Assembly (NCBI RefSeq): GCF_002843385.1 | Contig: NZ_MVDE01000027.1 | Span: forward strand, 1 to 64,000 | Reading direction: 5' to 3' | DNA: 64,000 nt | DNA from: Labilibaculum manganireducens | GTDB taxonomy: Bacteria; Bacteroidota; Bacteroidia; Bacteroidales; Marinifilaceae | Part shown: positions 1-64,000 of the stretch, piece by piece | Numbering within the stretch: the stretch's first letter is position 1 | Layout of the letters: the number at the start of each line of letters is the position of its first letter | Notes under the pieces: model-generated | What the model saw: only the letters and a program-made list of their open reading frames with translations | What the model was told of the DNA's origin: nothing | Databases searched by the model: none | Position numbers and translations under genes: made by a program

Positions 1-169
1 AAAAAATAAAAACGTGTCGTTGCCGTGAAATTAAAAATCATAGTACATCCTTTTTATGTGAATTTTAAGAATGTAAAAATCTAAAATCTTATCGAAAATC
101 CATATGCGCTATTGTGGAGACGGATACCTCTAAATTATGGTTGTTAAAGGTATTAGTCAGCCGTTTACT

Positions 170-460
170 TTGAAAAAGATCCTTCACTACCAATCGAAAT
201 GATTTTTTAGTTGAAAAATCACCTTGAATGACCGATCAGAACAAAATCGACCTTGAAAAATGACTTTGCACAACAGTTCATTCGAATTTTCAGTTGGTAA
301 ATTAACCGCACTATCAGTAGAGGCGATTTTTTAATTGAAAAATCGTCTTGCATAACAAGCAATGTTAAAAGTCATCTTGAAAAACGGCTTTGCTCATCAA
401 TCAAGTTGATTTTTTAAGGCCAAAAAGGACTTTGCACAACGTGCAAACACATTTACCAAA
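170..460. repeat. Degenerate tandem repeat, 41-42 bp period, about 7 units
   Basis: Seven diverged units start at 170, 211, 253, 294, 335, 377 and 419, giving spacings of 41, 42, 41, 41, 42 and 42 bp. Each begins with a version of TTGAAAAAT, followed by a block resembling GACTTTGCACAAC. Most end in a T-rich stretch such as GATTTTTTAG. The unit at 294 is the most decayed (TTGGTAAAT) and the one at 419 begins GCCAAAAAG. The period is close to four helical turns or 14 codons, but all frames are broken by stops, so it is not now a coding repeat. It could be the remnant of a repetitive short-peptide gene or a non-coding repeat. Register is seen directly; origin is unknown. Confidence 0.7.
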
Positions 461-780
461 ACTCAAACTCTCAATATTTCTTGTTTACTCTCATTTTGAG
501 ATTCCCGATATTGGAACAGAGGATTTTTGTGCATATTCTCAAACCCATCAAAGAGCTCAATCAATTCTCAAAACCATGTAAAACATTTACAATTCAATCA
601 GTCTAAATGCCTAATTCAACAAACTCTACCTCAAAGTGAATTCATCACACGGGCACAACAAACATCATCTGTTTACACCATAAATTTCATCATTCAAGCA
701 AATAATAGTGATGTTAGTCAAAACAATTTTATTCTTTCCTCGTAAAAAACAACATGTTACATCCAAATTAAGCTGAAGAT
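441..780. other. Gene-poor AT-rich stretch
   Basis: Only short overlapping open frames (for example 390-581 and 527-745) are present. They lack a recognisable domain and read like chance translations of AT-rich DNA. No clear TAnnTTTG promoter was found for the lipoprotein gene starting at 781. Confidence 0.5.
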
Positions 781-1650
781 ATGAGAACGAAAATATTCTT
801 AGGTTGGGCATTTCTTATTATACCAGGAATAATTTCCTGTTCCACATCGGAAGAAGATATGAATATGGAGATTCAAATTACCAATTCTGTGAATATTGAA
901 GAAAATGCGATGGTGAACTGCATTTTAGAAGACCTTCTTTGCGAGGTGGAAAAAAATGTGATTGCAACCGATTATGGTACAAAGACGAAAGACAACACCA
1001 AAAGAGATTCAATTCCAGTTATTAAAGTAAGCGGTGACGATGAACCTCAAACTTCCACAAAAACAATAAGTATCAACTATGGATCAAGTAATCATACCGA
1101 TCATCTGGGAAGATTAAAGCGTGGACAAATACACAACGAAATTACAGGAAGATACATGACGAATCAGACTCTTCAATCTATTCATTTCGAAGAATTTTGT
1201 ATTAATAATTTAAAAATAGAAGGTCGTATTGAAATTACATCAAACGGTTTGAACGAATTTGACCAACTTAGCTTCACTATTTCATACGACAGTATTGTTT
1301 TAACCTCTTCAAACGGATTACAATACAGCATATCAGGTACTAAAACAAAAGAATGGATTGACGGATACGGCACCCCGGAAAACCCATGGGATGATCAATT
1401 TCTGGTTTCCGGTGAATGCCATGGAATCAATTCTGAAAACAGAGAATATCATTCAAAGATATCAACACCATTGTTAATAAGTCGCTCGTGCGAGTTCATT
1501 TTAGCCGGCGAAACTGAATTTCAAGTAGAAAATGAATCGGTATTTTATAGTTTTGGAGATAGTATGTGCGATAATAAGGGATACTATATCCGAAATGGCG
1601 AAACAAATAATTTTGAATTTGGAAGATATTCTTTTAGAGAAAAAAAGTAA
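781..1650 (+). CDS. Putative lipoprotein of a Bacteroidota repeat-layout family
   Basis: The 289-residue protein starts with a short basic end and a hydrophobic core ending IISC, a lipobox with the lipidated Cys near residue 20. STSEED follows, the kind of acidic stretch associated with surface export of Bacteroidota lipoproteins. The mature part has no catalytic motif I can name. Its order of elements (SINYGSS, GRLKRGQI, EITGRYM, KIEGRIEITSNG, then SRSCEF, FYSFGDSMCDN near the C-terminus) matches a family of beta-rich Bacteroidota lipoproteins of unknown role. The protein at 41447-42295 has the same layout. It stands alone, facing uraA across a shared terminator. Confidence 0.75.
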   Translation: MRTKIFLGWAFLIIPGIISCSTSEEDMNMEIQITNSVNIEENAMVNCILEDLLCEVEKNVIATDYGTKTKDNTKRDSIPVIKVSGDDEPQTSTKTISINYGSSNHTDHLGRLKRGQIHNEITGRYMTNQTLQSIHFEEFCINNLKIEGRIEITSNGLNEFDQLSFTISYDSIVLTSSNGLQYSISGTKTKEWIDGYGTPENPWDDQFLVSGECHGINSENREYHSKISTPLLISRSCEFILAGETEFQVENESVFYSFGDSMCDNKGYYIRNGETNNFEFGRYSFREKK

Positions 1651-1701
1651 ACCCATAAATTTCTTGATGCACAAATGGTAATTTAGTTAGTATCAGACAA
1701 G

Positions 1702-1727
1702 AAAAGCCCCAAATTGGGGCTTTTTAT
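1702..1727. terminator. Bidirectional intrinsic terminator
   Basis: AGCCCC and GGGGCT pair across AAATT. The hairpin is flanked by A-rich sequence on the left and TTTTTATTT on the right, so it can serve both the lipoprotein gene (+) and uraA (-), which converge here. Confidence 0.85.
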
Positions 1728-1748
1728 TTATATCATTGAGATTTTTAT

Positions 1749-2981
1749 TTATTTTTCCTTGCTTCCTTTTATTGGTCTGGAAGTATCTGGTAAAATTAAA
1801 TTCAATATAACTCCTACCAAAGAAGCAAGACCAATTCCTGCTAAGGAGAAAGTTCCATATGAAATTTGTGCTCCACCAATTCCTACGGTTAGCACAATAG
1901 AAATAATCACCTGATTTCTGGTTTTTGAGAAATCTGTCTTGGCATCAATTAATGTTTTGATTCCAATACTGGCAATCATACCGAACAACAGCAGCATAAT
2001 TCCACCCAAAACGGCTTGTGGAATTGTTTTAAGAAATGCACTTACTTTTCCGATAAGGGAAAATACTACTGCCGTAATTGCAGCAATTCTCAATACTCGC
2101 GGATCGGTAACTTTAGTTAATGCTATTGCTCCGGTTACCTCAGAATAAGTTGTATTTGGTGGTCCGCCAAAAAATCCAGCGAAAGCTGTTGCAATACCAT
2201 CACCAAGCAGAGTTCTGTGCAAACCCGGATCTTTAACAAATTTTTTATTTGCCACACCTCCAATTGCATACATGTCACCTACATGTTCTATAATCGGGGC
2301 AAAAGCAACAGGAAGCATATATAATACAGCTCCCCAGTTTAATTCCGGACGAACAAAATCAGGCAACGCAAACCATGCAGCATCATTAATCGACGTAAAA
2401 TCAACTTTTCCTAATACTATAGAGAGAATGTAACCAACAATAATTCCCACAAAAATAGGAATCAGCTTAATCATTCCTTTGCTGTAAACCACAATTAAAA
2501 CTGCAGTTAATAAGGAAACAGAAGAAATAATCCAATTCGTTTTTGCCATATTTACAGCAACAGGAGCCAGCGAAAGACCAATAATCATGATTACAGGCCC
2601 CACCACAATAGAAGGAAATATTTTCTCGATTACGCCTAAGCCCCAAACTTTTATTATTGCAGAGACAACGCCATACACCAAACCAACGGCAATTAAACCA
2701 GAAAGAGCTCCCGGCAAACCATACAATTCCGTAGCGGCTACAATTGGGGCAATAAATGCAAAACTACTACCCAAAAAAACAGGAACCTTACCTTTTGTGA
2801 TTAAATGAAAAATCAAGGTTCCGATTCCTGCTGTAAATAATGCGACTGATGGGTCAATACCGACTAATAACGGGACAAGGACTGTTGCGCCAAAGGCAAC
2901 AAATAAGAACTGAATCCCGATAATAATTCTTTTCGCGGGACTATCAAAGTTCGGTGTGCTGGTTTCTTGAGACAGGATCAT
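1749..2981 (-). CDS. uraA: Uracil permease (NCS2 family)
   Basis: This 410-residue inner-membrane protein has many hydrophobic segments and the UraA signatures in order: FGATVLVPLLVG near 30-41, GKVPVFLGSSFAFI near 64-77, the Glu in PIIEHVGD (E232) and the Glu in GGPPNTTYSEVTG (E281). These two Glu correspond to the substrate- and proton-coupling residues of E. coli UraA (E241, E290). The predicted role is proton-coupled uracil uptake. Xanthine/uric-acid members of the same superfamily are possible but fit the motifs less well. It is transcribed alone from a strong promoter just upstream. No pyrimidine salvage gene is adjacent. Confidence 0.88.
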   Translation of the reverse strand: MILSQETSTPNFDSPAKRIIIGIQFLFVAFGATVLVPLLVGIDPSVALFTAGIGTLIFHLITKGKVPVFLGSSFAFIAPIVAATELYGLPGALSGLIAVGLVYGVVSAIIKVWGLGVIEKIFPSIVVGPVIMIIGLSLAPVAVNMAKTNWIISSVSLLTAVLIVVYSKGMIKLIPIFVGIIVGYILSIVLGKVDFTSINDAAWFALPDFVRPELNWGAVLYMLPVAFAPIIEHVGDMYAIGGVANKKFVKDPGLHRTLLGDGIATAFAGFFGGPPNTTYSEVTGAIALTKVTDPRVLRIAAITAVVFSLIGKVSAFLKTIPQAVLGGIMLLLFGMIASIGIKTLIDAKTDFSKTRNQVIISIVLTVGIGGAQISYGTFSLAGIGLASLVGVILNLILPDTSRPIKGSKEK

Positions 2982-3012
2982 AAAATAGGTTTAGATTTTT
3001 TACAAATTGGCG

Positions 3013-3043
3013 CAAATATAGCAAGGATGCCTCGAAGAACAAA
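3013..3043 (-). promoter_or_regulatory. Promoter of uraA, Bacteroidota type
   Basis: Read on the minus strand, TTTG (3043-3040) is followed after exactly 19 bp by TATATTTG (3020-3013), then CGCC. This is a full match to the Bacteroidota -33/-7 consensus. The start codon is about 32 bp downstream of the -7 box. Confidence 0.8.
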
Positions 3044-3208
3044 TCCGAATAGTTGTTTTTAAAGAAGCTCTCTTTATGACGATCATGTTCAACATTCAAT
3101 AAAACCAAGTGTTTCAAACACTCAGGTTATCGAAATAAAACAATCAAAAAAAAATGGAAATAAATTAATGAGCGGGAAGAAGCCAATTCCTGATAAATCT
3201 AAAATTAT

Positions 3209-4918
3209 TTAGAACTTGATATCACGAACCATTAACTGAGTTTCAACTTTTCCCATGTACTCATTCTCCTGAAGTGAGTAACAGACATCAAATGGAACAC
3301 CACTCGAAATTTTAGGATACAAATTCCCCATTGAAAAAGCAATACCTGCTTTTACATCTCCTTCGCGAATATCGTCAACAACTGAAAGTTTAAGATGCTC
3401 CTTATTTCTTCCTACCGGACGACTATAACCGTAATCGAGAACTTGTTCGCTCACAAAAACCGGGGTCATATTTTTTGGCCCGAAAGGCTCAAACTGTTTA
3501 ATAATCCGGAAAAATTTAGGTGTAATATCAGATAATTTTATATTTGCATCAATCTTAACCTGAGGAACTAACATATCTTCTGAAATGTTATTTACCACAT
3601 AATCTTCGAAACGTTTTTGGAACTCTCCAACATTCTCTATTTTCATAGTTAAACCTGCAGCATACTTGTGACCACCAAAGTTTTCCAGTAAATCACTGCA
3701 TTCCGAAATTGCATTGTACAAATCAAAGCCGTCAACCGAACGAGCGCTTCCAGTAGCAAAACCATTCGATTCGGTAAGAATTACTGTTGGTTTATAATAA
3801 TTCTCGATCATTCGCGAAGCAACAATACCAATCACTCCTTTGTGCCAGTTCCGATCAAAAAGAACAGTGCTTTTTTTAGCAAGCAACGCGCTGCTTTTTG
3901 CAACTCTTTCCAACGCTTCATCCGTAATACTATGATCCAATTCTTTGCGGTCTTCGTTCATCACATCAATTGTATCTCCTATTAATATGGCAGATTCCTC
4001 AGTATCAGCAATCAGCAATTGAACTGCCCGGTTGCCCGATTGAATTCTTCCGGCAGCATTAATTCTTGGGCCAACTTTAAAAACAATATCGTTTACTGTC
4101 AGATCTTTGTCAACTCCGGCTAAATTCAATATTGTTTTCAGTCCTAATCTCGGAGAATTATTTAGTTGTATCAATCCAAAATGGGCCAACACTCTATTCT
4201 CGCCGGTAATTGGGACAATATCCGAAGCTATACTAACAGCCAATAAATCAAGCAATGGTATCAACTCCTCAAATGGCCATCCCATTTTCTGAGCCAATCC
4301 CTGCATTAACTTAAAGCCAACTCCGCAACCCGATAACGCATCACAAGGATAATCGCAATCCAATCTTTTAGGATCGAGAACTGCAATCGCCTCTGGCAAA
4401 ATATCGCCTGGTGTATGATGATCGCAAACGATAAAATCGATGCCTTTTTCTTTCGCGTATGCAATTTTACCAACGGCCTTAATACCGCAGTCCAATGCAA
4501 TGATCAATTTAAAATTGTTATCCGCGGCGTAATCAATCCCTGCTGTCGAAACGCCGTAACCTTCCGAGTACCGGTCAGGAATATAATAATCTATAAAATC
4601 GAAGTGTTTTTTAAGATAAGTGTAAACAAGAGAAACAGATGTGGTTCCATCAACGTCATAATCACCATAGATCATAACTCTTTCTTGTTTCTGAATTGCT
4701 GTCTCTATTCTTTCAACAGCTTTATCCATATCTTTCATTAGGAAAGGATCGTGCAGATCATCGAGGCTGGGACGAAAAAACTTCTTTGCCATATCGAATG
4801 TAGTAATCCCACGTTGCACCAGCAAATCAGCGACTAAACGGTCAACACCAAGTGATTTCATAAGTGTTATAACCGTTCCTTCATCTCCCGGCTCATTGAT
4901 TACCCATCTCTTTTCCAT
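3209..4918 (-). CDS. recJ: Single-stranded-DNA-specific exonuclease RecJ
   Basis: The 569-residue protein is a DHH-superfamily 5'-3' ssDNA exonuclease acting in recombination and mismatch repair. Visible motifs are GDYDVDG (85-91), ALDCG (141-145), CDHH (165-168), SIASDIVP, GPRINAAGR, and the DHHA1-domain FGGHKYAAG. The C-terminal OB-fold region is present and length is typical. The start ATG lies 23 bp after the lipB stop, so it is probably the last gene of lipA-lipB-recJ. No clear terminator is visible after it. Confidence 0.96.
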   Translation of the reverse strand: MEKRWVINEPGDEGTVITLMKSLGVDRLVADLLVQRGITTFDMAKKFFRPSLDDLHDPFLMKDMDKAVERIETAIQKQERVMIYGDYDVDGTTSVSLVYTYLKKHFDFIDYYIPDRYSEGYGVSTAGIDYAADNNFKLIIALDCGIKAVGKIAYAKEKGIDFIVCDHHTPGDILPEAIAVLDPKRLDCDYPCDALSGCGVGFKLMQGLAQKMGWPFEELIPLLDLLAVSIASDIVPITGENRVLAHFGLIQLNNSPRLGLKTILNLAGVDKDLTVNDIVFKVGPRINAAGRIQSGNRAVQLLIADTEESAILIGDTIDVMNEDRKELDHSITDEALERVAKSSALLAKKSTVLFDRNWHKGVIGIVASRMIENYYKPTVILTESNGFATGSARSVDGFDLYNAISECSDLLENFGGHKYAAGLTMKIENVGEFQKRFEDYVVNNISEDMLVPQVKIDANIKLSDITPKFFRIIKQFEPFGPKNMTPVFVSEQVLDYGYSRPVGRNKEHLKLSVVDDIREGDVKAGIAFSMGNLYPKISSGVPFDVCYSLQENEYMGKVETQLMVRDIKF

Positions 4919-4941
4919 ATTCTAGAATTTGGCTAGCTAAA

Positions 4942-5646
4942 TTAGTCAATTTCAAGCGTCATATCAAACAGTTTAGTGATATGGCTCTTCAAATTATGTT
5001 TTACTTCTTCAATATCAAGCTCTTTGCCCAATTCTTTTTTTAAGGATGTTACTCCTTTATCAACAAATCCACACGGATTGATGTACTCAAAATATTTTAA
5101 ATCGGTATTTACATTAAAAGCAAAACCATGCATGCTTACCCATCTGCTGATTCGCACACCAATAGCACAAATCTTGCGAACAGTAGGTTTCCCTACATCC
5201 AACCAAACTCCTGTCGCTCCTTCCAGCCGCGTTCCAACAATTCCATAATCGGCAATACAATTAATAACAGCTTGCTCCAGAGTTTCGATGTATTTTTTAA
5301 TTCCCATATCGTAGGTTTCCAAATTTAAGATTGGATACCCAACAATTTGTCCCGGCCCATGATAGGTAATATCACCTCCGCGATTAATTTTATGAAAAGT
5401 TGCCTCTTTTGCCTGCAGCTGCAGCAAATCAAGAAGCATATTTTGTTCTTTCCCGCTTTTCCCCAGTGTATATACGTGCGGATGTTCGCAGAACAACAAA
5501 TAATTGTTTGATAATTTTTTCTGATCAACCGGAAGATCGGCATTAGCCTGCTTGGATGTCAGAACTTCATTAAACAGGTTCTCCTGATAGTCCCATGCTT
5601 CTTTATAATCAATCGATCCCAAATCGCGAAATACAGTCTTAGTCAT
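4942..5646 (-). CDS. lipB: Octanoyltransferase LipB
   Basis: This 234-residue enzyme transfers octanoyl groups from octanoyl-ACP to lipoyl domains, the first step of lipoate synthesis. The family motif RGGDITYHGPGQ (89-100) is intact. So are the catalytic Lys in VRKICAIG (K158) and the acyl-accepting Cys in NPCG (C192). The start codon overlaps the end of lipA by 8 bp, indicating translational coupling of the two lipoate genes. Confidence 0.96.
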   Translation of the reverse strand: MTKTVFRDLGSIDYKEAWDYQENLFNEVLTSKQANADLPVDQKKLSNNYLLFCEHPHVYTLGKSGKEQNMLLDLLQLQAKEATFHKINRGGDITYHGPGQIVGYPILNLETYDMGIKKYIETLEQAVINCIADYGIVGTRLEGATGVWLDVGKPTVRKICAIGVRISRWVSMHGFAFNVNTDLKYFEYINPCGFVDKGVTSLKKELGKELDIEEVKHNLKSHITKLFDMTLEID

Positions 5647-6550
5647 CTTTTAAACTCCTTTTTAAGTTTAACGCATTTACATGACGTTCTGCATGATACG
5701 AAGAACGCACCAAAGGTGTACTTTCTACAAATGCAAAACCTTTTTCCAAACCAACAGTCTCATATTGTTTGAACACCTCCGGAGTAATGTATTCCTGAAC
5801 TTCCAAATGATTTTTTGTTGGCTGCAAATACTGACCAATTGTCATGACTCTGACTCCTACCTCAAGCAAGTCATCCATTACCTGATAAATCTCTTCTTCT
5901 TTCTCGCCCAAACCAAGCATTATTCCCGATTTAGCAACTATTCCCGAATCTGAAATTTGCTTTAACACTTTCAGACTAAGATCGTATTTAGCTTTGCTTC
6001 GAACTTCACGGGTTAATCTTCGAACCGTTTCCAAATTATGAGAGATCACCTCCGGATTCATATCAATCACTCTTTGAATGTCCTCCTCTTTCCCATTAAA
6101 ATCGGGGATTAAAACCTCAAGTGTGGTTTCCGGAGTAGTTTCTTTTATACATTTTATGGTTTCTGCCCAAATTCCAGATCCTCCGTCTTCCAAATCATCC
6201 CGGTCAACAGAAGTTATTACAGCATGTTTTAAGCTCATCAGCTTAATAGAACGAGCCAATCTTTTGGGTTCTTTCCAATCTGCCTCAAGTGGCTTTCCTG
6301 TTGGAACGTTGCAAAATTTGCAGGCACGTGTACAAATATTTCCTAAAATCATAAAGGTAGCAGTTCCATTTCCCCAACATTCTCCAACATTCGGACATTT
6401 CCCGCTCGAACAAATAGTATGCAATCCATTCTCCTTTACTATTCCATTCACGTATGCATAATCGTCACCCTTTGGCAACTGTATTTTCAACCAATCTGGT
6501 TTTCTTCTTGTCTTCATTTTACTACTGCTTAATTTTTCCTGATGATTCAA
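5639..6550 (-). CDS. lipA: Lipoyl synthase LipA (radical SAM)
   Basis: This 303-residue enzyme inserts two sulfurs into octanoyl groups. The auxiliary cluster Cys are C47, C52 and C58 (CSSGKCPNVGEC). The radical-SAM Cys are C73, C77 and C80 (CTRACKFC). The C-terminal RSSY serine motif is present. An alternative start at Met12 (6517) would also give a normal N-terminus, since KPDWLKIQLP is where family similarity begins. It heads lipA-lipB-recJ. Confidence 0.96.
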   Translation of the reverse strand: MNHQEKLSSSKMKTRRKPDWLKIQLPKGDDYAYVNGIVKENGLHTICSSGKCPNVGECWGNGTATFMILGNICTRACKFCNVPTGKPLEADWKEPKRLARSIKLMSLKHAVITSVDRDDLEDGGSGIWAETIKCIKETTPETTLEVLIPDFNGKEEDIQRVIDMNPEVISHNLETVRRLTREVRSKAKYDLSLKVLKQISDSGIVAKSGIMLGLGEKEEEIYQVMDDLLEVGVRVMTIGQYLQPTKNHLEVQEYITPEVFKQYETVGLEKGFAFVESTPLVRSSYHAERHVNALNLKRSLKDD

Positions 6551-6670
6551 AACGCTTTAGACTCTTTTCATCAACAATTTATAACTGATCAAAACACCAC
6601 AAATAATCAATTGATTTTCAGCAACAAACACTACAGCAAAATTTGATTCCTAAATAAAAATAAATCCACG

Positions 6671-6678
6671 CAAAGGTA
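6671..6678 (-). promoter_or_regulatory. Likely -7 element of lipA
   Basis: On the minus strand this reads TACCTTTG followed by CG, a match to TAnnTTTG. No good TTTG lies at the expected distance upstream. The implied leader before the lipA ATG is about 115 nt. Confidence 0.5.
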
Positions 6679-7001
6679 TTCGAAACATTTCAACTTTTCA
6701 TGAAATACCTTATATTTTTGCCTCTTTCGTGAATGTTTCGTTATATTTATTCAATCTAAATACCATTAATTTCATGCAATATTACCAATTATATTTGTCT
6801 TTACAATGGCATTTGAAACAACACATTTTTCGATTAAGAAATAGAAAAATTCACCAGTAAAGAAAATAAGCTTTCTTTTTAAATCTTTTGTAAACCCCCT
6901 AAGCTGGCAAACACAATCAATTCTCATACTTTTAATTAGCGCAATCAGCATTAAATCCAATAAGTAAAGCTATTGAAATTAATTATTTGGACAGATTATA
7001 T

Positions 7002-7009
7002 TATCTTTG
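7002..7009 (+). promoter_or_regulatory. -7 element of lysS
   Basis: TATCTTTG followed by CACC matches the Bacteroidota -7 box. The -33 element is unclear. It decides the lysS start: an in-frame ATG at 6987 lies upstream of this promoter, so translation must begin at 7038. Confidence 0.65.
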
Positions 7010-7037
7010 CACCCGAATAAACTTTATTGAGATTAAG

Positions 7038-8759
7038 ATGAATGCGTTAGAACTTAGTGAACAAGAAATCATTAGAAGGAATTCCCTTAAAGAAATGCAG
7101 TCTATGGGTATCAACCCGTTTCCTGCGGCACAATATCATGTAAACAGCTTTTCTTCAGATATTCTGAAAGATTTCGATCCTGAAAAGAAGAACCTTCAAG
7201 AGGTTTGTATAGCAGGTAGAATCATGAGCAGAAGAATTATGGGTAAAGCTTCCTTTCTTGAACTTCAGGATTCGAAGGGAAGAATACAGGTTTACATTAC
7301 AAGAGATGATATCTGCCCGGGCGAGGATAAAACCCTTTACAACACAGTATTCAAAAAACTGACTGACATTGGTGATTTTATTGGAATTAAGGGTTACGTA
7401 TTTGTTACTCAGGTAGGTGAAACTTCGGTTCATGCAACCGAAATGACAATTCTTTCAAAATCTATTCGTCCGCTTCCTATTGTTAAGGAAAAAGATGGAA
7501 AAGTTTACGATGCTTTCAGCGATCCTGAAATGCGTTACCGTCAGCGGTATGTTGATTTGGTAGTAAACCCGGCTGTTAAAGATGTTTTCCTGAAAAGAAC
7601 GAAAATCATCAACTCGATGCGCGAACTTTTCAACAGCAAGGATTATTTAGAGGTGGAAACACCAATCTTACAGGCTATTCCCGGTGGTGCTTCTGCCCGT
7701 CCGTTCGAAACACATCACAATGCATTGGATATTCCTCTTTACATGCGTATTGCCAACGAACTTTATCTGAAAAGATTGATCGTTGGGGGATTCGACGGAG
7801 TTTATGAGTTTGCGAAAGATTTTCGTAACGAAGGAATGGATCGTACTCACAATCCGGAATTTACAGTAATGGAAATCTATGTTGCCTATAAGGATTACAA
7901 CTGGATGATGGACTTTACTGAAGAAATGATTGAAAAAATTGCGATGGATCTTCATGGCAAAACCAAATTAATGGTTGGCGATAAAGAAATTGATTTCAAG
8001 CGTCCTTTCAAACGTATTTCAATGATTGATTCCATTCTTGAATATACAGGAATTGACATCAATGGAATGGATGATATACAACTTCGCGAGGTTTGTAAAA
8101 AACTGAATATCGAAGTGGATGAAACCATGGGAAAAGGAAAATTAATCGATGAAATTTTTGGTGAGAAATGTGAAGGAAATTACATTCAGCCAACTTTCAT
8201 TACCGATTATCCTGTTGAAATGTCTCCTCTTTGTAAAAAACACAGAGACAATCCGGAATTAACCGAGCGTTTCGAGTTAATGGTGAATGGAAAAGAGCTT
8301 TGTAATGCTTATTCGGAGTTAAATGATCCTATTGATCAGTTGGAGCGTTTTCAGGAACAAAACAAATTAAGTGAAAAGGGTGATGATGAAGCCATGTTTA
8401 TTGATATGGACTTTGTTCGTGCTCTTGAATATGGTATGCCTCCTACATCTGGAATGGGAATTGGTATTGATCGGTTAACCATGTTGATGACCAACTCACA
8501 ATCAATTCAGGATGTATTGTTCTTTCCGCAAATGAGACCTGAGAAGAAAGCTGCAGTTGACAGTGATGACAAATTTGTTGCATTAGGGATTGCTCCTGAA
8601 TGGATGCCAATAATTCGTAAAGCAGGATTCCAGACTGTCAGCGCTTTAAAGGAAGAGAAGTCGACAAAACTTCATCAGGATATTTGTGGCTGGAATAAAA
8701 AGCTAAAAATGGGATTAAAAAACCCAAGTCAGGAAGAAGTAGCAGAGTGGTTGTCTTAA
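7038..8759 (+). CDS. lysS: Lysyl-tRNA synthetase, class II
   Basis: The 573-residue class II synthetase charges tRNA-Lys. The N-terminal OB-fold anticodon domain is followed by motif 2 ([15 protein letters not shown]) and motif 3 ([12 protein letters not shown]). About 75 extra residues after the catalytic core (from [13 protein letters not shown] to the end) form the C-terminal extension seen in Bacteroidota LysRS. I chose [10 protein letters not shown] as the start because an upstream in-frame ATG precedes the promoter. Confidence 0.95.
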
Positions 8760-8780
8760 TTCCCGCTTTAAAATATTTTC

Positions 8781-8817
8781 ATATCGGAGGTCGGGAATTT
8801 CTCCCTTCCTCCGATAT
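8781..8817 (+). terminator. Stem-loop after lysS
   Basis: ATATCGGAGG (8781-8790) pairs perfectly with CCTCCGATAT (8808-8817), and an inner GGGA/TCCC can pair too. Only a short T-rich run follows, so it may be a weak terminator or a 3'-end-stabilising hairpin. Confidence 0.5.
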
Positions 8818-8885
8818 TTAGTAAATTAGAGATCTGATCGTTACAGAAATAATTCTCTAACAACAGCAGACTTATCAATAAATTC

Positions 8886-9881
8886 ATGAACAAATCATCA
8901 AAAATTGCCATAATTGGTGGTGGTAGCTGGGCTACAGCTATTGCTAAAATCTTTATGGAAAATGTAGCAGAAATCAACTGGTACATGCGCAATCCGGATA
9001 CCATTGACCAATTTAAGGAATTAGGTCATAACCCACGCTACATTACCGGTGCGGAATTTGACATCGACAAAATCAATTTTTCTCATAATATTGATGAAAT
9101 CGTAACAAATTCTGACATCATTGTTTTTGCAATACCATCCGCATTCTTGAAGAATGCACTTAAGAATCTTACGGTTAGCCTTGAAGATAAATTTGTTGTA
9201 TCAGCAATTAAAGGTATTGTTCCCGATGAAAATATGATTATTGGTGAATTCTTTAATGAAAAATACAATGTGCCAATTGACAACATCGGAGTAATTTCCG
9301 GACCATGCCATGCGGAAGAAGTTGCATTGGAACGATTATCATATTTAACGATTGCCTCTCAGAATACAAAAAAAGCAAGAGTTTTGGCTCTAAAAATGGA
9401 ATGTGCATACATTAAAACAACCATTTCCGATGATATTTACGGAACTGAATATTCGGCTGTTCTAAAAAATGTTATTGCCATCGCTTCAGGTATTTGTCAC
9501 GGACTTCGTTATGGCGATAATTTTCAAGCCGTGCTGATATCAAACGCAATTCAGGAAATTAAACGATTTGTAGATACGGTTCATCCCATCACAAGAGATA
9601 TTAAAAGTTCAGCTTATTTAGGCGATTTATTGGTTACCTGTTATTCTCAATTTAGTAGAAACAGAACTTTTGGAACCATGATTGGGAAAGGATATTCTGT
9701 AAAATTTGCTCAGTTAGAGATGCATATGATTGCCGAAGGATATTATGCGGTTAGTTGTATCAAAGAAATTAATGATAAATACAAGGTTCACATGCCAATT
9801 ACCATGGCTGTTTATAATATTCTGTACGAAAAAATATCTCCTGCTATGGAAATCAAATTATTAACAGAAGATTTACGTTAA
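8886..9881 (+). CDS. gpsA: Glycerol-3-phosphate dehydrogenase [NAD(P)+]
   Basis: This 331-residue cytosolic enzyme reduces dihydroxyacetone phosphate to sn-glycerol-3-phosphate for phospholipid synthesis. The N-terminal Rossmann motif GGGSWATAI (residues 12-20), the ISGPCHAEE segment and the catalytic-Lys segment EYSAVLKNVIAIASG are all visible. Length is normal. It lies between lysS and pgi with its own intergenic gaps (126 and 227 bp), so co-transcription is uncertain. Confidence 0.94.
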   Translation: MNKSSKIAIIGGGSWATAIAKIFMENVAEINWYMRNPDTIDQFKELGHNPRYITGAEFDIDKINFSHNIDEIVTNSDIIVFAIPSAFLKNALKNLTVSLEDKFVVSAIKGIVPDENMIIGEFFNEKYNVPIDNIGVISGPCHAEEVALERLSYLTIASQNTKKARVLALKMECAYIKTTISDDIYGTEYSAVLKNVIAIASGICHGLRYGDNFQAVLISNAIQEIKRFVDTVHPITRDIKSSAYLGDLLVTCYSQFSRNRTFGTMIGKGYSVKFAQLEMHMIAEGYYAVSCIKEINDKYKVHMPITMAVYNILYEKISPAMEIKLLTEDLR

Positions 9882-10108
9882 AGTTATTTTTCAATTGTAA
9901 ATTTGTACTTTGAAAAACTTTTCATTTTACAAAAGTAAAAGTAACGCATTGCATGAATGCAGAATAGGAGTGATTGCAAAAACATTCATCAATTATTTTA
10001 GTTTGAAATACATTTAATTAATTATACACATTAAACCCATTTCTGTCTTTCGCTCTGAGGGGGTATCGGTTCTGACAGATCTGGATTTTACTACTTAATT
10101 TGAAAATA

Positions 10109-11449
10109 ATGGAACACATCAAGTTGAGCTTTGAAAAATCTTTAAACTTCGTAAGTAAGGAAGAGATTTTCAAATTTAAAGAAGAGAGTCAAAAACATTT
10201 AACTGCTCTTCAAAAAGGAACCGGTAAGGGAAATGACTATGTTGGATGGGTAGATTTACCTTCTCAGATTACTGAAGAGGAGCTAAATGATATCGAAGCA
10301 ACCGCTTTATCTTTGAAAGATAAAGTAGAAGTATTGGTAGTTATTGGTATTGGAGGATCGTACCTGGGTGCAAAAGCTGTTAACGATGCTTTGGCTCATA
10401 GTTTCGATCAACTGAATATCGGTAACGAAAATCCGCTTGTATTGTATGCCGGACAAAATATCAGCGAGGACTATCTGTTCGAGTTAATGGACATTTTAAA
10501 AGACCTTGAGTTTGGTATTTGTGTAATATCTAAATCGGGAACAACTACCGAACCTGCTATTGCCTTTCGTTTGTTAAAAGAACTTTTGGAAGAAAATGTT
10601 GGCAAAGAGGAAGCTCGTGAAAGAATTATCGCTATTACAGATGCATCAAAAGGAGCTCTTAGAACTCTTGCTGTTCAGGAAGGCTACAAAACATTTGTAA
10701 TTCCTGATGATGTTGGTGGTCGTTTTTCGGTTTTAACTCCTGTTGGATTGCTTCCTATTGCGGTTGCAGGTCACGACATCAAGGAATTGGTAAAAGGCGC
10801 TAAATCGATGCAGGAATATTCAATAGCAACGGCATTCGAAGAAAATCCTGCTTTGCTATACGCAGCTGCCAGAAATGCTCTCTACGCAAAAGGCAAAGGA
10901 ATTGAAATTTTAGCCAATTACAATCCAAAACTGCACAATGTAGCCGAATGGTGGAAGCAACTTTACGGTGAAAGTGAAGGAAAAGAAAACAAAGGTATCT
11001 TCCCTGCAAGTGTTGATTTCACAAGTGATTTACACTCAATGGGACAATACATTCAGGAAGGACAACGTAATATTTTCGAAACTGTTATTTCAATTGCTAA
11101 ACCCAACCATACTGTAATTATTCCTGAAGATAAAGACAATCTTGACGGTTTGAACTTTTTGGCTGGAAGACGCATTGACGCGGTGAATAAAATGGCAGAA
11201 TTAGGCACCCAATTGGCTCATGTTGATGGCGGTGTTCCAAATCTAAGAATTGAAATGCCTCAGTTGAATGAATTCTACTTAGGTGAATTGCTTTATTTCT
11301 TTGAAATTGCCTGTGGTGTAAGCGGTTACATTTTGGATGTAAACCCATTTGACCAACCCGGTGTTGAAGCATACAAAAGCAACATGTTTGCTTTGCTTGA
11401 AAAACCAGGTTTCGAGGAAGAAACTAAAAAAATCAAAGAGAAGTTGTAG
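10109..11449 (+). CDS. pgi: Glucose-6-phosphate isomerase
   Basis: This 446-residue enzyme interconverts glucose-6-phosphate and fructose-6-phosphate. It is of the shorter bacterial type. The sugar-isomerase motifs [23 protein letters not shown] and [13 protein letters not shown] are visible. The frame could begin at a TTG at 10100, but the ATG at 10109 ([11 protein letters not shown]) is the expected start. Confidence 0.95.
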
Positions 11450-11469
11450 TCTCAATTTCAATACTATTA

Positions 11470-11503
11470 AAAAAAGATCAGCTTTAGAGTTGATCTTTTT
11501 TTA
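11470..11503. terminator. Bidirectional terminator overlapping a coding end
   Basis: AAAAAAGATCA (11470-11480) pairs with TGATCTTTTTT (11491-11501) around a 10-nt loop. It ends the pgi transcript. On the minus strand the same bases encode the last residues and stop codon (11484-11486) of the small membrane protein. Confidence 0.85.
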
Positions 11504-11789
11504 TTTCCTCACTTTGCAGCTCTTCTGCTAAACTCTTTTTTGTATTCCTTCGAATCCGTATTTTTTTCCCCGCAAACTGCCCCAAAAAGAAAGCACTCAC
11601 CATAATTGGATAGGTGTATAACTGAAAGCCCAAACCAAACAAATGCCGAAACAGGATTACAAATGGAATGGGTGCATGAATACAGACAAACCACATTACT
11701 GAGAATTTTTTAAATCCTTGCCTGATAAATCCAAATGGTACATTCAAAATAAAAGTTGAGAGAGCTGCAAAAAGTAAATTTAGTTCCAT
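11484..11789 (-). CDS. Small conserved-looking inner-membrane protein, function unknown
   Basis: About 101 residues from the ATG at 11789 (MELNLLFAALS). A longer frame reaches an ATG at 11849, but the residues between look less natural. Three hydrophobic segments are visible (around LLFAALSTFILNVPFGFI, SVMWFVCIHAPIPFVILF and YPIMVSAFFLGQFAG), followed by a basic then acidic cytosolic tail. I do not recognise a named domain. Its stop codon lies in the loop of the bidirectional terminator shared with pgi. Confidence 0.65.
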   Translation of the reverse strand: MELNLLFAALSTFILNVPFGFIRQGFKKFSVMWFVCIHAPIPFVILFRHLFGLGFQLYTYPIMVSAFFLGQFAGKKIRIRRNTKKSLAEELQSEEIKKDQL

Positions 11790-11860
11790 GCAAACGAATA
11801 TAATTATAATATCTAATAAAACGGGGCGTAATCTCCTTAATAAAAACAAACTAATTTATT

Positions 11861-11868
11861 TACATTTG
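11861..11868 (+). promoter_or_regulatory. Likely -7 element of the DMT transporter gene
   Basis: TACATTTG followed by CC matches TAnnTTTG and lies 25 bp before the ATG at 11893. No convincing -33 box was found. Confidence 0.5.
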
Positions 11869-11892
11869 CCACAATTAAAAATGCCCTGAACG

Positions 11893-12795
11893 ATGCAGTA
11901 CTCATCTAAACTGAAAGGAAGCTTGTTGGCTCTATTGGCAACCATCAGTTTTTCGAACATATATATTTTCAGCAAACTGGCGATGAAAGATGTCAATCTT
12001 GCCTCTTTTGGGCTGTTGTGGTTTGCCTTTGCCCTGCTGTACAATTATCTGTACTATTATTTTTTTACTGACAGAAAAAAAATAAACTCATTATCAAAAA
12101 AATCAAAATTTATTTTAATTCTAATCGGATGTTCTGAGGTAATATCAATGTCTGCATTCTTTCTCTCAATAAAACTGACTGAAAATCCTGCAATAGTCTC
12201 ATTCCTTGCAAATACCAGCCCTATATTTGTAATTTTCATTGGATTTGTTTTTCTGAGAATAAGATACAATTTCATGGCTGTAATCGGAATTGTAGTTACT
12301 CTTAGCGGCGTTGTTCTAATCAATTATAACAAAACTGTTTCTGATTTGGGAAGTTTTGTAACACCGGCAAGTATTGCAGCGCTTGTTTTTGCACTATTTT
12401 ACGGAGTAAGCCTGGTGCTTGCCCGATCTGAGATTAAAACAATTCCTTCTACGATGATTACGGTTTGCCGATCGTCGTTTCTTTTTCTGGGATTTGCATT
12501 GTATAACCTCTTCATCTTCGAAGTGCCGCACTACACGGCAGACTCACTGCTTTACATCAGTATCGGATCCATTTTTGGGCCGTTTTTGGGTGTAACCCTT
12601 ACATTCGCCTCCTTAAAATTTGTCGATGCGTCAATCACTACCTTAATTTGTACATCAAGAAGTTTCTTTATTGTTATAGGAGCCTTTCTTTTTATGGATC
12701 TCTTGCCTGACAACTATCAATTATTAGGTGGGATTTTTATCATTTTGGGAATTGCACTAATCACGATTGGTGATATCCGACAGAAATCGAATTAA
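11893..12795 (+). CDS. DMT-superfamily (EamA) transporter
   Basis: The 300-residue protein has about ten hydrophobic helices arranged as two EamA repeats, the drug/metabolite transporter fold of the inner membrane. The first repeat ends around GVVLINYNKT and the second begins near SLVLARSE. Substrate cannot be read from sequence; amino acids or other small metabolites are typical. Its stop codon is interlocked with that of the convergent histidine kinase gene (4 bp overlap, 12792-12795), with no terminator between them. Confidence 0.85.
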   Translation: MQYSSKLKGSLLALLATISFSNIYIFSKLAMKDVNLASFGLLWFAFALLYNYLYYYFFTDRKKINSLSKKSKFILILIGCSEVISMSAFFLSIKLTENPAIVSFLANTSPIFVIFIGFVFLRIRYNFMAVIGIVVTLSGVVLINYNKTVSDLGSFVTPASIAALVFALFYGVSLVLARSEIKTIPSTMITVCRSSFLFLGFALYNLFIFEVPHYTADSLLYISIGSIFGPFLGVTLTFASLKFVDASITTLICTSRSFFIVIGAFLFMDLLPDNYQLLGGIFIILGIALITIGDIRQKSN

Positions 12796-15293
12796 TTCAG
12801 AACCCTTTTTACCTCGGTTAAAAAATCATCTTTAGTAATTGGCATTGTAATATAACCATGGCATCCGGCTTCAATACAACGCTCTTCTTCCCCTTTTATA
12901 GTATAAGCTGTCTGAGCAATCACTTTTGTATCCTGATTCCCGTTTTTTATTAAAGCCAAACAATCTTTCGTCGATTTACTATAAATGTTCATATCAAGAA
13001 TAAGCAAATCAGGCGTTAATTCATTCAACATGTTTATCATGATATTCTCATTTGAAGCATGAGAAATAGTAACATCTTCACCATCAAATAATTTTTGCAA
13101 ATAAAGAAATGAGTTATAATCTTCTTCTGCAATTAATACCGATTTTCGGCCAATAGACTCCGCCCGCATTACAACTTGTGAATCATCAGCACCAATCGTT
13201 TCATTTTTAGAATAAGGTAGTGTAAAATAAAAAGTACTGCCTTTTCCAACTACCGATTCGAACCTGATTTCACCTCCCAGAAGCTCAACAAGTCCTTTTG
13301 AAATGCTTAAACCTAATCCTGTTCCATCAGTAAACTGCTCTTCATCTCCTTGTCTGAAACGTTCAAAAATGATATCATGTCTGTTTTTAGGTATTCCGCA
13401 GCCTTCATCTTTCACATATACTTCAATTACTGTCTGCGACAAATATTCTTTAAAATTATACCCAACTTCCACCTTACCCACTTCTGAAAATTTGATTGCA
13501 TTATTAAGCAAATTATCCAGAATTTGATGAAACCGATTAGAATCTGTAAAAACAGAAAGTCTTTCATACTCTTCCGGCAAATTCAAAACCAACTCGATAT
13601 TGGGTTTGCTTTCTAATAACACTCCTCTTTTAACCACCTCTATACCACTTACAAATAATTCGTGCAAATTGGTTTCCATTCTATGTACCGCCACCTGATC
13701 CAATTCCAATTTAGAAATATCTACAATATCATCAATAAGCTGTAACAGTCTATTCCCTGAATTTTGAATAATATTTATATACTGGGATTTTTCAGCATCA
13801 TCCAATTCTGAATCAACAAGCAATTCTGAAAATCCCATAATTGCATTCATTGGAGTACGTATCTCATGACTCATATTAGCAAGAAAAATCGATTTCAACT
13901 TATCACTTTCCTCAGCCTTTTCTTTCGCCTTTAACAGCTCTCTTTCAGCCAGCTTTATATCCGTAATATCTCTTGAAACACCTAGAACTCCGAGTAACTT
14001 TCCCTCTACATCGTGCATTGGAGTTTTAATCGTCTCAGTTAGAAGTCTGTTTCCACTGGTAGCTGAAACAGCCCAATTGGTAAAGCGAACGCTTTTCGCA
14101 CTATTTAAAACCTCCAAATCTTTTTCCCAGTAAAAATCAGCAATCTCCCGCGGATAAAAATCATAATCTGATTTGCCAATAAGAGCATTTCCCTTTAACC
14201 CATTAAATTTTTCGAAGTTTCTATTACAAGACAGATATATTCCCTTTGGATCTTTTAACCAAATCATTTCAGGAACAGTTTCTATCAGTATTTTTAAATG
14301 AGCTCTTTCATTTTCAACCAACGCCATGGCATTCTTACGCAAAGAAATATCACGAACCATAGCCCAAAATCCTTTGGGTTTACCTTTTTCGTCCTTCAAC
14401 AAATAGATACGCAGTTCAACAGGAATCAAACTTCCACCTTTTCTTATACACTCCTTTTCATATACTCTGGAACTTCCGGATACGAGAACCTCTTCTTCCA
14501 TTATCTTCTGCTCAAATTCAAGCCACTTTAAAGGGGTTAAATCATGACAATTCATGTGCAGCAACTCGTCAGAGGAGTAACCAAGCATTTCTTTGAATGC
14601 TGTGTTAAATTCGATCACATTGGCATCCATATCCAAAACAACAAATGCATCGTTCATGCTTTCATACAAACGCGAATACTTTTCCTTTGTTCTGCTTAAC
14701 GCGATTTTATTAGCCCTGTTTTGTAATTGTCGGTTCATGAATAATCCCAGCAACATATTGCCCAGTGGATAAATAGTTAGCAAGGGCCAGGAAATTTGCA
14801 GCAAAGTTGGCATCGTTTTTTCTGAAGGCAAAAATACAGAGCAACTAATCATCGCCAAATGAACGGCGACTCCTAAAAGTAAATATTTCAACCAATAAGA
14901 TTTAACACCTATTTTAGTCCATATTTGTTTCCATAAAATACCTATCACACCAGAACTGATTATAACAGCAATTCCCATAAACATTCCTTCTCCACCTAAA
15001 ATAAACCGATAGGTACCTGTAATTAGAATTGCAATAATGGTAGGAATTACGCCAAAAAATAACCCGGAAATGGAAAGAATAACCGAACGCGTATCAAAAA
15101 CGACTCCAGTTGCCATTTCCCAGGAAGAAAGCATAAGAACAACACCAATAGCACCTACAATTCCACCTGCTAATAATTGCTCCCATATGGATTTAAGACC
15201 AGTTCTTCTCACCCACAAATAATCATACAACATACTAAACGACAGCAATATTGCAGTATTCTGTATTAAACTTAGAAACATGGAATTATTCAT
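12792..15293 (-). CDS. Hybrid sensor histidine kinase, LytS-type membrane domain, two PAS, receiver
   Basis: The 833-residue protein begins with a hydrophobic 5TM LytS-like module (about 1-190, including DTRSVILSISGLFFG and TGTYRFILGG). PAS domains follow at about 205-320 and 330-450. Next come HisKA with the phospho-accepting His in NMSHEIRTP (H476) and an HATPase domain with NLLNNAIKFS, DEGCGIP and GTGLGLS. A C-terminal receiver spans about 716-833 with phospho-acceptor D767 in LLILDMN. The conserved receiver Lys is replaced by Met (M817 in GYITMPI). No response regulator is adjacent. The stimulus is unknown; LytS-type domains are often linked to envelope or small-molecule sensing. Confidence 0.9.
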   Translation of the reverse strand: MNNSMFLSLIQNTAILLSFSMLYDYLWVRRTGLKSIWEQLLAGGIVGAIGVVLMLSSWEMATGVVFDTRSVILSISGLFFGVIPTIIAILITGTYRFILGGEGMFMGIAVIISSGVIGILWKQIWTKIGVKSYWLKYLLLGVAVHLAMISCSVFLPSEKTMPTLLQISWPLLTIYPLGNMLLGLFMNRQLQNRANKIALSRTKEKYSRLYESMNDAFVVLDMDANVIEFNTAFKEMLGYSSDELLHMNCHDLTPLKWLEFEQKIMEEEVLVSGSSRVYEKECIRKGGSLIPVELRIYLLKDEKGKPKGFWAMVRDISLRKNAMALVENERAHLKILIETVPEMIWLKDPKGIYLSCNRNFEKFNGLKGNALIGKSDYDFYPREIADFYWEKDLEVLNSAKSVRFTNWAVSATSGNRLLTETIKTPMHDVEGKLLGVLGVSRDITDIKLAERELLKAKEKAEESDKLKSIFLANMSHEIRTPMNAIMGFSELLVDSELDDAEKSQYINIIQNSGNRLLQLIDDIVDISKLELDQVAVHRMETNLHELFVSGIEVVKRGVLLESKPNIELVLNLPEEYERLSVFTDSNRFHQILDNLLNNAIKFSEVGKVEVGYNFKEYLSQTVIEVYVKDEGCGIPKNRHDIIFERFRQGDEEQFTDGTGLGLSISKGLVELLGGEIRFESVVGKGSTFYFTLPYSKNETIGADDSQVVMRAESIGRKSVLIAEEDYNSFLYLQKLFDGEDVTISHASNENIMINMLNELTPDLLILDMNIYSKSTKDCLALIKNGNQDTKVIAQTAYTIKGEEERCIEAGCHGYITMPITKDDFLTEVKRVLN

Positions 15294-15413
15294 AAATAAA
15301 GTAGTAGTAATTTCCTATTGTGGTTATAGTCTAAATAAGAGTGTTTTATCTCTTATTTACAAAAAATGTATACTTCATTTTCTAAATAAAGTTTTGTTTT
15401 CATTCATATTTTA

Positions 15414-15446
15414 TAATAAAAAAAAGAGCAGATTAAATCTACTCTC
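15414..15446 (-). terminator. Terminator of the cDPG synthase homologue gene
   Basis: On the minus strand AGAGTAGATT pairs with AATCTGCTCT (one G-U pair), followed by a run of T. It lies about 30 bp after the stop at 15476. Confidence 0.75.
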
Positions 15447-15475
15447 TTACAATAAAAATAAAATTACTTCACTAT

Positions 15476-16828
15476 TTAAGCCATTTCCTTATTCAAATGA
15501 TGCTTTTCAGTAAACTGATTTATTACATGAGATAATTTTGGATACCCAATCTCTTCCAAATCATAATAAACCCGCGTTGTAGGTTTTTTAATATTGATAA
15601 TCCGGTTTAAATCTATTGGAGTACCAATAATAACAGAATCGCAATCGCTGCTGTTAATGGTAGTTTCCAAATCCTTAAGCTGTTGATCGGAATAGCCCAT
15701 CGCAGGTAAAATATTACCAATGTTTGGATAAATTTCGTAGGTTTCTTTCAACTTGCCTGCAAGAAAAGGTCGGGCATCAATCTCTTCGGCAGCGCCAAAT
15801 TTACGTGCAGCAATTGTGCCTGCGCCAATCTTCATTTCACCATGAGTTAAAGTCGGTCCGTCTTCTACTATTAAAACACGTTTGCCACGAATCAACTCAG
15901 GATGATCAACGGTGATTGGTGAAGCTCCATCAATTACAATGGCGTTTGGATTTGCCGATGCAATATTTTCGCGGACTGTTTGAATTCCTTCCGGAGCGGC
16001 TGAATCCATTTTATTAATAACAACAACATCAGCCAACCGAAGATTAACTTCTCCCGGATAGTAATTCATTTCGGCTCCCGGACGATGAGGATCCGCAACT
16101 GTAATTGTTAAATCTGGTTTGTAAAAAGAGAAATCATTATTACCTCCATCCCACAAAATAACATCACATCCATCCGGATCTTCCTCTGCCGCACGAACAA
16201 TCGCCTCATAATCAACTCCGGCGTAAATTATATTTCCACGAGTAACATGTGGTTCATATTCTTCCATTTCCTCAACAGTACAATTGTGTTTTTTCAAGTC
16301 ATCAACTGTTGCAAAACGTTGTACTTTTTGAGCAACCAAATCCCCATAAGGCATTGGGTGACGTATTGCAATCACCTTTAATCCTTTATTCATTAATTCT
16401 TCAATAACCTTTCTGGACGTCTGTGATTTACCACAACCGGTTCTTGTTGCAACCACAGCTATAACAGGCTTATGACTTTTTATCATAGTATCCCCAGGTC
16501 CCAATAACTTAAAGTTAGATCCTGCCGCATTAACAACCGCACTAACGTTCATTACTTTTTTATACGGAACATCCGAATAAGAAAAGACACAATCATCTAC
16601 ACAATGTTCTTTAATCAATTTAACCAAATCCTCTTCTGCATAAATTGGAATTCCCTCCGGATACAATTCTCCGGCCAATTCGGCAGGATATTTTCTTCCA
16701 TCAATATCAGGAATTTGAGCTGCAGTAAATGCAACTACATTGTACTCCGAGTTGTCTCTAAAGTAAGTGTTGAAATTGTGAAAATCACGACCTGCAGCAC
16801 CAATAATAATGACATTCTTTTTAGCCAT
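15476..16828 (-). CDS. Cyclic 2,3-diphosphoglycerate synthase homologue (P-loop)
   Basis: The 450-residue protein has an N-terminal Rossmann-like region (VIIIGAAGRDFHNF). A P-loop follows at about 128-137 (ATRTGCGKSQTS), with Walker-B-like ILWDGGNND and a VVINKMD stretch. The layout matches the archaeal cyclic 2,3-diphosphoglycerate synthetase family, which closes 2,3-bisphosphoglycerate with ATP to form a thermoprotectant in methanogens. Bacterial members exist, but their product is not established to my knowledge, so the name indicates family and not proven reaction. It is transcribed alone with its own terminator. No glycolytic gene is next to it. Confidence 0.8.
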   Translation of the reverse strand: MAKKNVIIIGAAGRDFHNFNTYFRDNSEYNVVAFTAAQIPDIDGRKYPAELAGELYPEGIPIYAEEDLVKLIKEHCVDDCVFSYSDVPYKKVMNVSAVVNAAGSNFKLLGPGDTMIKSHKPVIAVVATRTGCGKSQTSRKVIEELMNKGLKVIAIRHPMPYGDLVAQKVQRFATVDDLKKHNCTVEEMEEYEPHVTRGNIIYAGVDYEAIVRAAEEDPDGCDVILWDGGNNDFSFYKPDLTITVADPHRPGAEMNYYPGEVNLRLADVVVINKMDSAAPEGIQTVRENIASANPNAIVIDGASPITVDHPELIRGKRVLIVEDGPTLTHGEMKIGAGTIAARKFGAAEEIDARPFLAGKLKETYEIYPNIGNILPAMGYSDQQLKDLETTINSSDCDSVIIGTPIDLNRIINIKKPTTRVYYDLEEIGYPKLSHVINQFTEKHHLNKEMA

Positions 16829-17128
16829 AACTTCTGTTTCTTAAGTTAAAATTAATATTAGGTATGAATACTTAAAATTAAAACTTTAAAGGATTTTTTC
16901 TAATTTTAACGACTTTAAGTTATAGATTTTGAGCCTGTTGCTTAACACGAGCAAAAAAATTGACTTTGTCACAAAACTGTCATAACTTATTTAGTTTTTC
17001 CGTTGTTATAAAACTTTTAAACTTCCATATTGTCAATACCCAAACACTTTCCCTTAAAAAAAGAAAATACAAAATTGAATCGAAATTATTATTTATTGCT
17101 TATTTTCGGGAAACAAGACTGATGAAAC

Positions 17129-17767
17129 ATGAATTTTTTAGCACACCAATACCTTTCAGGTGATTCGGAGAAAGTGAAGATTGGGAACTTTATTGGTGAT
17201 TACATTAAGGGTAATAAATACAAGAATTATCATCCCGAAATTCAAAAAGGCATTCTCCTGCATCGAAATATTGATCACTTCACTGATCATCATCCAATTG
17301 TTTTACAAAGTTCAAACAGACTTAAAAATGGATATAAAAGATACTCAGGAGTTATTGTCGATATGATATATGACCATTTTTTAGCAAAAAAATGGAATAA
17401 ATATCATACTCAGCCCATTTCAAGCTTTGTCAGCAAATCACATGAAATATTAGTGAAGAACTATTTGATTCTTCCTCAGAAAGTAAAACTGTTTCTTCCC
17501 TTCTTAATTCAAAGCAGAAGATTAGAAAGCTATTCAACAATTGACGGTTTACAAACTGCATTAAAAATCATGTCACGCAGAACCAGTTTGCCCGATCAGA
17601 CCGATTATGCAATAAAAACACTCCTCGATCAATATGATGATATTGAAACTGAATTTGACTGCTTCATGAGTGCTCTCATTAGCTATGTCAGCAATGAACA
17701 TCAAATTATCGTAGCAACTCCATACGATTGGCATCTAAACGAAGAAAAACGAATAACAAAATTGTAA
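17129..17767 (+). CDS. acpH: Acyl carrier protein phosphodiesterase family (AcpH/DUF479)
   Basis: This 212-residue protein matches AcpH, which removes the 4'-phosphopantetheine group from holo-ACP. The N-terminal MNFLAHQYLSGD, IGNFIGDYIKG, the HRNIDHFTD segment, the VDMIYDHFLAKKW segment and the late MSRRTSLPD segment line up with the E. coli protein. The Asp/His-rich motifs are of the HD-like metal-binding type. Its last 62 bp overlap rodA on the opposite strand, an unusually deep tail-to-tail overlap. Whether it truly acts on ACP in Bacteroidota is inference. Confidence 0.82.
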   Translation: MNFLAHQYLSGDSEKVKIGNFIGDYIKGNKYKNYHPEIQKGILLHRNIDHFTDHHPIVLQSSNRLKNGYKRYSGVIVDMIYDHFLAKKWNKYHTQPISSFVSKSHEILVKNYLILPQKVKLFLPFLIQSRRLESYSTIDGLQTALKIMSRRTSLPDQTDYAIKTLLDQYDDIETEFDCFMSALISYVSNEHQIIVATPYDWHLNEEKRITKL

Positions 17768-19130
17768 ACGCCCACAAGGAAGATCCACCATAACTAAAAA
17801 ACGGCAAAGGAATTCCTATAACCGGAGCAAGGCCAATTGTCATACCAACATTTATTGCCATATGAAAAAACAATATACAAGCTACTCCATATCCATATAT
17901 CCGACTAAAAGGAGATCGTTGCCTTTCGGACAAAAACAACAAACGGATTATTAATATCAGTAAAAGGAATAAAACCGCAGCAGAACCAATAAATCCCCAT
18001 TCTTCGCCTACTGTACAGAAAATAAAATCGGTACTTTGTTCGGGAACAAATTTAAATTTCGTTTGTGTTCCATTCAAAAATCCTTTTCCTGAAAATCCTC
18101 CGGATCCAATTGCAATTTTTGATTGAGCCACATTATATCCTGCACCGGAAGGATCTGACTCAATTCCCAACAAGTCGTTTATGCGTTCTTGCTGATGAGA
18201 TTCCAAAACATTTTCAAACAAATAACTCACCGAAAATGTGAGAAACAAGCTGCCAACAGCAATCAACAAAACCCAAACGACATTCTTAAGTCGTTCTCTA
18301 TAAATATAATATAAGAAGGGTACAATATTTAAACTTACTGATAGTACTAATATCATATAGGTGGAAACATCCAATTGCAAAGCTTTAACTACACCCCAAA
18401 CCAAACCAAAACCGATAAATAATGCTGACAGACCAATTATTATTTGTTTGAACCGAAGCCCCATAAACTTCAGACATACAAAAGAAAATCCTAAAATCAT
18501 CAGAAGCACATATAACTTGGCTAAAAGAAGTGTTACTATAAATAATACGGCAGATAAAAAACCAACAAATAAAACAACACCTGAAAGTCCTTCCCTGTAT
18601 AACACCAATATGAAAACCACATATACCAAAGCCGATCCGGCGTCTCGCTGCAGAATTATTAAAACAGCCGGAGTAAATAAAATAACTCCTGCTACAACCA
18701 AAGACTTAAATTTGTGTATTTTAAAATTAAACTGGCTTATGTATCGTGAAATGGCCAGACAAGTTGCAAATTTTGCAAACTCTGCAGGTTGTAAACGAAT
18801 TCCGCCAATCTCAAACCATGATCGGGCACCGTTGACTTCCCTTCCAAATATTAGTACGGCAACAAGTAGGAAAATCATGACCAGATAGGTGGGATAAGCG
18901 AATGCGGAGAAAAATTTACCTTCTATAATCAGAATAACCATCGCAAGGAAGAAAGCTGCTCCTATCCACATTAATTGTTTTCCATATCTCTGACTAATAT
19001 CAAAAATACTTTGATGTTCTTCGTTGTATACTGCGGCGTAAATATTTATCCATCCAAGAAAAACAAGCAGAACATATATAAAAATTGTCCACCAATCCAG
19101 ATTCTTTATTAAACTTACCTTTCTTGTCAT
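17706..19130 (-). CDS. rodA: Peptidoglycan glycosyltransferase RodA (SEDS)
   Basis: The 474-residue polytopic inner-membrane protein is the SEDS polymerase of the elongasome, partnered with PBP2. Family signatures are GARSWFEIGGIRLQPAEFAKF, QRDAGSALVY, the ESDPSGAGYNVAQSKIAIGSGG loop and the C-terminal PLPFFSYGGSS. It is about 100 residues longer than E. coli RodA because of extra membrane segments in the middle, as in other Bacteroidota. It follows mrdA by 14 bp and ends in antisense overlap with acpH. Confidence 0.95.
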   Translation of the reverse strand: MTRKVSLIKNLDWWTIFIYVLLVFLGWINIYAAVYNEEHQSIFDISQRYGKQLMWIGAAFFLAMVILIIEGKFFSAFAYPTYLVMIFLLVAVLIFGREVNGARSWFEIGGIRLQPAEFAKFATCLAISRYISQFNFKIHKFKSLVVAGVILFTPAVLIILQRDAGSALVYVVFILVLYREGLSGVVLFVGFLSAVLFIVTLLLAKLYVLLMILGFSFVCLKFMGLRFKQIIIGLSALFIGFGLVWGVVKALQLDVSTYMILVLSVSLNIVPFLYYIYRERLKNVVWVLLIAVGSLFLTFSVSYLFENVLESHQQERINDLLGIESDPSGAGYNVAQSKIAIGSGGFSGKGFLNGTQTKFKFVPEQSTDFIFCTVGEEWGFIGSAAVLFLLLILIIRLLFLSERQRSPFSRIYGYGVACILFFHMAINVGMTIGLAPVIGIPLPFFSYGGSSLWAFTILLFVFLRLDANRMELLR

Positions 19131-19144
19131 CCCAACGTTAATAT

Positions 19145-21001
19145 TTATTCAACAACTCCTGTACTGGGAGCTGCTGCCTGATTAATTAAATCAGCATCAA
19201 GCATCCTCTTTTCCAGCCATTTTTTGTTTTCAGAAATCTCCCCTTTTAGATATTTCTCGATCATTAAACCTGAAATTGGGGCTGCATATCTACTTCCCCA
19301 CACTCCATTTTCAACATAAACAACAATAGCAATCTTCGGATTTTCTCTTGGTGCAAATGCAACAAAAACAGAATGATCTGCTTCGTCAGAATTCTGAACT
19401 GTTCCTGTTTTACCACACACACGAATATCTTTAATCGCTGCCAATGCTCCGGTACTTCCCTCACCTCCTGTAACTACCATTTCCATACCATCAATTACAG
19501 GTGTAAAATTAGAAGAGTCTACACTAGTATAATGTTTTTCCAGATACTTTTTCCCCAAAGCCCCATCCTCACCAACAGCCTTTACGATATGAGGAATATA
19601 ATAATAGCCTCTATTGGCAATTGCAGCTACCATATTTGCCATCTGCATTGGTGTTATCTGCAGTTCACCCTGTCCTATAGCCAGGGAAATTGCATTTAAG
19701 GCCCTCCAATTCTTACGATACTTATTCTGATAATATTCGTTTGTGGGAATAGAACCTGTTTTTTCATTCGGTAAATCAATGCCAAGTTCACTTCCGAAAC
19801 CAAAAGAAGTGACATCCTTTCTCCATGCAGTATACCCGTCCTGAACAGAACCAAACTTAGGACTTTCCAAAATGTAACGAAATACATTTGCAAAATAAGC
19901 ATTACAGGATTGCTGAATTGCATGACGCAAATCCAAAGGAGATGCATGAGAATGACATCCCATCGTAAAATTACCAACATGATAACCGCTGTGACATTCA
20001 AATCTTGCAGCAGGGCTAATTACGTTTTCCTGAAGAGCCACCAATGCATTTACCAATTTAAATATTGACCCTGGAGGATACAGCGCTTGCATTGTTCGGT
20101 CAAACAAAGGCTTCAATGAGTCATTTTGAACCATCATCTGATAATTCTTATTCATTGCACGCCCAACAAACATTTCAGGATCATATCCCGGACTGGATAC
20201 TTTTGCTAAAATTTCACCAGTATGGGGTTCAATCGCAACAATTCCGCCTTTTTTATTTTGCATCAACAACTCACCGTATTGCTGTAAATCTATATCTAAA
20301 CTCGTGTGCAAATTTTTACCTGAAACTGCTTTTTCATCGAATTTCCCATTCCGAAATGATCCTTTTATTCGATTAAAAACGTCAACCCAATAAATCTTTA
20401 CTCCCTTTTCGCCGCGAAGCTCTTTTTCATATGTTCTTTCTATACCACTTTTCCCAATATAGTCTCCTTGTCTAAAATACGGATCACTTTTAATCTCCTG
20501 GTTGGTTACTTCTCTAAGATATCCTAATGCATGAGCTGCACTTTTTAATGGATATTTCCGCAATGTTCTCGTCTGAACAAAGAAACCGGGAAATTTATAT
20601 AACTTCTCCTGCAAAACAGCATATCTTTCAGACGACAACTGTTTTAAAAAAATAGATGCCTTTCGATAAGAATAATGCTTTGCCTTAGCAATCCCTTCAA
20701 TTAATTCTAATTTTTCAATTCCCAATAGTTGGCAAAAATCTGTCGTGTCAAAAACTTCCAATTGTCTGGGAATCAACATCAGATCGTAAGCGGCCTGATT
20801 GTACACCAACAATTTTCCATTCCTATCATAAATCAATCCCCTTGCCGGATATTGTGTTACCTGCCTTTGAGAATTATTCTCAGCAGATAATTTATAGGTG
20901 TCATCAATTATTTGAAGGTTAAATAAACGGATAATGAAAATTAGAACAACCAGAATGAATATTCCGCCAATAATGTATTTTCGGTTTGAGAAATTATTCA
21001 T
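19145..21001 (-). CDS. mrdA: Penicillin-binding protein 2 (elongasome transpeptidase)
   Basis: The 618-residue class B PBP has one N-terminal membrane helix (about 9-27) and a pedestal domain with RGLIYDRNG (54-62) and YIGKSGIERTYE. The transpeptidase domain carries PGSIFK (active Ser312, Lys315), SCN and CGKTGT. It cross-links peptidoglycan during cell elongation together with RodA. It sits between mreD (18 bp upstream) and rodA (14 bp downstream), the standard order. Confidence 0.96.
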   Translation of the reverse strand: MNNFSNRKYIIGGIFILVVLIFIIRLFNLQIIDDTYKLSAENNSQRQVTQYPARGLIYDRNGKLLVYNQAAYDLMLIPRQLEVFDTTDFCQLLGIEKLELIEGIAKAKHYSYRKASIFLKQLSSERYAVLQEKLYKFPGFFVQTRTLRKYPLKSAAHALGYLREVTNQEIKSDPYFRQGDYIGKSGIERTYEKELRGEKGVKIYWVDVFNRIKGSFRNGKFDEKAVSGKNLHTSLDIDLQQYGELLMQNKKGGIVAIEPHTGEILAKVSSPGYDPEMFVGRAMNKNYQMMVQNDSLKPLFDRTMQALYPPGSIFKLVNALVALQENVISPAARFECHSGYHVGNFTMGCHSHASPLDLRHAIQQSCNAYFANVFRYILESPKFGSVQDGYTAWRKDVTSFGFGSELGIDLPNEKTGSIPTNEYYQNKYRKNWRALNAISLAIGQGELQITPMQMANMVAAIANRGYYYIPHIVKAVGEDGALGKKYLEKHYTSVDSSNFTPVIDGMEMVVTGGEGSTGALAAIKDIRVCGKTGTVQNSDEADHSVFVAFAPRENPKIAIVVYVENGVWGSRYAAPISGLMIEKYLKGEISENKKWLEKRMLDADLINQAAAPSTGVVE

Positions 21002-21019
21002 TTTATATTATTAATTGAT

Positions 21020-21523
21020 CTATTTTTTAAACAGTAAGAATTGAGATGTAATGAGTAAGCTTAAAGTAAATAATGTACTAAGAATGATCCTGGTTATGGT
21101 TTCACTTAGATTGGAAAAAGAAAATACTTCTATAAAAAACAAAAAGCTATGATGAGCAATGACTAATATCAAGCAATACTTAAAGAACCATCCAAATCCA
21201 TAATGAAGAATACTCGGCGTTGTTCCTTGTTCATAACCATCTCTTACAGACAAATAATTTAATATGTATGGACGCAAGTACGCCATAAAGACACTGGCGG
21301 ATGCGTGCATACCAAGAGTATTGGAAAAAACATCTACACTTAATCCCAAAAAAAACGACAAAACCAACAAAAGCCAGTTTGGAGTCTCAAATGGAAGTAA
21401 TAAGATGAATAAGATATACATATAAGGATTTAAAAAACCACTTATTTGAATATTATTTAATATGGCAACCTGAATAAATACAAGAACCACAAATCTTATT
21501 ATGTTTTTTACGATTTGATTCAT
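21020..21523 (-). CDS. mreD: Rod shape-determining protein MreD
   Basis: The 167-residue protein has five or six hydrophobic helices and little other sequence constraint. It is assigned mainly from position between mreC and mrdA plus its size and topology. The segment FFLGLSVDVFSNTLGMHA matches the conserved MreD loop. It overlaps mreC by 4 bp (21520-21523). Confidence 0.88.
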   Translation of the reverse strand: MNQIVKNIIRFVVLVFIQVAILNNIQISGFLNPYMYILFILLLPFETPNWLLLVLSFFLGLSVDVFSNTLGMHASASVFMAYLRPYILNYLSVRDGYEQGTTPSILHYGFGWFFKYCLILVIAHHSFLFFIEVFSFSNLSETITRIILSTLFTLSLLITSQFLLFKK

Positions 21524-22347
21524 TCGACCACCTCCTTTTCAAGTTCCAAGCGTTCAGTTTTCATCAAATCACCAATAACTTTCACGTATGACAAACTTTT
21601 AAAATCATTGGAAAAGGCGATTACCAATTCATGAAAATTACCTCCTGAGCTTGGTAAAATTTCCTGTACTGTACCCAGCAATATTCCCTCTGGAAAAATT
21701 GATGAATAACCACTGGTAACAATTGTATCTCCTGTCTGAATTAACACATGTATCGGAACTTCATACAAACGCGCTGATTTATAATCCCTTCCATCCCAGG
21801 AAAGGGAACCAAAATAATTGTTCTTCTTAATTTTAGCCGAAACACTTATTCGGCTATTCAATAAAGAAATTACGGTTGAAAAATTATTTGAAACACTTTT
21901 TACAACACCAACAACACCATGATCTGTAACTACAGCCATCTCTGGCTGAATGCCATTTAACCTGCCTTTATTCAAAGTAATATAATTCAGTTGTTTATTA
22001 ACAGAATTATTAATTATTTTGGCGGTTCGATAAAGGTATTGCTGTTGATATAAGGAATCATTATAGAGAACAGACGAATCGACTGACATCTTGTATGATT
22101 CAGCCAGAATATTTTTCAATCGGGTATTTTCTTTATTTAATTCTTCGTTTGTTTCAGCCAAAGCCAAATAATCGGTCGTTGATGAAACTTTTTCATAAAG
22201 ACTTCCGGTAAGGGCGTTACTCGAATTCAGGTACTCTGTCTTTTGATAGTTATTGTAACTGACTAACAATAACATGCAAAAAATTTCAATTACAACAAAA
22301 ATGATCGTAAAATGAAATCTTACGATAAAATGTAATAAATTCTTCAT
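21520..22347 (-). CDS. mreC: Rod shape-determining protein MreC
   Basis: The 275-residue protein has a short cytosolic end, one membrane helix (about 12-30), a coiled-coil stretch (about 58-85) and two periplasmic beta domains with NKGRLNGIQPEMAVVTDHGVVG and GDTIVTSGYSSIFPEGI. It scaffolds the elongasome, linking MreB to PBP2/RodA. It lies 46 bp after mreB and is coupled to mreD. Confidence 0.94.
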   Translation of the reverse strand: MKNLLHFIVRFHFTIIFVVIEIFCMLLLVSYNNYQKTEYLNSSNALTGSLYEKVSSTTDYLALAETNEELNKENTRLKNILAESYKMSVDSSVLYNDSLYQQQYLYRTAKIINNSVNKQLNYITLNKGRLNGIQPEMAVVTDHGVVGVVKSVSNNFSTVISLLNSRISVSAKIKKNNYFGSLSWDGRDYKSARLYEVPIHVLIQTGDTIVTSGYSSIFPEGILLGTVQEILPSSGGNFHELVIAFSNDFKSLSYVKVIGDLMKTERLELEKEVVE

Positions 22348-22393
22348 TCAAAAAATCAAATCCCTGTTAAACCAAAATAAGTTTCGTTCCTGA

Positions 22394-23416
22394 TTATCTC
22401 ATCAGAAACGAAAACTTATCTACATTTTTTAATGCAATTCCAGTACCACGTGCAACTGCCCTTAATGGATCTTCCGCAATGTGAAATGGAATATTTATTT
22501 TATCTGTTAATCGCTTATCTAATCCACGAAGCAATGCACCACCACCGGCAAGGTAAATTCCTCTATTTACAATATCAGCGTATAATTCCGGAGGTGTTTG
22601 CTCCAATGCACTTAAAATTGCGATTTCAATTTTCGAGATTGATTTCTCCAGACAATGAGCAATTTCCTGATAAGATACAGGCACTTCAATTGGAAGTGCT
22701 GTCATCTGATTTGGTCCTTGCACCCGGAAATCATTTGGTGGCTCTTCCAACTCAGACAATGCAGATCCAACCTGAATTTTTATTTCCTCAGCAGTTCTTT
22801 CACCAATTTTTATATTGTGCTGATGACGCATATACTCCTGTATATCAGAAGTCAAATCATCACCTGCAATACGAATCGATTTATTCGTTACAATTCCACC
22901 CAATGAGATCACTGCAATTTCAGTTGTTCCTCCTCCTATATCTACTACCATATTTCCTTCAGGCGCTTCAACATCAATACCGATACCGATAGCTGCCGCC
23001 ATTGGCTCATAAATCATGTATACATCACGTCCTCCGGCATGCTCAGAAGAATCACGTACCGCTCTCATTTCAACTTCCGTACTTCCCGAAGGAATACAAA
23101 TCACCATGCGTAATGATGGTGGAAACAGACGAGGTTTTTTGTTGATCATTTTGATCATCCCGCGAATCATTTGCTCTGCAGCATTAAAATCAGCAATTAC
23201 GCCATCTCTAAGCGGACGAATCGTTTTTAGGTTTCCGTGGGTTTTGCCCTGCATCTGGCGAGCCTTTTCGCCAATCGCAACCATTTTTTCGGTGCGACGA
23301 TCAATAGCTACAATTGATGGTTCATCAACTACAATCTTATCATTACAGATAATAATCGTATTTGCTGTCCCTAAGTCAATCGCGATCTCCTGAGTTAAAA
23401 ATGAAAAAAATCCCAT
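22394..23416 (-). CDS. mreB: Rod shape-determining protein MreB (bacterial actin)
   Basis: The 340-residue actin-fold ATPase forms membrane-associated filaments that orient wall elongation. IDLGTANT (14-21) is phosphate-binding loop 1. RPLRDGVIADF, YEPMAAAIG and MVVDIGGGTTEIAVISLGG are also present. Length and motifs are normal. It lies 29 bp after purH, so the shape genes are probably co-transcribed with it. Confidence 0.97.
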   Translation of the reverse strand: MGFFSFLTQEIAIDLGTANTIIICNDKIVVDEPSIVAIDRRTEKMVAIGEKARQMQGKTHGNLKTIRPLRDGVIADFNAAEQMIRGMIKMINKKPRLFPPSLRMVICIPSGSTEVEMRAVRDSSEHAGGRDVYMIYEPMAAAIGIGIDVEAPEGNMVVDIGGGTTEIAVISLGGIVTNKSIRIAGDDLTSDIQEYMRHQHNIKIGERTAEEIKIQVGSALSELEEPPNDFRVQGPNQMTALPIEVPVSYQEIAHCLEKSISKIEIAILSALEQTPPELYADIVNRGIYLAGGGALLRGLDKRLTDKINIPFHIAEDPLRAVARGTGIALKNVDKFSFLMR

Positions 23417-23445
23417 ATGGTAGTATAAATCTCTGTTATCTTATT

Positions 23446-24978
23446 TTAATGCTTAAAATGTCTCATTCCTGTAAATACCATAGCAATTCCAAATTTGTTA
23501 GCTGCCTCAATAGAATCCTTATCTCTTATCGAACCTCCTGGTTGAATAATTGCAGTAATTCCTGCAGCGTGAGCGGCTTCTACGCAATCTGAGAATGGGA
23601 AAAATGCATCAGAAGCTAAAACACTTCCTGCAATTCGATCCGCCCCCTGACGAATGGCATTCTCCAAGGCCCAAATACGACTTACCTGTCCCGGGCCAAC
23701 ACCACATGTAGTTTTATTTTTTGCTATGGCAATTCCATTTGATTTTGCATGTTTCACCGTTTTCCATGCAAACATCAAATCCTCCATTTCACTTTCCGAT
23801 GGTTCTCTTTCGGTAACTACTTCTAATTTTTCACCAATTAATTCCTTATCCATTTCCTGAATTAAGAAACCTCCTAAAACAGTTTTCCCTTTAAATGAGG
23901 AATAATCTGATTTTAAAATTTCCGGCAATTCCAATAATCTTAAATTCTTCTTCGCTGTTAATACTTCCAAAGCTTCTTTACTAAATGATGGAGCAACAAT
24001 TACTTCCAGAAAAATCCCACTCATAATTTCTGCCGTTGCCTTATCAATTTCACGATTTGAAGCCACTATTCCACCAAAAATTGAAACCGGATCAGCATCA
24101 TAAGCTTTCTGAAAAGCTTCTGAAATTGTTTTGGCACTACCAATTCCACATGGATTAGCATGCTTAGCTGCAACAATTGTAGGCTCTTCAAATTCTTTTA
24201 AGGTTTCCAAAGCTCCATCTGTATCTCCAATATTGTTGTAAGATAGTTCTTTACCATGGATTTTCTTAGCTGCAGTTAAAGTTCCTTCAGTTTCCTGAAT
24301 TTGACTGTAAAAAGTTGCATTCTGATGAGGGTTCTCTCCATAACGAAGATCTTGCTTCTTTTCGTATGTAATCGTTAATGTTTTAGGAGATGTAATTTTC
24401 AGTCTTTTATTAAAATACCCTGAAATTAAGGCATCGTAATGAGCAGTATGTTCAAAAACCTTTGCTGTTAAATATTCTTTTGTTTCAAGACTTGTATCGT
24501 TGTCTGATTTTAATTCTTCAATTACTTTTGAATAATCCTCAGGATCGGTAATAACAGTAACAAATTTGTAATTCTTTGCTGCCGCTCTCAACATTGTCGG
24601 ACCACCTATATCAATATTTTCAATAATTTCCTCGTGACCAGCCTCAGGATTTAAAATTGTTTCTTTGAATGGATACAAATTACAAACAACGATATCAATA
24701 GGCTCAATCCCTAGCTTATTCATTTGAGCGATGTGGGCTTCGTTATCACGAATTGCTAAAATTCCACCTTCAACATTTGGATGCAGCGTTTTTACCCGTC
24801 CATCAAAACATTCAGGAAATTTAGTAAGATCTGAAATATCCATTACAGGAATTCCTTCGGCCTTAAATTTAGCAGAAGTTCCACCTGTAGAGATGATTTC
24901 CCATCCTAAACCGGTTAATTCTCTAGCAAATTCAACAACATTTGTTTTATCAAACACACTAATCAGCGCTCTCTTCAT
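23446..24978 (-). CDS. purH: Bifunctional purine biosynthesis protein PurH
   Basis: The 510-residue protein carries the last two steps of IMP synthesis. IMP cyclohydrolase is N-terminal (ISVFDKTNVVEFA, STGGTSAKF, GRVKTLHP). AICAR transformylase is C-terminal (LRYGENPHQ, AKHANPCG with catalytic Lys-His, ASDAFFPFSD). All expected motifs are present and length is typical. It heads the mreBCD-mrdA-rodA run. Confidence 0.97.
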   Translation of the reverse strand: MKRALISVFDKTNVVEFARELTGLGWEIISTGGTSAKFKAEGIPVMDISDLTKFPECFDGRVKTLHPNVEGGILAIRDNEAHIAQMNKLGIEPIDIVVCNLYPFKETILNPEAGHEEIIENIDIGGPTMLRAAAKNYKFVTVITDPEDYSKVIEELKSDNDTSLETKEYLTAKVFEHTAHYDALISGYFNKRLKITSPKTLTITYEKKQDLRYGENPHQNATFYSQIQETEGTLTAAKKIHGKELSYNNIGDTDGALETLKEFEEPTIVAAKHANPCGIGSAKTISEAFQKAYDADPVSIFGGIVASNREIDKATAEIMSGIFLEVIVAPSFSKEALEVLTAKKNLRLLELPEILKSDYSSFKGKTVLGGFLIQEMDKELIGEKLEVVTEREPSESEMEDLMFAWKTVKHAKSNGIAIAKNKTTCGVGPGQVSRIWALENAIRQGADRIAGSVLASDAFFPFSDCVEAAHAAGITAIIQPGGSIRDKDSIEAANKFGIAMVFTGMRHFKH

Positions 24979-25106
24979 AATTCTCTTATTTGGATATTTT
25001 TATAAAATGGCATAAATTTTATTTTCTCTCGAAAAATAAAACCGGCTCAAACAAGGCTGTAAATACTTTAATAGCAGATACTTATCCAGCCTTAAAAAAC
25101 CTCATG

Positions 25107-25114
25107 CAAAGTTA
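25107..25114 (-). promoter_or_regulatory. Possible -7 element for purH-mre cluster
   Basis: Minus strand TAACTTTG followed by CA fits TAnnTTTG. It lies about 130 bp before the purH ATG, with no clear -33 box. The rest of 24979-25261 holds nothing recognisable. Confidence 0.45.
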
Positions 25115-25261
25115 AGAAAAACCTAAAAAAAAACACCGTCTAAAAAAGATTTTTATTGAACTTTTTCATTGAATCATAATATCAAGTAACTTTTAATACA
25201 AGGATCTATTTTTTTATACTTGAAATTTCCATTCTAATAAAATTACTCCCAAAAAGCAGAA

Positions 25262-26623
25262 CTAAATAAAGCTTAAAAAATAGGCTCCAATTGATAGATA
25301 AATAAAAAGACCTACGATATCATTCAAGGTAGTTACAAAGGGACCTGTTGCCAAAGCAGGGTCAATTTTCATTTTATGCAGAGTTAATGGAATTAGTGTA
25401 CCAAATATTGATGCAAAAATAATAACTGAGAACAAAGCAACCGACACACTTATTGTTAAGCTAAAAGAATGCCCTACCAGAAATAAGTTAACAATGAAAA
25501 CCAAGCCCGAACAAATTATACCATTTACGAATGCACCCATCAGCTCTCTTAACAACCGACTGATTGTACTTTCAAAACCCAATGAATTACTTGCCAACCC
25601 CTGCACAATAATCGCTGCCGATTGAACACCAACATTTCCTCCCATTGCAGTAATCAACGGAATAAAAAATGCCATAGCTGTATAGTTTCCCAAATCACCT
25701 TCGTGTCTTGATATTACAAAGGCACTTATAAGTCCCCCCATTAAACCAATTAGCAACCACGGAAGACGCGCTCTTGTTTGAATCCAAACCGAGTCACTAG
25801 ACTCAACATCTTCGGTAAGACCAGATGCCATTTGGTAATCTTTCTCAGCCTCATCACGAATCACATCTACAACATCATCAATAGTAATGCGTCCCATTAA
25901 TCGTCCGATACTATCGATAACCGGTATTGCTACAAGGTCATACTTCTCCATAATCCGGGCCACTTCCTCATCCGGCTCATCGGTATGCACCGACATAACA
26001 TCCGGCTGATAAATATTACTGATTTTTGCCGATGTCGGACTCAAAATCATAATCTTTAAGGAAAGAGTGCCCTTTAAAATACCATCATCATCAACAACAT
26101 ACACATAGTAAATCTCATCAATATCTTCAGCCTGGCGGCTTAATTCTCTCAAACAGGTCAGAACGGTCCAATTCTCATTAACCATCACCAACTCTTTCGC
26201 CATCAATCCGCCGGCAGTATCTTCATCGTAATGAAGTAAATCTACAATGTCGCCGGCTTGTTCAATATCTCCAATATGGGAGAGGATCTCCTCTTGCTGT
26301 TCTTCCGACATACCACCAATCACATCAGCGGCATCATCAGAATCCATCCTGTGAATAAACTGCTTTGCAATAACTTCAATAGGAAGAACTTTTAAAAACC
26401 GATCCCGGTCATCTTCTTCCAATTCAGCTAAAACGTCTGCTGCCGTATCAATATCGAGAAGCAAATACAGAAACTTAGCCTCCTCGGTATTTAGCTCATC
26501 ATATATTTCGGCAATATCAGCAGGATGCAATCCATCCATCATACCAATTGCCCCGGCCTCATCCTTCTCTTCGATAATTCTTTTTAACTGATCGATGTAC
26601 TCGCGAGTCAATTCAAATTGCAT
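25262..26623 (-). CDS. mgtE: Magnesium transporter MgtE
   Basis: The 453-residue Mg2+ channel/transporter has an acidic N-domain of superhelical repeats (GMMDGLHPADIAEIYDEL, MDSDDAADVIGGM). A CBS pair spans about 130-255 (TAGGLMAKELV, MGRITIDDVVDVI), followed by five membrane helices from about residue 283. The pore region includes ITAMGGNVGVQSA and DPALATGPFVTTLNDIVG, with the pore-facing acidic residue of the family. It follows ksgA by 23 bp, a common Bacteroidota arrangement. Confidence 0.95.
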   Translation of the reverse strand: MQFELTREYIDQLKRIIEEKDEAGAIGMMDGLHPADIAEIYDELNTEEAKFLYLLLDIDTAADVLAELEEDDRDRFLKVLPIEVIAKQFIHRMDSDDAADVIGGMSEEQQEEILSHIGDIEQAGDIVDLLHYDEDTAGGLMAKELVMVNENWTVLTCLRELSRQAEDIDEIYYVYVVDDDGILKGTLSLKIMILSPTSAKISNIYQPDVMSVHTDEPDEEVARIMEKYDLVAIPVIDSIGRLMGRITIDDVVDVIRDEAEKDYQMASGLTEDVESSDSVWIQTRARLPWLLIGLMGGLISAFVISRHEGDLGNYTAMAFFIPLITAMGGNVGVQSAAIIVQGLASNSLGFESTISRLLRELMGAFVNGIICSGLVFIVNLFLVGHSFSLTISVSVALFSVIIFASIFGTLIPLTLHKMKIDPALATGPFVTTLNDIVGLFIYLSIGAYFLSFI

Positions 26624-26646
26624 ATCAATGTATTTTAGTTGTGATT

Positions 26647-27444
26647 TTATTCTCTTAATTCCGTGTTTATTAATTCTTCAATTTTATTGGTCAAATAAAC
26701 AAACTGATCTACTGACAATTGCTCTGGCCTTTGCGCCATAAGTTCATCATCTAGCTTGTAATCGCCCAATACCGATTTTAAAGAATTTCGCAAGGTTTTC
26801 CGGCGCTGATTGAATCCGGATTTAACGACTCGGAAGAATAGTTTTTCATCACAAGCCAATCTGTCGGTAGTATTCCTTTCCATACGAATTACCGCAGATT
26901 TAACTTTTGGAGGTGGGTCGAATACCGTTTCACTAACAGTAAACAAATATTCTATATTATAAAAAGCCTGCATAAGCACACTTAAGATACCGTATGTTTT
27001 ATTTCCAGGAACAGCTGCCATTCTTTCGGCAACTTCTTTCTGAATCATTCCTACAACTTCAGGGATTTGATCTCTATAATCCAAAACCTTAAAGAATATT
27101 TGAGAGGAAATATTGTAAGGAAAGTTCCCAATTACAGCAAAAGGCTCCGAAAATAGTCGTGATAAATCATATTTTAGAAAATCCTCTCCAATTATTCGTC
27201 CTGATAATTCCGGAAAATTTTCATTTAAATAAGCTACGGATTCTCTATCTATCTCAACAACATGAGTTTCAAACCCCTCTTCTTTAAGTAAATATTGAGT
27301 CAAGACTCCCATTCCCGGACCAACCTCAAGCACCTTCGAAACACCATCAGCCTTCAAACTTGCCACTATTTTTTTGGCAATATTCAAATCTTTTAAGAAA
27401 TGCTGCCCTAAACTCTTTTTTGCCCTAACGTATCCCATATCCAT
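26647..27444 (-). CDS. rsmA: 16S rRNA (adenine1518/1519-N6)-dimethyltransferase
   Basis: The 265-residue KsgA protein dimethylates two adjacent adenines at the 3' end of 16S rRNA. The N-terminal [14 protein letters not shown]-binding [12 protein letters not shown] and catalytic NFPYNISS (the NxPY motif) are intact, as is the C-terminal [13 protein letters not shown]. It is probably the first gene of ksgA-mgtE. Confusion with an rRNA Erm methylase is unlikely given the C-terminal domain. Confidence 0.96.
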
Positions 27445-27528
27445 CCAATTAATCCCTTTTATTTCAGCATCTCAAATTAACAAAAATTAAAAACAGCAGC
27501 TTTTCAAAGGAGATTTCAAACATTTACT

Positions 27529-27536
27529 TATTTTTG
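27529..27536 (+). promoter_or_regulatory. Possible -7 element for the flippase/GNAT pair
   Basis: TATTTTTG fits TAnnTTTG about 119 bp before the TTG start at 27655. The -33 region is poor. Confidence is low. Confidence 0.35.
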
Positions 27537-27654
27537 TAGCTGATTAATCGCCCGGCAAATTTAGGACTTAATAATAGAAACACAGCTTATACTTGCTTAA
27601 AATTTAACCTCAGTTAGTTTTTTCTATAAAATCCTAACTCTAAAATTATCAATT

Positions 27655-28674
27655 TTGAAGAAAAATCTCATACATATCATAAAATTTCTAATCTTCTTTT
27701 CAATTAGCTGTTTCTTATTTTGGTACGTTTATAGAGGTCAAAATACTTCTGAGCTAATTTTCACTTTAAAAAATGAAGTCAATTATTACTGGATTCTTCT
27801 TTCACTGTTTTTTGGTCTGCTAAGTCACATCAGCAGAACCATTCGATGGAACATGCTCATTGAATCCTTAGGGAAAAAACCCAGAACAATCAATACTTTT
27901 CTTGCGGTTATGGTTGGTTACTTTGCAAATCTTGCACTTCCAAGAATGGGCGAAATTTCAAGATGTGGCTTAATCAGCAAGTACGAGAACATTTCATTTT
28001 CCAAATTAATAGGCACAGTAGTTCTTGAAAGAGTACTGGATATAATCATGCTAATCATTTTTCTGTTAATCGCATTGTCAACACAGTTTTCGGTTATCTC
28101 TCATTTCTTCTCAAATAATCCTGAAGTCAGCAGCAAGCTCTCAAATGTATTTGCATCCGCAAATACCATATATGTAATTGCTGCTGTTTCAATCCTAATC
28201 TGGATTTTAAGAAAAAGATTTAAAAACACAGTTGTTTTTAAGAAGATTGATCAAACTCTTTCCAATTTTATGGCTGGCTTTCGTGCCATTAAGAAACTGG
28301 ATAACAAATGGTCGTTTGTCTTCCATACTGTCTTTATTTGGATCATGTATTATTTGATGACGTATATCTGTTTCTTCAGTTTCGGATTTACATCAAATCT
28401 TCCCGCGATTGCCGGACTGACCGTTTTCGTAATGGGTAGTTTTGGAATGGTTGCTCCAGTTCAAGGAGGAATTGGTGCCTGGCATTTTATGGTGATCGGA
28501 ACTCTCCTGATTTACCTTCCTGAAGTTGCCAACATCGAAACCATGTCGAAAAGCTTTGCTCTTGTTGTGCACGGTGCACAAACAGCTATGATTATCATAC
28601 TAGGTGCAGCCTCAGTAATTGCTCTCCCAATAGCAAACCGAAAGCAAGTTAAATTAATAAAGTCCAAAATTTGA
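27655..28674 (+). CDS. Flippase-like (LPG-synthase TM domain, UPF0104) membrane protein
   Basis: The 339-residue protein has about eight membrane helices. Landmarks typical of the lysylphosphatidylglycerol-synthase transmembrane domain/AglD family are LLSHISRTIRWNMLIE, YFANLALPRMGEISRC, VVLERVLDIIMLI, and the late VAPVQGGIGAWHFMV. In MprF this domain moves aminoacylated lipids across the membrane. The start is TTG (MKKNLIHII); no in-frame ATG exists before the first helix. The next gene begins 1 bp after the stop. Confidence 0.82.
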   Translation: MKKNLIHIIKFLIFFSISCFLFWYVYRGQNTSELIFTLKNEVNYYWILLSLFFGLLSHISRTIRWNMLIESLGKKPRTINTFLAVMVGYFANLALPRMGEISRCGLISKYENISFSKLIGTVVLERVLDIIMLIIFLLIALSTQFSVISHFFSNNPEVSSKLSNVFASANTIYVIAAVSILIWILRKRFKNTVVFKKIDQTLSNFMAGFRAIKKLDNKWSFVFHTVFIWIMYYLMTYICFFSFGFTSNLPAIAGLTVFVMGSFGMVAPVQGGIGAWHFMVIGTLLIYLPEVANIETMSKSFALVVHGAQTAMIIILGAASVIALPIANRKQVKLIKSKI

Positions 28675-28675
28675 G

Positions 28676-29857
28676 ATGAAAATCGATTTTACCATTTTTG
28701 AAGTTAACGATCTTCATTCAAAAAGAGAATTCATTGAACTTCCGGTACGACTTTATCAGAAAATGAAAAACTGGATTCGGCCTCTGGATTCGGACATTGA
28801 GAAGGTTTTTGATCCGAAACAAAACAAAATGTTTACTCATGGGGAGTGTATCCGCTGGATTCTTCAGGACCATAACAAACAAACCATAGGCAGAATTGCA
28901 GCTTTTATAGACCATAAAACAAAAGATTTAAACGAGCAGCCAACAGGAGGACTGGGCTTTTTCGAATGCATTAACAATAAAGACGCAGCCTTCGCTCTAT
29001 TTGACACTTGCAAAAATTGGCTGAAAGACAAACAAATTGAAGCCATGGATGGACCAATTAATTTTGGAGAAAGACATCAATGGTGGGGACTTCATGTTGA
29101 CGGAGATCACAAACCTGTTTATTGTATGTCTTACCATTTTAAATACTATCAGAATTTTTTCGACTCTTACGGATTCCAAATCTACTTTAAACAATATACT
29201 TACCGAACTAAGTTTGCAGTCGAAAGCTTAAGTGAAATTATAAAATGGAAAGCTAAAAGACTTCTAAACAACAACGAATACCAGATAATCCATTTCAACA
29301 AAAAAGACTCAGACAAACTCATAAAGGATTTTGTACACGTATACAACGAAGCCTGGGTGAAGGAGATACCTGGCATTGAAGGTATTTCCGAACAACAAAC
29401 TCAAGACCTGTTCAAGACCTTAAAACCAATCATGCATGAAAAATTGATGTGGTTTGCCTATCACAAAAAAGAACCCATTGGCTTTTTCATAATGATTCCG
29501 GACTTAAATGAACTTCTGCAGCATATAAATGGTAAAATGAACCTTTATGCAAAGCTTCGCTTCATCTACTACAAGCACCTGCAAAAAAACAAAAATGCAT
29601 TGGGTCTAATATTCGGAGTGGTTCCTGAGTTTCAAAAGCGTGGTATCGAGGCCGCAATGATTTACGAATTCTCCAAATCGGGTTTTGATTCCAACTTTCC
29701 ATTTTTAAATTTAGAAATGAATTGGATTGGTGATTTCAATCCAAGAATGAGCCATTTGATGGAGCACATTGGTGCAAAAATCTACAAAACTCATTATACT
29801 TACCGAAAACTATTCGATGAAACAAAAGAATTTAAACGTTCTGTAATTATAAAATAA
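28676..29857 (+). CDS. GNAT-like protein (YghO-type family), function unknown
   Basis: This 393-residue soluble protein has an N-terminal segment (FIELPVRLYQKMKNWIRPL, then GRIAAFID) and a central GPINFGERHQWWGL with PVYCMSYHFKYYQNFF. The C-terminal GNAT-like half includes FGVVPEFQKRGIEAAMIYEF, resembling an acyl-CoA-binding loop, and LNLEMNWIGDFNP. This order matches the poorly characterised YghO-like family. The predicted activity is N- or O-acyl (or aminoacyl) transfer, substrate unknown. It is translationally close-coupled to the flippase-domain gene, and a terminator follows. Confidence 0.7.
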   Translation: MKIDFTIFEVNDLHSKREFIELPVRLYQKMKNWIRPLDSDIEKVFDPKQNKMFTHGECIRWILQDHNKQTIGRIAAFIDHKTKDLNEQPTGGLGFFECINNKDAAFALFDTCKNWLKDKQIEAMDGPINFGERHQWWGLHVDGDHKPVYCMSYHFKYYQNFFDSYGFQIYFKQYTYRTKFAVESLSEIIKWKAKRLLNNNEYQIIHFNKKDSDKLIKDFVHVYNEAWVKEIPGIEGISEQQTQDLFKTLKPIMHEKLMWFAYHKKEPIGFFIMIPDLNELLQHINGKMNLYAKLRFIYYKHLQKNKNALGLIFGVVPEFQKRGIEAAMIYEFSKSGFDSNFPFLNLEMNWIGDFNPRMSHLMEHIGAKIYKTHYTYRKLFDETKEFKRSVIIK

Positions 29858-29886
29858 AAAAGCTGCTCGACTTTGAGCAGCTTTTA
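29856..29886. terminator. Bidirectional intrinsic terminator
   Basis: AAAAAGCTGCTC pairs with GAGCAGCTTTT around GACTTT. It ends the flippase/GNAT pair (+) and recQ (-), which converge here. Confidence 0.88.
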
Positions 29887-29907
29887 CTTTATTTTACCTA
29901 GAATAAT

Positions 29908-32085
29908 TTACAATCCATTTTCAGAATGATACAATATCCGCATTAAGCGAATGTCATCTTCCGAAAAATCTTCTTCTCCCAATTCTTCAAGAGCCACTTC
30001 AATACTATCGGTCTCGGCTTCGTCAAAATACTCCAGGATTTCCTCCTGACGATCCTCATCAATCGTCTCATCCACATAATAATTCAGACTCAGTTTCGTT
30101 CCCGAATAAACAATAGCCTCCATCTCACTAAGCAGATCAGAAAATGCCATTCCCTTAGCTTCGGCAATATCTTCCAAATCCATTTTCCGGTCTACGCTCT
30201 GAATAATATAAACCTTAAATTTAGATTTGTCAACTACAGAGCGAACAACCATATCTTGCGGTCTTTCGATATCATTCTCATCAACATGCTTGCCAATTAA
30301 ACTAACAAACTCCTTTCCAAACCGCTTTGCCTTACCAGCTCCTACCCCTTGTATATGAGATAGTTCTTCAATATTTACCGGATAATGAATAGCCATTTCT
30401 TCCAGAGAAGGATCCTGAAAAACCACATATGGAGGCACCTCTTTTTTCTTAGCAACCTGCCTTCTTAAATCTTTCAACATTGACAACAATGCAGTATCGA
30501 CAGTTGCCGTGCTGGCCGCTTTTGTTGCTTCCAAATCAACACCTTCAAAATCATGATCATCGGTAAGCATAAAAGGCACCGGATTTTTCAGGAATTTACG
30601 CCCTTCGGGTTTAAGTTTAATCACCCCATACTGCTCAATATCCTTTTCAATTAAAGAATGAACCAACGCTCTTCGAAAAACCATATTCCAAAAATGCTGA
30701 TCCCTATCTTTACCGCAACCAAACATCTCCAACTCATCATGCTTATATGATTTAATCGAAGAATTCATTTCTCCGGTAAGTATATTAACCAAATGATCTA
30801 TTTTAAAACGCTCCTTAACCAGCTTAACCAGTTTCAATGCTTTAATAACAAATTCTTCTCCCTGAAATTCTTTCTTAGGATGCAAACAATTATCACAATT
30901 GCCACAATTTGCATCAATATAATTCTCCCCAAAATAATGAAGTAAAATTGTTCGGCGACAAATAGCCGATTCTGCAAACGAAACTGTTTCCAACAAAAGC
31001 TGTCTGCCTATTTCCTGTTCTGCTACAGGTTTTCCCTGCATGAATTTCTCAAGCTTTTGAATATCCTTATAGCTGTAAAAAGTCAGGCATCGCCCTTCTC
31101 CTCCATCCCGGCCGGCTCTTCCTGTTTCCTGATAATAGCCTTCTAAACTCTTTGGTATATCGTAATGAATTACAAACCGAACATCCGGCTTATCAATACC
31201 CATTCCAAAAGCAATTGTAGCAACCACAACATCCACATCCTCCATCAAAAATTTATCCTGATTTCCGGAACGTGTTGAAGAATCCATTCCTGCATGATAA
31301 GGAACTGCTTTAATTCCATTAACCTGAAGCGTTTCGGCCAGTTCCTCAACCTTTTTCCGGCTTAAACAATATATAATTCCTGATTTCCCCGGATTTGCCC
31401 GGATAAACTTAATGATCTCTTTAGTCGCATTTACTTTTGGAAGAACTTCGTAATATAAATTAGGCCGGTTAAATGATGATTTAAAAACCAAAGCATCCAA
31501 CATTCCTAAATTCTTTTGAATATCATGCTGCACTTTTGGTGTTGCTGTTGCAGTAAGTGCAATTATCGGAGCCGAACCAATTTCATTAACTATTGAACGA
31601 ATCTTCCTGTATTCAGGTCTGAAATCGTGCCCCCATTCAGAAATGCAATGCGCTTCATCAACAGCGTAAAAAGAAATTTTCACCTGCTTAAGAAACTCAA
31701 TATTACTTTCTTTTGTTAACGATTCCGGAGCTACATATAAAAGCTTGGTTCTGCCTTCCAGAACATCTTCTTTTACTTTTAAGGTAGCTGATTTGGAGAG
31801 TGACGAATTCAAAAAATGAGCTACGCCATCATCTTCACCAAAATTTCTCATTGCATCAACCTGATTTTTCATCAGAGCGATCAATGGGGATATAACAATT
31901 GCTGTACCCTCCAACATTAATGAAGGCAATTGATAACACAATGACTTTCCCCCACCCGTGGGCATCAACACAAATGTGTCGTTACCACTTAAGATATTTT
32001 GAATTACCGGTTCTTGATTTCCCTTAAAATTCTCGAATCCAAAATACTTCTTTAAATTAGTTGATAATTCAAAGTTTTTTCCCAT
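29908..32085 (-). CDS. recQ: ATP-dependent DNA helicase RecQ
   Basis: The 725-residue SF2 3'-5' helicase acts in recombination and fork repair. Walker A MPTGGGKSLCYQLP, the DEAH box (AVDEAHCISEWGHDFRPEY), the helicase motif VI region GYYQETGRAGRDG and the zinc-binding Cys set (CRRTILLHYFGE with CGNCDNC) are present. A winged helix and an HRDC domain near IEELSHIQGVGAGKAKRFG follow. An additional C-terminal helical, acidic segment of about 120 residues follows HRDC, common in Bacteroidota RecQ. It is divergent from kdsD. Confidence 0.96.
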   Translation of the reverse strand: MGKNFELSTNLKKYFGFENFKGNQEPVIQNILSGNDTFVLMPTGGGKSLCYQLPSLMLEGTAIVISPLIALMKNQVDAMRNFGEDDGVAHFLNSSLSKSATLKVKEDVLEGRTKLLYVAPESLTKESNIEFLKQVKISFYAVDEAHCISEWGHDFRPEYRKIRSIVNEIGSAPIIALTATATPKVQHDIQKNLGMLDALVFKSSFNRPNLYYEVLPKVNATKEIIKFIRANPGKSGIIYCLSRKKVEELAETLQVNGIKAVPYHAGMDSSTRSGNQDKFLMEDVDVVVATIAFGMGIDKPDVRFVIHYDIPKSLEGYYQETGRAGRDGGEGRCLTFYSYKDIQKLEKFMQGKPVAEQEIGRQLLLETVSFAESAICRRTILLHYFGENYIDANCGNCDNCLHPKKEFQGEEFVIKALKLVKLVKERFKIDHLVNILTGEMNSSIKSYKHDELEMFGCGKDRDQHFWNMVFRRALVHSLIEKDIEQYGVIKLKPEGRKFLKNPVPFMLTDDHDFEGVDLEATKAASTATVDTALLSMLKDLRRQVAKKKEVPPYVVFQDPSLEEMAIHYPVNIEELSHIQGVGAGKAKRFGKEFVSLIGKHVDENDIERPQDMVVRSVVDKSKFKVYIIQSVDRKMDLEDIAEAKGMAFSDLLSEMEAIVYSGTKLSLNYYVDETIDEDRQEEILEYFDEAETDSIEVALEELGEEDFSEDDIRLMRILYHSENGL

Positions 32086-32318
32086 GTTTCCTATTGATAT
32101 GCTTTTTTCCCAAAAATATATGCGGTCGGCTAAATTAACATTTTACTTAGCAACCTAAAATTTTTAAATGGTAATTTTCACATCACCATTCATTCCCGTA
32201 TTACAAATTTCGATACTTTTGTATTTTAAATTTAGATAAACACTTGTACAATTCAAAACAAAAACTGCAATTAACAGATTTTAACTAATTATTAAAGTTT
32301 CATTTATCTGAGTTTAAT

Positions 32319-32326
32319 TAGCTTTG
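32319..32326 (+). promoter_or_regulatory. -7 element of kdsD-tatC
   Basis: TAGCTTTG lies 25 bp before the TTG start at 32351. The -33 position has only TTTC. On the other strand, TATTTTTG (32118-32111) is a possible -7 box for recQ. Confidence 0.5.
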
Positions 32327-32350
32327 TACATAAAATAAAAACAAGAAGAT

Positions 32351-33319
32351 TTGAAGCCTACATACGATATTAAGCAAATTGCAATAAAAACAATTGCAGA
32401 AGAAGAAAAAACCGTTGGTCAACTAAAAGAGTACATTGATGGAGATTTTGTTAATACTGTTGAATTGATCTTAAAAAGTAAAGGTCGGGTTGTAATTACG
32501 GGAATTGGTAAAAGCGCCAACATTGCCAACAAAATTGTGGCAACCCTAAATTCAACAGGTACCCCAGCCTTGTTCATGCATGCGGCCGACGCTATTCATG
32601 GGGATTTAGGAATGATCCTTCCTGATGACATTATTATTTGTATTTCGAAAAGTGGAAGTACACCGGAAATCAAAGTTTTAGTGCCACTCATCAAAAATAT
32701 GGGAAATACGTTAATTGCGATGGTTTCCGGATTGGATTCTTTTCTTGCAAAAGAATCGGACTATGTTTTAAAAGCCGTTGTCGAAAAAGAAGCCGATCCA
32801 AACAATTTAGCCCCAACAAATTCGACTACTGCTCAGCTTGTTATTGGAGATGCTTTAGCAGTTTCCTTATTGGAATGCAGACAATTCACCAGTCAGGATT
32901 TTGCAAAATATCACCCGGGAGGAGCTCTCGGAAAAAAATTATATTTACGGGTTAGTGATCTTTACAAAATTAATCTGGCTCCCAAAGTATCCGAAAAAGA
33001 AAATATTCGTCCGATTATCCTTGAAATTTCCTCAAAAAGAATGGGGGCTACTGCCGTTGTTGATAAAGAGAATAAACTTGTTGGAATAATCACTGACGGT
33101 GACCTTCGTAGAATGCTTGAACAAAATGAAGATGTAAGTAAATTAACTGCCCGCGATATTATGTCTCCAAAACCGAAGACTATTGATCCGGATTCACTTG
33201 CAATTAAGGCTTTCCAACTAATGGAAGACAACAACATCACTCAGCTTGCAGTTGTCGAAAATGAAAAATATGTAGGAATGGTTCATCTGCATGACATCTT
33301 AAAAGAAGGAATTGTATAA
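32351..33319 (+). CDS. kdsD: D-arabinose 5-phosphate isomerase (KpsF/GutQ family)
   Basis: The 322-residue enzyme converts ribulose-5-phosphate to arabinose-5-phosphate, the first step of Kdo synthesis for LPS. The N-terminal SIS domain has VITGIGKSANIANKIV, HAADAIHGDLG and SKSGSTPE. The C-terminal CBS pair has MGATAVVDKENKLVGIITDGDLRR and ITQLAVVENEKYVGMVHLHD. Translation must start at a TTG (MKPTYDIKQ), as no upstream ATG is in frame. tatC follows 27 bp downstream. Confidence 0.93.
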   Translation: MKPTYDIKQIAIKTIAEEEKTVGQLKEYIDGDFVNTVELILKSKGRVVITGIGKSANIANKIVATLNSTGTPALFMHAADAIHGDLGMILPDDIIICISKSGSTPEIKVLVPLIKNMGNTLIAMVSGLDSFLAKESDYVLKAVVEKEADPNNLAPTNSTTAQLVIGDALAVSLLECRQFTSQDFAKYHPGGALGKKLYLRVSDLYKINLAPKVSEKENIRPIILEISSKRMGATAVVDKENKLVGIITDGDLRRMLEQNEDVSKLTARDIMSPKPKTIDPDSLAIKAFQLMEDNNITQLAVVENEKYVGMVHLHDILKEGIV

Positions 33320-33346
33320 CTTGTCGCAATTTGTAAATCAATACGT

Positions 33347-34171
33347 ATGTCGGATAAAGAAGCAACAAATGAAGAAAACCAGATGAGTTTTCTTGAACAT
33401 CTGGAAGAACTAAGATGGCACTTAATGAGATCGGTTATTGCCGTTATGGTTTTTGCAATAGCTGCTTTTATCTTTTATGATTTCATATTTAATGTATTGA
33501 TTCTTGCGCCCAAAAACCCTGAATTCTTTACAAACAGAATGTTTTTCAAACTATCCGAGTATACAGGAGTTGAATCTCTGAAAATTAACACCCATCCATT
33601 TCAGGTTATAAATATTAACATGGCCGGGCAATTTGCAACACACATAAGTGTTTCCTTAGTGATCGGTATAATTGCCAGTTTCCCATACATATTTTACGAA
33701 TTCTGGAGCTTTTTAAAACCAGCTCTATACGATAATGAAAAGAAGCATGCAAGAGGATCTATTTTTTACACTTCATTTTTATTCGCTCTTGGAGTTCTCT
33801 TTGGCTACTACCTTATAACCCCACTATCAGTCCATTTTCTAGGATCTTACAGCATAAGTAATCAGGTTCTGAATCAAATAAACCTAACATCCTACATCTC
33901 ATCTATTACTTCAATTGTTTTGGCAAGTGGTGTAATATTTGAACTGCCCGTTCTTATTTTCTTTTTAAGTAAAATAGGTTTGGTATCCCCTGAATTTTTA
34001 AAAAAATACAGAAAACACTCTGTGGTTTTAATTTTAATTCTTTCAGCAATCATCACTCCTCCGGATATCTTTAGTCAGATACTGGTTTGTTTACCATTGA
34101 TGTTGCTTTACGAAATAGGTATTAAAATCTCGAAGCGGGTTCAAAAAAACCAACAAGCAAATTTGGGTTAA
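33347..34171 (+). CDS. tatC: Twin-arginine translocase subunit TatC
   Basis: The 274-residue inner-membrane protein has six hydrophobic helices. MSFLEHLEELRWHLMRS near the N-terminus is the TatC signature that recognises RR signal peptides. FYEFWSFLKPALYDNEKK and the late LILSAIITPPDIFSQIL also match. No tatA or tatB is visible in this window. It probably shares a transcript with kdsD. Confidence 0.95.
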   Translation: MSDKEATNEENQMSFLEHLEELRWHLMRSVIAVMVFAIAAFIFYDFIFNVLILAPKNPEFFTNRMFFKLSEYTGVESLKINTHPFQVININMAGQFATHISVSLVIGIIASFPYIFYEFWSFLKPALYDNEKKHARGSIFYTSFLFALGVLFGYYLITPLSVHFLGSYSISNQVLNQINLTSYISSITSIVLASGVIFELPVLIFFLSKIGLVSPEFLKKYRKHSVVLILILSAIITPPDIFSQILVCLPLMLLYEIGIKISKRVQKNQQANLG

Positions 34172-34251
34172 ACAATTACACAGTTTATTTGTATTTTCAC
34201 ATGACTAAAGTCTGGGTTATTTTTTATCCGGACTATCACTATTGTATATTT

Positions 34252-36768
34252 ATGAATCAGATTCTAAAAAAAGGATTTTTACTCTTTACTATTCTTATTA
34301 TTTCAGGCTTAACCTGCTCTAGTTTTGCACAAACTACAAAAATAAGAGGCCGAATAATTGATTCGGAAACTAAAGAACCGCTTCCGTTTGTAAATATTGC
34401 ATTCAAGGGAACTACCATTGGTACAACTTCGGATTTTGATGGACAGTATTTTCTTGAAACAAGAACACCATCAGATTTATTGTACATCTCTTTTGTAGGT
34501 TATAAAGAACAGGTATTTGAAATTCAAAAAGCCAGCTTTCAAACTATCAATGTCGAATTAAAATCAGAAACATTCGACTTGGCAGAAATTGTTGTTACTC
34601 CCGGAGAGAATCCTGCACATGTACTTCTCCGTAAAATTATCGCAAAAAAAGAAGCCAATAATCCTTCCCGGTTTGATTCGTACCAATACGAATCCTACAC
34701 CAAAATGGAAATGGATTTGAATAATATCAAAGACAGTTTTAAGAATAAAAAAATCATGCGGCAATTCCAGTTTGTTTTTGATTACATTGACACCTCTGTA
34801 ATAACCGGAAAACCTTATTTACCTGTTTTTATTACCGAATCTCTTTCGGACTATCATTTTCAGAAAAAGCCAAGAGTGGAAAGGGAAATTATAAAGGCAT
34901 CGCAAATGTCTGGTATAAACGACAACGCCAGTTTGGCACAATTTACAGGTCAGCTTCATCAAAATGTAAATATTTACGACAACTTTATTGATCTTTTCAA
35001 TATGGGTTTTGTAAGTCCTATTGCAGATGGCGGACTTCGCTATTACAAATATTACTTAACAGACAGCGCATTCAGGGAAGGTAGCTGGTGCTATCACATG
35101 TCATTTAAGCCTAAAAGAAAACAGGAACCAACTTTTGTAGGAGATTTTTGGGTAGCCGACACCACATTTGCCATACAAAACATGCAGATGCGTATCGCAA
35201 AAGATGTGAACCTTAATTGGGTTAAAGATTTGGTTAGCAACAATGAATTTCAGAAACTAAACGACAGTACCTGGTTCTTAAAAAAGCAAAATCTTTTTGT
35301 TGATTTTATGATAACAGAAAAAGATTCAACCAAACAAATGGGCTTTTTTGGCAGAAAATCAATTTCCTACAAAAATATTAAACTAAATGAACCAATAAAG
35401 GAGGAAATAATTAAGCTCGACAATAATGTTATTGTTGAAGAAACAGCCTTAAAACAGCCCAAAGAGTATTGGGACAATGCCCGTCCGTATCAATTATCAG
35501 AAAGAGAATCAGGCATTTACGCTATGGTTGATTCGATTCAAAACGTACCCTTATACAAAAATATAATTGATATTATCCAAACATTTGTTACAGGCTATTA
35601 CGTGAAAGGGAACTTTGAATATGGCCCGTATTATAAACTTTACAGCTTCAACGAAATTGAAGGAAACAGATTCATGTTTGGCGGGAGAACTTCGAATCAA
35701 TTCAGCACCAAGATAATGTTTAACGGTCATTTAGCCTACGGTGATAAAGACAATAAATTCAAATATGGATTGGGTTTTCTTTACATGATCAATAAGCTCC
35801 CAAGAGAAACTTTCGGAGTACAATACAAACATGATATTCAGCAATTAGGAAAAAGTCCAAATGCATTTACCGAAGGGAATATTCTATCCTCTATTTTGAA
35901 AAGAAACCCAAACAATAAACTCACGATGGTTAATCAACTTGAAACTCATTATGAGAAAGAATGGTTTCAGGGATTTTCGAACACTTTAAAATTTCGCTAT
36001 CGTGACATTAATCCAACCCAGTATGTTCCATTTAATGCTCCTGATGTAAGCGGAGGAATACCTGTTCCTGGAATAACATCTTCGGAAATTGAGCTAAGAA
36101 CCAGGTTTACCAAAAATGAAAGAGTAATAATGGGTGAATTCGAAAGAGTTCATCTGGGTGGACCATTCCCAATATTCAATCTTTACCTTACTATGGGCAT
36201 GAAAGATGTTTTGGGTGCCGATCACAATTATCAAAAAATTGATTTAAGCATCGAACACACCATAGAATTACCTCCCTTGGGAAATCTGTACTACTTGGTT
36301 ACTGCAGGGAAATTATTCGGAAAAGTTCCCTACCCACTCCTTCATTTGCACGAAGGAAACGAGACTTACGCTTTTGATCCGTATGCATTTAACATGATGA
36401 ACTATTACGAATTCACAAGTGATCAATACGTTAGTTTATTCGTTGAACATCACTTTAACGGACTCATTTTAAACAGAATCCCATTATTCAGGAAATTAAA
36501 ATGGAGAACTGTTGTATCGGGAAAAGGACTAATTGGCAGCTTAAGTGACAAGAACAATGGCTCATTAAACAATACTGAAGCTGAAATGATTTTCCCTAAT
36601 GGACTTTCGGATGTAAGCAAACCCTACTTTGAAGCAAGTGTTGGAATTGAAAACATATTTAAGTTTATCCGAATTGATGCTATGTGGCGATTAAATCATT
36701 TGGAAGACAATCCATATCAGGATTTTGAAAATTTTGGTATCCGGGCGATGTTCCAATTTACTTTTTAA
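34252..36768 (+). CDS. DUF5686 outer-membrane protein with carboxypeptidase-regulatory-like domain
   Basis: About 838 residues from the ATG at 34252, chosen because MNQILKKGFLLFTILII...SFAQ is a good signal peptide; an in-frame ATG at 34189 would put 21 unlikely residues before it. A CarboxypepD_reg-like beta-sandwich follows (KIRGRIIDSETKEPLPFVN, GTTSDFDGQY, ISFVGYKEQ). A large beta-strand-rich region after it is typical of DUF5686 and presumably forms an outer-membrane barrel ending FGIRAMFQFTF with a C-terminal Phe. The role is unknown; related proteins resemble TonB-dependent receptors without a plug. It follows tatC by 80 bp. Confidence 0.82.
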   Translation: MNQILKKGFLLFTILIISGLTCSSFAQTTKIRGRIIDSETKEPLPFVNIAFKGTTIGTTSDFDGQYFLETRTPSDLLYISFVGYKEQVFEIQKASFQTINVELKSETFDLAEIVVTPGENPAHVLLRKIIAKKEANNPSRFDSYQYESYTKMEMDLNNIKDSFKNKKIMRQFQFVFDYIDTSVITGKPYLPVFITESLSDYHFQKKPRVEREIIKASQMSGINDNASLAQFTGQLHQNVNIYDNFIDLFNMGFVSPIADGGLRYYKYYLTDSAFREGSWCYHMSFKPKRKQEPTFVGDFWVADTTFAIQNMQMRIAKDVNLNWVKDLVSNNEFQKLNDSTWFLKKQNLFVDFMITEKDSTKQMGFFGRKSISYKNIKLNEPIKEEIIKLDNNVIVEETALKQPKEYWDNARPYQLSERESGIYAMVDSIQNVPLYKNIIDIIQTFVTGYYVKGNFEYGPYYKLYSFNEIEGNRFMFGGRTSNQFSTKIMFNGHLAYGDKDNKFKYGLGFLYMINKLPRETFGVQYKHDIQQLGKSPNAFTEGNILSSILKRNPNNKLTMVNQLETHYEKEWFQGFSNTLKFRYRDINPTQYVPFNAPDVSGGIPVPGITSSEIELRTRFTKNERVIMGEFERVHLGGPFPIFNLYLTMGMKDVLGADHNYQKIDLSIEHTIELPPLGNLYYLVTAGKLFGKVPYPLLHLHEGNETYAFDPYAFNMMNYYEFTSDQYVSLFVEHHFNGLILNRIPLFRKLKWRTVVSGKGLIGSLSDKNNGSLNNTEAEMIFPNGLSDVSKPYFEASVGIENIFKFIRIDAMWRLNHLEDNPYQDFENFGIRAMFQFTF

Positions 36769-36812
36769 TAATCAGAAGAAATTACTGACCGGCTTTAAAC
36801 TTATATACAAAG

Positions 36813-36842
36813 TTTAATTCTCACAGATCTTTTCTATATTTG
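36813..36842 (+). promoter_or_regulatory. Promoter of lptB
   Basis: TTTA (36813-36816) and TATATTTG (36835-36842, followed by CACC) are separated by 18 bp. The ATG is at 36876. Confidence 0.65.
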
Positions 36843-36875
36843 CACCATTCCGATCCTTAAATATATTGAACAACG

Positions 36876-37610
36876 ATGATTTTAAGAGCTGAAAATTTAA
36901 TAAAAAGATACAAAACCAGAACTGTTGTTAAAGGTGTTTCTGTTGAAGTTAAACAAGGTGAAATTGTTGGCTTACTTGGACCTAATGGTGCCGGAAAAAC
37001 CACTTCATTTTACATGATTGTTGGGCTGATTCAGCCAAACGGTGGAAGAATCTTTTTAGACGACCGCGAAATTACAAATGAACCTGTTTATAAAAGAGCG
37101 CAATTAGGTGTTGGATATTTGGCTCAGGAAGCCTCTGTGTTTCGAAAGCTAAGTGTGGAGGACAACATCAGAGCTGTACTTGAAATGTCTGATTTCTCAA
37201 AAGAATACCAGAAAGAACGATTGGAAGAAATGCTGAATGAGTTTAGCCTGCAGAAAATCAGAAAAAGTCTTGGTATTCAACTATCGGGTGGCGAAAGAAG
37301 AAGAACCGAAATTGCAAGAGCTTTATCGATCAAACCAAAATTTATTCTTTTAGATGAACCGTTTGCAGGTGTCGACCCAATAGCGGTTGAAGATATCCAA
37401 GACATTGTTCGACACTTAAAAGATAAAAACATTGGAATTCTAATTACCGATCACAACGTACAGGAAACTCTTTCCATTACTGAAAGAGCCTATCTTTTAT
37501 TCGAAGGTAATATCCTTAAATCAGGAACTGCTGAAGAACTTGCAGCAGATGAAGATGTAAGAAGAGTTTATTTAGGGAAGAACTTTGAGCTTCGAAGAAC
37601 TGCAAAATAG
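36876..37610 (+). CDS. lptB: LPS export ABC transporter ATPase LptB
   Basis: The 244-residue ABC ATPase powers LPS extraction from the inner membrane with LptF/LptG. Walker A is [12 protein letters not shown], the Q-loop lies near [13 protein letters not shown], the ABC signature is [15 protein letters not shown], Walker B is [13 protein letters not shown], and the switch His is in [26 protein letters not shown] is characteristic of LptB. No lptF/G is adjacent. Another ABC ATPase is unlikely given these segments. Confidence 0.94.
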
Positions 37611-37705
37611 CTCATTTTCAAGAGAATTGAATTGAATCAGTATTCGATCAAAATTCAGACTTAGTATATTACTCAAAAAAACTTCGTTTTTTTTTCTGGC
37701 AGGTA

Positions 37706-37736
37706 TTGCAAATTATAAAAAACAGCTCTATATTTG
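37706..37736 (+). promoter_or_regulatory. Promoter of tRNA-Leu
   Basis: TTG (37706-37708) and TATATTTG (37729-37736) are 20 bp apart, and CACC follows. The mature tRNA begins 16 bp after the -7 box. Confidence 0.78.
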
Positions 37737-37751
37737 CACCGCAATTAACCC

Positions 37752-37833
37752 GCGGATGTGGCGTAATTGGTAGCCGCGCTAGACTTAGGATCTAGTGCCG
37801 AGAGGCGTGGGGGTTCGAGTCCCTTCATCCGCA
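37752..37833 (+). tRNA. tRNA-Leu, anticodon UAG
   Basis: The acceptor arms GCGGATG (37752-37758) and CATCCGC (37826-37832) pair fully. The anticodon stem CTAGA/TCTAG encloses loop CTTAGGA, giving anticodon TAG (reads CUA/CUN Leu). A long variable arm (class II) and a TTCGAGT T-loop are present. The discriminator is A; the 3' CCA is not encoded. It has its own promoter and a downstream hairpin. Confidence 0.96.
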
Positions 37834-37852
37834 CAATAAAAAGAATAACCTT

Positions 37853-37907
37853 AAACCGCCCGTACTTCCGATACTGATATGTGTCGATCGTGAGGCGGTT
37901 TTTTTTC
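37853..37907 (+). terminator. Terminator of tRNA-Leu
   Basis: AAACCGCC (37853-37860) pairs with GGCGGTTT (37894-37901) around a 33-nt loop that can itself fold, followed by T residues. Confidence 0.75.
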
Positions 37908-37940
37908 AATTAAAGAGGTTTTATCTATAATAGCTAAAAA

Positions 37941-39290
37941 ATGAACATTACAAAAACCAATATTGATGATTTAAATGCTGTAATCAAATTACAGATTGTT
38001 CAAGAAGATTACGAAACCCGAGTAAACAATGTGTTGAAAGACTATCGTAAAAAAGCAAATATCAATGGTTTCCGTGCAGGTAAAGTACCTATGGGTGTGA
38101 TAAAAAAAATGTACGGAACTCCTGTTTTAGCTGATGAAATTAATAAAATTCTTAGCGATGAGCTAATGAAGTATATTCGTGAAAATGATTTAAATATCAT
38201 GGGCGAACCTCTTGCAAATGAAACTGAGCAAAAGGAAATCAACTGGGAAAAAGACACTGAATTCGAATTCTCTTTTGATATTGCTTTAACTCCTGAATAT
38301 ACACTTAACCTAAGCAAGAAAGATAAAATCGACTTCTTCAAAATTATTGTGGACGAGAAAATGATTCAGAGCGGTGTTGATATGCACTCCCGTCGTTTCG
38401 GATCGAACAATGCTGCTGAAGTTGTTGAAGAAAAAGAACTTTTGAAAGGTAACTACGCTCAGGTTGATGCTGACGGAAAACTAATTGAAGAAGGAATTGT
38501 CAGCGAAAATGTTGCCATGTCTTTAGAATACATGAAAGACGAAGACGCTAAAAAGAAATTCATTGGAGCTAAAAAAGATGATGTAGTAGTTTTCAATCCT
38601 GCGAAAGCTTTTGAAAACAAATCAGACATCGCTTCTATGCTAAACATTTCGAAAGAAGAAGCTGAAACATTAGACTCTGATTTCCAATTTACAATTACCG
38701 AAATCACCAAATTTGTTAATGCTGAATTGAATCAGGAATTATTTGACAAAGTATTTGGCGAAGGAACTGTATCTTCAGAGGAAGAATTCAAGAATAAAAT
38801 TAAAGAAGATATCGAAAAACAATTGGTTAACGACAGTGACTACAAATTCCTGATCGATGCCAAAGCTAAATTGGTGAAAAAAGCAAAAATTGAACTTCCT
38901 GAAGTATTCCTGAAACGTTGGATTGTTTCTACAAACAAGGATATGACCGTAGAGCAGGTTGATACTGATTTTGCAAATTATGCTGACGAATTCAAATGGC
39001 AATTGATCAAAAACAGATTAATTCAGGAAAATGATCTGAAAGTTAGCCAGGAAGAAGTTATGGAATTTGCTAAAAAACAAGCATTAATGCAATTCCAGCA
39101 ATACGGAATGATGGATGTACCTGAAGAGTACCTAAACAACTACGCTCAGCAAATGATGCAAAATCAAGACGAGCAAAGAAAAATTTATGAGCGTAAAGCT
39201 GATGATAAAGTTGTTGAATACATCAAAGGAGCCGTTAAACTGGACGAAAAAGAGATATCTACTGAGGATTTCAACAAGCTGTTTGAATAA
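37941..39290 (+). CDS. tig: Trigger factor
   Basis: The 449-residue ribosome-bound chaperone/prolyl isomerase helps nascent proteins fold. The N-terminal ribosome-binding domain carries NGFRAGKVP, the GFRxGKxP signature. The central FKBP-like domain is strongly diverged, as usual in Bacteroidota. The C-terminal helical chaperone arms follow. It stands just before clpP-clpX, the conserved proteostasis order tig-clpP-clpX. No clear promoter was found between the tRNA terminator and the ATG. Confidence 0.93.
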   Translation: MNITKTNIDDLNAVIKLQIVQEDYETRVNNVLKDYRKKANINGFRAGKVPMGVIKKMYGTPVLADEINKILSDELMKYIRENDLNIMGEPLANETEQKEINWEKDTEFEFSFDIALTPEYTLNLSKKDKIDFFKIIVDEKMIQSGVDMHSRRFGSNNAAEVVEEKELLKGNYAQVDADGKLIEEGIVSENVAMSLEYMKDEDAKKKFIGAKKDDVVVFNPAKAFENKSDIASMLNISKEEAETLDSDFQFTITEITKFVNAELNQELFDKVFGEGTVSSEEEFKNKIKEDIEKQLVNDSDYKFLIDAKAKLVKKAKIELPEVFLKRWIVSTNKDMTVEQVDTDFANYADEFKWQLIKNRLIQENDLKVSQEEVMEFAKKQALMQFQQYGMMDVPEEYLNNYAQQMMQNQDEQRKIYERKADDKVVEYIKGAVKLDEKEISTEDFNKLFE

Positions 39291-39314
39291 GTCGGTACAC
39301 CTTAATAAGACATT

Positions 39315-39347
39315 AAACCACGCTTTAAAAAAGCGTGGTTTTCTTTT
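39315..39347 (+). terminator. Terminator after tig
   Basis: AAACCACGCTT pairs with AAGCGTGGTTT around a 5-nt loop, followed by TCTTTTTG. Confidence 0.88.
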
Positions 39348-39439
39348 TGTCTTATAAAATACAGATTTTGTTAAGCCATTCTTTTCAAATGGGGAAAATT
39401 TAACTAATTTAGGTCTACGAAATATAAAATCACTTCGCT

Positions 39440-40114
39440 ATGATACCAAAAGATGAATTCAATAAATTTGCTACAAAGCACATGGGCATAAGCAGCCTAA
39501 ACTTAGATAGATACACTTCAATCCACAACAGCTACATCTCTCCTACTATTATTGAGGAAAGACAACTAAATGTTGCGTCAATGGATGTGTTCTCCCGTCT
39601 TATGATGGATCGGATTATCTTCCTTGGTATTCCAATTGATGATTATGTAGCCAATATTATCATGGCACAATTGCTGTTTTTAGAATCAACAGACCCATCA
39701 AAGGATATCCAGATCTATTTCAACACTCCCGGAGGTTCGGTGCATGCAGGTTTAGGAATTTACGATACCATGCAGTACATCAAGTGTGATGTTGCTACCA
39801 TTTGTACGGGAATGGCCGCTTCGATGGGTGCTGTTTTATTAACTGCAGGAACAAAAGGAAAACGGTCTGCACTTAAACACTCACGTGTAATGATTCACCA
39901 ACCAATGGGTGGTGCTCAAGGTCAGGCTTCGGATATCGAAATTACTGCACGCGAAATTTTAAAATTGAAAAAAGAACTTTATACTATTATTGCTGATCAT
40001 TCTGGAAATACTTACGAAAAAGTTGAGAAAAACTCTGATCGTGATTATTGGATGACAGCCGCTGAAGCAAAGGAGTACGGAATGATTGACGAAGTGCTTA
40101 TCCGTGAGCAATAA
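39440..40114 (+). CDS. clpP: ATP-dependent Clp protease proteolytic subunit
   Basis: The 224-residue serine protease forms the tetradecameric barrel fed by ClpX. The catalytic triad is visible: S128 in GMAASMGA, H153 in MIHQPMGG, D202 in DRDYW. The oxyanion-loop NTPGGS (95-100) and heptamer handle are normal. A roughly 30-residue leader before SPTIIEE could be a propeptide. It precedes clpX by 87 bp containing a hairpin. Confidence 0.96.
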
Positions 40115-40140
40115 GCTAACTAAATAGAAATCAGAATAAC

Positions 40141-40182
40141 AAAATGCAGAGTTAAGCGTAAAATTCTTAACTTTGCATTTTT
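40141..40182 (+). terminator. clpP-clpX intergenic hairpin with embedded -7 element
   Basis: AAAATGCAGAGTTAAG (40141-40156) pairs with CTTAACTTTGCATTTT (40166-40181), 16 bp with one G-U pair and a 9-nt loop, ending in T residues. The right arm contains TAACTTTG (40168-40175) followed by CA, a good -7 promoter element for clpX at 40202. The same bases can therefore end the clpP transcript and start that of clpX. Confidence 0.7.
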
Positions 40183-40201
40183 AGTATAACAAATAAGAAA
40201 T

Positions 40202-41416
40202 ATGGATAAATGCTCGTTTTGTGGAAGAGAAAAGAAGGATACAAATCTTCTAATTGCCGGAATCAGCGGTCATATTTGCGATAGCTGTATCGAACAGGCC
40301 TACGCTATTGTGCAGGAAGAATTGAAGAATCGTACTGATATCAACCTAAAAGAGATTCAATTATTAAAACCAACAGAAATAAAGACATTTCTTGACCAGT
40401 ATGTAATTGGACAAGATAATGCAAAAAAATATCTTGCAGTTGCGGTATATAATCATTACAAGAGATTACTTCAGGAGAGAGATGACGAAGATATTGAGAT
40501 TGAAAAATCGAATATTATTCTTGTTGGAGAAACTGGAACAGGTAAAACCCTATTAGCCAGAACAATTGCCAAAATGCTTCATGTGCCATTCACTATTGTT
40601 GATGCCACAGTACTAACCGAAGCTGGTTATGTTGGTGAGGATATTGAATCGATCTTAACAAGGCTTCTTCAGGCATCAGATTATGATGTTGCTGCAGCTG
40701 AAAAAGGAATTGTGTTTATTGATGAAATAGATAAAATTGCCAGAAAAAGCGATAATCCTTCCATTACCCGAGATGTGTCAGGTGAAGGTGTTCAGCAAGG
40801 ATTACTCAAATTACTGGAAGGATCGGTTGTTAATGTTCCGCCACAAGGAGGAAGAAAACATCCTGATCAAAAAATGATACCGGTAAATACCAAAAACGTT
40901 CTGTTTATATGTGGTGGTGCATTTGATGGTATTCAAAGAAAAATTGCTCAACGATTAAATACTCAGATTGTTGGATTCAATGCCAACAAAGAAAAAGAAC
41001 AGATTGATCAGGATAATTTATTGCAATATATTGCCCCACAGGATTTGAAATCATTCGGTTTAATTCCTGAGATTATTGGTCGTTTACCTGTTCTTACCTA
41101 CTTAGAACCTTTGGACAGAAGAGCATTGAGAAACATTCTGACAGAGCCTAAAAATGCAATTTTAAAACAATACACCAAGCTATTTAAAATTGACGATATC
41201 GAATTGACATTTGAAAACAATGCATTGGAATATATTGTAGATAAAGCATTGGAATTTAAACTTGGAGCCCGTGGATTAAGATCCATTTGCGAAGCCATCA
41301 TGATTGATGCCATGTTTGAATTACCAACAAGCGGTCAGAAGAAAATTGATATTGACAGAAAGTACGCAAGTGAGAAACTTGAAAAAATAAACCTCAAGCG
41401 TTTAAAAGTCGCATAG
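40202..41416 (+). CDS. clpX: ATP-dependent Clp protease ATPase subunit ClpX
   Basis: The 404-residue AAA+ unfoldase delivers substrates to ClpP. The N-terminal zinc finger uses C4, C7, C26 and C29. Then come Walker [12 protein letters not shown], the pore-loop GYVG, Walker [13 protein letters not shown], the [15 protein letters not shown] segment, and the IGF-type loop near [11 protein letters not shown] for ClpP docking. [11 protein letters not shown] is sensor 2. All features are normal. Confidence 0.97.
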
Positions 41417-41446
41417 AAAAAGCCGGATAATATCCGGCTTTTTTCT
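41417..41446. terminator. Bidirectional intrinsic terminator
   Basis: AAAAAGCCGGAT pairs with ATCCGGCTTTTT around a 3-nt loop. It ends clpX (+) and the lipoprotein gene (-) that stops at 41447. Confidence 0.9.
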
Positions 41447-42295
41447 TTATAATGTTATTGATATATTTGCTCCGAATGCGCTTACTGTGGCCTTAGCATC
41501 ACAATCAGACTCAGGATCTCCTCCTCCAAAATTTACTATACCATCACCAATATCACTTAATGAGAAATCGGCCTTCCCGCCTATAATGTTCTTGCACGAA
41601 TAAGCGTAGATTAAGTCACTGCTACTTTCCAAATTAAACAATACTCCATCAGGAGTTTCCCCCGAAAGACTCGTTGTAAATTTAAAAACATCATCAATAT
41701 AAGCAGGCGAACCTGCTTCGCTCTTAAGAAAAGTGTAAACATTGTTTATACTTGCAACAGTAACTGTATAAACCGTTTCCCCGGTTCCGTTAATTAAAAA
41801 TTCCGCATTTTCCATTTTCATGGAAAAATCATTTCCAGCGGTTTCTCCGGTTATCTGAAAATCAACTGTTCCGGTTATGGAATACCCATAAGATGAAAAA
41901 TCCCTTAAACGAATATCAAAAGATTTCAGATCTCCATCTTTAGGATCTACAATTACTTTTCCTTTAAACGCGGCACCATTCGAAGAACATGTTGCTGTTC
42001 CATAATCCAATACAATTGAATCAAGCACAGACGTTTCTGAATTTCGATGAACTGAAGCCTTCAGGCATTTAGCTACATTTGTTGTGATCAAATCACCTGT
42101 GAATTCCAATTTATGCATCGCTATACCATTCACATCCATTGCTAAATCGTTAAACACATTTTCTATTTGCAGAGTAAGCTCGGCAGGAACAGAGAACACA
42201 TCAAGAATAATATCTTCAGGATCAGATCCTGTTGAACATGAATTCACCAATAAAACACAAAAGGATAATGCTAAACCTGAAATAAAACGCCTCAT
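41447..42295 (-). CDS. Putative lipoprotein, same layout as the one at 781-1650
   Basis: The 282-residue protein has a signal peptide ending LLVNSC (lipobox, Cys near residue 20), then STGSDPED, an acidic post-Cys stretch compatible with surface export. The mature part is beta-rich: VLDYGTATCSSNGAAFKGKVIV, then SITGTVDF, and a C-terminal YSCKNIIGGKADFSL with VNFGGGDPESDC. This element order parallels the lipoprotein at 781-1650. No enzymatic motif is seen. It begins 8 bp after the folA stop, so it may be the tail of the GATE-thyA-folA transcript. Confidence 0.75.
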   Translation of the reverse strand: MRRFISGLALSFCVLLVNSCSTGSDPEDIILDVFSVPAELTLQIENVFNDLAMDVNGIAMHKLEFTGDLITTNVAKCLKASVHRNSETSVLDSIVLDYGTATCSSNGAAFKGKVIVDPKDGDLKSFDIRLRDFSSYGYSITGTVDFQITGETAGNDFSMKMENAEFLINGTGETVYTVTVASINNVYTFLKSEAGSPAYIDDVFKFTTSLSGETPDGVLFNLESSSDLIYAYSCKNIIGGKADFSLSDIGDGIVNFGGGDPESDCDAKATVSAFGANISITL

Positions 42296-42303
42296 ATATA
42301 CTG

Positions 42304-42789
42304 CTATTTTCTAATGTAATCGATAAATGAATAAGGGACTTCGTTTTTTTCATCCGGAAGACAATCCTCTCTGTTGACAGATTTCCATTCTTTTAAATCC
42401 AAAACCGGAAAAAAAGTATCTCCTTCAAAATCCTTATGAACTTTTGTGTAATATATCTTATTAGCCTTAGCCAAAGCTTCTTTATAAATAGTTCCTCCGC
42501 CAATAATAAAAACTTCCTCCTGATCCGAAAATTTTTCCAAAGCCTCCTCTAAGGAATTAACAACAACACATCCTTCTGCCACATAATCCGCTTGACCGGT
42601 TATAATTACAGAAGTTCTGTTTGGCAATGGCTTACCTATTGATTCGAAAGTTTTTCTTCCCATAATAATGGTATGGCCTGTGGTTAAAGCTTTAAACCTT
42701 TTTAAATCGGCAGACAGCTTCCAGATTAACTGATTATCTTTTCCGATTACCTGATTTCGGGAAACGGCAACAATAATTGATACATTCAT
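42304..42789 (-). CDS. folA: Dihydrofolate reductase
   Basis: The 161-residue enzyme regenerates tetrahydrofolate after ThyA. Motifs: IVAVSRNQVIGKDNQLIWKL, ADLKRFKALT with the conserved Asp, IIMGRKTFESIGKPLPNR, and VFIIGGGTIYKEAL. The residue before W in LIWKL is Ile, where Pro is common (LPW). It lies 11 bp after thyA, a standard metabolic pair. Confidence 0.95.
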   Translation of the reverse strand: MNVSIIVAVSRNQVIGKDNQLIWKLSADLKRFKALTTGHTIIMGRKTFESIGKPLPNRTSVIITGQADYVAEGCVVVNSLEEALEKFSDQEEVFIIGGGTIYKEALAKANKIYYTKVHKDFEGDTFFPVLDLKEWKSVNREDCLPDEKNEVPYSFIDYIRK

Positions 42790-42800
42790 AATGTTTAGTT

Positions 42801-43595
42801 TTAAATGGAAATTGCTCCTTTAATATGAGGATGTGGATCGTAGTTTTCCAAACTAAAATCCTCAAATTTAAAATCGAATATACTTTTAACCTCAGGATTT
42901 ATTTTAAGTACCGGAAGTTCTTTCGGTTCTCTCGACAATTGCAACTTTACCTGATCCATATGATTCATGTAAATATGTGCATCACCCAAGGTATGTATAA
43001 ACTCACCTGGTTCCAAATCACACACCTGAGCCATCATCATTGTTAAAATAGCATAGGAAGCGATATTAAACGGAACTCCCAGAAATATATCGGCACTGCG
43101 CTGGTACAACTGACAGGAAAGTTTGCCATTGGCTACATAAAACTGAAACAGTGCATGACAGGGAGGCAAAGCCATATTTTCAATATCTGCCGGATTCCAT
43201 GCACTTACAATTAACCTTCTTGAATCAGGATTGTTTTTAATATCATGCACCACTTGCGTGATCTGATCTATTGATTCTCCATTGCTTTTTGGCCACGATC
43301 TCCACTGGTACCCGTAAACATGCCCCAAGTCGCCATTTTCATCAGCCCACTCATTCCAAATTCTAACGCCATTGTCCTGAAGATATTTCACATTGGTATC
43401 TCCATCTAAAAACCAAAGCAATTCGTGAATTATAGATTTTAGGTGAAGTTTCTTAGTGGTTAAAAGAGGAAATCCTTTGGATAAATCAAAGCGCATTTGA
43501 TGACCAAAAACACTTACGGTTCCCGTTCCGGTTCTGTCTTCTTTCTTATTCCCTTCTTCGAGAACTCTTTCTAATAAGTGAAGATATTGTTGCAT
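42801..43595 (-). CDS. thyA: Thymidylate synthase ThyA
   Basis: The 264-residue protein, the same length as the E. coli enzyme, methylates dUMP to dTMP using methylene-THF. The catalytic Cys lies in [45 protein letters not shown] and the C-terminal [10 protein letters not shown] are present. It sits between the GATE membrane protein gene (16 bp upstream) and folA. Confidence 0.97.
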
Positions 43596-43611
43596 AACTA
43601 ATTGTCAAAAT

Positions 43612-44589
43612 TTAATTTTTAAAGATAAAACTATTTAACGACTTCCTTATAAATAGTTCGAAACGATATAACCACACCACAATAATTCCTAAAAATAAAC
43701 GAGGAATAATCAACCAGCCCAAAGGCACACCAATAGCTGCAAATAATAGCGGGTCTTCTAATTGTGAATGGGATACAGCAATGTGATGATTTAATAAATC
43801 AGCTTCCGATTTTGTCATTTGTCCCTTTTCAACTTGTTCTATCATAATGGCCGAACCATATGCCAAACCCAAAGTATTGGCCACAATCCAAGAAAACGAG
43901 GTGGAATCGGGCAGTCCCATTATTGACTGTAAAGGAGCCAACATTCGTGACAGCCATTTTATAACTCCAAAAACTTCCAGAATTCGCTGCAAGATCATCA
44001 ACAAGGTAATCAAAATTATCACTTTTAAACTTAATACCAACGAAGACAAAAGCCAAGCTGTAAACATTGAATTAAAAGTTTCCTGCTGCACAAAAAGGTT
44101 GCTGTGAACCTGAAATGAATCTGCCGGCAAAGCCCAATTTAAAAATAATCCAAGAACAAAACTTCCTGTCAATCTTAGAATTATCATTCGAAACATCGAC
44201 GATCCTGTTTTTTTTAGAACCGCTGTTTCAATTATAAAACCGTGTGCCACCAAACACATTGCTGCTAAAATTGTAACCACCCGCCCCTCCATCTCCAAAC
44301 TGGTAATTACAGCAATCGCCGTATAAATATTCGTAAAAATACTGGTTAGTAAAACAAATGCCGATTCTCCCGGCAAGCCCATATACTCGAATACAGGCTG
44401 CAAATAACCCGAAACCAAAGCCAATATTCCTGTGTAGTTGAGCAACAACACACCAAAGGAAACCGGAATCATGATACTCAAAAGCCACTTAGATGTGGAA
44501 TAGGCTTTTGGAATAGATTCCCTGACAGCTGCAATGATTTTAGCTTTCGTCGACAGGGTTTTATCATGAACTAAACTTTCCTGAATCAT
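43612..44589 (-). CDS. Nucleoside-recognition (GATE) domain membrane protein
   Basis: The 325-residue polytopic protein has two GATE-like halves, seen as paired segments (SFGVLLLNYTGILALVSGYLQPVFEYMGLPGES and VFGVIKWLSRMLAPLQSIMGLPDSTS). The NIYTAIAVITSLEM and ANTLGLAYGSAIMIEQVEKGQM segments also fit. The domain occurs in nucleoside transporters and in SpmA/SpmB. Position upstream of thyA-folA and divergent from a NupG-like carrier favours a nucleoside-related transport role, but no substrate is proven. Confidence 0.78.
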   Translation of the reverse strand: MIQESLVHDKTLSTKAKIIAAVRESIPKAYSTSKWLLSIMIPVSFGVLLLNYTGILALVSGYLQPVFEYMGLPGESAFVLLTSIFTNIYTAIAVITSLEMEGRVVTILAAMCLVAHGFIIETAVLKKTGSSMFRMIILRLTGSFVLGLFLNWALPADSFQVHSNLFVQQETFNSMFTAWLLSSLVLSLKVIILITLLMILQRILEVFGVIKWLSRMLAPLQSIMGLPDSTSFSWIVANTLGLAYGSAIMIEQVEKGQMTKSEADLLNHHIAVSHSQLEDPLLFAAIGVPLGWLIIPRLFLGIIVVWLYRFELFIRKSLNSFIFKN

Positions 44590-44917
44590 TTATATTCAAC
44601 TTGAGTGAAGTACAAAAATACTTTTTTCAATCAATTTACAGGTCATCTCCAACACATACATTTACCAAATTAGTTCGCTAAAAATAAGACCGCTCTATCT
44701 AGAATGTTTTCATATCACTTGTAATTGTCATAAAAAGACAATGCCGGTATTTTAAGAATCTATTTTTTTAGTTAGTTTTGACACTTCTGATTTTCAAAAG
44801 AGTAAAGATTTCAATCTTTATCAGCAAATCCTCGGGCGAATTTCAAATGAGACTACGAAAACAACCAATAACTAGTAAGACATAGCAAATACTAACCTAT
44901 TTTTTAAAAACATCGTT
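44590..44917. promoter_or_regulatory. Divergent control region of the GATE-thyA-folA run and the nucleoside carrier
   Basis: This 328 bp gap holds a minus-strand -7 box TATTTTTG (44620-44613), 24 bp before the GATE gene ATG. A plus-strand TAGTTTTG (44773-44780) lies about 138 bp before the carrier ATG. A perfect inverted repeat TAAAGATT-TC-AATCTTTA (44803-44820) sits just after the latter, in its leader. The -33 boxes are weak on both sides. Confidence 0.5.
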
Positions 44918-46171
44918 ATGGGTATAAAAAATCGTCTGATATTAATGAACTTCCTTCAATTTTTTGTTTGGGGAGCATGGTTAATAACTATTGGTGGTTA
45001 TTGGTTTCAAAACAAAGGCTGGTCAGGAACTGAATTTGGCGCTATTTTCTCAACAATGGGCATAGCATCCCTGTTTATGCCTGCTATTGCGGGAATTATT
45101 GCCGACCGTTGGGTTAATGCCGAAAAACTTCTTGGAATTTTCCACATTTGCGGGGCAATAATACTTACTCTTTTACCCCAGGCAAACACTCCTGCATCTA
45201 TGTTTTGGCTGATGCTAATTAATATGTTTTTTTACATGCCAACTATTTCCTTGTCAATTACAGTTGCCTATTCGGCATTAAACAAATCGAATATGGATGT
45301 AGTTAAGGAATATCCACCCATAAGAGTTTTTGGAACTGTTGGTTTTATTATTGCCATGTGGACTGTTAGTTTGCTTAAAATTGAAACTTCAGCATTACAA
45401 TTCTACGTAGCTGCCCTTGCCTCTCTTTGTCTTGGTTTCTATGCATTTTCTTTACCGAAATGTAATATCAACAAAGAACCACGGGACAAATCCATTGTCA
45501 ATTCGTTAGGACTAAATGCTTTTCGGTTATTCAAAAATCCTAAAATGGCAATGTTCTTCATTTTCTCGATGTTGCTGGGTGCTTCTCTTCAACTTACCAA
45601 TGCCTATGGAGATACATTCTTGCACGATTTTGCAAAAATAGATGCATACAAAGAACTAATTGCTGTAAAATATCCAGCTATCATCATGTCGATTTCTCAG
45701 ATATCTGAAACCCTTTTCATTCTGGCCATTCCTTTCTTTCTAAAGAGATTTGGAATAAAAAAAGTCATGCTAATAAGTATGATTGCATGGGTTCTTCGAT
45801 TCGGACTATTTGCTTTTGGTGATCCATCAGGTGGATTATGGATGATAATTCTTTCTTGTATTGTATATGGAATGGCTTTTGATTTCTTCAATATCTCCGG
45901 TTCACTATTCGTTGAAACCTCGAGCGATTCAAGCATGCGTGCAAGTGCTCAGGGATTATTTATGATGATGACCAATGGATTTGGTGCCATTTTGGGAAGT
46001 TGGTCAAGTGGTCTCATTATCGATACATTCTTTAAAGGCGAGGGAGATCTTTTTAATTGGGAAGGGATTTGGAGTACATTTGCAATCTATTCCCTAGTTG
46101 TTGCTATTTTCTTTGCGATTCTGTTTAAACACAAGCACGATCCAAAACAACTTGCCGGATTTAACCACTAA
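44918..46171 (+). CDS. Nucleoside:H+ symporter, MFS (NupG/XapB type)
   Basis: The 417-residue protein has 12 membrane helices. The N-terminal LILMNFLQFFVWGAWLITIGGYWF and SLFMPAIAGIIADRWVNAEKLL segments, VKEYPPIRVFGTVGFI between halves, and FDFFNISGSLFVE match the Nuc_H_symport family. The predicted role is nucleoside uptake. It is divergently transcribed from the GATE-thyA-folA run, giving a nucleotide-metabolism neighbourhood. Confidence 0.85.
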   Translation: MGIKNRLILMNFLQFFVWGAWLITIGGYWFQNKGWSGTEFGAIFSTMGIASLFMPAIAGIIADRWVNAEKLLGIFHICGAIILTLLPQANTPASMFWLMLINMFFYMPTISLSITVAYSALNKSNMDVVKEYPPIRVFGTVGFIIAMWTVSLLKIETSALQFYVAALASLCLGFYAFSLPKCNINKEPRDKSIVNSLGLNAFRLFKNPKMAMFFIFSMLLGASLQLTNAYGDTFLHDFAKIDAYKELIAVKYPAIIMSISQISETLFILAIPFFLKRFGIKKVMLISMIAWVLRFGLFAFGDPSGGLWMIILSCIVYGMAFDFFNISGSLFVETSSDSSMRASAQGLFMMMTNGFGAILGSWSSGLIIDTFFKGEGDLFNWEGIWSTFAIYSLVVAIFFAILFKHKHDPKQLAGFNH

Positions 46172-46188
46172 ACAAGTTTACATACAAC

Positions 46189-46218
46189 AAAAATGGCAAG
46201 TTTTCACTTGCCATTTTT
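46189..46218. terminator. Bidirectional intrinsic terminator
   Basis: AAAAATGGCAAG pairs with CTTGCCATTTTT around TTTTCA, between the convergent carrier gene and the bifunctional-nuclease gene. Confidence 0.9.
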
Positions 46219-46247
46219 TATAATCAAAAAATACTTTGTATTTTCTT

Positions 46248-46853
46248 TTAAACTGATTCTCCCCGACGATCAATTTCATCACGAATCAGTGAAGCTCGTT
46301 CGTAGTCTTCATCACGAACTGCATCCTCAAGCATCCCTCTAAGCTGTGCAATAGAATATTCGGTAAATTGACTCCTCTTCTCGGGCTTAGGTACTTCTGG
46401 GTCTGTTTGTCCGGCAATCATCGGATCTTCAGATTCTCCCTCAAGACTTAATACGATTCCTGCTTTCTCAATTATTTCTTCTGTTGTGAATATTGGACAC
46501 CTAAAACGCAGAGCGATAGCAACAGCATCTGATGTGCGGGAATCTATCCGAATACGACTAAGCCCTTTTTCGCAGATTAACTCTGAATAAAAAATTCCCT
46601 CTTCCAACCGATAAATATTAACCTCAACAACATTCACTGCAAAAGCTTCAGCGAAACTTTTAAAAAGATCATGAGTTAATGGACGCGGAGGCTCTAATTC
46701 CTCCAATTGAATAGCAATTGACTGAGCCTCAACACCACCTATAATGATAGGAATCCTTCGGTCTCCATCTTCTTCAGACAATACAAGTGCGTAGGCTCCT
46801 GTTTGCGTCTGACTGTACGACAATCCTAAAACGTTAAGTTTTATTTTACCCAT
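46248..46853 (-). CDS. Bifunctional nuclease family protein (DUF151) with UVR motif
   Basis: About 201 residues from Met at 46853 (MGKIKLNVLGLSYS); an upstream in-frame ATG at 46877 adds eight unlikely residues. The DUF151 domain spans about 5-135 (GAYALVLSEEDGDRRIPIIIGGVEAQSIAI, the RPLTHDLF motif, DSRTSDAVAIALRF). A linker and a C-terminal UVR-type helix pair follow (LRGMLEDAVRDEDYERASLIRDEI). Plant relatives have DNase and RNase activity; the bacterial role is not established. Its partner could be a nucleic acid or protein bound through the UVR motif. Confidence 0.88.
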   Translation of the reverse strand: MGKIKLNVLGLSYSQTQTGAYALVLSEEDGDRRIPIIIGGVEAQSIAIQLEELEPPRPLTHDLFKSFAEAFAVNVVEVNIYRLEEGIFYSELICEKGLSRIRIDSRTSDAVAIALRFRCPIFTTEEIIEKAGIVLSLEGESEDPMIAGQTDPEVPKPEKRSQFTEYSIAQLRGMLEDAVRDEDYERASLIRDEIDRRGESV

Positions 46854-46877
46854 AAAAACTCCTCTTTTTTTCACCAA

Positions 46878-47340
46878 ACAATAAACAAATATAAGAATTG
46901 TTTTTAAATCACTATTAACAATAAACTGAGCTTATTTCTCTTATTTGCCAATACTTGCTGATTTACTTCCGTTTACAAAAACAAATTGTCTGCAAACTGC
47001 TAAATAAGCAACTTCTGATTCATTTTCATCAATCGTAAATATATCATACATTGATTTTCTATACCTTATCTTATGAAGATACATATTATAGCCAAAGAAA
47101 TCCAAAACTAGCCATGGAAACTTATCCACTTGATTTTATTTTTGTGAAATCAATTGAAATAAGATCCAAATCGAAAAAAAAAAGAATCAAAATGATTCAT
47201 TTACAGGAGTAAAACTTTGTTTATCAATTATTCTTTTTTATTTTTGCAATCCGAAATAAAATTCTTTGGGGGTTCACCAAGAGGTATATTTAATGTTTAA
47301 AATGACCCACCCTCAGGAACAAACCGTAAAATTAGAAATA
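46878..47340. other. Gap between DUF151 gene and rplU
   Basis: It contains a minus-strand -7 box TATATTTG (46893-46886) for the DUF151 gene and the rplU promoter at 47216-47246. A 62-residue minus-strand open frame (46941-47129) has no recognisable domain or supporting promoter, so it is not called. Confidence 0.5.
47216..47246 (+). promoter_or_regulatory. Promoter of rplU-rpmA
   Basis: TTTG (47216-47219), exactly 19 bp, then TATTTTTG (47239-47246) followed by CA. This is one of the two best consensus promoters in the window. It implies a leader of about 85-90 nt before the rplU ATG. Confidence 0.82.
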
Positions 47341-47652
47341 ATGTACGTAATTGTAGAAATCGCTGGTCAGCAATTTAAAGTTGAAAAAGACCAAAAGATT
47401 TTTGTTCACAGACTATCTGCTGAAGAAGGTGGACAAGTAGAGTTCCCTAAAGTACTTTTAGTGGATAATGATGGTGAGATAGTAGTTGGTGCTCCAACTG
47501 TTGAAGGAGCTAAAGTAACTGCTAAAGTTTTATCTCACATGAGAGGTGACAAGGTAAAAGTATTCAAAAAGAAAAGAAGAAAAGGATACAGAAAACTGAA
47601 CGGACACCGTCAGGACCTTTCACAAATTCAAATTGAAGAAATTGTTGCTTAA
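47341..47652 (+). CDS. rplU: 50S ribosomal protein L21
   Basis: The 103-residue protein starts [18 protein letters not shown], the normal L21 N-terminus, so the ATG at 47341 is chosen although the frame stays open back to 47266. [21 protein letters not shown] is the rRNA-binding C-terminal part. It heads rplU-rpmA, with rpmA 19 bp downstream. Confidence 0.97.
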
Positions 47653-47671
47653 TCCTTAAAAATATAACAAA

Positions 47672-47932
47672 ATGGCACATAAAAAAGGAGCCGGTAGTTC
47701 TAGAAACGGTAGAGAATCGGAAAGTAAGCGATTAGGAGTTAAGATTTTTGGCGGGCAATTGGCTAAAGCTGGAAGCATTCTTATTCGTCAAAGAGGAACA
47801 AAACACAACCCAGGTGAAAATGTAGGTATTGGCAGAGATCATACTCTTTTTGCTCTTATTCCTGGAACAGTGGTTTTTAAAAAGAAAAGAGATAATAAAT
47901 CTTACGTTTCTATTGAACCTTTAGCTGAATAG
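47672..47932 (+). CDS. rpmA: 50S ribosomal protein L27
   Basis: The 86-residue protein starts [16 protein letters not shown], with the conserved tail that reaches the peptidyl-transferase centre already exposed, so no Firmicutes-type cleaved leader is present. [29 protein letters not shown] is typical. It is followed by a terminator. Confidence 0.97.
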
Positions 47933-47954
47933 ATTATTTAGCTTTAAAATATTT

Positions 47955-47999
47955 AAATCTCCTGCTTTATTTCGTATAAAGACAGGAGATTTTTTTATT
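47955..47999 (+). terminator. Terminator of rplU-rpmA
   Basis: AAATCTCCTG pairs with CAGGAGATTT. An inner CTTTAT/ATAAAG with a TTCG-containing loop extends the stem. A run of seven T follows. Confidence 0.88.
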
Positions 48000-48045
48000 T
48001 TTATAACCTGAAAGTTATAGATATAATCATTAACAAAAGATACTG

Positions 48046-49320
48046 ATGTTAAGCCTCAAATACCTACAGGAAAATAAGGAAGAAGCCATTAAGGCTTTAA
48101 AAATCAAGAATTTCGATGCAACAGAAATCATCGGGAGAATTATCATTCTTGACGAAAAAAGAAAAGAAAGTCAAGTAAAATTAGATGCAACATTGGCAGA
48201 AATGAACGGTTTATCGAAAGAAATCGGAATGCTTTTTAAAAGTGGAAAAGCTGATGAGGCGAATGCTGCAAAAGAAAAAACCGGAGAATTGAAGGATTCT
48301 ATTGCCGAATTAACTGCGATTCAGAACAGTACAGTTCAGGAATTAAATGATTTGTTGCTTCAAATCCCGAATACACCGCATTCATCTGTTCCTGCAGGTA
48401 AAGGTGAAACTGAAAATGTTATTGAAAAAACGTGTGGAACTATTCCAAAACTGCACGCCGATGCAATTCCTCACTGGGAATTAGCTAAGAAATATAATAT
48501 TATTGATTTTGAATTGGGAAATAAAATTACCGGGGCTGGTTTCCCTTTATACAGAGGCAAAGGTGCAATTCTTCAGAGAGCATTAATCAATTTCTTTTTG
48601 GATGAAAACCGCAAAGCCGGTTACGAAGAAGTAATTCCTCCATTGGTTGTTAACGAAGCTTCAGGATACGGAACCGGACAATTGCCTGACAAAGAAGGGC
48701 AAATGTATCACGTAACTGAGGATAACCTGTATTTAATACCTACAGCTGAAGTTCCGGTAACAAACATTTACCGCGATGTTATTTTAAAAGAAGAAGATTT
48801 CCCGGTAAAAAATACCGCTTATTCTGCTTGTTTTAGAAGAGAAGCCGGATCGTACGGAAAAGATGTACGTGGTTTAAATCGTCTTCACCAGTTCGATAAA
48901 GTAGAAATTGTACAATTACAGCATCCTGATAAATCATATGAAGCTCTTGAAGGAATGGTAGCCCACGTAGAGGGTCTTATCCTGAAATTGGAACTTCCTT
49001 ACCGCCTGCTTCGTTTATGTGGTGGTGACACCAGCTTTACTGCGGCTCTTACCTTCGATTTCGAAGTATTTTCTGCAGCTCAGGACAAATGGCTTGAAGT
49101 AAGTTCCGTTTCTAATTTTGAAGCTTACCAATCGAATCGTTTGAAATTACGATACAAAGGTAAGGATATGAAAAAACCTGAACTGGCACATACTTTGAAC
49201 GGAAGCGCACTGGCATTGCCTAGAATTGTGGCCGCCTTGCTTGAAAACAACCAAACTCCTGAAGGAATCCGAATTCCAAAAGCATTGGTTCCTTACACTG
49301 GATTTGAGCTAATCGACTAA
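48046..49320 (+). CDS. serS: Seryl-tRNA synthetase
   Basis: The 424-residue class II synthetase has an N-terminal coiled-coil arm (about 30-105) that reads the long arm of tRNA-Ser. The catalytic core has YLIPTAEVPVTNIYRD (TxE motif), FRREAGSYGKDVRGLNRLHQFDKVE (motif 2) and the ALPRIVAALLENNQ motif 3. Length is normal and the gene is monocistronic with its own terminator. Confidence 0.96.
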   Translation: MLSLKYLQENKEEAIKALKIKNFDATEIIGRIIILDEKRKESQVKLDATLAEMNGLSKEIGMLFKSGKADEANAAKEKTGELKDSIAELTAIQNSTVQELNDLLLQIPNTPHSSVPAGKGETENVIEKTCGTIPKLHADAIPHWELAKKYNIIDFELGNKITGAGFPLYRGKGAILQRALINFFLDENRKAGYEEVIPPLVVNEASGYGTGQLPDKEGQMYHVTEDNLYLIPTAEVPVTNIYRDVILKEEDFPVKNTAYSACFRREAGSYGKDVRGLNRLHQFDKVEIVQLQHPDKSYEALEGMVAHVEGLILKLELPYRLLRLCGGDTSFTAALTFDFEVFSAAQDKWLEVSSVSNFEAYQSNRLKLRYKGKDMKKPELAHTLNGSALALPRIVAALLENNQTPEGIRIPKALVPYTGFELID

Positions 49321-49341
49321 AAGATATTTACTTAATTTTAT

Positions 49342-49371
49342 GGCCCGGTTCGAAACAACCGGGCTTTTTTA
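49342..49371 (+). terminator. Terminator of serS
   Basis: GCCCGGTT pairs with AACCGGGC around CGAAAC, followed by six T. Confidence 0.92.
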
Positions 49372-49408
49372 TATTTTTGAGTAGAGTATCATCTTTAAAA
49401 AACTGGTT

Positions 49409-51226
49409 TTGAAAAAATTCATAGTAAGCTTTCTTATTCTGATTTCCTTCTTAGGATCTGAATACAGCTATTCACAAAACAACATTCAAACAGAAAGTCA
49501 ACTGGCTTTTAACTACTTTCGTGATAAAGAATACAGACCGGCATCTTCCCTATTCTTTAACCTGCATAAAATTACACGGTCAAGAACTTATTTCAACTAC
49601 TATATTGATTGCTTAATTCAACTTGAAGATTATCAGGAAGCAGAGAAATCGATAAAAAAGGAAATTAAAAAAAATCCGGACGACCGAAGCTTTTTAATTG
49701 ATCTGGGATTTGTTTATAAAACGGCAGGAGAAAATGATCAAAGTCTGGCTCAATACAATCAGGTTTTAAAAGACTTGATTCCTGTCAGAAGTGAAATCAC
49801 TAGTATTGCTAACACTTTCGTAAGAAAACGCGAATATGAATTCGCCGTTAAAACATACGAAATTGGCAGAAAACTTCTCAATCAGGAGCATCTCTTTCAC
49901 ATGGAACTGGCAACTATTTTCCTATCGCAGAGAGATTTTGAAAAGATGGTTTCGGAATACCTGCTGGCACTTTCAGTTGATCCAACACAAATAAAAACTG
50001 TAGAAAACCATTTGCAATCCGCACTCCTTCAGGATATCAATTCAAGTTTGGATCCCATTCTCAAAAATCAATTGCTGCAAAAAATACAAACTGAAACTGA
50101 AAACCTCAGCCTTAAGGAATTGCTGCAATGGTATTTTATGCAGAAAAAACAATTTCAGGCTGCTTTCACACAAGCCAGATCGATAGATTTAATTGGAAAA
50201 GAAGATGGTTCCCGCCTGCTATCCTTAGCAAGCGCTGCAAGAACAAATGATGATTTTAAAACTGCTCTTGAATGTTATCAACATGTTGTTGATAAAGGAT
50301 CTTCATCGCCCAATTATTTAAATGCACGCGTTGGTGATTTGGAAACCCGTTATCTTCTGCTTCAAAAACAAAATTCAACTTCAAAATCTGATTGGCTTGA
50401 GCTTTCCGGACGATATAAAAAATTCTTTTCGGAAGAAAATACTGCCTTGCAGAACAGTTCTGTTCTAATACAATACGCACACATCAATTCATTCTTTTTG
50501 AATCAAACGGCAGAATCAACCGAACTATTAGAAAAAGCATTGGCAAGTTCAGGACTTAGCCAACAAAACAGATCGGAATTAAAACTTGAACTGGCAGACA
50601 TCAAGTTATTTACCAACGAAAAATGGGATGCAATTCTACTGTATTCACAAATCGAAAAATCAAACAAAAACAACACGATCGGCTTCGAAGCAAAATTCAA
50701 AAAAGCCAAAGTGTCTTACTTTATGGGCGAATTAAAATGGGCCAAAGCTCAGCTGGACGCACTAAAAGGAAGTACTTCGAAACTAATAGCCAACGATGCA
50801 ATTTTCCTATCGCAATTGATTAGTGACAATACTACTTTAGATACAAGCTACACAGCTATGAAAATCTATGCTGAAGCAGAATTTCTGATGTATCAGCGAA
50901 AAGATTCTTTAGCCCTTCTTAAGCTGGATGAATTGCTTAAAAATAATCCGGGACATTCACTAACTGATGAAGTTTATTTTTTGAAATATGAAATTTTCAT
51001 CAAAACAAATAAAACAGAACAAGCACTTTTGGCCTTGTCCAAAATTATAGAAGAACATCCATACGAAACTCTTGCGCCAAAGGCATTGTTCACACAAGGA
51101 GAACTGCTTCAGAAGTTAAACGAAACAGAAAAAGCCATGGAGAACTACAAAAATATTGTGACTGAATATTCTGACAGCATATACTCTGTTGAAGCCCGAA
51201 AAAAATTAAATGATTTAAGAAAGTGA
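49409..51226 (+). CDS. Secreted tetratricopeptide-repeat protein
   Basis: The 605-residue protein begins with a signal peptide (MKKFIVSFLILISFLG...YSYSQ) read from a TTG start; no in-frame ATG would preserve the signal. The remainder is helical TPR-like repeats, clearest near the N-terminus (YIDCLIQLEDYQEAEKSIKKEIKKNPDDRSFLIDLGFVY) and C-terminus (KALFTQGELLQKLNETEKAMENYKNIVTEYSDSIYSVEA). It is probably a periplasmic scaffold. No catalytic domain is seen and the partner is unknown. Confidence 0.82.
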   Translation: MKKFIVSFLILISFLGSEYSYSQNNIQTESQLAFNYFRDKEYRPASSLFFNLHKITRSRTYFNYYIDCLIQLEDYQEAEKSIKKEIKKNPDDRSFLIDLGFVYKTAGENDQSLAQYNQVLKDLIPVRSEITSIANTFVRKREYEFAVKTYEIGRKLLNQEHLFHMELATIFLSQRDFEKMVSEYLLALSVDPTQIKTVENHLQSALLQDINSSLDPILKNQLLQKIQTETENLSLKELLQWYFMQKKQFQAAFTQARSIDLIGKEDGSRLLSLASAARTNDDFKTALECYQHVVDKGSSSPNYLNARVGDLETRYLLLQKQNSTSKSDWLELSGRYKKFFSEENTALQNSSVLIQYAHINSFFLNQTAESTELLEKALASSGLSQQNRSELKLELADIKLFTNEKWDAILLYSQIEKSNKNNTIGFEAKFKKAKVSYFMGELKWAKAQLDALKGSTSKLIANDAIFLSQLISDNTTLDTSYTAMKIYAEAEFLMYQRKDSLALLKLDELLKNNPGHSLTDEVYFLKYEIFIKTNKTEQALLALSKIIEEHPYETLAPKALFTQGELLQKLNETEKAMENYKNIVTEYSDSIYSVEARKKLNDLRK

Positions 51227-51234
51227 AATTTAAA

Positions 51235-51242
51235 TACCTTTG
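51235..51242 (+). promoter_or_regulatory. -7 element of the DUF4286-DMT-ruvC run
   Basis: TACCTTTG followed by CA, with TTTA 17 bp upstream inside the end of the TPR gene. The ATG of the DUF4286 gene is 22 bp downstream. Confidence 0.6.
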
Positions 51243-51264
51243 CAAAAACTAAAGACAACAATCA

Positions 51265-51567
51265 ATGATTATATACAATACCAGCTATTTGATCGAAAAT
51301 TCTATGGAGAAAGAGTTTTGTGAATGGATGAAAATAAAATTTATCCCTTTACTTAAAGAAACGGGAACTTTTTCCGCCAATTATTTTTGCAAAGTAATGG
51401 TTGCAACAGAAAATGAAGGTTTAACCTATTCACTTCAACTTCTGTTCAAAAGCAAAGAATTATTCACTAAGTATCACTGTAGTTTCGAGCCAAGAGCCAA
51501 AGCTGTTTTCGAAGCAAAATACAGAAATCAGGTAATGAGTTTTTCATCCTTGCTGGAAGAAGCATAA
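51265..51567 (+). CDS. DUF4286 family protein
   Basis: The 100-residue cytosolic protein starts MIIYNTSYLIENSMEKEFCEWMK, the normal opening of this small Bacteroidota family with a ferredoxin-like predicted fold. EPRAKAVFEAKYRNQVMSF near the end is also conserved as I recall it. Function is unknown. It lies 11 bp before the DMT transporter gene. Confidence 0.8.
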   Translation: MIIYNTSYLIENSMEKEFCEWMKIKFIPLLKETGTFSANYFCKVMVATENEGLTYSLQLLFKSKELFTKYHCSFEPRAKAVFEAKYRNQVMSFSSLLEEA

Positions 51568-51578
51568 TTTCCAAGACT

Positions 51579-52472
51579 TTGGATACGCAAAAGAAAGCAT
51601 ACATTTACGCCCTGTCAGCAATCTTTTGCTGGTCAACAGTAGCCACAGCATTTAAAATTGCATTACGCGGAATGGATTTTCTTCATCTTCTGCTAATCTC
51701 TTCGGGAATAGCCGTGCTTTTTTTGGGCTGTTTACTTTTATTCACATCTCAATTACAAAAAACTTTTTCAGGAAGCACAAAAGATTATATTCGATCGGCA
51801 GGATTGGGCTTTTTAAATCCATTTCTATACTATTTGGTGCTTTTAAAAGCTTACTCGATACTGCCTGCTCAATTTGCTTTGAGCCTGAACTACATTTGGC
51901 CAATTACCTTGGTACTGCTTTCGATCCCTTTATTAAAACATAAAATTGGATGGAAGAGTATCTCATGCATATTGGTAAGTTTTTCGGGCGTTGTGATTAT
52001 TGCTAACAAAGGTTCATTCACATCCATTCAAACCCCAAATACCTTTGGAGTACTATTAGCTCTTTCCAGCTCCGTATTTTGGGCTCTGTTCTGGTTATTT
52101 AATGTTCGCGATTTAAGAGAAGAAAAGGGTAAACTATTTTTGAACATGGCTTTTGGCTTTCTTTATATCCTGATATCTATCATCCTGTTTTCTGAATTTC
52201 GCATGCCTGACAACAAAAGTATTTTAGCTGCTGTATATATCGGTGTCGTAGAATGTGGAATTGCAGCTGTATTCTGGTTAAAAGCATTAAAAATGACAAG
52301 TTCAACAGATAAAATAAGCAATCTGGTTTTTTTAAGTCCGTTTGTTTCCTTGCTGTTTGTTCATCTTATTATCGGAGAATCTATCTATCTTAGTACTCTT
52401 GCAGGACTGGTCCTAATCATTTTGGGTATTGTACTGCAAAAATTTATTCGAAAAACCAATTCAATTGAGTAA
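51579..52472 (+). CDS. DMT-superfamily (EamA) transporter
   Basis: The 297-residue protein has ten hydrophobic helices in two EamA repeats (first ending SFSGVVIIANKG, second containing GVVECGIAAVFWLKALKMTSSTDKISNLVFLSPF). It is not a close repeat of the DMT protein at 11893-12795. The start is TTG (MDTQKKAYIYAL). The 3' end overlaps the ruvC start by 8 bp. Substrate is unknown. Confidence 0.83.
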   Translation: MDTQKKAYIYALSAIFCWSTVATAFKIALRGMDFLHLLLISSGIAVLFLGCLLLFTSQLQKTFSGSTKDYIRSAGLGFLNPFLYYLVLLKAYSILPAQFALSLNYIWPITLVLLSIPLLKHKIGWKSISCILVSFSGVVIIANKGSFTSIQTPNTFGVLLALSSSVFWALFWLFNVRDLREEKGKLFLNMAFGFLYILISIILFSEFRMPDNKSILAAVYIGVVECGIAAVFWLKALKMTSSTDKISNLVFLSPFVSLLFVHLIIGESIYLSTLAGLVLIILGIVLQKFIRKTNSIE

Positions 52473-53016
52473 CGACAGAATAATAATGGGAATCGATCCC
52501 GGCACCAATCTAATGGGCTACGGACTAATAAGAATTGCAGACAAAAAACCGCAAATCCTGGTTTCCGGTGTCTTGGATCTCAAAAAAATTTCTGATCCCT
52601 ACATTAAACTTCAGAAAATTTTCCAACGTACACTGCAGGTAATTGATGAGTACAAACCCGATGAATTAGCTATTGAATCACAGTTTTTTGGAAAAAACAT
52701 TCAATCAATGCTTAAATTAGGCCGGGCTCAAGGTGTTGCAATTTCAGCAGCATTGCATCGCAATATTCCCATTTTTGAGTACGCACCAAAAAAAATTAAA
52801 CTTGCGATTACCGGAACCGGACTGGCTTCGAAAGAACAACTGGCAACCGTTCTTCAACGTTTTTTTAATCTGAAGGAATTCCCACAAAATTCAGATGAAA
52901 CGGATGCCATTGCAATAGCAATGTGTCATTTTTTTCAGAGCAATGCCATTGCATCTGCAGGTAAACCAAAATCCTGGGCTGATTTTGTTAAGAAAAATCC
53001 GGACAGGGTCAAATAA
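52465..53016 (+). CDS. ruvC: Holliday junction resolvase RuvC
   Basis: About 183 residues from a TTG at 52465 (MSNDRIIMGIDPGTN); an internal ATG at 52486 is an alternative. The catalytic acids are visible: D in GIDPGTNLMG, E in LAIESQFFGKN, and the DETDAIAIA pair near the C-terminus. It cleaves four-way junctions during recombination. ruvA and ruvB are not in the window. The start overlaps the DMT stop by 8 bp, suggesting coupling. Confidence 0.95.
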   Translation: MSNDRIIMGIDPGTNLMGYGLIRIADKKPQILVSGVLDLKKISDPYIKLQKIFQRTLQVIDEYKPDELAIESQFFGKNIQSMLKLGRAQGVAISAALHRNIPIFEYAPKKIKLAITGTGLASKEQLATVLQRFFNLKEFPQNSDETDAIAIAMCHFFQSNAIASAGKPKSWADFVKKNPDRVK

Positions 53017-53031
53017 TTTTTAATTGAATCA

Positions 53032-53057
53032 CAAAAAAAGCCACTTAAAAAGTGGCT
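53032..53057 (-). terminator. Terminator of greA-HIT transcript
   Basis: On the minus strand AGCCACTT pairs with AAGTGGCT around TTT, followed by seven T. On the plus strand no T-run follows, so it mainly serves the minus strand. Confidence 0.8.
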
Positions 53058-53086
53058 GATATCTCTATTGGAAGAATTGATTCTAT

Positions 53087-53479
53087 TTAAAAATTCTCTC
53101 TAATTTTTGCGGCAATTTCGGCCAGCTTATCCGATGCTATTTCCAACTTTGGATTCGCAAAGTTTAAATCTCCAACATTATTTATCGGCACCAGATGAAT
53201 GTGGGTATGCGGAACCTCTATACCAATAACAGCAATTCCAATTCTTTTGCATACAATGGTATTCTCAATTGCCTTTGCTACGCGTTTGGCAAAAAGATTT
53301 AGTCCTGCTAAAACATCATCATCCAAATCAAAAATATAGTCAACCTCCTGCTTTGGTATTACCAAAGTGTGACCTAATGCCAAAGGACTGATATCCAAAA
53401 AAGCAAAATAGTTCTCATCTTCAGCTATTTTGTGGCAAGGAATTTCGCCATTTACTATTTTTGTGAAAATTGAAGCCAT
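53087..53479 (-). CDS. HIT family protein
   Basis: The 130-residue histidine-triad protein carries HTHIHLVPI near residue 97, the nucleotide-hydrolase/transferase motif, with the N-terminal ASIFTKIVNGEIPCHKIAEDE and ALGHTLVIPK typical of Hint-like purine nucleoside phosphoramidases. The exact substrate is not determined. It follows greA by 32 bp and shares its transcript. Confidence 0.93.
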   Translation of the reverse strand: MASIFTKIVNGEIPCHKIAEDENYFAFLDISPLALGHTLVIPKQEVDYIFDLDDDVLAGLNLFAKRVAKAIENTIVCKRIGIAVIGIEVPHTHIHLVPINNVGDLNFANPKLEIASDKLAEIAAKIRENF

Positions 53480-53511
53480 ATCCGTGTGTTTCTGATTTTT
53501 ACCCGTTGTAA

Positions 53512-53985
53512 TTATAACGAAATATCTATAATTTCAAATGGAATTAAACCATTTGGAACCTGAATTTCAACAACATCACCAATAACCTTACCTATTAAAC
53601 CTTTGGCAATTGGTGTATTGATTGATAGTTTCCCTTTCTTAAAATCAGCCTCCGTTTCGGATACTAAAGTATAAGCCATTACAGCACCATTTTTTTGATT
53701 CTTAATGGTAACCTTAGTCATCATCTGAACCTTTGACGTGTCAATTTTAGTCTCATCAATTACCCGGCTGTTTGCCAGAATACTTCTTAATTGTGAAATT
53801 TTGGCTTCCAATAAACCCTGAGCTTCTTTTGCAGCATCGTACTCGGCATTTTCCGACAAGTCTCCTTTGTCGATTGCTTCTCCAATTTGTTTGGAAATAT
53901 TAGGACGTTCGATCGTCTCAAGATGTTCCACTTCTGCTCTTAGTTTTTTTAGTCCTTCGGCTGTTACATATGAATAACCAGACAT
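53512..53985 (-). CDS. greA: Transcription elongation factor GreA
   Basis: The 157-residue protein enters the RNA-polymerase secondary channel and stimulates cleavage of backtracked RNA. The N-terminal coiled coil has EGLKKLRAEVEHLE and, at the tip, DLSENAEYDAAKEAQG with the acidic pair (D, E). The C-terminal FKBP-like domain has INTPIAKGLIGKVIGDVVEIQVP. Its leader carries a terminator-like hairpin (54051-54076). Confidence 0.96.
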   Translation of the reverse strand: MSGYSYVTAEGLKKLRAEVEHLETIERPNISKQIGEAIDKGDLSENAEYDAAKEAQGLLEAKISQLRSILANSRVIDETKIDTSKVQMMTKVTIKNQKNGAVMAYTLVSETEADFKKGKLSINTPIAKGLIGKVIGDVVEIQVPNGLIPFEIIDISL

Positions 53986-54048
53986 AATTCCCTCCTATTT
54001 AAATTCTTATAATTCTAATCTATTTGATCGACAACGATCTAAAAAACA

Positions 54049-54076
54049 AAAAGAATTTCGATTTTTCGAAACTCTT
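54049..54076 (-). terminator. Terminator-like hairpin at the start of the greA leader
   Basis: On the minus strand AAGAGTTTCGA (54076-54066) pairs with TCGAAATTCTT (54061-54051), 11 bp with one G-U pair and a 4-nt loop, followed by TTTGTTTTTT. It lies just downstream of the likely greA -7 box (54091-54084). It may terminate the upstream gene (stop at 54165) or attenuate greA. Confidence 0.7.
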
Positions 54077-54083
54077 CCGGATG

Positions 54084-54091
54084 CAAATATA
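54084..54091 (-). promoter_or_regulatory. -7 element of greA
   Basis: Minus strand TATATTTG followed by CATCC, an exact TAnnTTTG box. No clear -33 TTTG. The predicted start, about 5-7 nt downstream, would place the hairpin at the extreme 5' end of the mRNA. Confidence 0.65.
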
Positions 54092-54164
54092 CAAATTTAG
54101 TATAAATGAACCCTTTCCTGCATGAAATAACAGGAATCAATAAAAGTATACTTTATTTTTTGCT

Positions 54165-54605
54165 TTAGGTGTACCTTCTATCTAAAATCTCTTTGTAAAT
54201 AATGGCTTGGCGCCAATCGATTTCTTCTTCCTGATCTTCTTCCAACTCATTCTCATCCTTACTCTCACTATAGATTGATTTTAAATCAGCAAAAACAGGA
54301 TTCTTTTTCTCTTCTCGGTCCTCCGCCTTCATATTCTGCAATCTTGTATATTCTTCCATCACTGATTCCACAGGTTCGGGAGTTTTGTCTTCTACGGGCT
54401 GAACGTAAGGTTTGGGTATTTCGTTGCCCAACAAGCTCTCAAAAAGTGATTCGAATCCACCCTGAATTTCAGGCTCCGACCGTTGAAGAATTTCCTCATC
54501 ATCGGGAGGCTGAACAGCTGCCGGCTTCTTTTTTTTGAGAGCACCAACAATAACAAAGAGTGCCACGATAACATAGTATAATATATTCCCCCAATGATCG
54601 TCCAT
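54165..54605 (-). CDS. Small acidic single-pass membrane protein, function unknown
   Basis: The 146-residue protein has one N-terminal membrane helix (ILYYVIVALFVIVGAL) followed by a KKKK cluster. This makes the rest, a long acidic and proline-containing tail (for example DENELEEDQEEEIDWRQ), probably cytosolic. The C-terminal WRQAIIYKEILDRR looks like a conserved helix. No enzymatic motif is present. It lies upstream of greA on the same strand. Confidence 0.65.
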   Translation of the reverse strand: MDDHWGNILYYVIVALFVIVGALKKKKPAAVQPPDDEEILQRSEPEIQGGFESLFESLLGNEIPKPYVQPVEDKTPEPVESVMEEYTRLQNMKAEDREEKKNPVFADLKSIYSESKDENELEEDQEEEIDWRQAIIYKEILDRRYT

Positions 54606-54702
54606 ACTGATCCTGTTAAAATTAATTTAAAAGCTTAATTTTGCGAATGCCTGCACTAATAACGGCAACCATTACGTTATATAAAGAGTAAAACCAACTG
54701 CA

Positions 54703-55164
54703 ATGAGTCACAATAAATCAAATTTACCACTTTTTTTCCTTTTCTGTTTGATAAACATCACTTTTTGTTCCTGCAGTAAAGATACGAATGTTGATGAAAT
54801 CATCCCCTATGTTCCAGTTAACGGAACAATATATCTTAATTTTTACAGCGAACTAAATTCTGTTGGCAATGCCCTTTACTTTGATGAAATAGACGCATCT
54901 GTCGGATATAACGGGCATGGATTTATTGTAGTAAGAACAAGCACCTCTGAATTTTCTGTATTTGATGCAACCTGCACCAATGATAAAGATTCAGAAGAAC
55001 ATCTGAAAATTGAAGGTTCCTACGCAGAATGTCCTGTTTGCGGAAGTAAATTTAGTTTGTTGACCGGTGGATGGCCTTTTAATGATTCAGAGGCTAAGTA
55101 CAAATTAAAAGAGTATAGAAATACTTACTACTCCGGTAACAACACTCTAAAAGTCCGCAATTAA
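54703..55164 (+). CDS. Rieske-like lipoprotein with altered ligands
   Basis: The 153-residue protein has a signal peptide with a lipobox-like ITFCSC (Cys22 or Cys24 lipidated), then SKDTNVDE. The central beta region contains FDATCTND (C91, N93) and AECPVCGSKF (C110, C113), spaced as in the Rieske motif CxH-x16-CxxH. Both His ligands are replaced, by Asn and Cys. GSKFSLLTGGWP after the second box is typical of Rieske folds. It may bind a metal differently or not at all. It precedes the pyrophosphatase gene by 185 bp. Confidence 0.72.
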   Translation: MSHNKSNLPLFFLFCLINITFCSCSKDTNVDEIIPYVPVNGTIYLNFYSELNSVGNALYFDEIDASVGYNGHGFIVVRTSTSEFSVFDATCTNDKDSEEHLKIEGSYAECPVCGSKFSLLTGGWPFNDSEAKYKLKEYRNTYYSGNNTLKVRN

Positions 55165-55349
55165 ATTAATTCCAAAACAATAGCTCCCTAACCTAAGGAA
55201 CTAATTTTCACACGTTAAAAATAAGAAATTCAGGATACAATCAAAATATAATAAAGTTTACTTTTTAAAAAAGTAATTCCATAAAGTCTTGTTTCACTTT
55301 ACAATAATGCATAATTTGATAGGAAATTCACCTAATTAATCTCTATCCT

Positions 55350-57878
55350 ATGAAAAAAGCATTATTACTACTAGTGTTCGGGGTACTACTAACTCCTTTC
55401 GCAAGTTTTGCCAGTGAAGCAGACCTGGTTGTTCCCGATTTAAGACAGAGCATTTTTGACGGACTTGGTGGCATAAATGGCTGGAACTTGTTATTTTATG
55501 GCATTGTAGTTATCGTTCTGGGCTTATTCTTCGGAATGATTCAATTTAATAGAATTAAAAATCTTCCCGTACATCATTCAATGGCTAAGGTTTCCAACAT
55601 TATTTACGAAACCTGTAAAACATACCTTTTGCAGCAAGGCAAATTTCTAATTATTCTTTTTCTGATTATTGGTTTTGCAATTTCCTATTATTTTATTGGT
55701 TTAGCTCATGTATCCATTCCAAAAACTATGCTTATTCTGCTTTGGACTGTACTGGGAATATTAGGATCGTATGGAGTTGCCTGGTTTGGAATCAGGATAA
55801 ATACTTACGCAAACAGCCGCACATCTTTTGCGGCGCTTAAGAAAAAGCCTTTTGATGTAATGTCTATTCCGTTGCAGGCAGGTATGAGTGTTGGTCTTCT
55901 TTTAATTTGCATTGAGCTAATCATGATGATTGCTATTTTGCTGTTTATACCCGGTGATAGTGCCGGTGCTTGTTTCGTAGGTTTTGCTATTGGCGAATCA
56001 TTAGCAGCTTCGGCTCTGCGGATTGCCGGTGGTATTTTCACCAAGATTGCCGACATTGGTGCCGATTTAATGAAAATTGTATTCAAAATTGGTGAAGATG
56101 ACCCACGTAATCCTGGAGTTATTGCCGATTGTACCGGTGATAATGCTGGTGATAGTGTTGGACCAACTGCTGATGGATTTGAGACTTATGGTGTTACCGG
56201 TGTTGCATTAATTACTTTCATTATTTTGATGTTTGGTGAAACCGGATTAATGCCAAACGTTGGTTTTGCATCAACTCTTATTGTCTGGATTTTCGCTATG
56301 CGCGTTCTGATGATTTTTACTTCGGTATTCGCTTATTTGGTAAATCAAGCCATTGCAAAAGCAAGGTACAGTCAAGCTGATCGTTTTAATTTTGAAGCTC
56401 CATTGACTTCCTTGGTTTGGATTACTTCGATTATTTCAATTGTTGTAACTTATGTAGTCAGCGACATCCTAATATCAGATCTGCCTGAAGGATTGTGGTG
56501 GAAACTTTCAACAATAATATCCTGCGGAACACTTGCTGCTGCGGTTATTCCGGAATTAACCAAAGCATTTACCAGTTCTAGTTCCCGTCATGTTCAGGAA
56601 GTGGTTACTGCTTCCCGGGAAGGCGGTGCCTCCTTAACGATTCTTTCGGGAATGGTAGCCGGTAATTTCTCTGCTTTTTGGAAAGGTATGGTAATGATGG
56701 CTTTGATGGCAACTGCATTTTACACCGTTCAAGACATTGCCATATTTGGCGATTATCCTGGAATTTTCGCCTTTGGATTAGTTGCTTTTGGTTTCTTGGG
56801 AATGGGCCCAGTTACCATTGCTGTTGACAGTTATGGCCCTGTAACCGATAATGCTCAATCGGTTTTTGAACTATCACAGATAGAAAAGATTCCAAACATT
56901 AAAGAAGAAATTCTTAATGATTTTGGTTTTGAACCTAATTTTGTAAGTGGCAAACACAATTTAGAAGAGAATGACTCTGCCGGAAATACCTTTAAAGCTA
57001 CGGCCAAACCCGTATTAATTGGTACTGCAGTTATTGGTGCAACAACAATGATTTTTGCAATTATCCTTTTGCTTAAGGGAACTATTCTCTCGAATGGTGA
57101 ATCATTGCTGCAAATTCAATTGACCGATCCATCTGTTATTCTTGGTTTGATTACCGGTGGGGCTGTAATTTTCTGGTTTTCGGGCGCATCCATGCAGGCT
57201 GTTACTACCGGAGCTTATCGTGCAGTTGAATACATCAAAAGGAATATTGATTTGGACAAGACAGAAGCCGACATTGAAGATTCAAAAAATGTTGTGAGAA
57301 TTTGTACTCAGTATGCACAAACAGGAATGTGGAACATTTTTGCCGTAATTTTATGCCTGACACTGGCATTTGCCTTCTTTAGTCCGAACTTCTTTGTAGC
57401 CTATCTGATTTCCATTGCCATTTTTGGTTTGTTTCAGGCCATGTATATGGCCAACGCAGGCGGTGCGTGGGATAATGCTAAAAAAGTGGTTGAAGTTGAT
57501 TTAAAGGAGAAAAACACACCATTACACGATGCTACAATTATTGGTGATACTGTTGGTGATCCATACAAAGACACATCATCGGTAGCCCTGAACCCGATCA
57601 TCAAGTTTTCTACTTTATTTGGACTATTGGCTGCCGAAATTGCCATTGAACTGATTGTTCAATCAGATAAAACAGGAAACATAAATTACGCCCCTTACAT
57701 TGGAGCTGTTTTCTTAGTAATTGGTTTGTTCTTTGTGTACCGTTCATTTTATGGAATGAGAATTCCCGCAAAGGAAGTAAACACTTCCACTCCTCAGACA
57801 AAACATGAGGAAACACAAATGGGAAGTAATCATCAGAATCAGATAAAAATGGACGTAGCCGGCAAAACAAGTAACTAG
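55350..57878 (+). CDS. hppA: Membrane-bound proton-translocating pyrophosphatase
   Basis: The 842-residue protein couples PPi hydrolysis to ion pumping. A signal-peptide-like N-terminus (MKKALLLLVFGVLLTPFASFA) precedes about 16 helices. Active-site segments: GGIFTKIADIGADL, DDPRNPGVIADCTGDNAGDSVG (about 250-271), AVDSYGPVTDNA, and the late NAGGAWDNAKK with TVGDPYKDTSS. The GNTFKA box has Lys549 where K+-dependent enzymes have Ala, which predicts K+ independence and H+ pumping. DSVGPTADGFETYG differs from the usual DCAGM-type segment. It ends in a hydrophilic tail of about 35 residues. The subtype is inferred. Confidence 0.92.
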   Translation: MKKALLLLVFGVLLTPFASFASEADLVVPDLRQSIFDGLGGINGWNLLFYGIVVIVLGLFFGMIQFNRIKNLPVHHSMAKVSNIIYETCKTYLLQQGKFLIILFLIIGFAISYYFIGLAHVSIPKTMLILLWTVLGILGSYGVAWFGIRINTYANSRTSFAALKKKPFDVMSIPLQAGMSVGLLLICIELIMMIAILLFIPGDSAGACFVGFAIGESLAASALRIAGGIFTKIADIGADLMKIVFKIGEDDPRNPGVIADCTGDNAGDSVGPTADGFETYGVTGVALITFIILMFGETGLMPNVGFASTLIVWIFAMRVLMIFTSVFAYLVNQAIAKARYSQADRFNFEAPLTSLVWITSIISIVVTYVVSDILISDLPEGLWWKLSTIISCGTLAAAVIPELTKAFTSSSSRHVQEVVTASREGGASLTILSGMVAGNFSAFWKGMVMMALMATAFYTVQDIAIFGDYPGIFAFGLVAFGFLGMGPVTIAVDSYGPVTDNAQSVFELSQIEKIPNIKEEILNDFGFEPNFVSGKHNLEENDSAGNTFKATAKPVLIGTAVIGATTMIFAIILLLKGTILSNGESLLQIQLTDPSVILGLITGGAVIFWFSGASMQAVTTGAYRAVEYIKRNIDLDKTEADIEDSKNVVRICTQYAQTGMWNIFAVILCLTLAFAFFSPNFFVAYLISIAIFGLFQAMYMANAGGAWDNAKKVVEVDLKEKNTPLHDATIIGDTVGDPYKDTSSVALNPIIKFSTLFGLLAAEIAIELIVQSDKTGNINYAPYIGAVFLVIGLFFVYRSFYGMRIPAKEVNTSTPQTKHEETQMGSNHQNQIKMDVAGKTSN

Positions 57879-57897
57879 CTGTTGCATTTAAATACAA

Positions 57898-57930
57898 AAC
57901 CCCGAAGAATTTCTTCGGGGTTGTTTTTTT
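57898..57930. terminator. Bidirectional intrinsic terminator
   Basis: AACCCCGAAGAA pairs with TTCTTCGGGGTT, with a T-rich run on the right and A-rich sequence on the left, between hppA (+) and ribF (-). Confidence 0.9.
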
Positions 57931-57945
57931 AGCTGTGTTACTTAT

Positions 57946-58875
57946 TTATCCCAACAGACTTATCACTTCTAATTTATCCTTCGCCAACTGAGCTTTCAAC
58001 TCATCAAGCGAAGCAAAAAACTGCTCGTTTCGAATGCGCTGATAAAAATGAATCGTAATATTTTTGAAGTAGATATCCTGATTAAAATCCAATATATGAA
58101 CTTCGATAGACCGGTTATCCAACTGATTATTTACGGTTGGGCGAACACCAATATTCAGCATTCCCAAATACCGTTTATCATCCACATCAACTTTTACGGC
58201 ATAAACGCCGTCTTTTGGAACCAGCTTATAGCTTTCCTGAGGATCAATGTTTGCGGTTGGAAATCCAATGGTGTGTCCTAATTTTTTTCCGTTAACAACA
58301 TCTCCTTTAATAAAAAACCGATAACCTAAATATTTATTTGCCATTTGAATATCACCATCGGCAATGGCATTCCTTATTTTTGTAGAGCTAACATTTATAG
58401 CATCCATATTCAAGACATCCTGACGCTCTATTTTAAAGTTTAACTGATCGGCAAAAACCTTTAAATCTTCATATTTCCCTTCCCGGTTGTGCCCAAAACG
58501 ATGATCGTAGCCAACCACCAGATATTTCATTCCCAGTTGTTTCACCAAAATCTTTTCGACAAACTCAATGTAAGTTAATTTGGAAAATTCTTTTGTAAAT
58601 GGATAAACAACTAAATGATCGATACCCGCAACTTCGAGCAACACCTTTTTTTCTTCCAAAGTATTGATTAAACGCAAGCCATTGTCCTCTGTATTTAAAA
58701 CCAGTCGCGGGTGAGGATAAAAAGTGAATATTACAGTTTCTCCATTTACTTTTTGAGCCAATTCCTGCAAGCGGCGAATCACTTTTCGATGCCCAAGGTG
58801 CACCCCATCGAAGGTACCTATAGTTACAACTGGATTAATTGCGGAAAAATCTTTTAAATCCGTATATATTTTCAT
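57946..58875 (-). CDS. ribF: Bifunctional riboflavin kinase / FAD synthetase
   Basis: The 309-residue enzyme makes FMN then FAD. The N-terminal adenylyltransferase has TIGTFDGVHLGHRKVI and VVGYDHRFGHNREGK. The C-terminal riboflavin kinase has GHTIGFPTANI and LVPKDGVYAVKV. Length is typical. A TAATTTTG box on the minus strand (58890-58883) lies 7 bp before the ATG, which would make a nearly leaderless mRNA if used. Confidence 0.96.
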   Translation of the reverse strand: MKIYTDLKDFSAINPVVTIGTFDGVHLGHRKVIRRLQELAQKVNGETVIFTFYPHPRLVLNTEDNGLRLINTLEEKKVLLEVAGIDHLVVYPFTKEFSKLTYIEFVEKILVKQLGMKYLVVGYDHRFGHNREGKYEDLKVFADQLNFKIERQDVLNMDAINVSSTKIRNAIADGDIQMANKYLGYRFFIKGDVVNGKKLGHTIGFPTANIDPQESYKLVPKDGVYAVKVDVDDKRYLGMLNIGVRPTVNNQLDNRSIEVHILDFNQDIYFKNITIHFYQRIRNEQFFASLDELKAQLAKDKLEVISLLG

Positions 58876-59311
58876 GTGCCGGCAAAATTATTCTATCAAA
58901 GCATTCTCTTTCGTCTCCACCTCTCCCCCAGCTTTTCGAGCCATACAATTGAGAATTCATCTTTATTTCTTGATGCAAAAATATGAAAATTTAAGGAACA
59001 AACTCAGCCTAAAGGTAAGCGAATTCTATTTCATGCGAATGTTTGAAATAAAAGGATTCGTCTGCAAGGCATATATGAGACATGTTTTTTACGAGGAACA
59101 AATTAAATCCGGGAAGGGAATAATAATGATTAAACAGGAAATTATTAGTAAATTTCCCGCTTAGTTTCCGAATAGAATTATGAAATAATTAAATTCATTT
59201 CCTTTTTCTATGGTAATATTATGAGGATCACTTACTAAATAAGCGGCTGTAAATATTCATTCGGATAAAAATCGAAAAAACTGTTTAATGTAACCAACGA
59301 AAACCAATCAT
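58876..59311. other. Intergenic gap without recognised gene
   Basis: This 436 bp gap includes a 96-residue plus-strand open frame (58874-59164) with no known domain and implausible composition at its start. No clear TAnnTTTG box was found for the downstream lipoprotein gene. I see no RNA gene or repeat. Confidence 0.5.
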
Positions 59312-60466
59312 ATGAAAAAATTATTATTAGCCCTTCCGATACTTTTATTCTGGGCTTGTAGTCAAAAAGACCTAGTTAAAGTAGAAGGTAAAATTGATCA
59401 TGCAGATGGTAAAGTATTGTATTTTGACAGACTGAATACTACTGGTGTTGAAGTTTTGGACTCAACTACATTGGATGAAGAAGGTCGATTTAAATTTAAA
59501 GTGGAAAATACCCAACCCGAATTTTATCTGCTGCGCCTTTCGAATGGAAAATTAATTACCCTTTTAGCTGAAGCCAACGAGAGCATTCTTGTTTACAGCA
59601 AAAGTGAAAATATGGGGAAAAATTACATTGTTGAAGGCTCCAAAGGCTCTAAATTAGTTAAGGAGTTAAACGATAAACTGAATGAGACCAAGGATCAGCT
59701 TGCATCTATTCGTAAAGAACTGGAAGAGAAAAAGACTGATCCGAACTACTCCAGCATTTCGCAAAACTTATTGGCAGATTACGTGAAAGCTCTTCAAAGC
59801 CAAAGAGAATTTTCAATTAATTTCATCATGAAAAATGCCACCTCTTTATCGAGCTATATGGCTTTGTATCAAAAATTAGATGACAAGACTTTTACCTTAA
59901 ACGAAAACGACGACATCAAATTTGTTAAAATCGTTGCTTCATCGATGAAAGCCTTGTATCCTGAACATGATTATACCAAAGCAATTTTAAGTAATCTTGC
60001 CGATCTTGAAAAACGTATGGTCAACCTTAAAATATCTAAGCTGATTGAAGAAAAAGGAAGTAGTTTTCCTGATATTACTCTTCCTAATGCAAAAGGAAAA
60101 GAAGTTACCCTTAGCTCTTTACAAGGTAAATTTATTGTTTTAAGTTTTTGGGCGTCTCAAGATGCCAATTCGCGCAAACAGAATGCAAACTTGAAGAAGA
60201 TATACGATAAATTCAACAAAAAAGGACTGGAAATTTATCAGGTTTCTGTTGATCAGAATGAAAAACTATGGACTAAAGCCATTCAAGAAGATCAGTTAAA
60301 CTGGACTAATGTCTGCGATTTAAAAAACGGAAGTGCTATGGCAACCAGACTATACAATATTCAATCAATACCATCGAACTACCTGTTGGATCAGAAAGGT
60401 GAGATTGTTGGTAAAAATCTTTTTGGTTTGGCTCTTGAAGAAAAAATTGCCGAATACGTGAAGTAG
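59312..60466 (+). CDS. TlpA-like lipoprotein (DUF4369 plus thioredoxin fold) lacking CxxC
   Basis: The 384-residue protein has a lipobox LLFWAC (Cys16) followed by SQKD. A DUF4369-like beta domain spans about 22-110 (VEGKIDHADGKVLYFDRL). A coiled-coil/helical segment follows (about 113-240), then a thioredoxin-like domain from about 250 (FPDITLPNAKGKEVTLSSLQGKFIVLSFWAS). Where related TlpA proteins read WCGPC, this one has Q283-D-A-N-S287, so both redox Cys are missing. The cis-Pro loop (IPSNYLLD) is kept. It is probably periplasmic or outer-membrane anchored, with a non-redox or binding role. Confidence 0.85.
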   Translation: MKKLLLALPILLFWACSQKDLVKVEGKIDHADGKVLYFDRLNTTGVEVLDSTTLDEEGRFKFKVENTQPEFYLLRLSNGKLITLLAEANESILVYSKSENMGKNYIVEGSKGSKLVKELNDKLNETKDQLASIRKELEEKKTDPNYSSISQNLLADYVKALQSQREFSINFIMKNATSLSSYMALYQKLDDKTFTLNENDDIKFVKIVASSMKALYPEHDYTKAILSNLADLEKRMVNLKISKLIEEKGSSFPDITLPNAKGKEVTLSSLQGKFIVLSFWASQDANSRKQNANLKKIYDKFNKKGLEIYQVSVDQNEKLWTKAIQEDQLNWTNVCDLKNGSAMATRLYNIQSIPSNYLLDQKGEIVGKNLFGLALEEKIAEYVK

Positions 60467-60484
60467 ATTTACACAAAACCTCAT

Positions 60485-60518
60485 TCACCAACCCCTTCGC
60501 TTTAAAAGGGGAAGGGGA
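60485..60518. repeat. C/G-rich palindromic element
   Basis: ACCAACCCCTTCGC is followed by TTTAAAAGGGGAAGGGGAG, so CCCCTT can pair with AAGGGG in two registers. The compact G/C-rich palindrome in AT-rich intergenic DNA resembles dispersed palindromic elements found between Bacteroidota genes. Only one copy was seen in this window. Confidence 0.45.
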
Positions 60519-60558
60519 GAAAAAAATGACAATTACAAACCATTTGTCTTAGACAGAA

Positions 60559-61329
60559 ATGATCGAAAACAAAAAAATATACTTTGCATCGGATGTACAT
60601 TTAGGAGCTCCTGCTTTACGAAACAACCGCGAGCGCGAAAAATTGTTTGTGCGATGGCTCGATCAGGTGAAGGATGATGCAGAAACCATCTATCTGATGG
60701 GAGATATTTTTGATTTTTGGTTTGAGTACAAACGTGCTGTGCCAAGAGGTTTTACTCGTGTACTGGGTAAGATTGCTGAAATTACTGATTCTGGAATTCC
60801 TGTGCATTTCTTTACCGGCAACCACGACATTTGGGTGTTCGACTACTTACCAACCGAAATTGGTGTGATTGTACATCGGGATATCGTAAAAACCGAAATT
60901 AAAGGGAAAAAGTTTTTTCTTGGGCATGGTGATGGATTGGGCCCCTTCGACAAGAATTACAAACTACTGAAGAAGATATTTACCAGTCGTTTTTTGCAAT
61001 GGTCGTTTGCCCGTATCCATCCTAATTTATCAATTTGGCTGGCCCATAAATGGTCGGGACACAGCAGACTTAGAGATGGAAAAGTAGAGGCCGACAGCTT
61101 TAGAGGCATAGATAAAGAATGGTTGATTCTGTTTGCCAAAGATGAATTGAAAAAGGAACATTTCGACTACTTTGTTTTTGGACACCGGCACTGGCCATCT
61201 AATGTCGATTTAAACGGTAAAAGCCGATACATCAACACCGGCGATTGGATAACTCATTTTACCTATGCTGTATTCGATGGAGAAAAAATGGAGCTTAAGG
61301 AATACGACAAACCTAAAATTAACCACTAA
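60559..61329 (+). CDS. lpxH: UDP-2,3-diacylglucosamine diphosphatase LpxH
   Basis: The 256-residue calcineurin-like metallophosphatase cleaves UDP-2,3-diacyl-GlcN to lipid X in lipid A synthesis. The metal-binding motifs are in order: ASDVHLG, MGDIFDFWFEY, FTGNHDIW, GHGDGLGP and FGHRHWP. It acts at the inner face of the cytoplasmic membrane. Together with kdsD and lptB it is one of three LPS genes in the window, not in one operon. Confidence 0.92.
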   Translation: MIENKKIYFASDVHLGAPALRNNREREKLFVRWLDQVKDDAETIYLMGDIFDFWFEYKRAVPRGFTRVLGKIAEITDSGIPVHFFTGNHDIWVFDYLPTEIGVIVHRDIVKTEIKGKKFFLGHGDGLGPFDKNYKLLKKIFTSRFLQWSFARIHPNLSIWLAHKWSGHSRLRDGKVEADSFRGIDKEWLILFAKDELKKEHFDYFVFGHRHWPSNVDLNGKSRYINTGDWITHFTYAVFDGEKMELKEYDKPKINH

Positions 61330-61394
61330 GAGCACAACATACTTTGTGGTTAAAAAAATAACATTCTCCACTTCACCTCAAAAACCAATGTATA

Positions 61395-61412
61395 AACGCA
61401 GCATGCTGCGTT
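61395..61412. repeat. 18-bp perfect palindrome upstream of rmuC
   Basis: AACGCAGCATGCTGCGTT is its own reverse complement. It lies in the 103-bp gap between lpxH and rmuC, 20 bp before the rmuC ATG. It could be an operator, a hairpin in the rmuC leader, or chance. Confidence 0.6.
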
Positions 61413-61432
61413 ACTACAAACAAAAATACAAA

Positions 61433-62806
61433 ATGGAAATAGTATACATCGCAATCGGAATAATCTGTGGATTGGTTATTGCCTGGTTTATCTACCGCAG
61501 AAAAGCAGGACAACAGTCGGCTTTGCATCGGGAAGAGCTGCTGAAACAGGAAAACGCTTTTATCAACGAAAAGAGTGAGCTTTCGCACAAACTTTCGGTT
61601 TTGGAAGAACGGGCCAATAATCTGCAAAAGGAGAAAACAGAAGTAAACGAGGCGATGAATCTGGAGCGTCAGAAGAATGAGAATTTGACCCGCTCTGTTT
61701 CCATATCCGCCACCGAGCGAAAGAATTTGGAAGAACGCCTAACAACTCAAAAACAAGAGTTGGAAGAACTTCAGAAGAAATTCACTACCGAATTTGAGAA
61801 TATCGCCACCAAAATACTAAAGGAAAACACCAAAGAATTTACTTCTTCGAATCAGAAAAACATGAGTGACATCATGAGTCCGATTAAGGAAAAACTGATG
61901 TCGTTTGAGAAAAAAGTAGAGGAAACTTACGATAGGGAACTGCGTGATAAGATCAGCCTAAAGGAAGAGGTGAAAAAGCTTTACGATCTGAATTCCAAAA
62001 TTAGTGATGAAGCCAACAACCTGACCAAAGCTTTAAAAGGTGATGTAAAAAAACAGGGAAATTGGGGTGAAGTGGTTCTGGAGCGAATATTGGAGCGGTC
62101 GGGCTTAACCAAAGGTCAGGAATACGACCGCGAAGTGGTGATGCAAAACAGTGAAGGACAAACCATTCGCCCGGATGTGATCATTCATTTGCCGGAAGAG
62201 AAACACGTAATTGTTGATTCGAAAGTATCGCTGATTGCTTACGAACGGTTTATAAATTCAATTGGTGATGTGGATGCCGAAAAGTTCCAAAAGGAACATA
62301 TTGTTTCGATGAAAGCTCACGTAAAAGAATTGGCCGAGAAACATTACCAAAGCTCTGCGGCAATAAACTCGCCTGACTTTGTTCTCATGTTTATGCCGAT
62401 TGAATCATCCTTTGCGATGGCAGTGCAATACGATCAGGAGCTTTTTAATTATGCGTGGGACAACAAAATTGTGATTGTGAGTCCATCAACTTTGCTGGCA
62501 ACCTTGCGTACCATTGCTTCGATCTGGAAACAGGAACAGCAAAACCGAAATGTATTGGAAATTGCCAAGCAAGGCGGTTTGCTTTACGACAAATTAGTTG
62601 GTTTTGTTGAGGATATGATCAATTTAGGCAGACAAATGGACACTTCAAAAAAGACTTATGCTACGGCAATGAATAAGTTAACCGAAGGAAGTGGTAACCT
62701 TATTCGAAGAGCGGAGAACATTCGTGAGTTAGGTGCCAAAGTAAAAAAGAAACTGCCTCAATCGTTGATCGATAGAATTAACGATACGGAAGCAATTGCA
62801 GAATAA
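61433..62806 (+). CDS. rmuC: DNA recombination protein RmuC
   Basis: About 457 residues from the ATG at 61433 (MEIVYIAIGIICGLVIAWFIY, a membrane helix). The frame is open back to 61265, inside lpxH, but that extension is implausible. A long coiled coil spans about 35-160, followed by the RmuC nuclease-like domain: GNWGEVVLERILERSGL, RPDVIIHLPEEKHVIVDSKVSL, FMPIESSFAMA, and VIVSPSTLLATLRT. In E. coli RmuC limits inversions at short repeats. The membrane anchoring is seen; the exact activity is family knowledge. Confidence 0.93.
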   Translation: MEIVYIAIGIICGLVIAWFIYRRKAGQQSALHREELLKQENAFINEKSELSHKLSVLEERANNLQKEKTEVNEAMNLERQKNENLTRSVSISATERKNLEERLTTQKQELEELQKKFTTEFENIATKILKENTKEFTSSNQKNMSDIMSPIKEKLMSFEKKVEETYDRELRDKISLKEEVKKLYDLNSKISDEANNLTKALKGDVKKQGNWGEVVLERILERSGLTKGQEYDREVVMQNSEGQTIRPDVIIHLPEEKHVIVDSKVSLIAYERFINSIGDVDAEKFQKEHIVSMKAHVKELAEKHYQSSAAINSPDFVLMFMPIESSFAMAVQYDQELFNYAWDNKIVIVSPSTLLATLRTIASIWKQEQQNRNVLEIAKQGGLLYDKLVGFVEDMINLGRQMDTSKKTYATAMNKLTEGSGNLIRRAENIRELGAKVKKKLPQSLIDRINDTEAIAE

Positions 62807-62827
62807 TTACAAAACATACCTATACTA

Positions 62828-62857
62828 AAAAAGGTCACGATATATCGTGACCTTTTT
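62828..62857 (+). terminator. Terminator of rmuC
   Basis: AAAAGGTCACGA pairs with TCGTGACCTTTT around TATA, followed by T residues. Confidence 0.9.
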
Positions 62858-63104
62858 GTTTGCAGCAAAATATTATTGTTCCAGAAAGGATGTATAGTGT
62901 CGCTAAACTTAAAATCGGTTATCCGAACTGTCAGGGATTATTTCATTTGCTAATTATAATCAATACAAATAGACAATTGATCCATATTAAAAAAAACTTC
63001 TATTAACATTAATCCAATTTTATTTTGATAAATTCGCAAAGATTTACGTAAGATTGAATTTTTGCATCAATAAATAACAAGATTAAACTCTAAATAAACC
63101 AAGT

Positions 63105-63914
63105 ATGAATCATTTAAAATACCTCTTGCCAATTCTTTTGTTTTCTTCTTTTCAGCTTAGTGCTCAGGATAGAATTGTAAAAACCAATCAGGATACCATT
63201 GTATGCAAGGTTAAGGAAGTTTTAACCGATGAAGTAAAATACATCATCCCCGAAACCTCAAATGACATTCTGTTTGGAATCGATAAAAACGACATTCTTA
63301 AAATTATATTGGAAAACGGGAAAGATCTGAGCTTTTCTCATTCTCTTTACGGAAAGGAAACCTATGAAAATCAGAAAAAACACGCCATCAAAGTAGATTT
63401 TCTGGCTCCATTAACCGGAAACACCACATTATCATATGAAAAACTAATCCGACCTTCAAGAAGCTGGGAAGTGAGTTTGGGAATAATTGGTTTGGGTGTT
63501 GATAATGACGATGAGAATCCCCGAGGTGCTTTTGCGAAGTTTGGGATGAAATTTATAAAGAGTCCTGATTTTTATTTGAAAGGCATGCGTTATGCTCATG
63601 TTTTAAAAGGAACATATGTGAAACCTGAGATTGCCTTCTCTATCTATTCTCGTGAGTATGGCTATGATTATTACAATGGTTATTGGGGCAATGGTGAGGA
63701 CAGAGAATCGAACTGGGCTGCGGCTTTCAATATTATTGTAGGAAAGCAATATGTTTTTAATGACATTTTTCTTTTGGATATGTATTTCGGTTTGGGCTAT
63801 GGATTTAGTAAGGATAATGACTACGAATCCTATCATTATGGTTTTTCGGGTGCCAATTCGGATACTCCACTGACTATAACGGCTGGTCTTAAAATTGGTG
63901 TTTTGTTGAAATAA
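63105..63914 (+). CDS. Secreted beta-barrel-like protein, function unknown
   Basis: The 269-residue protein has a signal peptide (MNHLKYLLPILLFSSFQLSAQ). A small N-terminal module follows (TNQDTIVCKVKEVLTDEVKYIIPE and then DILKIILENGKDL). The rest is strand-rich and aromatic, with alternating polar/hydrophobic residues (SWEVSLGIIGLGV, NWAAAFNIIVGKQYVF, FLLDMYFGLGYGF), consistent with an outer-membrane beta barrel. No adjacent partner helps name it. AATTTTTG just upstream (63057-63064) is one base off a -7 box. Confidence 0.7.
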   Translation: MNHLKYLLPILLFSSFQLSAQDRIVKTNQDTIVCKVKEVLTDEVKYIIPETSNDILFGIDKNDILKIILENGKDLSFSHSLYGKETYENQKKHAIKVDFLAPLTGNTTLSYEKLIRPSRSWEVSLGIIGLGVDNDDENPRGAFAKFGMKFIKSPDFYLKGMRYAHVLKGTYVKPEIAFSIYSREYGYDYYNGYWGNGEDRESNWAAAFNIIVGKQYVFNDIFLLDMYFGLGYGFSKDNDYESYHYGFSGANSDTPLTITAGLKIGVLLK

Positions 63915-63939
63915 AAAAAACTTCAATAATTTTTAGGTA

Positions 63940-63967
63940 GGGTTGCGACAGGTCGTGACCCTTTTTT
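63940..63967 (+). terminator. Terminator after the last gene
   Basis: GGGTTGCGAC pairs with GTCGTGACCC (two G-U pairs) around AG, followed by six T. Confidence 0.82.
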
Positions 63968-64000
63968 GTATCAATAAATAAAAGGCAAACATGCTGTAAG

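Follow-up and report, generated by a model that had tools for sequence, protein, structure and literature searches.

A YghO-family tandem-GNAT protein encoded next to a flippase-like gene in Labilibaculum manganireducens: a proposed N-acyltransferase of sulfonolipid synthesis

Which reaction is catalyzed by a tandem-GNAT protein encoded directly behind a flippase-like membrane protein, and do the two genes belong together? The question is raised by a window of Labilibaculum manganireducens DNA, i.e., the whole 64-kb stretch which was analyzed. It contains, on the + strand, gene 1 (27655..28674; 339 aa, TTG start) and gene 2 (28676..29857; 393 aa, ATG start), separated by 1 bp according to the ORF coordinates. 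To the left are mgtE and ksgA, to the right recQ and a kdsD-type isomerase gene. The initial annotation had viewed the pair, provided with a shared terminator, as a possible split version of MprF which makes and translocates a modified lipid. Here we report sequence, fold and distribution analyses of both genes, which suggest a different assignment for gene 2: probably it is an N-acyltransferase for the sulfonolipid bases capnine or 3-ketocapnine.

The gene pair and the fold of its second product

The product of gene 1 is a flippase-like protein. It matches PF03706 (LPG_synthase_TM) with 127 bits at a cut-off of 33.4, and TIGR00374 is matched as well. This is the membrane-domain family of MprF. 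A PDB search with the flippase profile returned no match, and an AlphaFold model of the flippase from a two-row alignment had a pLDDT of 40 and was set aside. Immediately after gene 2 a terminator-like hairpin was located by terminator scan and folding (29858..29885, + strand). The scan reported three such sites vs. 2.0 on average in shuffles; folding of 29848-29900 gave -19.8 kcal/mol (z -7.5), which was reached by 0/200 shuffles. The hairpin scores on both strands and thus also faces recQ on the opposite strand; it is common to both sides. The arrangement of the pair is operon-like.

Gene 2 is a member of the YghO/bCerS/CerS/Aca family of bacterial ceramide synthases. The similarity to YghO of E. 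coli BL21, a protein of similar length, is full-length (E 2e-26; 88/389 identities, 23%). The yghO gene of E. coli B (ECD_02850) and CC_1154 of Caulobacter have been described as aca, the dihydroceramide acyltransferase gene which is needed for dihydroceramide synthesis (PMC9386255). The Caulobacter enzyme, also named bCerS, is cytoplasmic (PMC11087976), and by analogy a cytoplasmic location is predicted for the product of gene 2. In E. coli BL21 the neighbors of yghO code for a fatty acyl-AMP ligase, an epimerase and an acyl carrier protein, together with spt. CC_1154 and CCNA_01212 we take to be one and the same Caulobacter gene.

Profile searches with gene 2 gave no match to Pfam and NCBIfam models at E values up to 1; in Pfam this includes LPG_synthase_C and all acetyltransferase families. 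A PDB sequence search returned nothing meaningful. The structure model is informative: based on a 37-row alignment it has a pLDDT of 90.7 and displays two GNAT halves which span the whole protein, a fold which is backed by Foldseek and VIA matches. Solved GNAT N-acetyltransferases were matched with Z scores up to 21.8 and coverage of both halves. The closest solved folds are two tandem GNATs, the glucosamine N-acetyltransferase of Clostridium acetobutylicum (5kgh, Z 21.8) and the mycothiol synthase MshD (1ozp, Z 19.6). Identity to these is about 10%, and by the titles of the structures, and beyond these by general background on their roles, they acetylate small soluble amines. MprF (7f47) is found only at rank 50, below other tandem GNATs (Z 13.3, rmsd 6.4, 254 aligned residues).

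Thus, much of the initial annotation stands: two ORFs of 339 and 393 aa with a 1-bp gap, a terminator behind both, a transmembrane protein of the MprF membrane-domain family, and a YghO-like partner. The GNAT fold it assigned to the C-terminal half is real, yet extends over the entire protein, and the comparison with MprF which it suggested confirmed the fold without placing MprF among the nearest relatives.

Clades of the acyltransferase family and the pairing with the flippase gene

The genome encodes two further family members. A B-type paralogue (L009:8680-9894, own-genome contig C2) is 44% identical to gene 2, and a C-type paralogue (L010:8478-9614, own-genome contig C3) is 23% identical; gene 2 itself is designated A-type. 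In the main tree, consisting of 108 proteins (104 of 188 extracted family proteins and four seeds; quick mode, SH-aLRT only), a branch with an SH-aLRT of 99 separates the clade of the window (A/B) from a C/YghO side. The A/B side comprises the A-type of the window, its own B-type, relatives from Bacteroidia and two loci of another class. YghO, which sits on a long branch, is joined on its side by 10 of the 12 loci that belong to other classes of the phylum, the C-type of the window genome with a same-genus copy, all 18 copies picked for an SPT-like neighbor, and eight copies located beside SulA in family f5. A second tree (FastTree, 152 proteins) shows the same split of A/B vs. C/YghO, with values of 99 for the A clade and 86 for the B clade. 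In family f1 an organism carries the label Marinifilaceae, and in the tree MAGs of the Odoribacteraceae are found among the f1 rows.

The genomic neighbors differ between the clades. An SPT homologue adjoins the acyltransferase in 10 of the 12 loci returned from other classes of the phylum. Of the 18 genomes of the window's family with a distant, C-type-like copy, six have it next to an SPT-like gene (by coordinates; five stretches were read). In f5 a C-type relative is convergent to SulA at a distance of 67-736 bp in 8/14 genomes (L260, L262, L263, L266, L268-L271), and is an independent candidate for the sulfonolipid acyltransferase of f5. Near A/B genes neither SPT nor SulA was present in 110 loci with flanks of at most 1.5-5 kb. 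The CerS of B. fragilis is BF9343_4218 (PMC10865984).

Several observations concern the paralogues. The own B-type gene follows a membrane protein gene without NCBIfam match and is close to a lon-like gene; the membrane protein is presumably BI-1-like. A lon homologue is also near the B-type copy of G207 (L296), the sole A/B genome of the order without SulA. The own C-type copy lacks the SPT-like neighbor which is present in six genomes of the window's family.

How tightly is the flippase gene linked to the acyltransferase? It is present in 43/43 genomes of the window's family, as is the A-type acyltransferase (in G034 as a fragment), and adjoins it in 23/43; of the 20 genomes with the genes apart seven were read and 13 judged by coordinates. 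In diverged relatives the gap between the adjacent genes is -4 to 24 nt (24 of 25 loci computed; L023 has no value), i.e., the arrangement recurs and is not peculiar to the window genome. Outside the family a single one (G201, 4-nt overlap) of the 48 A/B-carrying order genomes has the two genes adjacent by coordinates, and among 80 named loci adjacency is seen only in L225, a MAG of the Marinifilaceae which shares an identical acyltransferase with G019. With 23/43 in the family and 1/48 elsewhere in the order, the pairing is lineage-specific. A gene-pair survey, as proposed by the initial annotation, therefore bears out the joint presence of both genes in the family, but neither constant adjacency nor a dependence of one gene on the other across the order.

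The flippase gene starts with TTG (27655), and 23/25 pair-carrying loci have TTG at the aligned position, two loci having an identical acyltransferase. A conserved TTG start could keep flippase expression low.

Considered as an obligate partner of the acyltransferase the flippase was rejected: of eight order genomes without a flippase match five carry A/B, and an association with SulA is absent (flippase in 78/85 genomes with SulA and in 23/24 without).

One may go further and consider the pairing an accident of genome rearrangement devoid of functional meaning, a view which is compatible with a sulfonolipid role of gene 2 and to which we assign slightly less than an even chance. The flippase gene keeps its ksgA/mgtE neighbors in the three window-family genomes which were read with the genes apart, and in one of the three, G014, the acyltransferase keeps its recQ/kdsD-like neighbors. 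In 7 of 29 order loci (L303, L312, L319, L322-L325), and also in L127, on which panC and panD were typed, the flippase gene instead follows panC-panD homologues; in 4 of the 29 it is beside ksgA. Across 109 order genomes the flippase, present in 101, shows no positive association with the acyltransferase (45/50 genomes with A/B vs. 56/59 without, p 0.47). Against an accident speaks that the short gap persists while the proteins have diverged to about 42-53% identity, which suggests selection for co-translation.

The SulA-like enzyme and its co-occurrence with A/B acyltransferases

The genome was searched with E. coli SPT as a query. Three alpha-oxoamine synthases (AOS) were found. One of them, on contig C23 and thus not a neighbor of gene 2, is SulA-like: it scores 611 bits against 7u7h, the SulA structure of Alistipes finegoldii, and 567 bits against 28eh (cysteate-C-fatty acyltransferase) vs. 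240 against SPT. At the place of the SulA-specific Lys281 the enzyme has the lysine of the AKSLPMP motif; that Lys281 belongs to this motif was taken from the published text of the K281A primer, and according to the SulA paper SPT has an alanine here. Its best NCBIfam match is the Bacteroidota SPT model with 307 bits, below the cut-off of 640; one of the SPT-like neighbors of C-type-like copies reaches 525 bits with this model on a partial stretch of 364 aa. The other two AOS are a Kbl (over cut-off) and an enzyme nearest to BioF (380 bits, cut-off 426). No SPT was found among the three AOS. As the SulA-like enzyme is the only lipid-type AOS found in this genome, the likely product is an N-acylated sulfonolipid, not a ceramide.

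The distribution of the genes agrees with this. SulA is present in 43/43 genomes of the window's family. In 19 of the 43 a complete A-type-like copy is the sole family match; four of these were placed on the tree. In the 109 order genomes both genes were scored by best E-values, which form two clear groups; SulA in the surveys denotes membership of the E-value group, with Lys281 not checked genome by genome. A/B and SulA coincide in 49 genomes, A/B without SulA occurs in one, SulA without A/B in 36, and neither in 23. SulA is thus found in 49/50 genomes with A/B vs. 36/59 without (Fisher p 1.1e-6, uncorrected). In a phylogenetic pairing test, with the flippase-gene tree as a proxy of the species tree, 99 of the 109 genomes were used, leaving out eight without a flippase match and the fragments of G217 and G231. 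Five well-supported independent pairs differed in SulA, with 3.1 for and 0.1 against the association on average (median p 0.25). The direction is right; with five pairs only, the test could not have come out significant.

In the phylum sample SulA accompanies A/B in 18/18 genomes. SulA is present in 36 of 37 Bacteroidia genomes there, so that, G044 aside, this sample can discriminate little. This sole Bacteroidia genome without SulA is also without A/B, and its distant copy adjoins an SPT-like gene; its four family mates possess SulA and A/B. SulA also occurs without A/B. Among 85 order genomes with SulA 36 have no A/B, 16 of them no family match at all, and in f22 of the phylum sample 18 genomes carry a SulA-like AOS (48-51% identity) and no A/B. 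In SulA genomes of the order without A/B another enzyme, or none, would carry out N-acylation.

These data bear on what gene 2 acylates. An ordinary ceramide synthase which N-acylates a serine-derived sphingoid base, as do YghO and CC_1154, would be one reading of a YghO/bCerS family member; a Black Sea survey uses homologues of this family as ceramide-synthase markers, with genes scattered in Bacteroidota (PMC11334938). Yet the three AOS of the genome are best typed as SulA, Kbl and BioF, and the copies adjoining SPT in the window's family belong to a different clade, which makes this reading unlikely. From YghO itself gene 2 differs as a member of a separate clade that goes with SulA and has no SPT nearby in the 110 A/B loci which were read. 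A second possibility is a different amino lipid precursor as the substrate of gene 2, namely that of ornithine, glycine or dipeptide lipids. The relative Labilibaculum euxinus has ornithine lipids, glycine lipids and flavolipins (PMC12927429), but the same paper reports olsF and glsAB homologues as distinct genes for the ornithine and glycine lipids, gene 2 lacks a match to any Pfam acetyltransferase family, and the co-occurrence is with SulA; we regard this as quite unlikely. Finally, in a split MprF gene 2 would aminoacylate a lipid with aminoacyl-tRNA as the donor, and the modified lipid would be flipped by gene 1. This reading can draw on the membrane-domain family of gene 1, on adjacency, on the tandem GNAT fold common to gene 2 and 7f47 and on three Odoribacteraceae-like loci in which lysS is close to the acyltransferase, but is most improbable and was rejected because gene 2 is a homologue of fatty-acyl transferases without LPG_synthase_C, because the two genes form a lineage-specific, non-obligate pair, and because of the link to SulA. 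What the pair has in common with MprF is the fold and the membrane-domain family, not the system; the lipid-modifying role in the initial annotation is likely, whereas the MprF-like functional pair is abandoned.

A proposed N-acylation step in sulfonolipid synthesis

Many Bacteroidota have sulfonolipids in their outer membrane, and effects of these lipids on host inflammation and gliding have been reported (PMC9304779, PMC10191378). Odoribacter is one of the main sulfonolipid producers in the gut (PMC9304779). In 'Labilibaculum euxinus', a member of the Marinifilaceae, capnine lipids make up 24-33% of the peak area of intact polar lipids, compared with only about 10% in an earlier culture, and capABC homologues are reported (PMC12927429). 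The pathway proceeds via SulA/CapB and CapC and requires an N-acylation step (PMC10191378). Condensation and reduction have known enzymes; N-acylation is described with the enzyme unnamed in the reviews and enzymology papers, as far as these were accessible (PMC10191378, PMC11211663, PMC9304779). A named sulfonolipid N-acyltransferase was not found in the open-access papers covered; subscription papers may already name one.

We consider it somewhat more probable than not that gene 2 encodes the long-chain-base N-acyltransferase of sulfonolipid synthesis, and that gene 1 is a general flippase-like protein encoded just before it. SulA would produce 3-ketocapnine from cysteate and acyl-ACP in the cytoplasm. 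The A-type enzyme would then attach the second acyl chain to the amino group, before or after reduction. The N-acylated product would cross the inner membrane, perhaps helped by the flippase. Families, fold, operon-like arrangement and the co-occurrence with SulA are observed; substrate, acyl donor, the order of the steps and any flipping are inferred.

Several findings argue against this assignment, among them the SulA genomes without A/B in the order and in f22, the small number of pairs in the phylogenetic test, the match of the own AOS to the SPT model and the lower share of capnine lipids in the earlier L. euxinus culture. G207 has a B-type copy in a genome without SulA. C-type relatives are located beside SulA in f5, and consequently the own B or C copy could be the sulfonolipid enzyme instead of gene 2. 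In the three Odoribacteraceae-like loci with the genes apart (L079, L081, L083) the order is lysS, gpsA, an ORF of 323-335 aa, then the acyltransferase, with two genes between lysS and the acyltransferase; this could favor an aminoacyl-lipid (lysS was typed in one of the three loci and gpsA named by eye).

As to gene 1, a flippase-like protein near-universal in Bacteroidales, it may help to move lipids, including an N-acyl sulfonolipid, across the inner membrane, though not as a dedicated partner. For sphingolipids, Uchendu et al. 2024 report that no flippase had so far been identified by them (PMC11087976). Caulobacter CC_1166, proposed by another group as a 'potential flippase' in the sphingolipid gene region (PMC11324152), may be unrelated to PF03706. 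A bolder and rather unlikely version holds that the A/B clade is the sulfonolipid N-acyltransferase and that the flippase of the Marinifilaceae-like operon delivers the finished lipid to the outer side of the inner membrane, jointly a module for synthesis and export. If true, the module would serve lipids for which the literature cited here, as far as it was accessible, names neither the last enzyme nor the transporter. In any case, the A/B clade is a specific candidate, and since 19 genomes of the family carry it as their one family member, the missing N-acylation step of sulfonolipid synthesis becomes directly testable.
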